Below, piece after piece: positions 1 through 44,370 of a DNA stretch of 44,370 bases. The notes beneath the pieces are model-generated. The model saw only the letters and a list, made by a program, of their open reading frames with translations, was not told where the DNA came from and did not search any database. The stretch comes from Mycobacterium sp. (GTDB lineage: Bacteria; Actinomycetota; Actinomycetes; Mycobacteriales; Mycobacteriaceae). The position numbers and the translations under genes are program-made. Where the stretch lies: positions 1 to 44,370 of the forward strand of contig JAOPVF010000405.1 in the NCBI GenBank assembly GCA_025963195.1. Reading direction: 5' to 3'. The stretch's first letter is position 1, and the number at the start of each line of letters is the position of its first letter.

Positions 1-581
1 CCGACCGCCATCCCGGGGTGTCGGTCGCGATCAGCGAGTACGAACCCATCGAGGCGTTCGCGCTCCTCGCCGACGACGACCTCGACCTGGCCTTGACCTA
101 CGACTACAACTTGGCGCCTGCGGGCCCGGGTCCGTCCCTCGACACCGTTCCCTTGTGGTCGATCCCGTGGGGCCTCGGCGTTCCCGACGACGAGCCCGAC
201 CGGCCGCCGGACGTATCCGGGTACTACGACCGCAGCTGGATCGTGAACTCACGCAACACCGCCGACGAGGATGCGGTCCGCACGCTGGGTGCCCTCGCGG
301 GTTTCATGCCGCGGATTGCGCATCAGATCGACAGCCTGGAGCTCGCCGAAGACCTCATCGTTGCGGGGTACGGCGTCGGGTTGCTGCCCGTCGGCAGGCC
401 CACGGGCAGGGGCGTGAAGGTGGTTCCGCTGTCCGACCCGGCAGTGGTCCTCACCGCATACGCGGTCACCCGGATCGGTCGCGCCACGTGGCCCCCGCTG
501 CGCGCCGTGCTCGACCGGCTACGCCCACCGCCGGGTCCGCTGCCGCAACCGGGATGGCCGCGTCCTGCCGCAGGCGAGTGA
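1..581 (+). CDS. LysR-family transcriptional regulator, C-terminal part (5' end outside window)
   Basis: The frame is open from base 3, so the gene begins before the window; the GTG at 18 is internal. The visible ~190 residues look like a LysR substrate-binding (periplasmic-binding-protein-like) domain: an opening RHPGVSVAISEYEP stretch, then alternating 'DLDLALTYDY' and 'LIVAGYGVGLLPVG' segments typical of the effector domain, and a C-terminal 'LRAVLDRLRP' helix. The N-terminal winged helix-turn-helix is not visible. The effector is unknown. Family assignment rests on pattern recognition of the domain; the target genes cannot be read from this side. Confidence 0.8.
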   Translation, partial: DRHPGVSVAISEYEPIEAFALLADDDLDLALTYDYNLAPAGPGPSLDTVPLWSIPWGLGVPDDEPDRPPDVSGYYDRSWIVNSRNTADEDAVRTLGALAGFMPRIAHQIDSLELAEDLIVAGYGVGLLPVGRPTGRGVKVVPLSDPAVVLTAYAVTRIGRATWPPLRAVLDRLRPPPGPLPQPGWPRPAAGE

Positions 582-591
582 CGCCCGCTCC

Positions 592-825
592 TCAGGCGGC
601 GTCGGTCCGCCGCCGGTGACGCTTGCGGGTGTCGGTCGACCACAGGTGGCCGCAGCCGGGGCACTGAAGGTGCACGATCATGCCCTGATTGCTCAACAGG
701 TATTGCCAATGCGTATCGCAGTTGCGCGCAGTCGAGCAGTCGTCGCAGCCGCGGCCGAGCAGGCAACTCGGGCACTGCAACCAGGCACGCCGCGACCGGT
801 CGGCAGTCGGGTCAATCGGCAACAC
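592..825 (-). CDS. small cysteine-rich zinc-ribbon protein
   Basis: A 77-residue protein with paired cysteines at C18/C21, C27/C30 and C55/C58, plus C36 and H39, as in a zinc ribbon or two small zinc-binding knuckles. The last pair sits in a CPGCGHLW motif. The GTG start at 825 lies 14 bases inside the 3' end of the preceding minus-strand gene (stop at 812-814), so the two are probably co-translated. It ends in a basic RKRHRRR tail. The function is not recognised; a nucleic-acid-binding or metal-site role is only an inference. The dense regular cysteine pattern argues that this is a real gene rather than a GC-rich shadow frame. Confidence 0.7.
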   Translation of the reverse strand: MLPIDPTADRSRRAWLQCPSCLLGRGCDDCSTARNCDTHWQYLLSNQGMIVHLQCPGCGHLWSTDTRKRHRRRTDAA

Positions 826-1042
826 GGCTGGCCGATCGGTCGGGCAGCACGCCTGCTGCGACCAGTTCGTCGTAGATGCGTTGCTGCTCGGCGTCGAGGT
901 CGGCGTAGAGCATGTCGTACGCCTGCTCCTCCTCGGCGAGGACCGCGACGGGGTCCCAGTCGGGACCGATCGCGGCGAGCACCGCGCCGCGGCGACGAAC
1001 TTCGTCCAGCGTCAAGTCATATGCGAAATCGAGGTTGGCCAT
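812..1042 (-). CDS. DUF6400-like small acidic protein
   Basis: A 76-residue acidic, helical protein starting MANLDFAYDLTLDEV. The frame stays open upstream to 1108, but the ATG at 1042 has a good GGGAG Shine-Dalgarno about 7 bases upstream and starts at the conserved-looking 'DLTLDEVRRRGAVL' segment, so it is preferred. The body resembles small actinobacterial DUF6400 proteins (recalled, not searched), with 'IGPDWDPVAVLAEEE' and 'LDAEQQRIYDELVAAGVLP'. No catalytic or transmembrane motif is seen. It overlaps the following zinc-ribbon gene by 14 bases, suggesting one transcription unit. Confidence 0.7.
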   Translation of the reverse strand: MANLDFAYDLTLDEVRRRGAVLAAIGPDWDPVAVLAEEEQAYDMLYADLDAEQQRIYDELVAAGVLPDRSASRVAD

Positions 1043-1161
1043 GCAGGCGCTCCCAGGGGATCGTCGAACTAGTGAGGCGAGGATCATCCGACTCGTCGAC
1101 GATCGCAATGACCCACGTCACGTCTCCGGCCGGAGATTCGTCACACCGCGCTACCCGACGG

Positions 1162-2559
1162 TCACTGCCCCTCGGTCAACGTCTGCACGCTGCGATACCG
1201 CTCCACCACGTCGGGCGTCGGATCTCCCGTGTAGGTCACGGTCGCGCCCACCGACCACGACGGTGGCGCATCGGCCCCGGACAATGTCCACGCCGCCTGC
1301 CGGGCCGCGCCGCGCGCGACGTACTCCCCCGGTGTCGGTACGTGCACCGGCATGCCAAGGATTACCGGGGCGATCCGCCGGACCGCCTCCGAGCGTGCGC
1401 CGCCACCGACCAGGATCACGCGTTCGACGTGCACCCCCTGTTCGGTGATCCGGTCGACGCAATAGGCCATCGAGCTGAGAAGCCCCTCGACAGCGGCTCG
1501 GGCGACGTTGGCGGGCAACAGATTTCGCGTCGTCACGCCATGTAGCGCACCGGCGGCATCGGGCAGGTTGGGCGAACGTTCGCCATCGAAGTACGGCACC
1601 AGAACGAGCCCTTCGGCGCCGGCTGGCGCCGTCAGTGCGAGGCGGTCGAGTTCATCGAAGTCCACCCCGAGCATGGTCGCGACGGCGGCCAGCACCGGAG
1701 CACCGTTGAGGGTGCAGACCAGCGGTAGCTGCCTGCCGGTCGCGTCGGCGAATCCCGCCACCAGACCCGAGGCGTCGTGCGGCGCGGCGTCACCGACGGC
1801 GCTCACCACCCCGGAGGTGCCCAGTGACACCACGCAGTCCCCCGGCTCCGCGCCGATGCCGAGCGCCGCGGCGGCGTTGTCACCTGCGCCGGGTCCGAGG
1901 ACCGCGCCCGTGGCGGTCTGCCCCGCCGCCCGGTTCGGCCCGAGGACCTCGGGCAGGTGCGGGTTGCGGCCACGGAGGGCGAGCATCAGAAGGTCCGGGT
2001 GGTACTCATCGCCATCGGCCGCGAAGTAACCGGTGCCGCTGGCGTCGCTGCGGTCGGTGCACAGATCGGCGACGTCGGTGGCCTGCGCCAGTCGCCAGGT
2101 GAGCCAGTCGTGCGGTAGGCACACCGCGGCCGTTGCGTCCGCGTTCCTCGGCTCGGTGTCGGCCAGCCAACGGAGCTTGGCGGCGGTGATCGCCGCGACC
2201 GGCACCACCCCGACCCGCTTCGCCCACTCCTCCGGGCCGCCAAGTTCGGTGACCAGGTCGGCCGCCGCCCCACTCGACCGCGTGTCGTTCCAGAGCAGGG
2301 CATCCCGCACCACCGTGCCCGACGCGTCCAGGCAGATCATGCCGTGCTGCTGGGCGCCGACGGAGATCGCCGCCACGTCGTCGAGCCCACCGGCGGCGGC
2401 GGCCGCGGCCTGCAAGGCCGACCACCACCGCACGGGGTCGACCTCGGTGCCGCCGGGGTGCGGTTCCGACCCCGCGCGCACCGTCTCGCCGGTGTCGGCG
2501 TCGCAGACCACCACCTTGCAGGACTGGGTCGACGAATCGATTCCCGCGACGAGCGTCAC
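1162..2559 (-). CDS. xylB: xylulokinase (FGGY carbohydrate kinase)
   Basis: A 465-residue FGGY-family kinase, predicted to phosphorylate D-xylulose to xylulose 5-phosphate for the pentose phosphate pathway. Visible features are the N-terminal phosphate loop [10 protein letters not shown] (residues 6-15), the substrate-side GAQQHGM (68-74), the probable catalytic base D227 in GPGAGDN, and the C-terminal ATP-site VGGGARS motif. The GTG start is supported by GAGGAGG five bases upstream. It stands alone, without a xylose isomerase or pentose transporter nearby, so the substrate could also be another ketose. It diverges from the serine hydrolase gene across only 50 bases, which must hold both promoters. 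Confidence 0.9.
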
Positions 2560-2609
2560 GCAACCTCCTCGAGTGTCAGAGACGTCCAGCGTAGTGCGAA
2601 GCTGGTGCC

Positions 2610-3437
2610 GTGAGACGCCCCTTCGTCGCCGCCGTGCTGGCCGCCCTCGTGGTGATCACCGCAGCACCGGTGCCGACTGCAGCGGCGGACTGCTCACCCG
2701 CACCGACGGCGTCGGACTGCGACCTACAAAGCCGCGTCGCCGCCGTAGACGCCTACCTTGCCACCCGTCCCGGCTCCGTCGGATACGTCCTCCGGGACCG
2801 CAAAACGGGCGCGACATACCGCAATTCACACGCGGGCGAGCTCATCTGGACCGCATCGACCATCAAGTTGGCCATGGTGGTGGACCTCCTCACTCGTCAG
2901 CGCGCAGGCACGGTGACCTTGAGCGATTCCGACCGGAGCCTGATGGCCGCGATGATGCACTCGTCCGACGACGACGCCGCCGACGCCCTGTGGGCCCGCC
3001 ACGGAGGCAGCGATCACCGTGCCTTCAACGCCGACTTCCCCCGTTTCGGGATGACCGATCTGCAACCACAGCGAGGGTTCAGCAGCACCTTTCCGTACTG
3101 GGGCTTTCAGAAGTCGACGGCCGATGACCTCGACCGGTTGATCAACTACGTGCTGACCGACCTCGACCCGGCCGATACCGCTGGCATCGTCGACCAGATG
3201 CAGCACGTCGCGCCGAATCAGCAGTGGGGCGTGTGGGGCGCGGGCCCGGCGATGGCGCCGGGCAACAAGGACGGATGGTCGCTGGAGCAAGGCGGCTGGG
3301 TGGTCAACTCGGTCGGATTCGCGGGGCCCGGTCAGCGGTACACCCTCGCGGTGATGAACTCGCTCGGCAGTGCGGGCGGCTACGACGACGGCGTGGCCAC
3401 CACCACGCGACTCAGCCAAGTTCTGCTGGCTGGGTGA
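2610..3437 (+). CDS. secreted class A beta-lactamase-like serine hydrolase
   Basis: A 275-residue exported protein. Residues 1-26 form a Sec signal peptide ending at AAA before DCS. The mature part has the order of active-site motifs of class A beta-lactamases and related penicillin-recognising enzymes: S83-T-I-K86 (SxxK), S119-D-D (SDN-like) and K220-D-G (in place of KTG). The altered second and third motifs make a genuine beta-lactamase doubtful; many mycobacterial proteins of this kind are uncharacterised cell-wall hydrolases or lipoprotein-like homologues. There is no lipobox. The GTG start (2610) was chosen because the signal peptide begins there. Confidence 0.8.
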
Positions 3438-3444
3438 TCCGATT

Positions 3445-3466
3445 GACGGCCGACTGTAACGCCGTC
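3445..3466 (+). terminator. possible hairpin after the serine hydrolase gene
   Basis: GACGGC (3445-3450) and GCCGTC (3461-3466) form a perfect 6-bp stem with a 10-base loop, eight bases after the stop codon of the serine hydrolase gene. A second small GGCG/CGCC hairpin follows at 3467-3478. There is no T tract, so this is only a candidate terminator. Confidence 0.3.
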
Positions 3467-3494
3467 GGCGACACCGCCGATTACGCTCTTAGCT

Positions 3495-3508
3495 GGTTTA
3501 ATTAAGCC
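3495..3508. promoter_or_regulatory. near-palindrome upstream of the hemophore-related gene
   Basis: GGTTTAATTAAGCC is a 14-bp near-perfect palindrome around TTAATTAA, in an unusually AT-rich stretch 117 bases upstream of the hemophore-related gene. AGC and GCT flank it with a one-base offset. It could be an operator for a metal-responsive repressor or simply part of a promoter. It does not match the mycobacterial IdeR box well. Confidence 0.3.
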
Positions 3509-3624
3509 GCTGATATTCCTTTCGAGGTTGGTATCACTGGTAGCGTTGAAACGGCGACGACATTCCGCATTCCGCTGAATGTCTTCAGGGTGGGTCGGTC
3601 TGAGGTATCGGAAGGTAGACAAGA

Positions 3625-3957
3625 ATGCGATTGATGACGAAACTGGTTGTTGGGTCTTGTGGTTTGGCGTTTGCGCTGACCACTGGTGCCGGGATTGCCT
3701 CCGCAGTACCGGACGTGAGCCCGATCATCAATTCGACGTGCACCTATCCGCAGGTAATGTCGGCGCTGAACGCCGAGAATCCAGACGCGGCCAACCAGGT
3801 GACCTCCAACCCGATTGCGAATGCGTGGCTGCAACAGCTCGTCGCATCGCCTCCGGAGGGGCGTCGCGCGATGGTCGCGCAAGCACAGGGCGTACCGGCC
3901 CTCGCGCAATACACCGGGCTGATCTTCCAGGTTGCGGGTACCTGCAACAAGTACTGA
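3625..3957 (+). CDS. hemophore-related secreted protein (Rv0203-type)
   Basis: A 110-residue exported protein. The signal peptide (1-27) ends in GIASA, and the mature ~83 residues carry just two cysteines, C39 in STCTYPQ and C107 in GTCNKY, placed to form a disulfide joining the two ends of a small helical domain. This architecture matches mycobacterial hemophore-related proteins of the Rv0203 type, which bind and shuttle haem outside the membrane. The ATG at 3625 has GGAAGG nine bases upstream. Haem binding is inferred from the family; no haem-transport partner such as an MmpL gene is adjacent. Confidence 0.8.
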   Translation: MRLMTKLVVGSCGLAFALTTGAGIASAVPDVSPIINSTCTYPQVMSALNAENPDAANQVTSNPIANAWLQQLVASPPEGRRAMVAQAQGVPALAQYTGLIFQVAGTCNKY

Positions 3958-4034
3958 CCGCCATTCCGGGCAGTCACCGAGCAGTCATGAGTGACCAAGG
4001 TTTGTGACGCCGTCGACCGGGGAATCCCGCCGCC

Positions 4035-4883
4035 ATGTTGATCAGACGAATCGCCCGTCCCATGTTGGCCGCGACCTTCGTCGGGCGCGGCGTCGAGGCG
4101 TTGCGCAGCCCCAAACCGGCGGCCGACGCAACGCGTCTCACTCTTGAAGGCCTTGCCAAGCTGCCCGATCCCGTCGGACCGAACGTCCCGACGAACGCCG
4201 AAACCGTGGCGAGGATCAACGGCGCCGTTCAGATCGGCGCCGGACTTCTGCTCGCCACGGGTAGGTTGCCGCGTTTCGCCTCGGCGGCGCTCGCCCTCAG
4301 CGTCGTACCGGGAAGCCTTGGCGGAAACACGTTCTGGGCGGAACACGACCCGGCGCGCAAGGCCGAGCAGCGGCGCGCCTTCGTCGCCGACATCAGCCTG
4401 ATCGGTGGGCTGATCATCGCGTCGGTGGACACCGAGGGCAAGCCGTCACTGGGATGGCGTGGCCGCCGCGCCGCGCGCAAGGTATCGGAGGCCGTGGTGA
4501 CGGCACTACCGGTCGGCGCAGCGTCCAGTACGGCGCTCGCCGACAGCGCCTTGGCCGAGAAGCTCGGTCACGGACTACAGATCGGTGCCGAACGAGGCCG
4601 CGAGTTCGCGCACCTGGCGGTTGAACGCGGCTCGGAGCTCGCTGACGTCGCCCGCGAACGCGGCTCCGAGTTCGCCGACGTGGCCCGCGAGCGGGGGCCG
4701 GAAATCGCGAAGCTTGCACGCGAACGCGGCTCCGAGCTGGCCGAGGTGGCCCGCGAACGCGGCTCCGAGCTGGCCGAGGTGGCCCGAGACCGTGGACCCG
4801 AGCTTGCCAACCTGGCCCGCGAACGCAGCCAGGAATTGGCCGACACGGCCAAGGCGGAGGCCAGGAAGCGCCGCCGGGGCTGA
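4035..4883 (+). CDS. DoxX-family membrane protein with C-terminal 11-residue repeat tail
   Basis: A 282-residue protein. Residues ~1-150 look like a DoxX membrane domain: an opening RRIARPMLAATFVGRG, then hydrophobic segments around 65-80, 88-98 and 120-133. After a linker, residues 187-274 consist of eight consecutive 11-residue units (consensus RGSELAEVARE), followed by a basic RKRRRG end. Repeats of 11 residues usually form long amphipathic helices with an 11/3 periodicity, as in LEA proteins and apolipoproteins, and can lie on a membrane or coil together. DoxX proteins act in the membrane, often with redox partners. The role of this tail is unknown. An RDD-protein gene follows after 22 bases. 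Confidence 0.85.
   Translation: MLIRRIARPMLAATFVGRGVEALRSPKPAADATRLTLEGLAKLPDPVGPNVPTNAETVARINGAVQIGAGLLLATGRLPRFASAALALSVVPGSLGGNTFWAEHDPARKAEQRRAFVADISLIGGLIIASVDTEGKPSLGWRGRRAARKVSEAVVTALPVGAASSTALADSALAEKLGHGLQIGAERGREFAHLAVERGSELADVARERGSEFADVARERGPEIAKLARERGSELAEVARERGSELAEVARDRGPELANLARERSQELADTAKAEARKRRRG
4593..4856 (+). repeat. eight in-frame 33-bp repeats encoding an 11-residue motif
   Basis: Eight tandem 33-bp units encode RGREFAHLAVE, RGSELADVARE, RGSEFADVARE, RGPEIAKLARE, RGSELAEVARE, RGSELAEVARD, RGPELANLARE and RSQELADTAKA. The two central units are nearly identical in DNA (each reading cgcgaacgcggctccgagct at the junction), so recent slippage or unequal recombination is likely and copy number may vary between strains. 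Confidence 0.9.
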
Positions 4884-4893
4884 GCTGCGCCAG

Positions 4894-4899
4894 TAGATT
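4894..4899 (+). promoter_or_regulatory. -10 element (TAGATT) for a probably leaderless RDD-protein transcript
   Basis: TAGATT fits the mycobacterial TANNNT -10 pattern and lies six bases before the ATG at 4906. That spacing would put the transcription start on or next to the start codon, giving a leaderless mRNA. No Shine-Dalgarno is seen. Confidence 0.5.
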
Positions 4900-4905
4900 G
4901 ACGGT

Positions 4906-5373
4906 ATGACTGCTGGTGGTTTCGACCCACAATCCGGCCCCTACCCCACGCACGCCGAGCCGGGCGGCCTTGGTGCCCGGTTCCTCGCCAGACTGATCGA
5001 CGGAATCATCGTCGGGGTGGTCGGATCGATCGTGCTGTTCGCCCTGCACCTGCAATCAAACATCATGGTGACGGGACTGTTCACCGGGGTGCTCACCTTC
5101 ATCTACTTCGTCGGGTTCGAAGTGAGCCAAGGCTGGACGCCCGGCAAGAAGCTCCTTGGCTTGAGCGTGCACGGCCCGGCGGGCGCCGCCAAGCCGGATC
5201 TAACCCAGTCCGCGATCCGCAACGCGTTCACGGTGTTGACGATCATCCCGTTCGTCGGCGGACTTCTCGCCTTCATCGCCATCATCGTGATCGCCGTGAC
5301 CATCAACGGCAGCCCCAGCAAGCAGGGCAAGCACGACGAGCTTGCCGGCGGCACTCAAGTTCTCAAGGGCTGA
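4906..5373 (+). CDS. RDD-family membrane protein
   Basis: A 155-residue protein. A polar Pro/Gly-rich N-terminus (1-22) is followed by the RDD signature: GARFLARLIDGIIVGVV places Arg and Asp at the start of the first membrane segment (residues ~24-45). Two further hydrophobic segments follow near 52-70 and 105-130. The loop 'GWTPGKKLLGLSV' is the conserved cytoplasmic motif of the family. RDD proteins are small integral membrane proteins; some are thought to move ions, but no function is assigned here. The gene converges with gntP; their stop codons are six bases apart. Confidence 0.85.
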   Translation: MTAGGFDPQSGPYPTHAEPGGLGARFLARLIDGIIVGVVGSIVLFALHLQSNIMVTGLFTGVLTFIYFVGFEVSQGWTPGKKLLGLSVHGPAGAAKPDLTQSAIRNAFTVLTIIPFVGGLLAFIAIIVIAVTINGSPSKQGKHDELAGGTQVLKG

Positions 5374-5379
5374 GCCGCC

Positions 5380-6783
5380 TCAGATCACCAGGTCCAGAAG
5401 CAGGACCACGACCAACCCGCTCACCGACAGCACGGTCTCCATGATGGACCACGTCTTGATCGTCTGACCGACGCTGAGCCGGAAGTACTGGTTGACCAAC
5501 CAGAAACCGGCGTCGTTGACGTGTGAGAAGAACAGCGAACCGGCGCCGACGGCCAGCACGACCAGGGACACTTGGCCGCTGGGCATGCCCTCGACCAGCC
5601 CGATGATCAGCGACGAAGCCGTGATGGTCGCGACGGTCGCGGAGCCCGTGGCCAACCGGATCAGCACCGCAAGGATCCACGCCAGCAGGATGACAGAGAA
5701 GTTCGCGCCCTCCGCCCAGCGTGCGAGCAGTGTGCCGATGCCGCTGTCGACCAGAACCTGCTTGAAACCACCACCGGCCGCGACGATCAGGATGATGCCC
5801 GCCACCGGCGGCAGACCGGATTCGATGCACTTGGTCAGCTCGTTGCGCGTCATGCCTGCGCCGCGCCCCAGGGTGAACATGCCAACGATCACCGCGAGGA
5901 GCAACGCGATCAGCGGGGTGCCGAGCGTGTCCAGGATCTGGCGCAGCCACTGACTCTTGTCGTCGATGAAGATGTCTGCCAACGCCTTGCCGAGCATCAG
6001 CACGACGGGCAGCAAGACGCTGAACAGGGTTGTTCCGAACGACGGTCGGCGCGCTGCCGCCTCGTCGTCGCCGAATCGGTCCGCCTCGAAGGTGTCGGGC
6101 GCGTCCACTACCACCCAACGGCCCGCGAGTTTCCCGAACAGCGGGCCGGCAACGATGATGGTGGGGATCGCCACCGCGACGCCGAGCGCCAGCGTGATGC
6201 CCAGGTCTGCATGCAGCAAGCCGATCGCGGTCAGCGGACCGGGGTGTGGCGGCACGAAGCCGTGCATCGCGGAAAGACCTGCCAGAGCGGGGATTCCGAC
6301 GGTGATCAGCGACAGCTGCGAACGCCGCGACACCAAGTAGATGACGGGCATCAGCAGGACGAGGCCGATTTCGAAGAACATCGGCAGGCCAATGATCGCA
6401 CCCACCAAGGCCATTGCCCACGGCAACATTCGCGGTGACGAGTGGCCGATGATGGTGTCGACGATCTCGTCTGCGCCACCGGAGTCGGCCAGTAGTTTGG
6501 CGAACATGGCGCCCAGTGCAATGAGGATGCCGACGCTGGCCGCGGTGTCGCCGAAACCCTTCGAGAACGAGGTCAATACCGTCTGCAGGTTCTCCCCCGA
6601 GACGATGCCCACCGTGAATGCACCGAAGAGCAGCGACAGGAACGGATGCAGCTTGACGATGGTGATCAGTACGACGATCACCGCGATACCCGCGAGGAAG
6701 GCCAGGATCAGCTGCCAGCCCGAGGCCACCGGTTCGGCGAGCTTCGGCGCGTCGTCAGCGAGGAATGTGATACCCGAGATCAT
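5380..6783 (-). CDS. gntP: GntP-family gluconate:H+ symporter
   Basis: A 467-residue very hydrophobic protein with about 12-14 membrane spans, of the GntP/Gnt permease family that imports gluconate or a related sugar acid with protons. Family features are the early 'LHPFLSLLFGAFTVGI' span, 'GFVPPHPGPLTAIGLLHADLG' in the middle (substrate-region PPHPGP), and 'FSHVNDAGFWLVNQYF' near the C-terminus. It starts immediately after the stop of the gluconokinase gene (6784), so kinase and permease form one operon. That pairing supports gluconate as substrate. Confidence 0.93.
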   Translation of the reverse strand: MISGITFLADDAPKLAEPVASGWQLILAFLAGIAVIVVLITIVKLHPFLSLLFGAFTVGIVSGENLQTVLTSFSKGFGDTAASVGILIALGAMFAKLLADSGGADEIVDTIIGHSSPRMLPWAMALVGAIIGLPMFFEIGLVLLMPVIYLVSRRSQLSLITVGIPALAGLSAMHGFVPPHPGPLTAIGLLHADLGITLALGVAVAIPTIIVAGPLFGKLAGRWVVVDAPDTFEADRFGDDEAAARRPSFGTTLFSVLLPVVLMLGKALADIFIDDKSQWLRQILDTLGTPLIALLLAVIVGMFTLGRGAGMTRNELTKCIESGLPPVAGIILIVAAGGGFKQVLVDSGIGTLLARWAEGANFSVILLAWILAVLIRLATGSATVATITASSLIIGLVEGMPSGQVSLVVLAVGAGSLFFSHVNDAGFWLVNQYFRLSVGQTIKTWSIMETVLSVSGLVVVLLLDLVI

Positions 6784-7284
6784 CTAGTGCTCCTGATTTG
6801 TGCGGGACAAGTAGGTTTCGACGATGGCGTCGATGTCTTGGTCGACGTCGACGTCGACGCCGCGTTCGTCGGATTCGAGCGGTTCCAGCGTGTCGAACTG
6901 TGATTTCAACAGGGACGGCGGCATGAAGTGCCCCGGGCGACTGGCCTGCCTCCGGCCGATGATCTCCGGTGTGCCGACCAGATGAAGGAACTCCACCTCT
7001 GGGCAGTGCTGGCGGAGTTGGTCGCGGTAGGTGCGTTTGAGCGCCGAGCAGCTCATTACCCCGCCGCTCCCGCATCGCTCGGCCAGCCAGGCGCCGATCG
7101 ACTCCAGCCAGGGCCGACGGTCGTCGTCGTCCAATGGATGCCCGGCGGTCATCTTGGCGATGTTGGCGGCGGGGTGGAAGTCGTCGGCATCGGCGAACGG
7201 CACGCGTAGACGCTGCGCGACCGCCGCCCCGACCGTCGACTTGCCCGATCCGGACACACCCATCACGACTACTGGTGATGCCAC
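6784..7284 (-). CDS. gntK: gluconokinase
   Basis: A 166-residue P-loop kinase converting gluconate to 6-phosphogluconate. The Walker A motif GVSGSGKST (residues 9-17) opens the protein. It is followed by the family motifs 'FADADDFHPAANIAKM', 'PLDDDDRRPWL', 'CSALKRTYRD' and 'RPGHFMPPSLLKSQFDTLE', all hallmarks of the short thermoresistant-type gluconokinases. Its length is normal. The C-terminal region carries an unusual acidic stretch, VDVDVDQDIDAIVE. It is the first gene of the kinase-permease operon and diverges from the FadR-type regulator gene. Confidence 0.95.
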   Translation of the reverse strand: MASPVVVMGVSGSGKSTVGAAVAQRLRVPFADADDFHPAANIAKMTAGHPLDDDDRRPWLESIGAWLAERCGSGGVMSCSALKRTYRDQLRQHCPEVEFLHLVGTPEIIGRRQASRPGHFMPPSLLKSQFDTLEPLESDERGVDVDVDQDIDAIVETYLSRTNQEH

Positions 7285-7334
7285 TACTCCGCCTCTCCGC
7301 GCCCTACCTACTCGCTTGTGCTTGCCGTCACACA

Positions 7335-7363
7335 GTCTGCATCAATAGTCAGACGATTGCAAT
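7335..7363. promoter_or_regulatory. candidate operator between gluconokinase and regulator genes
   Basis: The 138-base divergent gap holds a perfect inverted repeat GTCTG (7335-7339) / CAGAC (7350-7354) and, right beside it, the palindrome ATTGCAAT (7356-7363). CAAT (7343-7346) and ATTG (7356-7359) make an overlapping second dyad. An AT-rich stretch follows (7371-7392). A FadR-type repressor binding here could control both divergent genes. Confidence 0.45.
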
Positions 7364-7422
7364 AGGATCGCGTAAAGATATGTTTTTTATAACGCCTTCC
7401 CGCTCTATGAGAAGATGTATCC

Positions 7423-8130
7423 GTGGCCCAGCAAGCAAACGTCAGCGCACTGCATGACAGCGTGCTGACCGCGCTCGGCACGCAGATCGTCTCGGGCGAC
7501 CTTCCCTCCGGCGAGGTGATCAACCTCGATGGCGTCAGCGCTCAACACGGCGTGTCCCGTAGCGTCGCCCGCGAAGCCATCCGCGTTCTCGAATCCATGG
7601 GCCTGGTCGCCTCCCGGCGCCGCGTCGGGATCACCATCCAGCCTGCCGAACAGTGGAACGTGTTCGACCCCAGGGTGATTCGCTGGCGACTTGGGTCCAG
7701 CGACCGGGCGGCACAGCTGATCTCACTGTCCGAGCTCCGGAGGGGTTTCGAACCCGCGGCGGCCGCCCTAGCCGCACAACGCGCCAACCCCCATCACTGC
7801 CGCATCATGGCGGCGGCGGTCTCGGACATGGTGATGCACGGCCGCTCAGGAGATCTCGAGTCCTATCTGTTGGCCGACAAGGTCTTTCACCAGACCCTGC
7901 TGGAAGCCAGCGGCAACGAGATGTTCCGCGCGCTCAACGGCGTCGTCGCCGAGATTCTCACCGGCCGCACTCATCACGGCTTGATGCCGGAGACGCCGAA
8001 CCCGGTCGCCATCGCACTGCACGACGAGGTGGCGCGCGCCATCCGCCTTCGGGATGAAGCAGGCGCCGAGAGGGCGATGCGCTCGATCATCGACGAGGCG
8101 AAGAGCAGCGTCACCCCGCCGTCAGATTGA
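7423..8130 (+). CDS. FadR-subfamily GntR transcriptional regulator, probably of gluconate genes
   Basis: A 235-residue regulator. Residues ~10-75 form the GntR winged helix-turn-helix, with the recognition-helix region 'HGVSRSVAREAIRVLESMGLV' shortened here to its core SRSVAREAIRVLE. Residues ~95-225 form the all-helical FCD effector domain, with 'DKVFHQTLLEASGN' carrying typical metal or ligand residues. The GTG at 7423 is the only start that keeps the N-terminal helix at normal length. It diverges from the gluconokinase-permease operon, so gluconate or 6-phosphogluconate is the likely effector. The mode (repression) is inferred from the family. Confidence 0.88.
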   Translation: MAQQANVSALHDSVLTALGTQIVSGDLPSGEVINLDGVSAQHGVSRSVAREAIRVLESMGLVASRRRVGITIQPAEQWNVFDPRVIRWRLGSSDRAAQLISLSELRRGFEPAAAALAAQRANPHHCRIMAAAVSDMVMHGRSGDLESYLLADKVFHQTLLEASGNEMFRALNGVVAEILTGRTHHGLMPETPNPVAIALHDEVARAIRLRDEAGAERAMRSIIDEAKSSVTPPSD

Positions 8131-8350
8131 AGTCCATCGTCAGCCCGGACTCCTCCGTCACCCGCACGGTACGTCGGGCGGTCATCACCACGTCGCACCG
8201 GTGGTCCTGCCGACCTGACCGGTCCGATCGTCCTCGCAGGTCACCGACTGCGGCGGGTGGCCACCTTGGCGAGTTGGTCGGACACGTCGGACTGCAACGC
8301 CTGTCGCGAGACGGACGGCACATCGGCTCCCCCGGCGGGGAGCGTGATGA

Positions 8351-9250
8351 TTGACTGCCGAAGTGACTAGGCAACCGTTGACCGCGCGCCGGCTGTTCGA
8401 CCGCTTCGAACCTGTGCACGCACTCACCTACTTCGCTCCCGAGGCCCTCGAAGCGTTCGAAGACCTCGGCTTCCGCGGTTTCTGGATGGGCTACTTTGCG
8501 GGCCGGTCCGCCCCGCTCGGACCAGTGCCCGCCGAAGTGATCACCGCGATCTTCTACGGCTTCTCCGCATCCCACGTGGAGCGCGCACTGCCATCCGCAT
8601 GGGAGTACGCCTCTCCCGCCAATGCATTGCGGGCGCGCGAGCAGTCGGCCGTCGCCGCGTTGCGCCGGTGCGGCGTGACCGCCGATGCGGACGTCGCGAC
8701 CGCGGCCGAGCTGTTGGCCAAGGCAGCCCGCAGCGCCCCGCTCGACGGCCGGGCGCTGTTCGCGGCCAACCTCGCGCTGCCATGGCCCGAGGAACCGGTG
8801 GCCACGTTGTGGCATGCGGCCACCCTGTTGCGCGAGCAGCGTGGCGACGCCCACGTTGCGACGCTGGCATCACTGGGGATCAGTGGCCGCGACTCCAACG
8901 TGTTGCATTGTGCTGCCGATCGGGTGCCACGCGAGTTTCTCGTGCTCAGCCGCCGCTACGACGATGACGAATGGCATTCTTGCGCAGCACGATTGGCCGA
9001 GCGGGGCATCCTCGACGACGCCGGGGCGCTGACCGACGCCGGCGTGGCGCTCAAGCAGAGCATCGAGGACACCACCGACAGGCTGGCGCTCGCCGCCTTC
9101 GATGCACTCGACGACGGTGAACTCGAGGAGTTGTTCCGTACCCTGACCCCCATCACGCGGGCGGTGGTCGCCGGTGGTGACATCCCTGTCGCGACACCGA
9201 TGGGCCTGCGGCGCGACGAGCTCGACGACGACGCCGCGCACCTGGACTGA
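8351..9250 (+). CDS. SCO6745-family protein
   Basis: A 299-residue soluble protein of the actinobacterial SCO6745 family, function unknown. It opens with 'ARRLFDRFEPVHALTYFAPEA' (shared family start) and contains 'GRAAPLGPVPAEV'-like and 'RALFAANLALPWPE' segments. The C-terminal third ('LAERGILDDAGALTDAGVALKQSIEDTTD') resembles the winged-helix region of MarR-like proteins. The TTG start at 8351 directly follows an in-frame TGA and has GGGGAG about nine bases upstream. The preceding 220 bases (8131-8350) hold no convincing gene. It converges with the YnfA-type gene. Confidence 0.8.
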   Translation: MTAEVTRQPLTARRLFDRFEPVHALTYFAPEALEAFEDLGFRGFWMGYFAGRSAPLGPVPAEVITAIFYGFSASHVERALPSAWEYASPANALRAREQSAVAALRRCGVTADADVATAAELLAKAARSAPLDGRALFAANLALPWPEEPVATLWHAATLLREQRGDAHVATLASLGISGRDSNVLHCAADRVPREFLVLSRRYDDDEWHSCAARLAERGILDDAGALTDAGVALKQSIEDTTDRLALAAFDALDDGELEELFRTLTPITRAVVAGGDIPVATPMGLRRDELDDDAAHLD

Positions 9251-9265
9251 GGCGGCGTTTCATGC

Positions 9266-9595
9266 TCAGCGGGGCGCGTACATGATCAGGCCGACGCCCA
9301 GCAGACACACCAGAGCTCCCGTGACGTCCCATCGGTCGGGCCGGAAGCCATCGGCGACCATTCCCCACAGCAGCGATCCGGCGATGAATATCCCGCCGTA
9401 GGCGGCCAATACACGGCCGAAGTGCGCGTCGGGCTGGAACGCGGCGACGAACCCGTACGCCCCGAGTGCGAGCACCCCGGCGCCCACCCACACCCAGCCG
9501 CGGTGCTCGCGAACGCCCTGCCACACCAGCCATGCGCCACCGATCTCGAGCAGCGCGGCCAGCAGGAACAACGCAATCGACTTGGCCAGGATCAC
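9266..9595 (-). CDS. YnfA/UPF0060-family small membrane protein
   Basis: A 109-residue protein with four predicted membrane helices, matching the usual 108-110 residues of the YnfA family (small multidrug resistance-like fold). Conserved points seen are '[15 protein letters not shown]' in helix 1, '[18 protein letters not shown]' in helix 3, and a last helix ending in MYAPR. The frame stays open to 9718, but the added residues are polar and unlike the family, so the GTG at 9595 is chosen. The family has been linked to small-molecule export, but the function in mycobacteria is not established. Confidence 0.88.
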
Positions 9596-9680
9596 GCACT
9601 CAGCTTGCCGCGAGCGCGCGCAAATGTCGTGAATCCAGCGGCGTGTCGGCCGCAAACACGCGCGCTCGCGGGGAAGGGCA

Positions 9681-11705
9681 TCAGGGTTGGTTGCGGTTCC
9701 ACTCCAGCCAACCGACACCGGTGCGGCCGTCGGCGGTCGTCACGGTGGCCCAGGCCCGAGGGAAGTGGCTGATGCGACCGTCGGGCGAGGTGAGCCGCAC
9801 CGGCGCGTGCCCACGCACGTCGATGGTCGCGGCGAGCCCGCCTGGCGACAGCTCTAGCCTGGCCCCTACCGGTAAGTCGTTGTCGCCGAACTCTTCCCGC
9901 GCGGCGACGCTCTGCAACTCGACGAGCGGATCGCCCGCTTTCTGCACGTAGCCGATGCCGAACCGCGGGCCTCCTGGGATGCGCATGTCGATGGCGTGGA
10001 CGTGCGTGCCGTCGTCGAGGTGCAGCGCGCTCCACACCCAGTCCATGCCCCACCAGTCCCTGGCCGCCCACGAATGGTCGCGTTGGCCGGGCACGTCCTG
10101 GAAGGCGAACGTCTGGTCGTCCACGGTTGCGGTGCCCGTCACGGTGCACGGGATCTCGTAGCGCGTCGTGACGCGGTACTGATACGGCGTACCCGCGGTG
10201 GCCCACGTGAGGTTCATCGTGACGTCGACGGGACGGCCGGATTCGCCGTGCAACAACCCTGCCGGGTCGTCGTAGGCCTGACCGCGTCCGCGCAACGTCA
10301 CCGCGTAGGTCCGCAGGGGTTCGACGGCCTCGAGGGTCAGGTCGATGCCGTCGCCCGCGACGTGGGTGTGCACGTCGGGCAGGTCGGCCTCGAAGTCCAG
10401 GACGGCGACGGTCGGCATGCCGGGACCGCACAGCAACGCGTTGATCCAGGCGTGGCCCTGATTGGGGATCAGCCCGAGCCGGATCCAGCCGCCGACGTTC
10501 TGGCCGGGATCGGCGAAGTCGAAGTACCAGCTCTCGCTCCACAGCGGTTCGTCGCCCCTTGGGTGTGCGGCTTCGTCATCGGCGTTGGGCTGCAACGGTT
10601 CCGGCGTAGACGGCGATGGCAGGATGGCCAGTGCATCGGTGTCGATGGCGTGTTGGCAGTGGCGTTCGATCATCGTCATGAACATCAAGTCGCCGCGGTC
10701 GGTGCGCTCGACCAGCATCGGTGAGACGATCGACATCAGGACGCCGAAGAAGCTCTGTCTGCGCACGCCCTCCCTGACGTCGTCAAGGCTCAGTGGCGAA
10801 CCGGTGCCGAGGGCGTCGTGATAGGCGCCCAGCAAGTCGTCGTAGTGGTCGCGGCGGAGCTGCACCGGCAGTGCACAACCGAGGAAGTACGCGACGTCGG
10901 TCTGTGCGGGACCCCACGTGACGGTCTGCCAGTCGACGACCGTCAGCGCGCGCTCGGCGCCGGCCTCGCCGAACAGCATGTTGTCCAGGCGGTAGTCACC
11001 GTGGATCAGGCCCTGCGGACGCCCGGGTGCCGCCTCCTGGGCGACGAAGGCGTCGAATGTCGCGACGAATCGCTCGCACACCTCACGGTGCGCAGGCGCG
11101 ATCTGGTCGGCGTAGCGCTCGGCGAACCCTGCGTACAGGGCGGAGAGCAGTCCCTGGTTGATCGGCGACTCCCGGTTGATCCACTCTGCGCCCGCCAGCG
11201 CCGAGTCGCCGAGCAGGGCACCGTGCACCCTGCCCAGCTGGGTCAGCGCGAGGGTGGCCTGTTCGACTGTGGCACCGCGGATCTCGTCGCCGACGGCCGC
11301 GGGTGTGGCGTCACTCAGCAACAGGTCGAAGGCGCCGGTCTCCGGGTCGTAGGCGGTGTGGAAGCATTCAGAGATGGGCCCCTCGAGGCCTGGCGCGATG
11401 TCCGTGTAGAACCGAACTTCTCGTTCGTAGAGCCCAAGGGTGAGGCCGGTTTGCCTGCTGCTGGGATCGGCCGCGGCAACCTTCAGCACCACCGACGCCG
11501 GACCCGTGGTCCCGGCGGAGTAGGTCAGCGCGACGCGGTAGCACTCGCTCATCTGCCCGGTGCCGATGCGCTCGACGGTGAAGTCCCCGACGGTGCCAGC
11601 TCCGATCGCGGAGGTCAGCCATTCGGCGGTCAGATCTGCGGGGCGTTCGACGAGTGCGGGCACGCCAGCATCGTTAGTCACGAATTGACGGGTGTCAACT
11701 ATCAA
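9681..11705 (-). CDS. APH-like phosphotransferase fused to a CrtC/AttH-like domain
   Basis: A 674-residue two-domain protein. Residues ~20-370 form an aminoglycoside phosphotransferase/choline-kinase fold: K75 for ATP, the catalytic loop HGDYRLDN (235-242) and DWQ (258-260) in place of DFG. Residues ~390-674 are rich in beta strands and aromatic residues, with '[17 protein letters not shown]' typical of DUF7064/DUF7065 modules related to the carotenoid-hydratase/AttH lipocalin-like fold. The substrate is unknown; a lipophilic hydroxy compound held by the second domain is an inference. The TTG at 11705 abuts the stop of the amine oxidase gene; a GTG at 11681 is an alternative start. The kinase domain is paralogous to the gene at 37434. 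Confidence 0.8.
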
Positions 11706-13625
11706 CTAGTGGTGTGCGCTCGTCGTCGACGTGTGCGAGCCAGGGACGTCGAGCGCCGGGTTGCGGTCGAAGAACCCGTACGGCTTGAGCCAGAACGACA
11801 CGACGTCGACGGGCATCACCGGCCAGTCCTCGGGCCGGGTGATGTGGTGGATGCCGAACACGTACCACAGCACGACGTCGGTGTTCTCGATCGAGCGGTC
11901 GGCCTTGGTCCACTCGCCGAGGCCGGTGTCTGCGGTCGACTGGTTGACGAACTCCCCTGCGGGCCAACGCTCGTCGGGGTGGTTGGGGGTAACCCAGAGG
12001 GTATGCCCGATGACGTTGGCACGCTGCAGAACCGGTGACCGGGGGTCGAACATCGGTGGGATCGCGCCGCTGGGCACCAGTTTGTAGGATGGGTGGGTGC
12101 CAAGCCCGTTGGTGACGTTGGTGTTGACCACCTTCCACGCTCGCTGGGTGGCGAAGTCGACGTCCTGGCGACCTTGGGCCTCGGTGCGCAGCGCGACGTT
12201 GCGCACCGCCAGCGACAGTCCGTAGGGATTGTCGGGTCCGATCGGTTCGGCGTACGACTCGGTCATGTACGCGGTGTTGTCGGTGCCGTCGACGTCCAGA
12301 TCCAGCCGGGCCACCAGAAAGTGTTGGTGGAAGGGCGCATACGTGCGTTCGTCGACCAGCGTGCCATTGGGATTGGGCTGTCCTGGGGCCAACGGCGTGG
12401 TGACCATGATGCCGGTGGCCCTGACCTCGCACTCGATGTTGCCGTCCTGGTAGAGCCGCCAGTAGACGAGGTACTCGTAGTTGGCGACCGTGACGTGGAA
12501 GGACACCGTCAGCCGCCGCATCCGGCGCACCTCGGCGCCAGCGTCGTGGTCGACGTGCTTCCACAGAACGCCGTTGTCCTCCTCGTGGATGCAGACGGCG
12601 TTGGCGATGGTGTACGGCTCGCCGCCGCTGTCGTGCAGGACCGCGTCGAGGTAGCGGATCTCGCCGAGGCAATCACACCCCAGCTCGAGCGACGTGGTCA
12701 TGAAGCCGAGACCCCACTCGCCGATGTCGAAGGCGGTGCGCCGGTAGTGGTCGGGCGACGAATCGCGATAGGGCACCACCATCTCGGCGAAGGACATCCG
12801 GTGCGCCACCGAGCGTGAACGGTCGCCGTCCTGATAGCGGACGGTGTGCAGGGTCATCCCCTCGCGGTAGTTGAAACCGACCCGCAACGACCAGTTCTGC
12901 CACGTCAGCAGATTGCCGTCCAGGGTGAAGGACGGACCGTCGGGCTGCGTGACGTGCAGCGGCTTGAGCGGTTCGCGCCGCGAGGCCGTACGGATCCGTT
13001 CGGGGATGTGCCTTGGCACGTATTCGCCCATCACCTCGGGGGTTTCGACGTGCCCGGCATCCTCGATCCGAAGCAGTTCCATCGTGTTGAGGTCGATGAC
13101 GCAGTGCAGTCCGCTGATGAGATGGGCGTACGGGTTCATGCCCGGGCCGTTCTTGAGCCAGGTGTCCGACCACCCGATCCGGCGGTCGCGGTAGTCCGGC
13201 GGTGCGACGGCGGCGCCGTAGGTCCAGGTGTCGACGAAGACGTTGTCGATGTCGGTGATGCCCCGGTTCGCCAGCGCGGCGAGGAAGCCCGGGTGCTCGC
13301 GCAACATCCGGTCGCACTCGACGAACTCATCGACGGTGAAGTTGGGCTGCACTTTTGGGACGTGCGCGAAGGACTCGGCACGGTCCGCGCTCACCGAGAC
13401 CACGCTCTTGTAGGTGGCGTTGGCGGCCCGCTCGAAGCACACCACCGTTGCCCGGCGGGCAGGAACCGCGCCGTCATCCTCGTAGGCCTGCAGCTCTGCC
13501 TTGCTCGGTTCGAGGAGCTCGATCGAGGCGAACCGCCACCCGGCGTCGACGTCGTGCTCGCGTCGCAAAATCGCGGCAACGCTGCGGAATTCGTCGACCG
13601 ACAGCGGATCCAGTGGGTGAGTCAC
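11706..13625 (-). CDS. copper-containing primary-amine oxidase
   Basis: A 639-residue amine oxidase that deaminates primary amines to aldehydes with release of ammonia and hydrogen peroxide, using copper and a self-made topaquinone. From the GTG start at 13625, the topaquinone precursor is Y383 in NYEY, the catalytic base D300 in AFDIGEWG, and the copper ligands H433 and H435 (HQH) and H594 (GIHHITRPEDW). These positions are offset by only one or two from those recalled for the Arthrobacter enzyme, which supports this start over ATG 13643 or the open frame to 13718. The gene sits between the carboxylesterase and the kinase-like fusion, all on one strand. Confidence 0.92.
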   Translation of the reverse strand: MTHPLDPLSVDEFRSVAAILRREHDVDAGWRFASIELLEPSKAELQAYEDDGAVPARRATVVCFERAANATYKSVVSVSADRAESFAHVPKVQPNFTVDEFVECDRMLREHPGFLAALANRGITDIDNVFVDTWTYGAAVAPPDYRDRRIGWSDTWLKNGPGMNPYAHLISGLHCVIDLNTMELLRIEDAGHVETPEVMGEYVPRHIPERIRTASRREPLKPLHVTQPDGPSFTLDGNLLTWQNWSLRVGFNYREGMTLHTVRYQDGDRSRSVAHRMSFAEMVVPYRDSSPDHYRRTAFDIGEWGLGFMTTSLELGCDCLGEIRYLDAVLHDSGGEPYTIANAVCIHEEDNGVLWKHVDHDAGAEVRRMRRLTVSFHVTVANYEYLVYWRLYQDGNIECEVRATGIMVTTPLAPGQPNPNGTLVDERTYAPFHQHFLVARLDLDVDGTDNTAYMTESYAEPIGPDNPYGLSLAVRNVALRTEAQGRQDVDFATQRAWKVVNTNVTNGLGTHPSYKLVPSGAIPPMFDPRSPVLQRANVIGHTLWVTPNHPDERWPAGEFVNQSTADTGLGEWTKADRSIENTDVVLWYVFGIHHITRPEDWPVMPVDVVSFWLKPYGFFDRNPALDVPGSHTSTTSAHH

Positions 13626-13687
13626 CCACCCACGCAACCACATCCGGAGATGGCACGCAGTGGGTTCACCAGATCGCGGCAGTGACC

Positions 13688-15193
13688 TCAGTCGGTGGCG
13701 AGCGAGAAGCCCTCCCATGCGCGTCGCCGCTCGGCGCGCGGGTCGTACGCGAGGTGGGACTGCCGGTCGAACACCATGACCGCCCGCTCATCCTCGGTGT
13801 GGGCCGGCCAGCCGTCGCCAGGCACCCCGGTCCTGCTGAAGGCATGCCATCGCCGCTGCACGTCGTTGCTCACCCGGTGCGCAGAGCGTCGGTCCGCCGC
13901 GGCGGTGAGCAGCGATCCGAACGGGGTTCGGTACACGTCGAACACGGCGAACAGTTCGGTGCCGTGGGTGGCGCCCAACCCCGACCAGTGGAACGTGCGC
14001 GGCGCATAGTCGTATCGGTAGACGTAGGTCGGCGCGTGCCCGCCGTGCGCTTCGGCGATCTGCCAGGCCGCGGTCCCGAAGGCGAAGTCACCCCCGAGCC
14101 GAATACACGCGCTCGGACTCGGATAGCCCGGGTACGCCTCGGTGATCCTGGTCTTCGATTCGACGTCGAGGTTGGCGAACAGGGCGTCGATCATCGGCTC
14201 GGTCGTCGGCAACAACTGGAGGAAGCGGGTGAAGAGCCTGCCCTCACTGGCGTTGGTGCCCACGATGAGTGGGACCCGGTGTGCGTTGCCGTCGCGCATG
14301 GCCACAACCGGATCCTGCGGCAGGTATTCGGTGCCGAACGTCGGCCCGACGACGAACGCTCCGCGGATCTCCTTCATCCCGCGGGTCACCTTCTCGAGAG
14401 CGTCGACCAAGTCCGCGGGCCGCGCCGCCATCACGGCCGCCGCCGCGTCCTGCGGCGCCACCTCGAGAACACCGGCGAGGTCGGTGGCGAAGGCCGCCGC
14501 GACGTCGGGAGGCCCCGACATGCCGCTGGCCGGACTCTCCGAAATAGCTTGTGCGAAGAGGCCTTTCGCCTCGGGCACCGCCAAGAGGGTAGCGACGGCA
14601 TGCGCTCCTGCGCTCTCGCCGAAGATCGTCACGTTGTCCGGGTCGCCGCCGAACACGGCAATGTTGTCGCGGACCCACCGCAAGGCCAGCACGATGTCGC
14701 GGAGGAACAGGTTGTCGTCGATCGGATTCTCCTGCGTCGAAAGCGACGACAGATCCATGCAGCCCAGCGTGCCCAGCCGGTAGTTCACCGACACGTAGAC
14801 GCAGCCCCGCCGCGCCAACGCGGCACCGTCGTACAGCGGCGTCGCCGAGCTACCGAGGATGTAACCGCCACCGTGGATGAAGACCATCACCGGCAGCGGA
14901 CCGTCGGACGGCTCCTCGGGTGCCACCACGTTGAGCGTCAGACAATCCTCGCTCATGGGCTGGTACTTTCCGACCCCCAGCAGGGTGTACTTGCGCTGCT
15001 GCGGTGCGCAGTAGCTGAATCCGTGGCAGTGGCGAACCCCGGGCCACGGCTGCACCGGCTGGGGCGCGCGGAAGCGCAGCTTGCCCACCGGTGGTCTGGC
15101 GAACGGGATGGACCTCCACCGATGCACGCGGTCGCGGGTGAAACCCTCGATGGTCCCGCTTTCGACGGTGACGCGCTTGGTGCGTTCGTGCAT
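13688..15193 (-). CDS. lipT: type-B carboxylesterase (LipT-like)
   Basis: A 501-residue carboxylesterase of the para-nitrobenzyl-esterase/cholinesterase family, hydrolysing ester substrates. The oxyanion-hole HGGG is at 107-110, the nucleophile S194 in GESAG, and 'SEDCLTLNV' (81-89) is the family signature. A probable charge-relay His lies in 'LGATHGTELFAVF'. There is no signal peptide. The frame is open to 15433, but the ATG at 15193 matches the normal start. It diverges from lppI exactly as Rv2045c lipT does from Rv2046 lppI in M. tuberculosis, which supports the name. Confidence 0.88.
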   Translation of the reverse strand: MHERTKRVTVESGTIEGFTRDRVHRWRSIPFARPPVGKLRFRAPQPVQPWPGVRHCHGFSYCAPQQRKYTLLGVGKYQPMSEDCLTLNVVAPEEPSDGPLPVMVFIHGGGYILGSSATPLYDGAALARRGCVYVSVNYRLGTLGCMDLSSLSTQENPIDDNLFLRDIVLALRWVRDNIAVFGGDPDNVTIFGESAGAHAVATLLAVPEAKGLFAQAISESPASGMSGPPDVAAAFATDLAGVLEVAPQDAAAAVMAARPADLVDALEKVTRGMKEIRGAFVVGPTFGTEYLPQDPVVAMRDGNAHRVPLIVGTNASEGRLFTRFLQLLPTTEPMIDALFANLDVESKTRITEAYPGYPSPSACIRLGGDFAFGTAAWQIAEAHGGHAPTYVYRYDYAPRTFHWSGLGATHGTELFAVFDVYRTPFGSLLTAAADRRSAHRVSNDVQRRWHAFSRTGVPGDGWPAHTEDERAVMVFDRQSHLAYDPRAERRRAWEGFSLATD

Positions 15194-15200
15194 GCATCTG

Positions 15201-15206
15201 ACGGTA
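15201..15206 (-). promoter_or_regulatory. -10 element (TACCGT) for lipT
   Basis: On the minus strand TACCGT lies seven bases before the lipT ATG at 15193, the spacing of a leaderless mycobacterial promoter. It shares the 79-base divergent gap with the lppI promoter. Confidence 0.4.
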
Positions 15207-15259
15207 TCGAACAATTGCCGCGCCGGATGCCCCTGACGCGGTGTTCCCGGTACGCCCGC

Positions 15260-15265
15260 TAGCCT
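15260..15265 (+). promoter_or_regulatory. -10 element (TAGCCT) for lppI
   Basis: TAGCCT fits TANNNT and stands seven bases before the lppI ATG at 15273, suggesting a leaderless transcript. No Shine-Dalgarno is seen. Confidence 0.45.
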
Positions 15266-15272
15266 GGCCGGT

Positions 15273-15959
15273 ATGCGGATTGCTGTGCTCGTGGCGGTCG
15301 CTGCGCTGCTTGCGGGGTGTTCGTCGACGCCAGAGCGCCAGCCGTCCTCGTCAGCGCCCACCCCGTCGTCCTCCACCGCCTCCTCGACCACGTCGAAGGC
15401 CCCCACCACGTCACGCAGGTCCGCACCAGGCACGCCACCGGTGGCAGGGGCGGCGATCGCCGACGTCGTCTCGTGGATCGAAGCGGGTAAGCCCGCCGAT
15501 GTCGCGACCTACCACTCGGTGACGCTCGACGGCGTATCGACGCCGCTCGAGGACGGGGTGGCGTTCACCACCGCGGGCACGGAGGCGAACTGCGTGACCA
15601 ACAAGTATCAGGACGGCGCCCTGGCGTGCCTGGTCAAACTGACGAATCCGCCGCCCCGCCCGCCCGACTTCCCGACGGCGTGGAAGAACAACTGGGTGGA
15701 CTTCTACGGCACCAGCGTCGACGTCGGATCGCCGCACGGTGATCCCGGTGCATTCGCGGAGGGCACCGGCGCGGAACTGCCCGCCGGCCAGTCCCTTGCG
15801 TTCGGCGACTACCGCTGCAGGGCAGATACCGCCGGCCTGTTCTGCGTCGACTACGCCCACCAGACGGGGGTCAAACTAGCCCCGGCAGGCGTCGAGGGCT
15901 TCGGATGCCTGCAGAAGACCACACCGCCACCCGAGATCGGCCTGCGGCTCAGCTGCTGA
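15273..15959 (+). CDS. lppI: lipoprotein LppI
   Basis: A 228-residue lipoprotein. The signal peptide ends in the lipobox LLAGC with lipidated Cys16. Residues ~17-52 are a Ser/Thr/Pro-rich flexible linker that would hold the folded domain off the membrane. The domain (~55-228) has six cysteines, suggesting disulfides in the periplasm, and ends at a Cys. Divergence from lipT matches the Rv2045c-Rv2046 arrangement, the basis for the name. The molecular role is unknown. The DUF-like domain 'GVAFTTAGTEANCVTN...DGALACLV' resembles mycobacterial secreted proteins of undefined function. Confidence 0.82.
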   Translation: MRIAVLVAVAALLAGCSSTPERQPSSSAPTPSSSTASSTTSKAPTTSRRSAPGTPPVAGAAIADVVSWIEAGKPADVATYHSVTLDGVSTPLEDGVAFTTAGTEANCVTNKYQDGALACLVKLTNPPPRPPDFPTAWKNNWVDFYGTSVDVGSPHGDPGAFAEGTGAELPAGQSLAFGDYRCRADTAGLFCVDYAHQTGVKLAPAGVEGFGCLQKTTPPPEIGLRLSC

Positions 15960-15980
15960 CTGCGCATCCTGACCCGCTTC

Positions 15981-16556
15981 CTATCCCGCGGGCTGGATAC
16001 GTGCGCGCACCCTCGCCGGATAGGTCTGCGTCATCCCGACCGCGCCGACGAGCACGACGATCGGGATCACCCAGTTGGTCCAGTCCTTGGTCTCCGGGAC
16101 CTGGGCCGCCGCGAAGCCGAGCACGGCGATCAGCACAAACACCAGCGCCCACATCAGTGTCAGCACGCGGTTGGTCTGCCGGAACGCCGGCTTCTCCCAA
16201 TCCTGCAGGGGCGGTGACAGCCGCGCGTACTGCTCGGTGAATGGGGTGAACGCCAACGATCCCAGCGCCATCAGCGCCAGCACGCCGCTGGACAGGCTCG
16301 TCGAGTAGGTGTCCATCCAGTCCCGGTCGGCGGCACCGACGATCATGGCCATGGCCGTCACCGCGATGAAGAACACGATGGTTACGACCTCCAGCAGTCG
16401 TGGGCCTCCGAAACCCATCGACACGCCGAGGATGATCGCCGACAGCACCGCACACAGCGCGCCGTACAACCACGTGCTCGGCCCCTCGGCCACCACCCAG
16501 TAGATGATCCACGGCGCGAAACCCACCACGGGGCTGCGCTCGAACCAGTCGTCCAC
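15981..16556 (-). CDS. polytopic membrane protein of unknown function
   Basis: A 191-residue integral membrane protein with about six hydrophobic segments (near residues 15-28, 33-50, 57-75, 88-102, 133-150 and 163-180). The charged loop around 105-128 (FTPFTEQYARLSPPLQDWEKP) is probably cytoplasmic. No family motif is recognised. The ATG at 16556 (MDDWFERSP) gives a short acidic N-terminus. It lies 42 bases downstream of ssuD on the same strand, so it might be the last gene of the sulfonate operon, but a small GC hairpin (16577-16591) separates them and nothing in the sequence links it to sulfur. Confidence 0.7.
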   Translation of the reverse strand: MDDWFERSPVVGFAPWIIYWVVAEGPSTWLYGALCAVLSAIILGVSMGFGGPRLLEVVTIVFFIAVTAMAMIVGAADRDWMDTYSTSLSSGVLALMALGSLAFTPFTEQYARLSPPLQDWEKPAFRQTNRVLTLMWALVFVLIAVLGFAAAQVPETKDWTNWVIPIVVLVGAVGMTQTYPARVRARIQPAG

Positions 16557-16598
16557 ACCAGGAGACTAAGCGCATTCGGGCCCTATGCCCGGGTCATT

Positions 16599-17717
16599 TC
16601 AAGCAACACCCTTCTGCTTCAGCAGCGGGAGCACGCCTTCGGCGAACCAGTACGCCTCCTCGAGGTGTGGGTAGCCCGACAAGATGAACTCGTCGAAGCC
16701 CAGCGAGTGGTACTCGAAGATCAGGTTGGCGACCTCCTGGTGGCTGCCGACCAGGGCCGTGCCCGCCCCGCCGCGCACCAGGCCGACGCCCGCCCACAGG
16801 TTGGGGTAGATCTCCAACTGGTCGAGCCGGCCACCGTGCAGGGCCGTCATCCGCCGCTGACCCTCCGACTCCGACTTGGCATGCAGCGCAGTCGCGTTCG
16901 TCACCTGCTCTTCTGTGAGCTCGCCGACCAGATCTCGAGCGACGGCCCACGCTGCGGCCGAGGTGTCGCGGCTGATGGTGTGCAGCCGGATCCCGAACCT
17001 AACCTTGCGGCCGCGGGCCTCGGCCAGCGTGCGCACCTGCTCGATCTTGGCCGCGGCGGCCTGAGGCGGCTCACCCCAGGTGAGGTACACGTCGACGTAC
17101 TCCGCAGCCACGGGCAACGCGGCGGCCGATGATCCGCCGAAGTAGATCGCGGGCAACGGATCCGGCGGTGCCGACACCCTGGCGTCGGCAACCTCGTAGT
17201 AGTCACCCTTGAAGTTCACGGACTCCTCGCGCCAGATCGAGGTCACAACGTTCAGGAATTCGGATGTGCGGGAGTAGCGTTCGTCATGGCCAAGCCAGTC
17301 ACCGAATCGGCGCTGCTCGACGTCGTCGCCACCGCTGACGACGTTGAGCAGCACCCTGCCCTCCGAGAACCGTTGCAGCGTCGCGGTCTGCTGCGCTGCC
17401 AGCGTCGGCGGGGTGAGGCCCGGCCGGAACGCGACGAGGAACTTCAGCCGCTCGGTCTCGGCCAGCAGCGCCGCCGCGGTCAACCATGCGTCCTCGCACC
17501 AGGTTCCGGTCGGCGTCAGAACGCCTTCGTATCCGAGCCGGTCGGCGGCGCGGGCCACTTCGGCGAGGTAGCGGCGGGTCGGGGCACGGTAGTTGTCGGG
17601 CACGGTGTGATGCGACGACGCGTGCGACGCACCGACGATGGAGCGGCTGTCACCGTTGGTGGGCAGGAACCAGAAGAACTTCGCACGCGAAGCGGGCAAT
17701 TCAACTTGAGTAGGCAT
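16599..17717 (-). CDS. ssuD: FMNH2-dependent alkanesulfonate monooxygenase
   Basis: A 372-residue LLM-class (luciferase-like) flavin monooxygenase that cleaves alkanesulfonates to sulfite and aldehyde using reduced FMN. Motifs typical of SsuD are 'FFWFLPTNGDSR' at the start, 'GYEGVLTPTG', 'FRPGLTPPTLAAQQTATL', 'LLNVVSGGD' and 'ILSGYPHLEEAYWFAEGVLPLL' at the C-terminus. It follows ssuA after 10 bases and is last of ssuC-ssuB-ssuA-ssuD. No NAD(P)H:FMN reductase (SsuE) gene is adjacent, so reduced flavin must come from elsewhere. Confidence 0.92.
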   Translation of the reverse strand: MPTQVELPASRAKFFWFLPTNGDSRSIVGASHASSHHTVPDNYRAPTRRYLAEVARAADRLGYEGVLTPTGTWCEDAWLTAAALLAETERLKFLVAFRPGLTPPTLAAQQTATLQRFSEGRVLLNVVSGGDDVEQRRFGDWLGHDERYSRTSEFLNVVTSIWREESVNFKGDYYEVADARVSAPPDPLPAIYFGGSSAAALPVAAEYVDVYLTWGEPPQAAAAKIEQVRTLAEARGRKVRFGIRLHTISRDTSAAAWAVARDLVGELTEEQVTNATALHAKSESEGQRRMTALHGGRLDQLEIYPNLWAGVGLVRGGAGTALVGSHQEVANLIFEYHSLGFDEFILSGYPHLEEAYWFAEGVLPLLKQKGVA

Positions 17718-17727
17718 GTGTGAACTC

Positions 17728-18753
17728 CTAGTTGGCGCTGATGAGCAGTGGACGCAGCGCGTCGTTGTAACGGCGGTCGACCCAGTCGACGAATTTCGGC
17801 GCTGCGGCGATCTGACCGGACTCGGCGAACAGGTCGGCGATCTTCTGTTCGGAGGCGACCACGGCGTCGTTGAGTTCGGTGGGCTTGCGCAAGCTGCGTG
17901 ACTGCGACACCTGGGCGACCTCGAGGTCCAGACCCACGGCCGCAGCGTAACTCTTGGCCCAATCCTCGGGATGGTCCTGAGCCCACCGGGCGGCCTTCTC
18001 GAACCGAATCAAGAAGTCTTCCAGCGCGGTGTTGCGCTTCGAGTCGGCCAGCGTCTGGTCGGACGCGATGCCGAACCAGTAGCCGTTGGTGACGTCCTTC
18101 GCCTGCCCGATGCTGCGCACCGGCAGCTGCGCGGCGGCTTGGGCGGTGTAGGGATCCCAGATCGCCCAGGCGTCTGCCTCCCGCTGCGTGAATGCCGACA
18201 GCGCGTCGGCGGGCTGCAGGAACACCAACTGGACGTCGGCCGGCGTGAGGCCCGCGTTCTTCAGCTGGGCCAGGATGTGGCCGTGCGCGGAACTCCCCTT
18301 GCCGACCGCGATGCGCTTGCCCCGCAATTCGGCGATGGACGTGATGGGCGAATCGGCGCGCACCAGCACCTGGTCGCCGTTGCCGCCTCCGTTGTAGGCC
18401 GAGACGACCTTGACCTTCGCGTTGGCGGCGGCGCCGAAGATCGGCGGGGTGTTCCCGGTGATCGCGAAGTCGATCTTGCCTGCAGTGGCGGCCTCCACCT
18501 GAGGTGGACCAGAGGTGAAGGTGGAGAACACCACCTTGTACGGCAGGTCGTTGAGTGCTCCCGCCGCGCGCAGCAGCGACTCGGTGCCGCCCTTCTGATC
18601 TCCGATCTGCAGTGTCACGTCGGAGAGTTCGCTCAGCGGCACGGTGGCCGGGGCCTGCTGGGGGCCTGAACTGTCCTGCCGGGACACACATCCGGTCAAC
18701 AGCAGGGCAAGTACGGCGATTAGGGCGGCGAAGGTTCGCCACATTCGGGGCAT
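17728..18753 (-). CDS. ssuA: aliphatic sulfonate ABC transporter, substrate-binding lipoprotein
   Basis: A 341-residue lipoprotein. The signal peptide ends in the lipobox LLTGC with Cys22. The rest is a periplasmic-binding protein of the SsuA/NitT/TauA type ('LQIGDQKGGTESLLRAAG', 'FAITGNTPPIFGAAAN', 'GSSAHGHILAQL'). It captures sulfonates for the SsuBC transporter. The ATG at 18753 is preferred because GAGGA lies five bases upstream; an in-frame ATG at 18765 would add four residues. The frame runs open to 19266 only because it shadows ssuB. Confidence 0.9.
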   Translation of the reverse strand: MPRMWRTFAALIAVLALLLTGCVSRQDSSGPQQAPATVPLSELSDVTLQIGDQKGGTESLLRAAGALNDLPYKVVFSTFTSGPPQVEAATAGKIDFAITGNTPPIFGAAANAKVKVVSAYNGGGNGDQVLVRADSPITSIAELRGKRIAVGKGSSAHGHILAQLKNAGLTPADVQLVFLQPADALSAFTQREADAWAIWDPYTAQAAAQLPVRSIGQAKDVTNGYWFGIASDQTLADSKRNTALEDFLIRFEKAARWAQDHPEDWAKSYAAAVGLDLEVAQVSQSRSLRKPTELNDAVVASEQKIADLFAESGQIAAAPKFVDWVDRRYNDALRPLLISAN

Positions 18754-18785
18754 GACTGTCCTCATAGGGTCTCGGTGAATCGTGG

Positions 18786-19523
18786 TCAGTTCTGGACGCC
18801 GAGCTTGTCGAGCAGCGCGGCGCGGTAGCGCTCGGTGTCGGCCGAGGGATCCGACGGCGGGCGGCGCGGATCGTCGATGACCATGGTGTGCACGACCCGT
18901 CCTTCGTCGAGCACCAGGACCCGGTCGGCGAGCGCGATCGCTTCGTCGACGTCGTGCGTCACCAACAGCACCCCGAATCCGTGTTCGCGCCACAGGTCGA
19001 GCAGCAGTTCCCGCATGCTCAACCGGGTCAGTGCGTCGAGGGCGCCGAATGGTTCGTCGAGCAGCAACAGCTCCGGGTCGGCGACCAGCGCGCGGGCCAA
19101 CGAAACCCGTTGGGCCTGACCGCCGGACAACGTGAGCGGCCAGACGCCCGCGCGGTCGGCGAGTCCAACGTCGGCCAGCGCACGATCGGCGCGGGCCAAT
19201 GTCTCGGCCTTCGACAGCTTGCTGCGGGTCAATCCGTAGACGACGTTGGTTCGCACGTCGCGCCACGGGAACAGGCGCGGCTCCTGGAATGCCATCGCGG
19301 GCGCCCCTGCGACGACGCGTTCACCGGTGTGGTCGGGTGACAGGCCCGACAACACCCGCAGCACCGTCGACTTTCCGGAACCGCTGCGGCCGATCAGCGC
19401 GACGATCTCACCCTTGCCGATCTGCAGGGAGACGTCGACGAGCACGTGATGCCCGCCGTACCACTTGTCGACGTGGCGCAGCTCACCTGCGGTGCCGGTC
19501 CTGCGTTCGGAGGTAACGGTCAC
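18786..19523 (-). CDS. ssuB: aliphatic sulfonate ABC transporter, ATP-binding protein
   Basis: A 245-residue ABC ATPase. Walker A is GRSGSGKST (45-53), the Q-loop Q80 lies in AFQEPRLFPW, the signature LSGGQ is at 132-136, and Walker B LLLLDEP is at 152-158, followed by the H-loop in LLVTHDVDEA. The FQEPRLFPW segment is typical of the sulfonate/nitrate/taurine importer ATPases. The ATG at 19523 overlaps the ssuC stop by four bases (ATGA), so translation is coupled. It powers uptake through SsuC. Confidence 0.93.
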   Translation of the reverse strand: MTVTSERRTGTAGELRHVDKWYGGHHVLVDVSLQIGKGEIVALIGRSGSGKSTVLRVLSGLSPDHTGERVVAGAPAMAFQEPRLFPWRDVRTNVVYGLTRSKLSKAETLARADRALADVGLADRAGVWPLTLSGGQAQRVSLARALVADPELLLLDEPFGALDALTRLSMRELLLDLWREHGFGVLLVTHDVDEAIALADRVLVLDEGRVVHTMVIDDPRRPPSDPSADTERYRAALLDKLGVQN

Positions 19524-20335
19524 GAGCGGTACCTCAGGGCTCGGCGTTCCATGGCGCGCACTCCTGCGTCGGTGCCGATGCCCAGCAGGGCATAGACGAT
19601 CAGACCGAAGATGATGATGTCGATGCGAAGGAAGTCGCGTGCGTTGTTGATGAGGAAGCCGATTCCCTTGTCTGCGTTGATCTGCTCGGCGACGATCAGG
19701 GTCAGCCAGGCGATGGCCAACGACTGACGGAAGCCCACGAGCACCTGCGGTGCTGCGCTCGGCACGATGATGGTGCGGAACCGCTGCCAGAACGAGAAGC
19801 CAAGCACCTGGGCGGTTTCGAACAGCTTGGGGTCGACCTGCCGGATCGCCGAGAACGTGTTGAGGTACAGCGGAAAACTGACGCCGAGCGCCACCAGCAG
19901 TACCTTCGGCAGTTCACCGATGCCGAACCACAGGATGAACAGCGGGATCAGGCCGAGGTGCGGAAGCGCGCGAACCATCTGCATCGGCGGGTCGACCGTC
20001 GCCTCGAACCATCGGGACAGACCGACGGCGGTGCCCAGTGCCAGGCCGATCACCCCGCCGAGGATGAGGCCCTCCACCACGCGGATCCCGGATACTCGCA
20101 GCGCATCGGCGAGTTGGCCGTTCTTGATGAGTTCGATTCCGGCCTCGAGGATCAGCGACGGGGCCGGCAGCACGTCCTGCGAGATCAACCCGACGGCGCT
20201 GCCCAACTGCCACAACGCCAGCAGGATGACTGGGGACAGCAGCCGGATCAGGCCCCACTTGCGCTGCCGCGGGCTCGTTTTGGCCGTCGACGAAGCCACC
20301 GTGGTCACGGCGGCGGGCTGGACGGGAGTGGTCAC
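19520..20335 (-). CDS. ssuC: aliphatic sulfonate ABC transporter, permease
   Basis: A 271-residue ABC permease of the BPD_transp_1 type with about six membrane helices after a polar N-terminus of ~30 residues. The cytoplasmic coupling loop is visible in 'ETAQVLGFSFWQRFRTIIVPSAAPQVLVG', and the 'ALPHLGLIPLFILWFGIGELPK' region is typical of SsuC/TauC. It is the first gene of the operon, with GTG start at 20335 and a TAGGGT -10-like element nine bases upstream. It forms the transmembrane channel with SsuB. Confidence 0.92.
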   Translation of the reverse strand: MTTPVQPAAVTTVASSTAKTSPRQRKWGLIRLLSPVILLALWQLGSAVGLISQDVLPAPSLILEAGIELIKNGQLADALRVSGIRVVEGLILGGVIGLALGTAVGLSRWFEATVDPPMQMVRALPHLGLIPLFILWFGIGELPKVLLVALGVSFPLYLNTFSAIRQVDPKLFETAQVLGFSFWQRFRTIIVPSAAPQVLVGFRQSLAIAWLTLIVAEQINADKGIGFLINNARDFLRIDIIIFGLIVYALLGIGTDAGVRAMERRALRYRS

Positions 20336-20344
20336 GATGCCGCG

Positions 20345-20350
20345 ACCCTA
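20345..20350 (-). promoter_or_regulatory. -10 element (TAGGGT) for the ssu operon
   Basis: On the minus strand TAGGGT stands nine bases before the ssuC GTG. A TTCACG about 17 bases further upstream is a weak -35 candidate. The element lies just beyond the terminator hairpin of the preceding lipoprotein gene, so the ssu operon probably has its own promoter. Confidence 0.45.
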
Positions 20351-20400
20351 CGCATCGGCGCGAGACGCGTGAAGGGTTCAACTCTGCACGAGAGAAACGG

Positions 20401-20433
20401 AACGGCCCCGCCGGCGATGCCAGCGGGGCCGTT
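20401..20433 (-). terminator. intrinsic terminator of the lipoprotein gene
   Basis: AACGGCCCCGC (20401-20411) pairs perfectly over 11 bp with GCGGGGCCGTT (20423-20433). GGC/GCC inside the loop add three more pairs. In the minus direction it begins 16 bases after the lipoprotein stop codon and is followed by CCGTTTCTCTC, a short pyrimidine-rich run. It separates this gene from the ssu operon. Confidence 0.75.
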
Positions 20434-20449
20434 GGATGAGCGGTTCGCG

Positions 20450-21157
20450 TCAGGCGAAGCGCGTGTTGCCCGTGACCAGATCACCGGTGACGTCGGTCCC
20501 GTTGATCTTCGAGGTCAGCTTGTTGTTCGCCAGCTTCACCGTCTGGTCGGCCTGCTGCAGGATCCGCTTGTTGCGGACCGTGGCCTGGAACTGCTGGTTG
20601 TTGAGCTGCTGCAGTTCGGCCTGCTCGAAGTCGCGGCCGGTGATGCCACCGTTGAACTGCACACCGGTCACCGAGCCGTCGGGACGCACGATCCAGGAGG
20701 CGCGCACGCCATTGAGTGCAGCGGTGTACATGCCTGCAGGCGAGGACACCGGAGCGGCGGTGAAGTCGTAGCTGACGCCGTTCATGGTCAGATCGCCCTT
20801 CACGTCCGAGCCGGTGAACTTTGCGTTCAGCGTGTCGCGGAACTTGTTCTTGACGTCGATGGCGCCGTTGGCCTGGTTGCCGAAGAACCACGCCTCGTCG
20901 TCGACGCCGTTGCAGGCGTAGGCGGTGATGTCGTTGCCGTCGACGGAGATTCCGATGGCCATCTTCTTTCCGTCCTTCTCGATGTCGGCCATGTACCTGG
21001 CCGATGTGGGGAAGGGCGCGGCCGTCGCGGGTGCCGCAGAGGACGGCGCCTGCGCGGGCGTCGCTTCCGTGGACGAGCCGCTCGAGCAGGCGGTCAGGGT
21101 ACCCAGCGCGAGCATTGCGCTGACACCGATGAGCAGGGTGCGGAACTGTTTTCTCAT
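20450..21157 (-). CDS. mycobacterial lipoprotein of unknown function
   Basis: A 235-residue lipoprotein. The signal peptide ends in LTAC with Cys24, followed by a Ser/Thr/Ala/Pro-rich linker (25-50). The domain ('YMADIEKDGKKMAIGISVDG', 'ITAYACNGVDDEAWFFG', 'FTGSDVKGDLTMNGVSYDF') looks like repeated beta strands with two similar 'DVKGDLTMNG'/'DVTGDLVTGN' turns, suggesting an internally repeated beta structure. The frame is open to 21214, but the ATG at 21157 gives a proper signal peptide. Three 11-bp direct repeats lie 31-63 bases upstream and a strong terminator follows, so it is probably a single-gene unit controlled at those repeats. Confidence 0.82.
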   Translation of the reverse strand: MRKQFRTLLIGVSAMLALGTLTACSSGSSTEATPAQAPSSAAPATAAPFPTSARYMADIEKDGKKMAIGISVDGNDITAYACNGVDDEAWFFGNQANGAIDVKNKFRDTLNAKFTGSDVKGDLTMNGVSYDFTAAPVSSPAGMYTAALNGVRASWIVRPDGSVTGVQFNGGITGRDFEQAELQQLNNQQFQATVRNKRILQQADQTVKLANNKLTSKINGTDVTGDLVTGNTRFA

Positions 21158-21187
21158 GTCACCAGCATGCTTCGCGGCCCGCAGCAG

Positions 21188-21220
21188 TGCATGAAGATTG
21201 TATGGAGATTGCATGGAGAT
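21188..21220. repeat. three tandem 11-bp direct repeats (candidate PhoB/OmpR-type operator)
   Basis: TGCATGAAGAT (21188-21198), TGTATGGAGAT (21199-21209) and TGCATGGAGAT (21210-21220) are contiguous with no spacer, consensus TGYATGRAGAT. Read on the lipoprotein strand they are ATCTYCATRCA, 31-63 bases before its ATG, where a -35/-10 region would lie. Direct repeats with an 11-bp period are the classic target of PhoB-type winged helices, and the gene just upstream encodes such a domain. Confidence 0.75.
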
Positions 21221-21272
21221 ATGAACGCACTTCCGGGGCGAGCGAAGCGACGGGGTGGTTATTGCTCGGCGG

Positions 21273-22544
21273 TCATTCAGCCAAGAACGACTCGACCTCG
21301 GAACAGAACACCGGCCACGCGGGCTCGGTCTCGGTGAGCAGGTGGTTGTTGCTCGAAAGTGCCACCAGTCGCGAATCCGGTATCAGCGCGGCCAACTCCT
21401 CGCCATAGCGCATCGGCACGCGGTGATCATCGCGGGAATGCATGATCAGCGTCGGACACGACACCTGTTCCGCCAGTTCGCGTACGTCGATGCGGGCGAA
21501 TTCCTCGAGGAAGCGCACGGCGTTGTCCGGGGATGTGGTGCGGCGCTGCAGGTGGTCGAACGCCTCCCAGTCCGCACGGGATCCGTCGGGCAGGAACTGC
21601 GCTGCGAACACCTGCCGGAATGCCGGATCATCGCGACCCCAGCCAACCCGCGCGAGGTCGAGATCCAGTGCGGCCGCACGCCTCTCGGCATCGTCGATGG
21701 CACGCACCGCACGTCCCCGTGCGTAGGACGAACACAGGATGAGCTTGGTTACCCGCTCGGGATGCTTGGCCGCGTATGCCACCGCCACCGCGCCGCCCTG
21801 CGACACCCCGAGAAGCGGAAATCGTTCCAGCCCCAGCGCTTCGACGACGGACGCCAGGTCCGACACCCAATCGTCGAACGTGAAATCGGCTGCTTCCCAA
21901 TCCGATAGGCCGCAACCTCGTTCGTCGTACCGGATGAAGGTATGGCGGGCGGCGAGGTCGCGAACCCAGTGCCGCCAGACCGGGCTCTCGATGTCGTAGC
22001 CCAGGTGGGTCATCCAATTCGCGGCCCGCACCAAGGACGGGCCCTCCCCCGCGACCGCATACGCCAACCGCACACCGTCGGCCGCTCGGCAGAACGAGAT
22101 GTGCTGGCGCGGCGGCGGCGCCGATTCCGGTACCGCAGGCTTTGCCTCCGGCGTGTCTGTTGCGATGGTGCCGACGAACTGATAGCCACGGCCGCGCACG
22201 GTCCGGATGTAGCGCTGCGACTCGCCGTCATCGCCGAGCGCGTGCCGAACCGCCTTGATTCGGCTGGTCAGTGCCGCCTCGCCGACGAACCGGCCACCCC
22301 ACACCGTGTCGAACAACTCTTCCTTCGTGACGAACCGGTCGTGATTACTGACCAGATGCGTCATGACGTCGAACACCTGCGGTTCGACCTTGATCACGTC
22401 ACCGTCTCGGCGCAGTTCATAGCGGGCGGTGTCCAACGCGAAGTCATCGAACCGCCACACCCGGCCGGCGGGGGCCGGTTCCGGGGTCGACTCCGTTGAC
22501 GACAGGGTCAATTCGATCCGATCTCGAGGTTGGCGATCTCGCAT
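21273..22544 (-). CDS. OmpR/PhoB-type winged helix fused to an alpha/beta hydrolase
   Basis: A 423-residue fusion. Residues ~28-126 are an OmpR/PhoB-type winged-helix DNA-binding domain: 'VEPQVFDVMTHLVSNHDRFVTKEEL', a recognition helix in 'EAALTSRIKAVRHALGDDG', and the wing 'YIRTVRGRGYQFVG'. After a Pro/Ala linker, residues ~148-423 are an alpha/beta hydrolase with a likely intact triad: S248 in GVSQG, D372 in HSRDDHRVP and H401 in SNNH. There is no response-regulator receiver domain, so the hydrolase fold probably senses or processes a ligand. ATG 22544 is used; a TTG at 22511 is an alternative. The frame is open to 22910. Likely target: the repeats at 21188-21220. Confidence 0.87.
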   Translation of the reverse strand: MRDRQPRDRIELTLSSTESTPEPAPAGRVWRFDDFALDTARYELRRDGDVIKVEPQVFDVMTHLVSNHDRFVTKEELFDTVWGGRFVGEAALTSRIKAVRHALGDDGESQRYIRTVRGRGYQFVGTIATDTPEAKPAVPESAPPPRQHISFCRAADGVRLAYAVAGEGPSLVRAANWMTHLGYDIESPVWRHWVRDLAARHTFIRYDERGCGLSDWEAADFTFDDWVSDLASVVEALGLERFPLLGVSQGGAVAVAYAAKHPERVTKLILCSSYARGRAVRAIDDAERRAAALDLDLARVGWGRDDPAFRQVFAAQFLPDGSRADWEAFDHLQRRTTSPDNAVRFLEEFARIDVRELAEQVSCPTLIMHSRDDHRVPMRYGEELAALIPDSRLVALSSNNHLLTETEPAWPVFCSEVESFLAE

Positions 22545-22606
22545 TTGTGCTCGCCGCCATCGTAGCTGTGAGCCGTCTATGCAGGAGATCGCGATGTCGA
22601 GCGGGG

Positions 22607-22948
22607 TCAGCGCCAGCCGTCGGCCGCCTTGGCCGCGCGCATCAGCGCGTCGCAGAGCTGGCGCAGTTCGAAGCCCTCGGCTCCTTCGTCGATGGCCGTT
22701 GCGAGGTCCTCGGCGGCGCACCTCACCTCGAACACGCGATCGGACAGCTCGGAGGCTTCGTCGGCGGTGAGAACCACCGAGTCGGGCGACAGTGATGTGC
22801 CCTTCACCATGGCGCGTTGCTCGTAGGCGCGTTGCCGACAGGACTGCCGGCAGTACTGCCTGCGCCTGCCCAGCCCGGCGTCTGCGACCTCGCGGCCGCA
22901 CCAGCGGCACGGCTGCGCGCGAATGCGTCGTTTGGTTCCTGTCGCCAC
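22607..22948 (-). CDS. small zinc-finger-like protein (Rv2049c position)
   Basis: A 113-residue basic protein. The N-terminal half has a treble-clef-like zinc site: CRWC (14-17) and CRQSC (33-37) within 'RRRQYCRQSCRQRAYEQR', a pattern common in actinobacterial proteins and possibly RNA- or DNA-binding. The C-terminal half (~55-113) is an acidic helical segment, 'TADEASELSDRVFEVRCAAEDL'. The GTG at 22948 is the start. It diverges from rbpA as Rv2049c does in M. tuberculosis. The function is unknown. Confidence 0.78.
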   Translation of the reverse strand: MATGTKRRIRAQPCRWCGREVADAGLGRRRQYCRQSCRQRAYEQRAMVKGTSLSPDSVVLTADEASELSDRVFEVRCAAEDLATAIDEGAEGFELRQLCDALMRAAKAADGWR

Positions 22949-23005
22949 GGAACCCGACTCTAAACCGCTGGCAGCTCCGATCCCGGTATCATGGGTGGCT
23001 GAGTC

Positions 23006-23032
23006 GGGAACTTCGCGTCATCCGAATGCGTT
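23006..23032 (+). promoter_or_regulatory. ECF-sigma (SigE/SigH-type) promoter of rbpA
   Basis: GGGAAC (23006-23011) and GTT (23030-23032) are separated by 18 bases, matching the mycobacterial SigE/SigH pattern (GGAAC, then GTT) and the Streptomyces SigR pattern. Transcription would start near 23038-23042, about 30 bases before the rbpA ATG, and the GAGGAG Shine-Dalgarno lies inside that leader. rbpA is known as a stress-induced gene in actinomycetes. Confidence 0.65.
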
Positions 23033-23071
23033 GATTCCCCGGACGAATCGCATGACGAGGAGATGTTGACG

Positions 23072-23407
23072 ATGGCTGATCGTGTCTTGAGGGGCAGTCG
23101 CCTCGGAGCCGTGAGCTACGAGACCGACCGCAACCACGACTTGGCGCCGCGTCAGGTCGCGCGCTACCGCACCGACAACGGCGAGATCTTCGAGGTGCCG
23201 TTCGCCGACGACGCGGAGATCCCGGGCACCTGGCCGTGCCGCAACGGCATGGAGGGCGCCCTGATCGACGGCGACGTGCCCGAGCCCAAGAAGGCGAAGC
23301 CGCCGCGCACCCACTGGGACATGCTGCTGGAGCGCCGCTCGATAGAGGAGCTCGACGAGCTGCTCAAGGAGCGCCTCGACATCATCAAGACCCGCCGCCG
23401 CGGTTAG
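23072..23407 (+). CDS. rbpA: RNA polymerase-binding protein RbpA
   Basis: A 111-residue actinobacterial transcription factor that binds the primary sigma factor and RNA polymerase, stabilises the open promoter complex and affects rifampicin response. Conserved parts are the N-terminal tail and basic 'MADRVLRGSRLGAVSYE', the core 'RYRTDNGEIFEVPFADDAEIPGTW', and the sigma-interaction region 'PPRTHWDMLLERRSIEELDELLKERL' ending in basic RRRG. An ATG nine bases earlier exists (23063), but 23072 gives the family start and is nine bases from GAGGAG. It converges with ppm1, their stop codons touching. Confidence 0.96.
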   Translation: MADRVLRGSRLGAVSYETDRNHDLAPRQVARYRTDNGEIFEVPFADDAEIPGTWPCRNGMEGALIDGDVPEPKKAKPPRTHWDMLLERRSIEELDELLKERLDIIKTRRRG

Positions 23408-24169
23408 TCAGCGCACGACGCCGCGGGCGCGATCGAGGCGCCCGCGCACGCCCCATTCGGCGACCTTGAAGATCGCCTCACGGATGTTCGATCCGCTCAT
23501 CTTGGATTGACCGAGCTCGCGCTCGGTGAACGTGATGGGCACTTCGACGACGGAGAATCCCGCGGTGATGGCCCGCCAGGTCAGGTCGATCTGGAAGCAG
23601 TAACCCTTGGAGTCCACGGCACCGAGGTCGATCTTTTCGAGAACCTCGCGCCGGTACGCGCGGTATCCGGCGGTGATGTCCTTGATGTCGACGCCGAGCA
23701 GGACTCGTGAGTACCCATTGGCCGTCTGAGAGAGCACCAAGCGCCTGCGCGGCCAGTTGCGGACCGTTCCGCCAGGGATGTAGCGCGAGCCGATGGCCAG
23801 GTCGGCGCCTGCGTCCACGGCGTCGAGCAGCCGGTGCAGCTCCTCAGGGGCGTGCGAACCGTCGGCGTCCATCTCGACCAGCACCGCGTAGCCGCGGCCC
23901 AGCCCCCACGCGAATCCGGCCAGATAGGCGGCCCCGAGGCCGCCCTTGGCGGTGCGGTGCATGACGTGGATGCGGTCCGGGTCGGCCAGCGACAGCTCGT
24001 TGGCCAGTTCACCGGTGCCGTCCGGGCTGCCGTCGTCGACGACGAGGACGTGGACGTCGGGCCGCGCTGCGTGCACCCGGCCCACGATGAGCGGCAGATT
24101 CTCCCGCTCGTTGTAGGTCGGAATGATGACCAGCGTGCGCTGACTCCGGCGGTCGCCCCCTGCGGTCAT
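23408..24169 (-). CDS. ppm1: polyprenol-phosphate mannosyltransferase (dolichol-phosphate-mannose synthase type)
   Basis: A 253-residue GT-A glycosyltransferase (family GT2) making polyprenol-phosphate-mannose from GDP-mannose, the mannose donor for lipoarabinomannan and protein mannosylation. Motifs are '[12 protein letters not shown]' at the nucleotide site, '[10 protein letters not shown]', the metal-binding D-A-D in EMDADGSH, 'GSRYIPGG', and '[12 protein letters not shown]' near the C-terminus. No membrane anchor is present. It overlaps the upstream lnt gene by four bases (ATGA). In M. tuberculosis the two are one fused protein, Rv2051c; here they are separate, as in M. smegmatis. Confidence 0.93.
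23423..23445 (+). terminator. hairpin just after rbpA, inside the 3' end of ppm1
   Basis: GCGGGCGC (23423-23430) and GCGCCCGC (23438-23445) form a perfect 8-bp stem with a 7-base loop, 16 bases after the rbpA stop codon. No T tract follows. It encodes part of the ppm1 C-terminus on the other strand, so its presence may be coincidental to codon use. Confidence 0.35.
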
Positions 24170-25956
24170 GCCGCTCCTTCATCATCGGTCGCCTTCTTGC
24201 GGCGACGCACGAAGCTCCCATTGTGCAGTATCGCCGCGGCCAGGGACGCAACACCGATGGCAACGAGTAGTCCTTGGACGATCGGGCCCCACCTGGTTGC
24301 GGGCGTGAGGTCCGACTTCAACCGGATCTGGCTATCCAGGTAGGCAGGCACGAAGAACGCCGTGCTGGCCACCTCATGGCCGTCCGGCGTGATCACCGCG
24401 CTGATGCCCGTCGTGCCCGACACCACGGTGTAGCGATCGTGCTCGACGGCCCGCAACCGGGCGAACGCGAGCTGCTGGGCGCTCATCGCCTCGGTGAACG
24501 TGGCGTTGTTGGCAGGCACGGCGAGCACCTGGGCGCCGTTGAGCACGGACTCGCGGGCTGCGCGGTCGAAGATCACCTCCCAGCACGTGGTGACCCCGAT
24601 CGGAATGCCCGCGGCGGTGACCACCCCGTTGCCGGTGCCGGGCAGGAAGTAGCCCGCCCTGTCCGCGAACGACGACAGGTGAGCAAAGAAGCTGCGCCAC
24701 GGCAGGTACTCGCCGAACGGCTGCACGATCTGTTTGTCGTGTCGCTCGCCGGGGCCGCTCTGCCCATCCCAGACGATCACCGAGTTGGTCGACACCGGGT
24801 TGGCGGGGGTGTAGCCGGGCGCGGCGAGGACGGCGCCCACCAGGATCGGTGCGTGCACCGCGTTGGCGGCCGCAGAGATGACCTCCGCCGCGTCGCCGTT
24901 CCTGATCGGGTCGATGTCCGAGGAGTTCTCCGGCCAGATCACGACCGCGGGCTGCGGTGCTCGGCCAGCGCGCACGTCCTCGGCGAGCAGCATGGTCTCG
25001 CGAACGTGATTGTCGAGCACCGCACGCCGCTGGGCGTTGAACTCCAGGCCGAGCCTCGGCACGTTGCCCTGTACCGCGGCGATCGTGACCGCCGGGTCGT
25101 CACCCGCCCCCAGTCCGGACTGGCGCACGTGTGGACCTGCCAGCGCCACCGTGAGCAGGACGACGACGATGCAGACGCCAGGCAGCACCACTGCGGGCCG
25201 TGCGGCCGAGGTGCGTGGAGTGTGGCGCCACCACTGCACGCCCTCCATCACGATCGCCACCAGGCTGAAACCGATCAGCACGACGGCGAACGACACCAGC
25301 GGCGCACCGCCGAAGTGCGCGATGGGCAGCAGCGGGCTGTCGGTCTGGCCGAATCCAACCACCCCCCAGGGGAATCCGCCGAACGGAACCGTCGACTTCA
25401 GCCATTCCATCAGCGCCCACAGACCTGCGAACGCCAGTGGCCAGCCGGGCAGCCGCCGTACAGCGATGGCCAAGAGGCCGAAAAGACCGGGGAACAGAGC
25501 CTCCAGGGTCGACAGCGCCAACCACGGAACCGGCCCCACCAGACCGCTGATCCAGGGCAACAACGGTACGTAGAAGGCAAGACCGAAGAGAAATCCGTAG
25601 CCGAAACCGCCTACGGGCTTGGTGTCGGGGTGGGTCAACACCCAGGCCAGCAACGCGAACGCGGCGAACGACAGATACCACCACCCGAACGGCGGAAAGC
25701 TCAGGCACAGCAGCAGACCCGAGGCGACGGCGGCGGCCAGGCGCAACGCGCGCGGCTCCAAGACACGGCGCAGCCGGGCGGCGATCCGTGTCCATCGTGT
25801 GGCAGTCGGACCGGCGTCCGGGCCCACCGGGTCGACGTCAGCCGGGTTCTCGCTCCCGACTTCGGTGTCCTCCTTGATGGGGTCCGTGACCGCAGGCAGC
25901 GTCACGGTGTCATCGGATGGCCGGGACCAGTCGCGTCTGCGTCTGCGGTCAGCCAT
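24166..25956 (-). CDS. lnt: apolipoprotein N-acyltransferase
   Basis: A 596-residue membrane enzyme that adds the third acyl chain to the N-terminal Cys of lipoproteins. After a polar N-terminus of ~65 residues, about seven hydrophobic segments (from ~70 to 285) precede a C-N hydrolase (nitrilase-like) domain with the expected catalytic Glu-Lys-Cys elements: '[11 protein letters not shown]', '[16 protein letters not shown]' and 'TTCWEVIFD'. A last hydrophobic segment lies near the C-terminus. ATG 25956 is used (MADRRRRR); upstream in-frame sequence shadows the amidohydrolase. In M. tuberculosis this is the N-terminal domain of Rv2051c. Confidence 0.93.
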
Positions 25957-27562
25957 GGATGGTGACACCCCGGAGCACCGTCTGGCGGCACGTCGGCAGC
26001 GCATCGTCGGGGTCGAGTCGGGGTAGGGCCGGCACCCGCGACCGCGGGTCGGTGGACCAACGCTGCACGGTGTCGGCCGGTGCCGCGACCTCGAGACCCT
26101 CACGTCCGCCTGGAACGTCCCACACCGCATAGGACGCGGGCGCACCGGGCGCGAGCGTTCCCGTGACGCCGTCGCGCACCCCGCCCGCCCGCCAGGCGCC
26201 GCGGGTGGCCGCGCCAAACGCCGCGCGGGCCGAGATCGCACTGCCGTGGGTCTGATGCCGTATCGCGGCGCGCACCGTCGCCCAGGGATTCATGCTGGTC
26301 ACGGGACTGTCCGAGCCGAAGGCGATGGGCACGCCTTGGGATGCTAACAGGGCGAACGGATTGAGCATCCGGGCTCGGTCGGCGCCCAGGCGCTGGGCAT
26401 ACATGCCGTGCTCACCGCCCCAGGCCGCGTCGAAGTTCGGTTGCATGCTGGCCACGACGCCCAACGCTCCGAGGCGGCCTGCCTGCTCTGCGGTCACCAT
26501 CTCCAGGTGCTCCAATCGGTGGCCGCACCGGGCGACGGCGGGGCCACCGAACCTGGCCGCGACGCGGTCCAGCGAATCGACCACCGCGGCGACGGCGGCG
26601 TCGCCGATGACGTGGAAGCCCGCCGCGATTCCGGCCTCAGTGCACGCGCTCAGGTGGGCTTCGACGGTGTCGGCGTCGAGGTAGGAGTTACCGCACGTGT
26701 GCGGCGCGTCGGAGTAGGGCTCTTGCAGCCACGCAGTGCGCGAGCCGAGTGCACCGTCGACGAACAGGTCACCGGCCAGCCCGCGGGCGCCGGTCTGTTC
26801 GTGCAGCGCTCGCGCCTCGTCGGCGGTGCGCACGGCCTCACCCCAGTAGCCGACGATCTCGACGCCGTGACCGAGGGTGCGCAGCGCGTACCAGTCGTCG
26901 ATGCCGCCGATCTGCGGTCCGGCACATTCGTGCACCGCGACGATGCCCGACCGCGCCGCGAGGTCCAGCGCGGCGACGCGGGCTTCGTGTAACTGGTTGG
27001 GCGTCAACATCTCCCGCGCCGCTGCCCGTGCCAGGTGATGGGCGTCGGCGGTGAGCGGTAGCCGAGGGTCGTAACCGGCTGCGATCGCCAGGCCTGGCAC
27101 CATTTGCCGCAGCCCCGTGGACGCGACCGCGGAGTGCGCGTCGACCCGCGCGAGGTAGGCCGGCCTGCCGCCGAGGATGGCGTCCAACTCCTGCGTGGTC
27201 GGCGAAGTGCTTGTTGGCCAATCGGTTTCGTCCCAGCCGTGTGCCCAGATGAGGCGGTCGGGGTGGCTGCGTGCGTATTCGGTGACGCGCCGTAGCAGGT
27301 CCTCCAGGGAGGCGGCCGCGTGCAGGTCGAGGCCGATGACGGACAACCCCGTCGCGGTGAGGTGGACGTGGCTGTCGACGAACGCCGGCGCCACGAAGCC
27401 GCCGTCCAGGTCGAGGACGTCGGCATCGGGAAACTGCACCCGCCCGACGTCGTCGGTGCCGAGCCACCGCACCACGCCGTCCGGACCGTCGCTCACGGCC
27501 ATCGCGGTGGCATCGGGCATCGCCGGGCTGTGCACGCGCCCGTTGACGAGAAGCGTCGTCAA
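25949..27562 (-). CDS. YtcJ-type amidohydrolase family protein
   Basis: A 537-residue metal-dependent hydrolase of the amidohydrolase superfamily (YtcJ-like group). The first metal-binding motif HVH is at 65-67 in VDSHVHL; further ligands are likely in '[10 protein letters not shown]', '[10 protein letters not shown]' and '[11 protein letters not shown]'. A small N-terminal beta sandwich and its C-terminal return ('[15 protein letters not shown]') complete the family layout. The substrate is unknown. The gene starts one base after the fxsA stop codon and overlaps lnt by eight bases, so it is an internal gene of this long operon. Confidence 0.88.
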
Positions 27563-27563
27563 G

Positions 27564-28052
27564 TTAGTCGGTGCGCCGCGGCAGGTAGCGCAGGTCGACT
27601 GGAGTCACGTCACCATCGACGACGTCGACGACCTCACCATCGATGTAGTCGCCGCGGCCCGGCCGGTACGGTGCGCTGCCCGCGGTGGCCACGACCAGCG
27701 GAACCCGGAAGAACCCTCGTGCGGCCAGCGCTACGACGGCCGGACGCGCCAGCGCACGGGTGGGCGGCAGGAGCAGTAGGACGCCAAGCACCGACGTGAC
27801 GAACCCTGGCACGACCGTCAGGACGGAACCCAGTGCGACCAGAACACCGTCGGGCAGGGCGCCGCGGGGCGCGGCCAACCCCGACCGAAATCGCTGAATC
27901 TGGCGCTTGACCTGCGAACCGGCCAGCGCAAGGCCGAGCGCGAAGGTGCCGACCAGCAGGAGCACGGTCCAGCCGAAGCCGATCGTGGACGCCAGCCCGA
28001 CCACCACCGCCAGCTCGACGAGGGCGTAGACGAGGAACAGCCGCATAGCCAT
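27564..28052 (-). CDS. fxsA: FxsA-family membrane protein
   Basis: A 162-residue protein with a membrane helix at ~5-22, a second at ~26-45, then a basic loop 'SQVKRQIQRFRSG' and another hydrophobic pair ~70-100 containing 'VPGFVTSVLGVLLLLPPTR', the FxsA signature. The C-terminal third is polar. FxsA proteins are inner-membrane proteins; the E. coli member relieves phage exclusion, but the normal role is unknown. It matches Rv2053c in position, just downstream of the corrin cluster and upstream of lnt-ppm1. ATG 28046 is an alternative start two codons in. Confidence 0.85.
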   Translation of the reverse strand: MAMRLFLVYALVELAVVVGLASTIGFGWTVLLLVGTFALGLALAGSQVKRQIQRFRSGLAAPRGALPDGVLVALGSVLTVVPGFVTSVLGVLLLLPPTRALARPAVVALAARGFFRVPLVVATAGSAPYRPGRGDYIDGEVVDVVDGDVTPVDLRYLPRRTD

Positions 28053-28085
28053 GAAGTCTCAACGCTCGACGGAACCCAGGGGTTC

Positions 28086-28481
28086 CTAGCCCGCCGAGTC
28101 CACCGGTCGCACTTCGATGGCCGCGAGGATCTTGTCGACGCCGCCACGCACGATCGCCTGCGGAATCCACCACCATGCGTGCAACCAGTAGCGCCTGGTC
28201 ACCAGGTCGAACACCCGCCGGGTCTCGGACTTCGGCAGATTGCGGGCCACCGCCTCGACGGGTTCGCCCTTGGGCTTGCCGAGCACGCCACACCTCTGGA
28301 TGGTGACCCGCGGGGTGTTGTTGATCCGCTTGGTCTTCCACGATCCGGCGTCGGTGCTGATCAGCAGATTGCCGTCCTTGGGCGCACCCCAGATGGCGGT
28401 GGGCTTGGGCCTGCCGTCCTTGGTGAAGGTGGTCAGCAGGATGTACTTGGACTTGGCGACGTCGGCGAATGTCTCCGGCAC
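28086..28481 (-). CDS. PPOX-class protein, probably F420-dependent oxidoreductase (copy 1)
   Basis: A 131-residue split-beta-barrel protein of the pyridoxamine-phosphate-oxidase-like (FDOR) superfamily. It opens MPETFADVAKSKYILLTTFTKDGRPKPTAIW, with 'LISTDAGSWKTKRINNTPRVTIQRC' in the middle. The lysines and arginines in that segment are the usual cofactor-phosphate contacts of F420-binding members. It is paralogous to the next gene (28485-28865) over its first ~70 residues. The C-terminus ('YWLHAWWWIPQAIVRGG') differs. The substrate is unknown. Both copies lie between cobN and fxsA on one strand, as Rv2061c does in M. tuberculosis. Confidence 0.82.
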   Translation of the reverse strand: MPETFADVAKSKYILLTTFTKDGRPKPTAIWGAPKDGNLLISTDAGSWKTKRINNTPRVTIQRCGVLGKPKGEPVEAVARNLPKSETRRVFDLVTRRYWLHAWWWIPQAIVRGGVDKILAAIEVRPVDSAG

Positions 28482-28484
28482 GCC

Positions 28485-28865
28485 TCAGACCGCCGCCAAC
28501 TCGATGGTCACGTTGTTCTTCATGCCCCCGCGCAGCTTGGAGAAGACGTTGAACGCCTTGCCGACGACTCCGTATCTCCTGCCGATGGCGTCGTAGGTCC
28601 CGCCGTTGGCCGACTTGTCCAGGATGGCGGCGGTGGCATCGACCGCCTCACCCTTGACGTTTCCCGTTCGATCACAGGGGGCGATCGTGACGTGCGACGT
28701 GTTGCGGATCCGCTTGACCTTCCACGACTTCTCCTGGGTGATGACGACCAGGCGGTCACCGTGGGGTGCGGCCCAGATGGCCGTCGGCTTCGGTCTGCCG
28801 TCCTTCGTGTACGTGGTCAGCAGGATGTATTCCGACTTGGCGACGTCGGCAAAGGTCACGGGCAT
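28485..28865 (-). CDS. PPOX-class protein, probably F420-dependent oxidoreductase (copy 2)
   Basis: A 126-residue paralogue of the neighbouring gene, three bases away. It begins MPVTFADVAKSEYILLTTYTKDGRPKPTAIW and shares 'SWKVKRIRNTSHVTIAPC', then 'RTGNVKGEAVDATAAIL'. It ends in 'GGMKNNVTIELAAV', a closing beta strand normal for the fold. The frame is open to 28910, but the ATG at 28865 matches the start of the paralogue. It begins 28 bases after the cobN stop. The family uses F420 or flavin; which one is inferred only. Confidence 0.83.
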   Translation of the reverse strand: MPVTFADVAKSEYILLTTYTKDGRPKPTAIWAAPHGDRLVVITQEKSWKVKRIRNTSHVTIAPCDRTGNVKGEAVDATAAILDKSANGGTYDAIGRRYGVVGKAFNVFSKLRGGMKNNVTIELAAV

Positions 28866-28893
28866 GGCACCAAACCTACCGGTGCCGGGGGCC

Positions 28894-31800
28894 CTAGCCC
28901 TCGAGGTCACCCTCGGTCTCCAGCAGCACCCTGCGCAGCCCGTCGAGCGTCGATGCCTCCGGCTCCGCCCACATTCCGCGGCCTGCGGCCTCGAGCAACC
29001 GTTCTGCCATGCCGTGCAGCGCCCATGGGTTGGATTCGGCCATGAACTTGCGGTTCTCGTCGTCGAGCACGTACTCCCCCGCCAGCCGTTCGTACATCCA
29101 ATCCGCCATCACGCCTGCGGTGGCGTCGTAGCCGAACAGGTAGTCGACGGTGGCTGCCATCTCGAACGCGCCCTTGTACCCGTGCCTGCGCATCGCCGTC
29201 ATCCAGCGCGGGTTCACCACGCGGGCACGGAACACGCGGGTGGTCTCCTCCGACAAGGTGCGGGTGCGGACCGCGTCGGGCCGGGTGTTGTCGCCGATGT
29301 AGGCGGCGGGCGCCTGCCCGGTCAGAGCGCGGACGGTGGCCACCATGCCACCGTGGTACTGGAAGTAGTCATCGGAGTCGGCGATGTCGTGCTCGCGGGT
29401 GTCGGTGTTCTTGGCCGCCACCGCAATCCGCCGGTACTGGCGGTTCATGTCGTCGGCAGCCGAGACCCCGTCGAGACCGCGCCCGTAGGCGAAACCGCCC
29501 CATGCCGTGTAGACCTCGGCCAGATCGGCGTCGTCGCGCCAGTTCTTGCTGTCGATGAGCTGCAGCAGCCCTGCGCCGTAGGTGCCTGGCCTGGAGCCGA
29601 AGATCCTGGTGGTCGCCCGCCGCGTGTCGCCGTGGTCGGCGAGGTCGACCTTGGAGTGTGCGCGGACGTAGTTGGCCGCGTCGGGTTCGTCGAGCTCGGC
29701 GACGAGGCGGACGGCGTCGTCGAGCATCGTCACCACGTGCGGGAACGCGTCGCGGAAGAAGCCCGAGATCCGAACGGTGACGTCGATGCGGGGGCGGTCC
29801 AGCTCCTCGGTCGTCATTGCCTCGAGGTCGACGACCCGGCGGGACGCGTCATCCCACACCGGCCGAACACCAAGCAGCGCAAGGACTTCGGCGATGTCAT
29901 CGCCGGACGTGCGCATCGCGGAGGTACCCCATACCGACAGGCCGACCGACTGCGGCCAGCACCCGTAGTCGTCCCGGTAACGGGCCAGTAGCGAATCGGC
30001 CATCGCCACGCCGGTGTCCCAGGCCAGCCGGGACGGCACCGCCTTGGGATCGACGGAGTAGAAGTTCCTGCCGGTCGGCAGCACGTTGACCAGCCCTCGC
30101 AGCGGCGATCCCGAAGGGCCCGCCGCGATGAACCTTCCATCGAGGGCGCGCAGCACCTGATCGATCTCCGCCGAGGTGCCGGCGAGCCGCGGCACCACCT
30201 CGGTGGCGGCGAATCGCAGCACCGCCGCGACGTTCGGATCGTCGGTCAGCCGATCGACCTGCTCGGCGTCCCAACCGGTCTCCTGCAGCGCGGCGACCAG
30301 CGCACGCGCCTTCTCCTCGGCGTCGTCGACGGCACCGCGGACGTCGGTGCCGTCCTCGGCCAGACCCAGCGCCTGTCGCAGGCCGGGGACCGAGCTGTCG
30401 CCGCCGAACAGCTGGCGGGCACGCAGGATCGCCAGCACCAGGTCGACCTGCGGCTGCCCCGCGGGTGCCTGCCCGAGGATGTGCAGTCCGTCCCGGATCT
30501 GGACGTCCTTGATCTCGCACAACCAGCCGTCGACGTGCAGCAGCATGTCGTCGAAGACGGCCTCGTCGGGCCGATCCTCCAGCCCGAGGTCGTGGTCCAT
30601 CTTGGCCGCGCGCATCAGCGTCCAGATCTGCTGGCGGATGGCGGGCAGCTTGCCGGGATCGAGGGTGGCGATGTTGGCGTGCTCGTCGAGCAGCTGCTCG
30701 AGCCTGGCGATGTCGCCGTAGGTTTCGGCGCGGGCCATCGGCGGGATGAGGTGGTCGATGAGCGTGGCGTGCGCCCGCCGCTTGGCCTGGGTGCCCTCAC
30801 CGGGATCGTTGACCAGGAACGGGTAGATCAGCGGCAGGTCGCCGAGCGCGGCGTCGGTGCCGCACGTCGCCGACATGCCCAGAGTCTTGCCAGGCAGCCA
30901 CTCCAGGTTGCCGTGCTTGCCGAGGTGCACCACCGCGTCGGCACCGAAGCCGCCGTCGGCCACCGACCGGCCGAGCCAGTGATAGGCGGCCAGATAGTGG
31001 TGGCTGGGCGGCAGATCGGGGTCGTGATAGATCGCGACCGGGTTCGCGCCGAAGCCGCGCGGCGGCTGCACCAGCAGGACGGTGTTGCCTGCCTGCATGG
31101 CGGCGATGACGATCTCACCGTCGGGATCGGCGCTGCGGTCGACGAAGAGCTCGCCGGGCGCCGGGCCCCAGTGCTCGACGACCTGATCGGCCAGCGCGGC
31201 GGGCAGGGTGGCGAACCATTCGCGATACACCCTGGCGGGCAACCGAATCGGGTTTCCGACCAACTGTCCCTCGGTCAGCCAGTCCGGGTCCTGGCCGCCG
31301 CGTTCGATCAAGGCGTGGATCAAGGCGTCGCCGTCCTGGGCGTCGACGCCTGCCACCTCCCCGATCAGGTAGCCGGCGTCGCGCATCGCCCGCAGCAGCG
31401 CCACGGCGCTGGCCGGGGTGTCCAGGCCGACGGCGTTTCCGATGCGGGCGTGCTTGGTGGGGTAGGCCGAGAACACGACGGCCACCCGCTTCTCGTCGGC
31501 GGGGATGGTTCGGAGCCGGGCATGCCGCACGGCGAGGCCGGCGACCCTGGCGCACCGTTCGGGATCGCCGACGTAGGAGATCAGCCCTTCGTCGTCGATC
31601 TCCTTGAACGAGAACGGGACCGTGATGATCCGGCCGTCGAACTCAGGAACCGCGACCTGGGTAGCGACGTCGAGCGGGCTGAGACCCTCGTGGCTGTCCT
31701 CCCACTGGGAGCGGGACGTGGTCAGACACAGGCCCTGCAGGATCGGGACGTCGAGTGCCGCGAGATGCGCGACGTTCCAGCTGTCGTCGTCACCGCCGGC

Positions 31801-32517
31801 GCCGACGGTGGCGGGAACGGCACCCCCGGCGGCCAGCACCGTCACCACCATCGCGTCGGCGCCTGCGAGGGTGTCGAGCAGTTCGGGGGCTGGGGTACGT
31901 AGCGACGCGCAATACAGCGGCAGTGCACGGCCGCCCGCCGATTCGATGGCCTGGCAGAGCGATTCGACGTAGGCGGTGTTGCCCGCCAACTGCTGGGCGC
32001 GATAGAACAGAACCGCGATCGTTGGGCCGTCATCATTCGTTGACCCCCGCTCGAGGACCCCCCAACTGGGAAGGGTCATTGGCGGCTCGAACCCGATGCC
32101 GGTCATCAGCACCGTGTCGGACAGGAAGGCGTGCAGCTGGCGGAGATTGCCTACACCGCCCTGCGCCAGGTAGACGTGCGTCTGCAGCGCGATACCCGCG
32201 GGCACGTTGGACCGGCCCATCAGCTCGGCGTCGGGCGCCTGCTCTCCGCTGACCACGACCGCGGGAACACCGCTGGCGAGAACCGCGTCGATGCCGTCCT
32301 CCCAGGCGCGGAACCCGCCGAGGATGCGCACCACCACGACGTCGACGCCGGTCAACAACTCGGTCAGGTCATCGAGCAGCAGCCGGGACGGGTTGGCCCA
32401 CCGATAACCAGCACCGCTGGTGCGGGCGGTGATCAGATCGGTGTCGGACGTAGACAGCAACAGAACGGTAGGCGACGACGTTGGGTTCTGATCGGCGTCC
32501 TGATCGGGTTGGGGCAC
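28894..32517 (-). CDS. cobN: cobaltochelatase subunit CobN
   Basis: A 1207-residue large subunit of the aerobic cobaltochelatase that inserts Co(II) into hydrogenobyrinate a,c-diamide, with CobS and CobT. Family features include 'TVLLLSTSDTDLITAR' at the N-terminus, 'KRVAVVFSAYPTKHARIGNAVGLDTPAS', 'DAVVHLGKHGNLEWLPGK' and 'FRDAFPHVVTMLDDAVRLV'. The frame is open to 32544; the GTG at 32517 gives a start close to the known mycobacterial protein but has no strong Shine-Dalgarno, so the start is uncertain by a few codons. A 35-residue membrane peptide gene lies just upstream. Confidence 0.93.
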   Translation of the reverse strand: MPQPDQDADQNPTSSPTVLLLSTSDTDLITARTSGAGYRWANPSRLLLDDLTELLTGVDVVVVRILGGFRAWEDGIDAVLASGVPAVVVSGEQAPDAELMGRSNVPAGIALQTHVYLAQGGVGNLRQLHAFLSDTVLMTGIGFEPPMTLPSWGVLERGSTNDDGPTIAVLFYRAQQLAGNTAYVESLCQAIESAGGRALPLYCASLRTPAPELLDTLAGADAMVVTVLAAGGAVPATVGAGGDDDSWNVAHLAALDVPILQGLCLTTSRSQWEDSHEGLSPLDVATQVAVPEFDGRIITVPFSFKEIDDEGLISYVGDPERCARVAGLAVRHARLRTIPADEKRVAVVFSAYPTKHARIGNAVGLDTPASAVALLRAMRDAGYLIGEVAGVDAQDGDALIHALIERGGQDPDWLTEGQLVGNPIRLPARVYREWFATLPAALADQVVEHWGPAPGELFVDRSADPDGEIVIAAMQAGNTVLLVQPPRGFGANPVAIYHDPDLPPSHHYLAAYHWLGRSVADGGFGADAVVHLGKHGNLEWLPGKTLGMSATCGTDAALGDLPLIYPFLVNDPGEGTQAKRRAHATLIDHLIPPMARAETYGDIARLEQLLDEHANIATLDPGKLPAIRQQIWTLMRAAKMDHDLGLEDRPDEAVFDDMLLHVDGWLCEIKDVQIRDGLHILGQAPAGQPQVDLVLAILRARQLFGGDSSVPGLRQALGLAEDGTDVRGAVDDAEEKARALVAALQETGWDAEQVDRLTDDPNVAAVLRFAATEVVPRLAGTSAEIDQVLRALDGRFIAAGPSGSPLRGLVNVLPTGRNFYSVDPKAVPSRLAWDTGVAMADSLLARYRDDYGCWPQSVGLSVWGTSAMRTSGDDIAEVLALLGVRPVWDDASRRVVDLEAMTTEELDRPRIDVTVRISGFFRDAFPHVVTMLDDAVRLVAELDEPDAANYVRAHSKVDLADHGDTRRATTRIFGSRPGTYGAGLLQLIDSKNWRDDADLAEVYTAWGGFAYGRGLDGVSAADDMNRQYRRIAVAAKNTDTREHDIADSDDYFQYHGGMVATVRALTGQAPAAYIGDNTRPDAVRTRTLSEETTRVFRARVVNPRWMTAMRRHGYKGAFEMAATVDYLFGYDATAGVMADWMYERLAGEYVLDDENRKFMAESNPWALHGMAERLLEAAGRGMWAEPEASTLDGLRRVLLETEGDLEG

Positions 32518-32572
32518 GCCCCATTCGTACCGCACCGACCCCACGGGTCGAGACGTCGGTGCGGCTGGTCAA

Positions 32573-32680
32573 TCAGCGGTCGGAGTTGCCCCAGCGGCTG
32601 TACCACGATTGGGGGTACGGCTGACCGGCGGCGGCGATGAGAACGGCCACGACGGCAAAGAACACGATGAGTCCGAACAT
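32573..32680 (-). CDS. 35-residue single-span membrane peptide upstream of cobN
   Basis: A short ORF with one hydrophobic helix (residues 3-19, starting MFGLIVFFAVVAVLIAAAG) and a polar, aromatic C-terminus (PYPQSWYSRWGNSDR). A strong GGAGG Shine-Dalgarno ends seven bases before the ATG at 32680. The membrane span, strong ribosome site and position 55 bases before cobN on the same strand argue for a real gene. It could be a small partner protein or a translated leader influencing cobN. No homologue is recognised with certainty. Confidence 0.7.
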   Translation of the reverse strand: MFGLIVFFAVVAVLIAAAGQPYPQSWYSRWGNSDR

Positions 32681-32899
32681 TTCAATCCTCCTGTCCTTCC
32701 GAGCGCGCCGTCCACGCTGACGGGTCGCAATGGAAGTTCAAACAAAACGTAGGACTGATCGGCTCGAATTCGGTGCTTTAGTGTGCGATGGAACACACCC
32801 GTCGCGAACGTGACACGGCTCACATTCTCGAGGTCGTGAATTCGAATCGCGACCAGCCAAATGCTGGTCTCGGCGCAGAAAATCTGCGGAAATCGACGG

Positions 32900-33820
32900 G
32901 TGGCCAACTTTCCCAACATCGTGAAACTCGGCGCCAACATCGGCGCCCGGATCGACGGCGTCCACCTCGGCGGTGACGTTCCCGAGGCAACCGTCAAGGT
33001 GATCAACGACGCCCTGTTGACGCACAAGGTGATCTTCTTCCGCGACCAGCACCATCTCGACGACGACGGACAGCTCGCGTTCGCCAAACGCCTCGGGACG
33101 CCGACCACCGCACACCCGACGGTGACATCGCGGGGCGAGCGGGTACTGCCGATCGATTCCCAGTACGACAAGGCCAACAGCTGGCACACCGACGTGACGT
33201 TCGTCGACCGCATCCCAAAAGCCTCACTGCTGCGGGCGGTTACGCTGCCCGAGTACGGCGGCACGACCACGTGGGCGTCAACGGAGGTGGCCTACGACCA
33301 GTTGCCGGCTCCCCTGCGCGCGCTGACCGAGAATCTGTGGGCGGTGCACACCAACCAGTACGACTACGCCGAGAGCTACTACTCCGCGACCGCCGAGACC
33401 CTGACCGCCGCGGAGCGGGAGTACCGCGACGAGTTCGTCTCGGAGTACTACGAGACCGAGCATCCGGTGGTGCGCGTGCACCCGGAGACGGGCAAGCGGG
33501 TGCTGCTGCTCGGCCACTTCATCAAGCGGTTCGTTGGACTTGGCAGTACCGAGTCGAGCGCACTGTTCCAGCTGCTGCAAAACCGGGTCACCAAGTTGGA
33601 GAACACCATTCGTTGGTCTTGGCTGCCAGGCGACCTTGCCATCTGGGACAACCGCGCCACCCAGCACTACGCGGTATCCGACTACGACGACCAATACCGT
33701 CGGCTCAGTCGCATCACGCTGGCAGGCGATGTTCCCGTCGACGTGTACGGCACGCCCAGCCGCGTGATCGCCGGCGACGCGTCGCACTACTCGGACGTGG
33801 TGGTACCGCTGGCGGTCTGA
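32900..33820 (+). CDS. TauD/TfdA-family Fe(II)/2-oxoglutarate dioxygenase (Rv3406-like)
   Basis: A 306-residue dioxygenase. The iron facial triad is H96-x-D98 (WHTD) with distal H256 in '[14 protein letters not shown]', followed by the 2-oxoglutarate Arg in the 'YRRLSRITL' segment. It closely resembles Rv3406 of M. tuberculosis (shared '[11 protein letters not shown]', '[11 protein letters not shown]', 'GDVPVDVYG'), an alkyl sulfatase that releases sulfate from alkyl sulfate esters. A role in sulfur scavenging, like ssu, is therefore likely. The start is uncertain: GTG 32900 fits the family, while ATG 32861 adds 13 residues. It sits where M. tuberculosis has the mazEF7 genes. Confidence 0.9.
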
Positions 33821-33836
33821 GTTCCCGACCAAGGAT

Positions 33837-34064
33837 TCACAGCCGGTGCATCTCCCGGCACATGGCGGCATCCTCCAGGTAGCCGCAGCGCCGCGGATAG
33901 CTTCGCGGCATGCGCCGCTCCTCGCGTTGCTCGCGCGGCGTGGCGGCCGTCGCCAACATGACGGCCTGCTCGGAGATCAGAACGGGCGCGGACCCCTCGA
34001 CCACCGCGCCCGTTCCGATCAATCCGCGCGGCGCGGATTCGCGCGCCGAAACCTCTACGGACAT
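33837..34064 (-). CDS. small conserved-looking protein divergent from cobG
   Basis: A 75-residue protein (MSVEVSARESAPRGLIGTGA...) with a GGGGGA Shine-Dalgarno five bases before the ATG at 34064. It has no membrane span. Two cysteines (CGYLEDAAMC) lie near the basic-to-acidic C-terminus ending MHRL. The long alternative frame on the same strand (33787-34146) is Arg-rich and looks like a shadow. No family is recognised. It converges with the dioxygenase gene and diverges from cobG. Confidence 0.6.
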   Translation of the reverse strand: MSVEVSARESAPRGLIGTGAVVEGSAPVLISEQAVMLATAATPREQREERRMPRSYPRRCGYLEDAAMCREMHRL

Positions 34065-34186
34065 GACGTTCCCCCTGTTCGTGTCCCCGTGGATCCGGGT
34101 CCAACCGACGTAGAGCGAACGTATTTCGGCGGCGGTTCTCGGTCACGCGTAGTCCGCTACTCGAATCGCGATTTGGGTACCGCTCC

Positions 34187-34192
34187 TATGCT
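34187..34192 (+). promoter_or_regulatory. -10 element (TATGCT) for cobG
   Basis: TATGCT fits TANNNT and lies ten bases before the ATG at 34203, placing the transcription start close to that ATG. It overlaps the in-frame ATG at 34188, which would then be excluded from the transcript; this favours 34203 as the real start. Confidence 0.5.
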
Positions 34193-34202
34193 CGAAGCTG
34201 AC

Positions 34203-35315
34203 ATGACGAGGGTCCGCGACGACGACGCCTGCCCTGGCGCACTGCAGGTGCACCAGGCGGCCGACGGAGCGCTGGCCCGGATCCGATTGCCCGGCGGCAT
34301 GATCACCGCCGAGCAGCTACTCGCCCTTGCCGTCTCCGCGACGCGGTTCGGCTCGCAGGCAATGGAACTCACCTCCCGCGGCAACGTCCAGATTCGCGGC
34401 ATCACCGATCCCGAGGCCCTGGCCGACGCGATCGCCGCTGCCGGCCTGTTGCCATCGCCGAGCCACGAACGGGTGCGCAACATCCTCGCCTCCCCGCTGA
34501 CCGGCCGATCGGGCGGCAACGCCGACGTCCGCGACCTCGTGCGCGACCTCGACGCCGCGATCCAGGCCAGCCCAGCGCTGGCCAGCCTGCCCGGCCGCTT
34601 CTTGTTCGGCGTCGACGACGGCCGCGGTGACGTGTCCGGATCCGGCGTCGACGTGGGCGCCCTCTTGCTGGATGCCGAACGGGCAGCACTTCTGGTGGCG
34701 GGCGTCGACACCGGTGTCCGGCTGCCATCGGCCGACGTCGCCGCGGCCCTCGTCGCGGTTGCCGAGAACTTCGTCGAAACTCGCGGAAGCGCCTGGCGGA
34801 CAACGGAACTCGTGGATATCGAGCCGCTGCTAGCCGGGCTCACCAGATCCGCAGAACCCGGGGCCACGTGGCCGCCGGTGCAGCAGCCTCCCGTCGGCTG
34901 GATCGCACAGGACGACCATCGCGTTGCCCTAGGCGCCGCGGTGCCAATCGGCGTGCTCGAGGCCCGCACCGCCGAGTTCCTCGCCGCCATCGAAGCACCA
35001 CTGGTGATCACGCCGTGGCGCTCGGTGCTGGTATGCGACCTCGACGAGGGCGTTGCCGACGTCGCGCTCCGCGTGCTGGCTCCGCTCGGGCTGGTGTTCG
35101 ACGCGGATTCGCCGTGGTTGTCGGTGAGCTCGTGCACGGGTAGCCCGGGGTGCGCGCACTCGGTCGCCGACGTGAGGGCGGATGCTGCCGCAGCCGTCGG
35201 CACGCCCAGCGACGTGCACCGGCACTTCGTTGGTTGCGAGCGGGCGTGCGGCAGCCCGCCCGTCGGCCAGATTCTGGTGGCGACCGCGGACGGTTACCGG
35301 CCACGTCACCCGTAG
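34203..35315 (+). CDS. cobG: precorrin-3B synthase CobG
   Basis: A 370-residue siroheme/iron-sulfur monooxygenase-like enzyme of the oxygen-dependent cobalamin route, catalysing ring contraction chemistry from precorrin-3A to precorrin-3B. It is built like sulfite/nitrite reductases: 'RIRLPGGMITAEQLLALA', 'ELTSRGNVQIRGI', and the cluster motifs C-x5-C (CTGSPGC) and C-x3-C (CERAC) near the C-terminus. The start 34203 (MTRVRDDDACPG) matches the known mycobacterial start; the frame is open to 33846. It is followed by cobH after nine bases. Confidence 0.93.
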   Translation: MTRVRDDDACPGALQVHQAADGALARIRLPGGMITAEQLLALAVSATRFGSQAMELTSRGNVQIRGITDPEALADAIAAAGLLPSPSHERVRNILASPLTGRSGGNADVRDLVRDLDAAIQASPALASLPGRFLFGVDDGRGDVSGSGVDVGALLLDAERAALLVAGVDTGVRLPSADVAAALVAVAENFVETRGSAWRTTELVDIEPLLAGLTRSAEPGATWPPVQQPPVGWIAQDDHRVALGAAVPIGVLEARTAEFLAAIEAPLVITPWRSVLVCDLDEGVADVALRVLAPLGLVFDADSPWLSVSSCTGSPGCAHSVADVRADAAAAVGTPSDVHRHFVGCERACGSPPVGQILVATADGYRPRHP

Positions 35316-35318
35316 GGT
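35313..35318 (+). promoter_or_regulatory. possible internal -10 element (TAGGGT) for cobH
   Basis: TAGGGT overlaps the cobG stop codon and ends six bases before the cobH GTG at 35325. This would give cobH an extra leaderless transcript in addition to read-through from cobG. Confidence 0.3.
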
Positions 35319-35324
35319 GATCGG

Positions 35325-35951
35325 GTGCTCGACTACATCCGCGACGCCGCCGAGATCTATCGGCAATCGTTCGCCACGATCCGCGCGGAGGCGGATCTGG
35401 CGCGCTTCCCCGGCGACGTCGCCGGGGTCGTGGTCCGGCTGATCCACACGTGCGGTCAGGTCGACGTCACCGAGCACGTCGCCTACACCGACGACGTCGT
35501 CACCACGGCCCGAGCCGCGCTCGATGCCGGTGCGCCCGTCTTGTGCGATTCGTCGATGGTGGCCTCGGGCATCACCCGATCCCGGTTGCCCGCCGACAAC
35601 GAGGTGGTCTCGCTCGTCGCCGATCCCGGTGCCGCCGACCTGGCCTCCCGACTGGGCAGCACCCGGTCAGCCGCCGGGGTCGACCTGTGGGCCGACCGTC
35701 TGGGCGGTGCGGTTCTGGCGATCGGCAACGCTCCGACCGCGCTGTTCCGGCTGCTGGAACTGATCGACGACGGTGCCCCCGTGCCGGCTGCGGTGTTGGG
35801 CGGTCCGGTCGGGTTCGTCGGGTCGGCGCAATCCAAGCAGGAGCTCGTCGACCGGCCACGTGGGATGTCCTACCTGGTGGTGACGGGAAGGCGCGGCGGC
35901 AGTGCGATGGCCGCGGCCGCCGTCAACGCGATCGCGAGCGAGCGCGAATGA
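35325..35951 (+). CDS. cobH: precorrin-8X methylmutase CobH
   Basis: A 208-residue enzyme moving the C11 methyl to C12 to form hydrogenobyrinate. The catalytic histidine is H41 in [10 protein letters not shown]. Family segments are '[20 protein letters not shown]', '[19 protein letters not shown]' and '[18 protein letters not shown]'. GTG start nine bases after cobG. Its stop overlaps the cobIJ start by four bases (ATGA), so the two are translationally coupled. The length is typical. Confidence 0.95.
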
Positions 35952-37411
35952 CGCCGCGCGGCACGCTCTGGGGCGTCGGACTCGGCCCCGGTGACCCGGA
36001 ATTGGTCACGGTCAAGGCCGCCCGCGTGATCGGCGAGGCCGACGTGGTGGCCTATCACAGCGCCCGGCACGGACGCAGCATCGCGCGCACCATCGCCGTG
36101 CCCTACCTGCGGCGCGGCCAGGTCGAGGAGCACTTCGTGTACCCGGTGACCACCGAGACATCCGATCACCCCGGCGGCTACGCGGGGGCGATGGAGGACT
36201 TCTACCGGGAGGCCGCCGACCGCATCGCCGTGCACCTCGAGGCAGGCCGCAACGTGGCCCTGCTCGCGGAGGGCGACCCGCTGTTCTACAGCTCCTACAT
36301 GCACATGCACACGCGGTTGACGTCCCGGTTCGACGCCGTCATCGTTCCCGGCGTGACGTCGGTGAGCGCGGCCTCCGCGGCCACCGGCATGCCGCTGGTG
36401 CAGGGCGACGAGGTGCTGACGATCCTGCCTGGCACGCTGCCATCCGACGAGCTGCGGCGCAGGCTCGCCGACACCGACGCTGCCGTCGTGCTCAAGCTCG
36501 GCCGCTCGTATCCCGCTGTGCGAGAGGCACTCTCCGCTGCCGGCCGGTTGAACGAGGCGCTGTACGTGGAGCGGGCCAGCACCTCCGGGCAGAAGGTGCT
36601 TCCCGCCGCGGACGTCGACGAGGCATCGGTGCCCTACTTCTCGTTGGCGATGCTGCCAGGGATGTCGTCTCCTCCCGAGAAGTCCGGCAGCGTCGCGGTC
36701 GTCGGGCTCGGCCCCGGTGACGTCGACTGGATGACGCCGCAGTCGCGCCGCGAACTCGCCGCCGCCACCGACCTCATCGGCTACGGCCCGTACCTCGACC
36801 GAGTCGGCATCCGGCCCGGCCAGCTCCGCCACCCGAGCGACAACACCGACGAGCCGGCCCGCGCGAAGCTGGCATGCACCCTCGCCGAGCAGGGCCACGC
36901 CGTCGCGGTGGTGTCGTCGGGCGATCCCGGCGTCTTCGCGATGGCGACCGCGGTGCTCGAGGAGGCCAAGCAATGGCCCGGCGTCGACGTGCGGGTGATC
37001 CCGGCGATGACCGCGGCGCAGGCCGTCGCCAGCCGCGTCGGCGCGCCACTGGGCCACGACTACGCGGTCATCTCGCTGTCGGACCGGCTCAAGCCGTGGG
37101 AAGTCATCGCCGCGCGACTCACCGCGGCGGCCGTCGCCGACCTGGTGCTGGCCATCTACAACCCGGCGTCGAAGACCCGCACCTGGCAGGTCGGGGCCAT
37201 GCGCGACCTGCTGCTCGAGCACCGCGACGGCTCCACGCCCGTTGTGATCGGCCGCGACGTGGCCGGCCCCGGCGAGCGCGTCGACGTGGTGCGACTGGCC
37301 GACCTCGACCCCGCCACGGTCGACATGCGCTGCCTGGTCATCGTCGGGTCGTCGCAAACCCAGTGGCACGGCGATCGCGTGTTCACCCCGCGCCACTACC
37401 CCGATGCCTGA
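35948..37411 (+). CDS. cobIJ: bifunctional precorrin-2 C20- / precorrin-3B C17-methyltransferase
   Basis: A 487-residue fusion of two SAM-dependent methyltransferases. The N-terminal half (~1-240) is CobI: '[20 protein letters not shown]', '[20 protein letters not shown]' and '[19 protein letters not shown]'-type segments. The C-terminal half (~250-487) is CobJ: '[19 protein letters not shown]', '[18 protein letters not shown]' and '[13 protein letters not shown]'. Together they carry out two methylations on either side of CobG in the pathway. The same fusion occurs in Rv2066 of M. tuberculosis. ATG 35948 overlaps cobH. Confidence 0.95.
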
Positions 37412-37421
37412 CCCGCCGAGG

Positions 37422-37427
37422 TAGTGT
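37422..37427 (+). promoter_or_regulatory. -10 element (TAGTGT) for the phosphotransferase gene
   Basis: TAGTGT lies six bases before the GTG at 37434, consistent with a leaderless transcript, so the phosphotransferase may be expressed apart from the cobGHIJ operon. Confidence 0.5.
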
Positions 37428-37433
37428 CCGGCC

Positions 37434-38501
37434 GTGGCCAACGCCGTGCCGATCCCGCGCCACCCCGCCGATGTCACCGCCGAGTGGTTGGGAGCCGTAC
37501 TCGACACCGACGTACGTGCGGTCGACGTCGTCCCCATCGGTACCGGACAGACCGGCGCCACCTACCGCCTGACGGCCACCTACGCGGACGACGAAGCGGG
37601 CCTGCCCGCCACGTTCGCGGTCAAGCTGTCATCGCAGGACGAGACGGTCCGCGAACGGGTCGCGCTCGGCTACCGCTCCGAGCACGCCTTCTACACGCAC
37701 GTTGCCGACCTGGTGCGAGTGCCGATCCCCCACCATCACTTCTGCGAGATCTCCGACGACGGTGGCGATTTCGTGCTCCTGCTGGCGGACCTCGCCCCCG
37801 CGGCACAGGGCGACCAGATCGGCGGCTGCACCCCGGCAGAAGCGGAACTGGCCGTGCGGGCACTGGCTGGTCTGCACGCGCCCACGTGGTGTGACGCGAA
37901 GTGGTCGAACTTCCCCGGGCTGGTCATGTCGGTACCGGATCGGGATGCGGCCAAGGGCTTCGGCGACATCGCCGTGATGGCCACCCAGATCACGCTGGAC
38001 CGATATGGCGACCGGATCACCGAGCAGGATCGCGACACCGTCACCGAGGCCATGTCGATGGTGACGCCGTGGCTGCTGGCCGAGCCGGGCCGGTTCGCAC
38101 TCGTGCACGGCGACTACCGCCTCGACAACATGCTCTTCACACCGGACCGGACCCGGATCACCATCGTGGACTGGCAGACGCTGGGATCGGGTCTGCCCGC
38201 CCGCGACCTGTCCTACTTCACCGCGACGAGCCTGCTTCCCGAGGTCCGGGCCACGGTCGACGACGCCCTGGTGGACGCCTACCACGACGAGCTGCTGCGC
38301 CACGGCGTCACCGGCTACGTCCGCGAAACCTGTTGGCGCGACTACCGCATCGGCACGTTGCAGGCACCGCTGCTGACCGTGCTGGGGTGCGCGTTCGCAG
38401 GTACGACCGAGCGCGGCGACGACATGATGATGGTGATGCTGGCGCGCAGCTGCCAGGCCATTCGCGAGCTTGGCAGCCTCGATGTGGTCAGAGCGCTCTG
38501 A
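37434..38501 (+). CDS. APH/choline-kinase-like phosphotransferase
   Basis: A 355-residue kinase-fold protein with K64 for ATP, catalytic loop HGDYRLDN (225-232) and DWQ (246-248), and a C-terminal helical part. It is clearly paralogous to the kinase domain of the fusion protein at 9681-11705 (shared 'TAEWL', 'IGTGQ', [16 protein letters not shown]) but lacks its second domain. The substrate is unknown; actinobacterial members are often called phosphotransferases without proof. It fills the gap where M. tuberculosis has Rv2067c-blaC-sigC. Its 3' end overlaps convergent cobK by 14 bases. Confidence 0.85.
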   Translation: MANAVPIPRHPADVTAEWLGAVLDTDVRAVDVVPIGTGQTGATYRLTATYADDEAGLPATFAVKLSSQDETVRERVALGYRSEHAFYTHVADLVRVPIPHHHFCEISDDGGDFVLLLADLAPAAQGDQIGGCTPAEAELAVRALAGLHAPTWCDAKWSNFPGLVMSVPDRDAAKGFGDIAVMATQITLDRYGDRITEQDRDTVTEAMSMVTPWLLAEPGRFALVHGDYRLDNMLFTPDRTRITIVDWQTLGSGLPARDLSYFTATSLLPEVRATVDDALVDAYHDELLRHGVTGYVRETCWRDYRIGTLQAPLLTVLGCAFAGTTERGDDMMMVMLARSCQAIRELGSLDVVRAL

Positions 38502-39213
38502 CCCACGCCTCGGCTTCGGCAAGGGTCGGAACTGCGCGTACGTCGTCGGGCAACGGCGGGCGGTCCACCATGACCACGGGAACTCCGAGGTCATCTGCGG
38601 CGTCGATCTTGGCACGCGTCATGTCACCGCCGCTGTTCTTCGTCACCAGCGCGTCGATGCGGTGTACCCGCAGGAGCTCCAGTTCGTCGTCGTGGCGGTA
38701 CGGCCCGCGCGACAGCAGCAGGTGGTGCCGCAAGGGCAGCGCGTCGCCGTCCGGCGGGGTCACCGCCCGGATCAGGAACCAGGCGTCGACGCCCGCGAAT
38801 GCGCCGACACCGGTGCGTCCCGTGGTCAGGAACACCCGCGAATAGCCTTTGCCGGCAACCACTTCGGCGGCTTCGACGTCAGAACCCACCACGATCGCGG
38901 TGCCGTTCGGCCACGCCGGACGGGCCAGCACCAGGTGCGGTAGGTCAAGCGCGTGGCATGCCGTCGTGGCGTTCGCGGTGATGGTCGCGGCGAACGGGTG
39001 CGTCGCATCGACCACACCGTCGACTCCGGACTCGGCCAACCACCGCCGCAGTCCGTCGACACCGCCGAAACCGCCGATGCGCACCTCGCCGATCGGCAGG
39101 GCGGGATCGGGCACCCGGCCCGCCAACGAACTGATCACCGCAACGTCGGGATGCAACCGCGACGCCAGTGCCCGCGCCTCGGCAGTCCCGCCGAGCAGTA
39201 GCAGTCGAACCAT
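38488..39213 (-). CDS. cobK: precorrin-6A reductase CobK
   Basis: A 241-residue NADPH-dependent reductase converting precorrin-6A to precorrin-6B. The N-terminal nucleotide region is 'LLLLGGTAEARALASRL'; later family motifs are 'VVDATHPFAATITANA', 'VFLTTGRTGVGAF' and 'ALVTKNSGGDMTRAKIDAA'. It starts two bases after the cobM stop, so it is the last gene of the SDR-cobL-cobM-cobK operon. Its 3' end overlaps the convergent phosphotransferase gene by 14 bases. Confidence 0.95.
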   Translation of the reverse strand: MVRLLLLGGTAEARALASRLHPDVAVISSLAGRVPDPALPIGEVRIGGFGGVDGLRRWLAESGVDGVVDATHPFAATITANATTACHALDLPHLVLARPAWPNGTAIVVGSDVEAAEVVAGKGYSRVFLTTGRTGVGAFAGVDAWFLIRAVTPPDGDALPLRHHLLLSRGPYRHDDELELLRVHRIDALVTKNSGGDMTRAKIDAADDLGVPVVMVDRPPLPDDVRAVPTLAEAEAWVRAL

Positions 39214-39215
39214 GC

Positions 39216-39971
39216 TCAGTGTCGGCTTCCCCGGCGCCGGTCCGCCGAGTACAGGTAGCTGTCGGTGAATCCCTCCGTGCCCAGCACGTCACCGACGATG
39301 ATCACTGCGGTGCGGGTGATCTCGGCGGCATGCATCTTCCCGGCGAGGTCACTGAGCGTGCACCTCAGCACCGTCTCCTGCGGCCAGCTCGCGAATGCCA
39401 CCACCGCACAGGGGGTCTCGGCATGGTAGCCGCCGTCGATCAGCTGGGGGGCGATCGCGTCGACCTGCGCGGCGGCCAGATGCAGCACAAGCGTGGCGCC
39501 CGGTGCCGACAACGCCGCCAGGTCCTCCCCTGCGGGCATCGCCGTCGACAGCGTCGCCACCCGCGTCAAGGTGACGGTCTGCGACACTCCGGGCACGGTC
39601 AGCTCGCGGCCGAGCGCGGCCGCCGCAGCGGCGAACGCCGGTACGCCTGGCACGATCTCGTAGTCCACGCCGAGCGCGTCGAGGTGCCTGCACTGCTCGG
39701 CAAGGGCGCTGTAGATGGACGGGTCGCCGGAGTGCAGCCGCGCCACGTCGAGTCCGGCGGCATGGGCGTCGGCGAGTTCGGCGACGATCTGCTCGAGGGT
39801 CAGTGGCCCCGTGTCGATCACCTTCGCGTCGGGCGGGCAGAGGGCCAGCAGGTCGTCGGGCATGATCGAGCCGGCGTACAGACACACCGGGCAGCGGCTC
39901 AGCAGCCGCTGCCCGCGCACGGTGATCAGATCCGCCGCGCCGGGCCCCGCGCCGATGAAGTAGACGGTCAT
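39216..39971 (-). CDS. cobM: precorrin-4 C11-methyltransferase CobM
   Basis: A 251-residue SAM-dependent uroporphyrin-III-methyltransferase-family enzyme. It begins MTVYFIGAGPGAADLITVRG; further motifs are 'CLYAGSIMPDDLL', 'ARLHSGDPSIYSALAEQ' and 'VPGVPAFAAAAAALGRELT'. The frame is open to 40016, but the ATG at 39971 starts at the conserved first strand and overlaps the cobL stop by four bases. It acts on precorrin-4 after CobJ in the aerobic route. Confidence 0.95.
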   Translation of the reverse strand: MTVYFIGAGPGAADLITVRGQRLLSRCPVCLYAGSIMPDDLLALCPPDAKVIDTGPLTLEQIVAELADAHAAGLDVARLHSGDPSIYSALAEQCRHLDALGVDYEIVPGVPAFAAAAAALGRELTVPGVSQTVTLTRVATLSTAMPAGEDLAALSAPGATLVLHLAAAQVDAIAPQLIDGGYHAETPCAVVAFASWPQETVLRCTLSDLAGKMHAAEITRTAVIIVGDVLGTEGFTDSYLYSADRRRGSRH

Positions 39972-41146
39972 TGCTTGGTCACCCGCCACTGCGTGACCGG
40001 CATCGTCGGGCGCCACCCCGTGAAGCCGCCAACGGGCTCGCCTCGGTAGTGCTGAAACCGCCGAAGCTCACCCCCGAGGCGCGAATACCATTCGGCAAGA
40101 ACTGCTTCGGATTCCACGGTCACGGCATTGGCGACCAGTCGGCCGCCGACGGGCAGCCGCTCGACGCATGCCTCCAACAGCCCGGGCGTAGTGAGGCCGC
40201 CGCCGATGAAGATCACCGCGGGCGGTGGCACGAAGTCGAAGGCCTCTGGCGCGTCGAAGTGCACCTCGACCCGCGCGCCGAACGCCACCGCGTTCTCCGT
40301 GATCCGCTTGCGCCGAGCCTCGTCGCGTTCGAATGCCACTGCCTGGCAACCGGTTCCGCTGCGGCACCATTCGATTGCGATACTGCCCGATCCCGAGCCG
40401 ACGTCCCACAGCAGTTGTCCGGGCCGCGGTGCCAGCGCCGCCAGTGTCACCGCGCGCATCGTCTGCTTGGTGATCTGGCCGTCGTTGGCGAATGCGTCGT
40501 CGGGGAGCACGGTCGACACCCGGTCATCGGGCAGATATCGCACGGCGATCACGTTGAGTGGGTCGACGTGGCCGGGAGGTCGAACCGCCCACTCCTTCGC
40601 AGTGGCCGAGCGGCGGAGTTCCCCTGGGCCGCCGAGCTGCTCGAGCACGGTCATCTCGGAGTCGCCGCGGCCGGTCCCGGCCAACAACTTCGCCAGCGCA
40701 GCGGGGCTGGTGGCGTCGCGGGACAACACGACGGCCTGACCACCCCTGCGGACCGCGGTGTGCGGCTCGGCGTTGACGAGGCTGATGATCTCGGTGTCCT
40801 GCACCGCCCACCCGACCCGCGAGCACGCCAACGTCACCGACGACACGTGCGGCAGCACGTGCACCACGTCGGATCCGTACATCCGGATGAGCACGTTCCC
40901 GACACCGTGCAGCAGCGGGTCGCCGCTGGCCACCACGTGCACGTCGCCATCGGCGTCGTCGAGCAGCGTGCGCAGGGCGGGCAACATCGGCGACGGCCAC
41001 GGTCGCTTGACGGCGGTGACGCTGCCGTCGAGCAGGTCGAGCTGGCGCTGGGACCCGTAAACAACCGTCGCCCTCGACAGTTCGGCGAGCGACGCACTCG
41101 CCAACCCCCCCATCCCGTCGGCACCGATGCCGATGACGACGATCAT
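39968..41146 (-). CDS. cobL: precorrin-6Y C5,15-methyltransferase (decarboxylating) CobL
   Basis: A 392-residue bifunctional enzyme adding methyls at C5 and C15 and removing the C12 acetate carboxyl. The N-terminal half (~1-195) is a tetrapyrrole methylase ('VIGIGADGMGGLASASLAEL', 'VVASGDPLLHGVGNVL'). The C-terminal half (~200-392) is a Rossmann SAM methyltransferase with 'LLWDVGSGSGSIAIEW'. ATG 41146 is preferred (MIVVIGIG); the frame is open to 41224. It overlaps the upstream SDR gene by four bases and cobM by four bases. Confidence 0.95.
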   Translation of the reverse strand: MIVVIGIGADGMGGLASASLAELSRATVVYGSQRQLDLLDGSVTAVKRPWPSPMLPALRTLLDDADGDVHVVASGDPLLHGVGNVLIRMYGSDVVHVLPHVSSVTLACSRVGWAVQDTEIISLVNAEPHTAVRRGGQAVVLSRDATSPAALAKLLAGTGRGDSEMTVLEQLGGPGELRRSATAKEWAVRPPGHVDPLNVIAVRYLPDDRVSTVLPDDAFANDGQITKQTMRAVTLAALAPRPGQLLWDVGSGSGSIAIEWCRSGTGCQAVAFERDEARRKRITENAVAFGARVEVHFDAPEAFDFVPPPAVIFIGGGLTTPGLLEACVERLPVGGRLVANAVTVESEAVLAEWYSRLGGELRRFQHYRGEPVGGFTGWRPTMPVTQWRVTKQ

Positions 41147-41886
41147 CGCGGCAACCTCCGCCACACCGCGCGTGGCAACAGCCGGAATCCGAACACCAGA
41201 AGCGCCAAGGACGCCGGCACCCACACTTCGGCGCGACCCTTGGCCAGGGCGCGCGCGGTCGCATCGGCGACCTGCGCCGGCGTGCTCGACAGCGGCGCGG
41301 GCGTCATGCCCTCGGTCATGCGGCCGACCACGAAGCCGGGCCGGACCAGCAGCAACAGGACCCCGGAACCGTGCAACGCGTCGGCCAGACCGCCTGCGAA
41401 GCCATCGAGTCCCGCCTTGGCCGAGCCGTACACGTAGTTGGCGCGGCGCACCCTCGCGCCCGCGACGGACGAGAACACCACGATGGCGCCCCTGCCTGCC
41501 TCGCGCATGGTGGCCCCCAACACGGTCAGCAGGCTGACCTGGGCGGTGAAGTCGGTGTGCACGATGGCCGCGGCGTGCGCGGCATCGGATTCGGCCCGTG
41601 CCTGGTCGCCGAGAATGCCGAAGGCCAGCACAGCGGTGCCGATCGGGCCGTGGTCGGCCACGATCGACGCGACGAGGGCGGCGTGGGAGGTCAGGCGGTC
41701 GGCGTCGAACTCCCGCACGTGCACGACTGCCGCACCTGCGGCGGTGACGGCCGCGACCTCGTCGGTCAGCCGGTCGGCGGTCCGCGCGGCAAGGACCACG
41801 GTGGCTCCCCGAGCCAGTCGCGCCGCCAGCTCGACGCCGATTTCGCTGCGGCCGCCGAATATCACCACCAGGCCCGTGTCATTCAC
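41143..41886 (-). CDS. short-chain dehydrogenase/reductase (Rv2073c-like)
   Basis: A 247-residue SDR. The Rossmann nucleotide motif is '[19 protein letters not shown]', a variant of TGxxxGIG, and the catalytic Y-x3-K is YVYGSAKAG. The C-terminal '[26 protein letters not shown]' is hydrophobic and basic, suggesting membrane association. The GTG at 41886 is used, since a longer frame to 41934 would overlap the divergent reductase gene. It is first in the operon with cobL-cobM-cobK, as Rv2073c is in M. tuberculosis; a link to corrin synthesis is not established. Confidence 0.85.
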
Positions 41887-41893
41887 GGCTGCG

Positions 41894-41899
41894 ATTATG
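41894..41899 (-). promoter_or_regulatory. -10 element (CATAAT) for the SDR-cobLMK operon
   Basis: On the minus strand CATAAT, one base from TATAAT, lies seven bases before the SDR GTG at 41886. It shares a 35-base divergent gap with the promoter of the Rv2074-like gene. Confidence 0.45.
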
Positions 41900-41907
41900 T
41901 CCTGCGC

Positions 41908-41913
41908 TAGGTT
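41908..41913 (+). promoter_or_regulatory. -10 element (TAGGTT) for the Rv2074-like gene
   Basis: TAGGTT fits TANNNT and lies eight bases before the ATG at 41922, consistent with a leaderless or nearly leaderless transcript. Confidence 0.45.
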
Positions 41914-41921
41914 GGACTTCG

Positions 41922-42332
41922 ATGGCGAAGGCAACGACGAGGCTCACGAACGACGCAATGGCGTTTCTCACCGAACGCCATCTCGCCATGTTGACCACGC
42001 TACGGTCGGACACCTCGCCACACGTCGTCGCGGTCGGATTCACGTTCGATCCGAAGACGCACGTGGCCAGGGTGATCACCTCGGGTGGCTCGCAGAAGGC
42101 CGTGAACGCCGCCGAGCGCGGGATCGCCGTGCTGAGCCAGGTCGACGGCGCCCGCTGGCTTTCCCTCGAGGGCAGCGCGACCGTGAACTCCGACGCAGAT
42201 GCGGTACGCGACGCCGAGCTGCGCTACGCCCAGCGGTATCGCACGCCGCGGGTCAATCCGCGCCGCGTGGTGATCGAGGTTCGGGTCGAGCGGGTGCTCG
42301 GCTCGTCGGATCTTCTGGACCGTGGCGACTGA
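41922..42332 (+). CDS. F420-dependent biliverdin reductase-like protein (Rv2074-like)
   Basis: A 136-residue split-beta-barrel FDOR-family protein, nearly collinear with Rv2074 of M. tuberculosis: '[13 protein letters not shown]', '[16 protein letters not shown]', '[12 protein letters not shown]', '[15 protein letters not shown]' and '[15 protein letters not shown]'. Rv2074 reduces biliverdin with reduced F420. The same activity is inferred here. It is a single-gene unit divergent from the SDR-cobLMK operon. The family also includes the two proteins at 28.1-28.9 kb, which are much more distant. Confidence 0.9.
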
Positions 42333-42737
42333 GCGGATGGTCGGTTCGTCACACGTGCCGGGCCGCTTCCTGGACGAGTTGCACGCGCGAGGCTCACCTT
42401 CCCAAGCCTGACCGACCTCCTCGCCCAGTACCAAGACCTGAACGAGGCGGGCATCGAACCGCACGTACCCGTGCAGCACCGTCCGACGACGTCGATCTAC
42501 TATCGCGATCCCGACGGCAACACGGTTGAGCTTCAGATCGACAACTTCAAGACACCCGACGAAGCGACCGAATACTTTCTGGGGCAGCCGTTTGAGGCCG
42601 ACCCGTTCGGCCCGTCGTTCGATCCGGACGCAATGCTGAGCGCGCTCCGGTCGGGCGTCCCCGAAACCGAACTCACCACGAGGGCCTGGGCGATGACCTG
42701 CACGCAGCGCAACGTCCCCGAGCTGTTGTTGACGTGA
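42333..42737 (+). pseudogene. remnant of a VOC-family (glyoxalase/extradiol dioxygenase-like) gene
   Basis: The last ~110 codons of a VOC protein remain: in one frame 'LTFPSLTDLLAQYQDLNEAGIEPHVPV' runs into 'TTSIYYRDPDGNTVELQIDNF' and a C-terminal 'FGPSFDPDAMLSALRSGVPETEL'. The conserved metal-binding Glu of the second half (VELQ) is present. The N-terminal half with the first metal His is missing, the frame runs back to the preceding gene's stop without a plausible start, and another frame opens MVGSSHVPGRFLDELHARG before stopping at 42410. The only start left, GTG 42471, would give an 88-residue fragment. Confidence 0.7.
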
Positions 42738-42744
42738 CCGCGCA

Positions 42745-43875
42745 CTACACCACCACGAGGTCATGCGGCTGCTCATTGACCGACATCACACCGTCTTCGG
42801 TGACGACGACGATGTCCTCGATGCGGGCACCCCACTGGCCGGGAAAGTAGATGCCCGGCTCGACGCTGAACGCCATGCCAACTTGTAGCGGAATGTCGTT
42901 GCCCGCCACGATGTAGGGCTCCTCGTGCACGGACAGGCCGATGCCGTGTCCGGTGCGGTGCACGAACGCGTCGGCCAGCCCAGCGGCCGCCAGCACGTCA
43001 CGGGCCGCCGCGTCCACCTGTTCGGCGGTCACGCCCGGCCGCACCGCCGCGACCGCCGCCCGTTGCGCCTCCTGCAGTACCGAGTAGCGCTGCACCACTT
43101 CCGGTTCCGGCGTACCGATGCTGTAGGTCCTCGTGGAGTCCGAGTTGTAGCCGGGGTCGTACGGTCCGCCGATGTCGACGACGACGACGTCGCCATCCTG
43201 CAGCACCCGATCGGAGCACTCGTGGTGCGGGTCGGCGCCGTTGGGGCCGGAGCCGACGATGATGAAGGCCACCTCCGAATGTCCCTCCTCGACGATGGCG
43301 CGGGCGATGTCGGCGGCGACGTCGGCCTCGGTGCGCCCAGGCACCAGGAACTCCGGTACCCGTGCGTGCACCCTGTCGATCGCGGCTCCCGCCTTGCGCA
43401 GCGCGTCGATCTCGGCCGCGTCCTTGATCATTCGCAGGCGGCGCAGCACGTCGGTGGCGAGCACGGGCACGACGCCGAGCACGTCGGCCAGCGGCAGTAG
43501 GTGCAGCGCCGGCATCGAATCGGTCACGGCCGTGGCGACCGGACCTGGCGCGCCACCGAGGGCGTCTGCGACCAGCCGGTACGGATCCTGGCCGTCCACC
43601 CAATCACGCACGGAGAGACCGAGTTCCGGCACTGCGGACTCCTTCAGCGCGGCGAGTTCCATCCGGGGCACCACGATCGCGGGCTCCTGGCCCCCAGAAC
43701 CTGGAACCACCAGCGCGGTCAGCCGTTCGAAGGTCTGGGCCCGCGAGCCGAGCAGGTAGCGCAAGTCGTAGCCGGGTGTGATGACCAGACCCGCAAGGCC
43801 TGCCGCCGCCGTCGCCTCGGCAGCGGCCTTCAGTCGCTGCGCGTACACGTCGGTGCCGAATCGGAGGCTACTCAT
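42745..43875 (-). CDS. pepE: M24-family Xaa-Pro dipeptidase PepE
   Basis: A 376-residue metallopeptidase of the creatinase/aminopeptidase-P (pita-bread) fold. The N-terminal domain begins MSSLRFGTDVYAQRL. The catalytic domain has the five metal ligands in order: two Asp (VVDIGGPYD and YNSDSTRT), His in 'HRTGHGIGLSVHEEPY', Glu in 'FSVEPGIY' and Glu in 'RIEDIVVVTEDG'. It probably cleaves Xaa-Pro dipeptides. ATG 43875 is chosen over the open frame to 43938. It matches Rv2089c, and the Rv2090-type gene follows a few hundred bases away. Confidence 0.92.
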   Translation of the reverse strand: MSSLRFGTDVYAQRLKAAAEATAAAGLAGLVITPGYDLRYLLGSRAQTFERLTALVVPGSGGQEPAIVVPRMELAALKESAVPELGLSVRDWVDGQDPYRLVADALGGAPGPVATAVTDSMPALHLLPLADVLGVVPVLATDVLRRLRMIKDAAEIDALRKAGAAIDRVHARVPEFLVPGRTEADVAADIARAIVEEGHSEVAFIIVGSGPNGADPHHECSDRVLQDGDVVVVDIGGPYDPGYNSDSTRTYSIGTPEPEVVQRYSVLQEAQRAAVAAVRPGVTAEQVDAAARDVLAAAGLADAFVHRTGHGIGLSVHEEPYIVAGNDIPLQVGMAFSVEPGIYFPGQWGARIEDIVVVTEDGVMSVNEQPHDLVVV

Positions 43876-43882
43876 GCCGACG

Positions 43883-43888
43883 AGGCTA
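43883..43888 (-). promoter_or_regulatory. -10 element (TAGCCT) for pepE
   Basis: On the minus strand TAGCCT lies seven bases before the pepE ATG at 43875, consistent with a leaderless transcript. It lies within the last codons of the preceding VOC gene. Confidence 0.45.
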
Positions 43889-44281
43889 ATCGGCCCGCCA
43901 GTAGCTGGCGACCTCGACCAGGTTGCCGTCGGGGTCACGGCAGTAGTGCGACGTCATCGGGCCCTGCGCACCCGTCTTCGGGACCGGACCCTCGGTGATC
44001 TCGACGCCGCAGTCCCGCAGGTGCGCCCCGATCGCGTCGGGGTCGACGTCGGCGATGAAGCACAGGTCGAGCGAGCCTGGCGCATCCACCGCGCCCGTCA
44101 CCCAGTTCGGCGCACCGGTGGGCCGCACGTTGATCTTCTGTACGCCGAACGCCAGGGCGATCCGGCCGCCGCCGAACACCTCGCGTCTCATCCCAAGCAC
44201 CCGCACGTACCAGTCGACGGTGGTCTCGACGTCGTGGCAGTTCAACACGACGTGGTCGATGTGATCGATGGAGAAGGCCAT
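43886..44281 (-). CDS. VOC-family protein (glyoxalase-fold)
   Basis: A 131-residue vicinal-oxygen-chelate protein with two beta-alpha-beta-beta-beta units. Metal ligands are likely His in 'IDHIDHVVLNCHD' and Glu in 'RDPDGNLVEVASYW'; 'SLDLCFIADVDPDAIGAHL' carries the second-half start. The substrate is unknown; members of this size are lyases, dioxygenases or resistance proteins. The frame is open to 44332, but the ATG at 44281 matches the fold start. It precedes pepE on the same strand, ten bases apart. It is an intact relative of the remnant at 42.3-42.7 kb, though not closely similar. Confidence 0.85.
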   Translation of the reverse strand: MAFSIDHIDHVVLNCHDVETTVDWYVRVLGMRREVFGGGRIALAFGVQKINVRPTGAPNWVTGAVDAPGSLDLCFIADVDPDAIGAHLRDCGVEITEGPVPKTGAQGPMTSHYCRDPDGNLVEVASYWRAD

Positions 44282-44290
44282 ACCCCCCGC

Positions 44291-44296
44291 TACTGT
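44291..44296 (+). promoter_or_regulatory. -10 element (TACTGT) for the exonuclease gene
   Basis: TACTGT fits TANNNT and lies seven bases before the ATG at 44304, consistent with a leaderless transcript. Confidence 0.4.
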
Positions 44297-44303
44297 CACT
44301 CGA

Positions 44304-44370
44304 ATGCCGGGCGATATCCACGAACACACCAACGGTCCCGTCCTGCTGCTCGACGGGGCCAGTATGTGGT
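44304..44370 (+). CDS. 5'-3' exonuclease, N-terminal fragment (3' end outside window)
   Basis: Only 22 residues are visible: MPGDIHEHTNG then PVLLLDGASMW. The latter is the start of the PIN-like 5'-3' exonuclease domain (LLLDG with the first metal-binding Asp), as in Rv2090 and the N-terminal domain of DNA polymerase I. Position next to pepE matches Rv2089c-Rv2090. The assignment rests on this short match and synteny, so it is moderately confident. Confidence 0.6.
   Translation, partial: MPGDIHEHTNGPVLLLDGASMW

Follow-up and report, generated by a model that had tools for sequence, protein, structure and literature searches.

A mycobacterial regulator joining a PhoB-type winged helix to an alpha/beta hydrolase, and an array of three 11-bp direct repeats as its predicted operator

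The window, a 44,370-nucleotide stretch of Mycobacterium sp. DNA (contig JAOPVF010000405.1), includes a gene for a putative regulator in which a winged helix is fused to an alpha/beta hydrolase, and this gene lies beside a lipoprotein gene that is preceded by three direct repeats. The question raised by this locus is whether the regulator reads the repeats and, if so, which genes it would control.

The regulator gene (21273-22544, reverse strand, ATG at 22544 and stop at 21273) was defined from its open reading frame, Pfam and an AlphaFold2 model, and predicts a protein of 423 aa. The winged-helix DNA-binding domain covers residues ~28-126 (22167-22463, reverse strand), as judged from a Trans_reg_C match, the modelled secondary structure and conservation among homologues, and the alpha/beta hydrolase domain covers residues ~147-423 (21276-22106, reverse strand) on the basis of an Abhydrolase_1 match, homologue conservation and Foldseek. 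The match to Trans_reg_C [PF00486] spans residues 50-123 (E 1.3e-16; 60.9 bits against a cut-off of 26.2) and places the domain in the OmpR/PhoB winged-helix superfamily, and that to Abhydrolase_1 spans residues 187-407 (E 2.6e-27). Both domains are modelled with confidence (mean pLDDT 87.8, pTM 0.73), with the recognition helix at approximately residues 89-102 in the secondary structure of the model, and the winged helix is the best-conserved region in alignments of homologues. No receiver domain was detected by Pfam, and the first 27 residues are too short for one and are modelled with low confidence, which sets the protein apart from response regulators; nor did Pfam detect a BTAD domain after the winged helix, as would be expected of SARP/AfsR proteins. 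Only two soluble domains are visible in the Pfam results and the model, confirming the receiver-less fusion of an OmpR/PhoB-type winged helix to a hydrolase that had been proposed from the sequence-only reading.

Pfam, alignments, the model and Foldseek together identify the hydrolase fold, nucleophile elbow, acid and histidine expected of the superfamily. Homologue alignments assign the triad to Ser248 (21801-21803), Asp373 (21426-21428) and His401 (21342-21344), all on the reverse strand. The serine and histidine named earlier therefore stand, but Asp372, previously given as the acid, is ruled out, as the conserved acid sits in HSRD-D373-HRVP and position 372 is variously D, E, N or G. Of 34 divergent homologues, 90% or more retain Ser248 and His401, and most retain Asp373. 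The catalytic serine is absent from two proteobacterial homologues (L202, 4001-5134, and L208, 2464-3555), where ANLQAG and ATLQSA replace GVSQGG. Foldseek matches of the hydrolase domain include esterases, an enol-lactonase, bromoperoxidases and the plant receptors KAI2 and DAD2. Among the 60 matches listed in a sequence search of solved structures, none spans both domains, and each domain matches separate chains.

Three contiguous 11-mers lie between the two genes, as first described, 31-63 bp ahead of the ATG (21157) of the lipoprotein gene. Along the coding strand of that gene (the reverse strand), they are ATCTCCATGCA (21210-21220), ATCTCCATACA (21199-21209) and ATCTTCATGCA (21188-21198). 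All are conserved in homologues as parts of the predicted operator, and the third, which has its own consensus (YCTYCAWGYR), covers the -35 position. A -10-like hexamer, CATGCT (21164-21169, reverse strand), begins 18 bp past the array, and the start codon of the lipoprotein gene (20450-21157, reverse strand; 235 aa, lipobox LTAC-S) lies 30 bp past it. The three-core pattern has a single match in the window, with 0 mismatches, and shuffling predicts 0.03 matches even with 3 mismatches allowed. Three in-register units of 11-bp period, present in the window and in its relatives, are the form expected of an OmpR/PhoB-type operator. The lipoprotein has no match in Pfam or NCBIfam, and its AlphaFold2 model is beta-rich (pLDDT 78.9), with no significant Foldseek match among solved structures. 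Adjoining the lipoprotein gene is a likely sulfonate-type uptake set (16599-20335, reverse strand) of a luciferase-like monooxygenase, a substrate-binding lipoprotein, an ABC ATPase and a permease. No tRNA genes were found in the window.

Whether array and regulator belong together was examined across the genus using the pattern TCTCCA-N5-TCTCCA-N5-YCTYCA with no more than one mismatch, and the reversed pattern as a control. The DNA-binding domain is present in 59 of 248 genomes, and every one of these 59 carries arrays, with as many as nine in a single genome. Of the 189 genomes that lack the domain, 7 have arrays, with one match each, and the reversed pattern is found in 5 (Fisher p 1e-49 for co-occurrence, a summary value only, as kinship is ignored and the relatedness of the genomes means that it overstates independence). 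When 24 regulator-bearing genomes were scanned jointly, arrays were found in 24/24 and the control gave zero. In a sample of 118 genomes, 27 encode the full-length regulator and 32 the lipoprotein or a relative, and the array is located 30-31 bp before the lipoprotein start in 27/27 of the regulator-bearing genomes (G041 among them), three seemingly longer gaps being a matter of start-codon choice. The conservation beside this gene pair that the sequence-only reading had suggested looking for is thus borne out. The gap is likewise 30 bp in 44 and 31 bp in 7 of 51 named, separately fetched orthologous loci. Three genomes (G101, G028 and G113) have retained the lipoprotein (55-62% identity) and lost both regulator and array, with no DNA-binding-domain homologue and zero arrays anywhere in the genome. 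Against the pairing, G095 has one array with two mismatches despite the absence of the regulator. Arrays without the third unit in G024 and G003 were set aside as background. In G009, the lipoprotein-adjacent regulator gene is split into two frames (C1:2529825-2531020) and the array is kept, and a second, intact copy is found at C1:5401328. In-frame stop codons occur in lipoprotein paralogues at G042:C83, G028:C254 and G101:C1:3962831, two of these genomes being among the three without a regulator.

Natural truncations separate the contributions of the two domains. In G035 and G081, the rbpA-linked locus encodes a protein of ~170-180 residues in which a short, different tail follows the winged helix in place of the hydrolase, and six and four arrays, respectively, are retained. 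Only short frames (171-258 aa) occur at the winged-helix matches in G136, G151, G153 and G186, and arrays are present. Because genomes with only the DNA-binding domain keep arrays, the arrays track this domain and not the hydrolase, and the idea that the hydrolase is required for array recognition was rejected; it is therefore unnecessary for the choice of site. A site read by the winged helix would be expected to persist in this way. At L212 (3983-4495 and 4471-5846), L092 and L093, an ECF sigma factor gene comes next after the DNA-binding-domain-only form, and at least in L212 a likely anti-sigma factor gene is there too, as if a sigma/anti-sigma pair had replaced the hydrolase.

Homologues of the regulator with 33-60% identity were found in Phytoactinopolyspora, Nakamurella, Nocardioides, Acidimicrobiia, Gemmatimonadetes and Alphaproteobacteria. 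A TCTCCA array scoring at least 15/18 lies beside the homologue in 8 of 18 loci from outside Mycobacterium. Over these 18 distant loci, TCTCCA was the best of 60 permuted cores, and alternative periods of 7-16 gave no locus at 15/18 or above, only period 11 doing so. The distant arrays are often in a divergent promoter region, ~75-125 bp before the regulator coding match. Whole-genome scans of hosts outside the genus detected arrays in 11/13, with one control match in all, and in both of two Gemmatimonadetes genomes an array precedes a selenium-binding-protein-type gene. The motif is absent from most of the Alphaproteobacterial homologues, which counts against universal pairing, and site specificity has therefore probably changed in these relatives. 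Where homologues lack arrays, their upstream regions were searched for 11-bp repeats of any sequence and nothing significant emerged, the borderline case being L200 (14/200 shuffles equal). This Alphaproteobacterial locus has imperfect TCTTCA-type repeats of 11-bp period just upstream (3927-3970), possibly representing a shifted specificity. Co-occurrence, loss, truncation and the cross-phylum distribution together strongly support the proposed link between protein and repeats, and comparative genomics thus establishes, at the level of sequence, a pairing of the DNA-binding domain with the array.

Control of the neighbouring lipoprotein alone, as first proposed, can be rejected given the genome-wide set of array-led genes; an array does precede the lipoprotein gene, but the claim was too narrow, as the arrays appear to mark a regulon. 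The sensing of an ester or lipid first proposed for the hydrolase domain likewise stands as a prediction. Elsewhere in the genus, arrays precede genes for UGT-like glycosyltransferases (26 by rule and two by eye), secreted proteins of ~100 aa (24), ECF sigma factors (8), membrane-anchored paralogues of the lipoprotein (7 and one by eye) and a short protein with the C-terminal sequence AMAREMH (3). The nearest family of an array-led glycosyltransferase is the macrolide family TIGR01426 (E 2.8e-42, below the cut-off), and that of an array-led sigma factor is the SigH-type family TIGR02947, also below the cut-off. The secreted family (VTIGxLEAQGFDVKVDRVGSAPLxxC; L120, 2143-2463, and L110, 1622-1918) has no Pfam or NCBIfam match and is strongly array-linked. 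The genome from which the window derives has arrays before the lipoprotein (C2), a glycosyltransferase (C72), a lipoprotein paralogue (C289) and a secreted protein (C576), and a further array in C99. The latter (G000:C99:5017-5044) is perfect, with CATGCT at +18 and then a GTG-started ORF of 70 codons. The array-led genes of other phyla are of the OsmC, PIG-L, SBP56, FAD-dependent oxidoreductase, AzlC and GNAT types. What all these targets share may be a role in dealing with small molecules, reactive or foreign, and with the envelope. A second clade of the hydrolase-fused regulator adjoins an ECF sigma factor gene with an array promoter (L179, L181, L182 and L183; G027:C10; G098:C1:260060), an arrangement that, from gene order, is a predicted regulator-to-sigma-factor cascade.

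The promoter geometry can be read directly from the DNA. A NANNNT hexamer begins 18 bp past the array in 85 and 19 bp past it in 10 of 98 unique arrays, and in a larger set of 160 distinct arrays it is at +18 in 116 and at +19 in 21; the same placement is seen at arrays of other phyla. The third unit has a sequence (YCTYCAWGYR) distinct from that of the other two, and its ninth position is G in 97% of the 98 arrays. None of 137 -10 boxes has T at the first position (0/137; background about 3%), whereas a TANNNT box is found at 73% of primary start sites in M. tuberculosis (PMC3898074), which suggests weak promoters that need help. The fixed spacing and the weak -10 argue for activation by contact with RNA polymerase, and the placement of the array suggests activation of the class II type. 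The promoters of the lipoprotein, the glycosyltransferase and several other genes have the start codon 6-7 bp past the -10 box, and their mRNAs should therefore be leaderless or nearly so, as is the case for roughly one in four M. tuberculosis genes that have a primary start site (PMC3898074).

We regard as probable a soluble one-component regulator, three protomers of which occupy the three repeats and most likely activate the array-led regulon, with the hydrolase as sensor; the physical binding, the activation and the ligand are what we infer. Three copies of the regulator would bind head to tail, through their winged helices, to the three 11-bp repeats (core TCTCCA; third unit YCTYCAWGY), the third copy lying over the -35 position and 18-19 bp before a weak -10 (NANNNT, with no initial T in the sites counted). 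M. tuberculosis PhoP recognises 7-bp motifs with a strict 4-bp spacer, giving an 11-bp period, as tandem dimers, and binds three motifs more tightly than two (PMC4832192). An ATCTCCA core followed by four variable bases fits this 7+4 reading, so that three protomers on three repeats would be the simplest model. The bound regulator would most likely activate by touching RNA polymerase, producing mRNAs often with little or no leader. Related hydrolases act as receptors of signals or in stress regulation (KAI2, DAD2 and RsbQ; PMC3548789), and by analogy the hydrolase domain likely perceives a lipophilic small molecule, an ester or lactone, which it would bind or slowly hydrolyse and which would control assembly or activity of the trimer. 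Predicted targets are the neighbouring lipoprotein and its paralogues, the small secreted proteins, the macrolide-type glycosyltransferase and ECF sigma factors, and elsewhere OsmC, PIG-L, SBP56 and FAD enzymes.

Several other explanations were weighed. That the repeats are a structural or chance tandem repeat and no operator has a negligible probability; slippage can create short tandem repeats, but the low expectation in the window, the reversed-pattern control of zero in the 24 regulator-bearing genomes and the 160 distinct arrays, the majority of them constantly spaced from a -10 box, already refute it. The arrays might instead be read by another response regulator of the OmpR/PhoB type, the hydrolase-fused protein being a bystander. 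Many response regulators use direct repeats of 11-bp period (PMC4832192), and co-occurrence within the genus may stem from common descent. However, the perfect co-occurrence with this particular DNA-binding domain, the loss of arrays where the domain is lost, their retention where only the domain remains and their occurrence next to homologues from other orders and from Gemmatimonadota make this very improbable.

The regulator may also bind the arrays but repress, blocking RNA polymerase at -35 until released by the ligand, and the overlap of the third repeat with -35 is a position equally suited to a repressor, as is the location of the gene, which adjoins or diverges from its target as for many repressors. 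PhoB-type boxes at -35 are, however, usually activating, and a roadblock would not need a spacing to -10 that is fixed at 18-19 bp across phyla. As -10 boxes without an initial T (against the 73% of PMC3898074) also point to promoters in need of help, we consider repression unlikely. Somewhat unlikely, too, is a hydrolase that is not a ligand sensor and serves as an inert oligomerisation platform or unrelated enzyme, with activity set by expression level. The DNA-binding-domain-only forms with retained arrays and the two homologues without a nucleophile would fit such a role, but the conservation of Ser248 and His401 across divergent homologues, and the signalling function of the relatives KAI2, DAD2 and RsbQ (PMC3548789), the first two among the Foldseek matches, argue for sensing. 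A bolder extension of the activator-and-sensor reading, which we put forward tentatively and rate as somewhat short of probable, is that the protein would be a widespread, single-polypeptide bacterial counterpart of the plant D14/KAI2 receptors, in which recognition, and perhaps slow hydrolysis, of an ester or lactone switches on a chemical-defence and envelope regulon through a trimeric operator of 11-bp repeats shared across phyla.

In many mycobacteria and several other lineages, this regulator family is now paired with a precisely defined DNA site that can be tested and with a list of targets across the genome, and the signal should therefore be findable by reporter screens. The system would exemplify a one-component design with a hydrolase as sensor and a PhoB-type domain as output, and would place macrolide-type glycosyltransferases, ECF sigma factors and undescribed mycobacterial secreted and lipoprotein families under one switch. 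The open-access literature searched held no relevant description of a winged-helix/hydrolase regulator or of the TCTCCA repeat; the winged helix, hydrolase fold and 11-bp direct repeats are parts of known kinds, but those papers did not yield their combination in a one-component regulator to which an operator and regulon are assigned.

Among known systems, the OmpR/PhoB response regulators (PhoP, RegX3 and MtrA of M. tuberculosis; PhoB of E. coli) share the PF00486 domain, direct repeats of 11-bp period (7-bp motif plus 4 bp), tandem protomers and the -35 position. The protein described here differs in having a hydrolase and no receiver, hence no phospho-relay by that route, and its predicted site in having three units as a rule and the core TCTCCA. 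CadC, ToxR and HilA also carry an N-terminal PhoB-type domain without a receiver (NCBIfam matches to HilA/EilA and CadC are far below cut-off), but the C-terminal part here is a soluble alpha/beta hydrolase and not a membrane or TPR-type domain. SARP/AfsR/EmbR proteins likewise place a winged helix on direct repeats near -35, and a hydrolase is found here instead of BTAD. LipJ [NF058673], a lipase-adenylate cyclase fusion, is another mycobacterial hydrolase joined to an output domain (an NCBIfam match at E 1.8e-25, well under the cut-off), but its output is a cyclase, whereas that of the regulator is a DNA-binding domain. RsbQ and plant D14/KAI2 share the alpha/beta hydrolase fold and the Ser-Asp-His triad, a structural similarity, with KAI2 and DAD2 among the Foldseek matches; they work via partner proteins, whereas the hydrolase here is fused directly to the DNA-binding domain.
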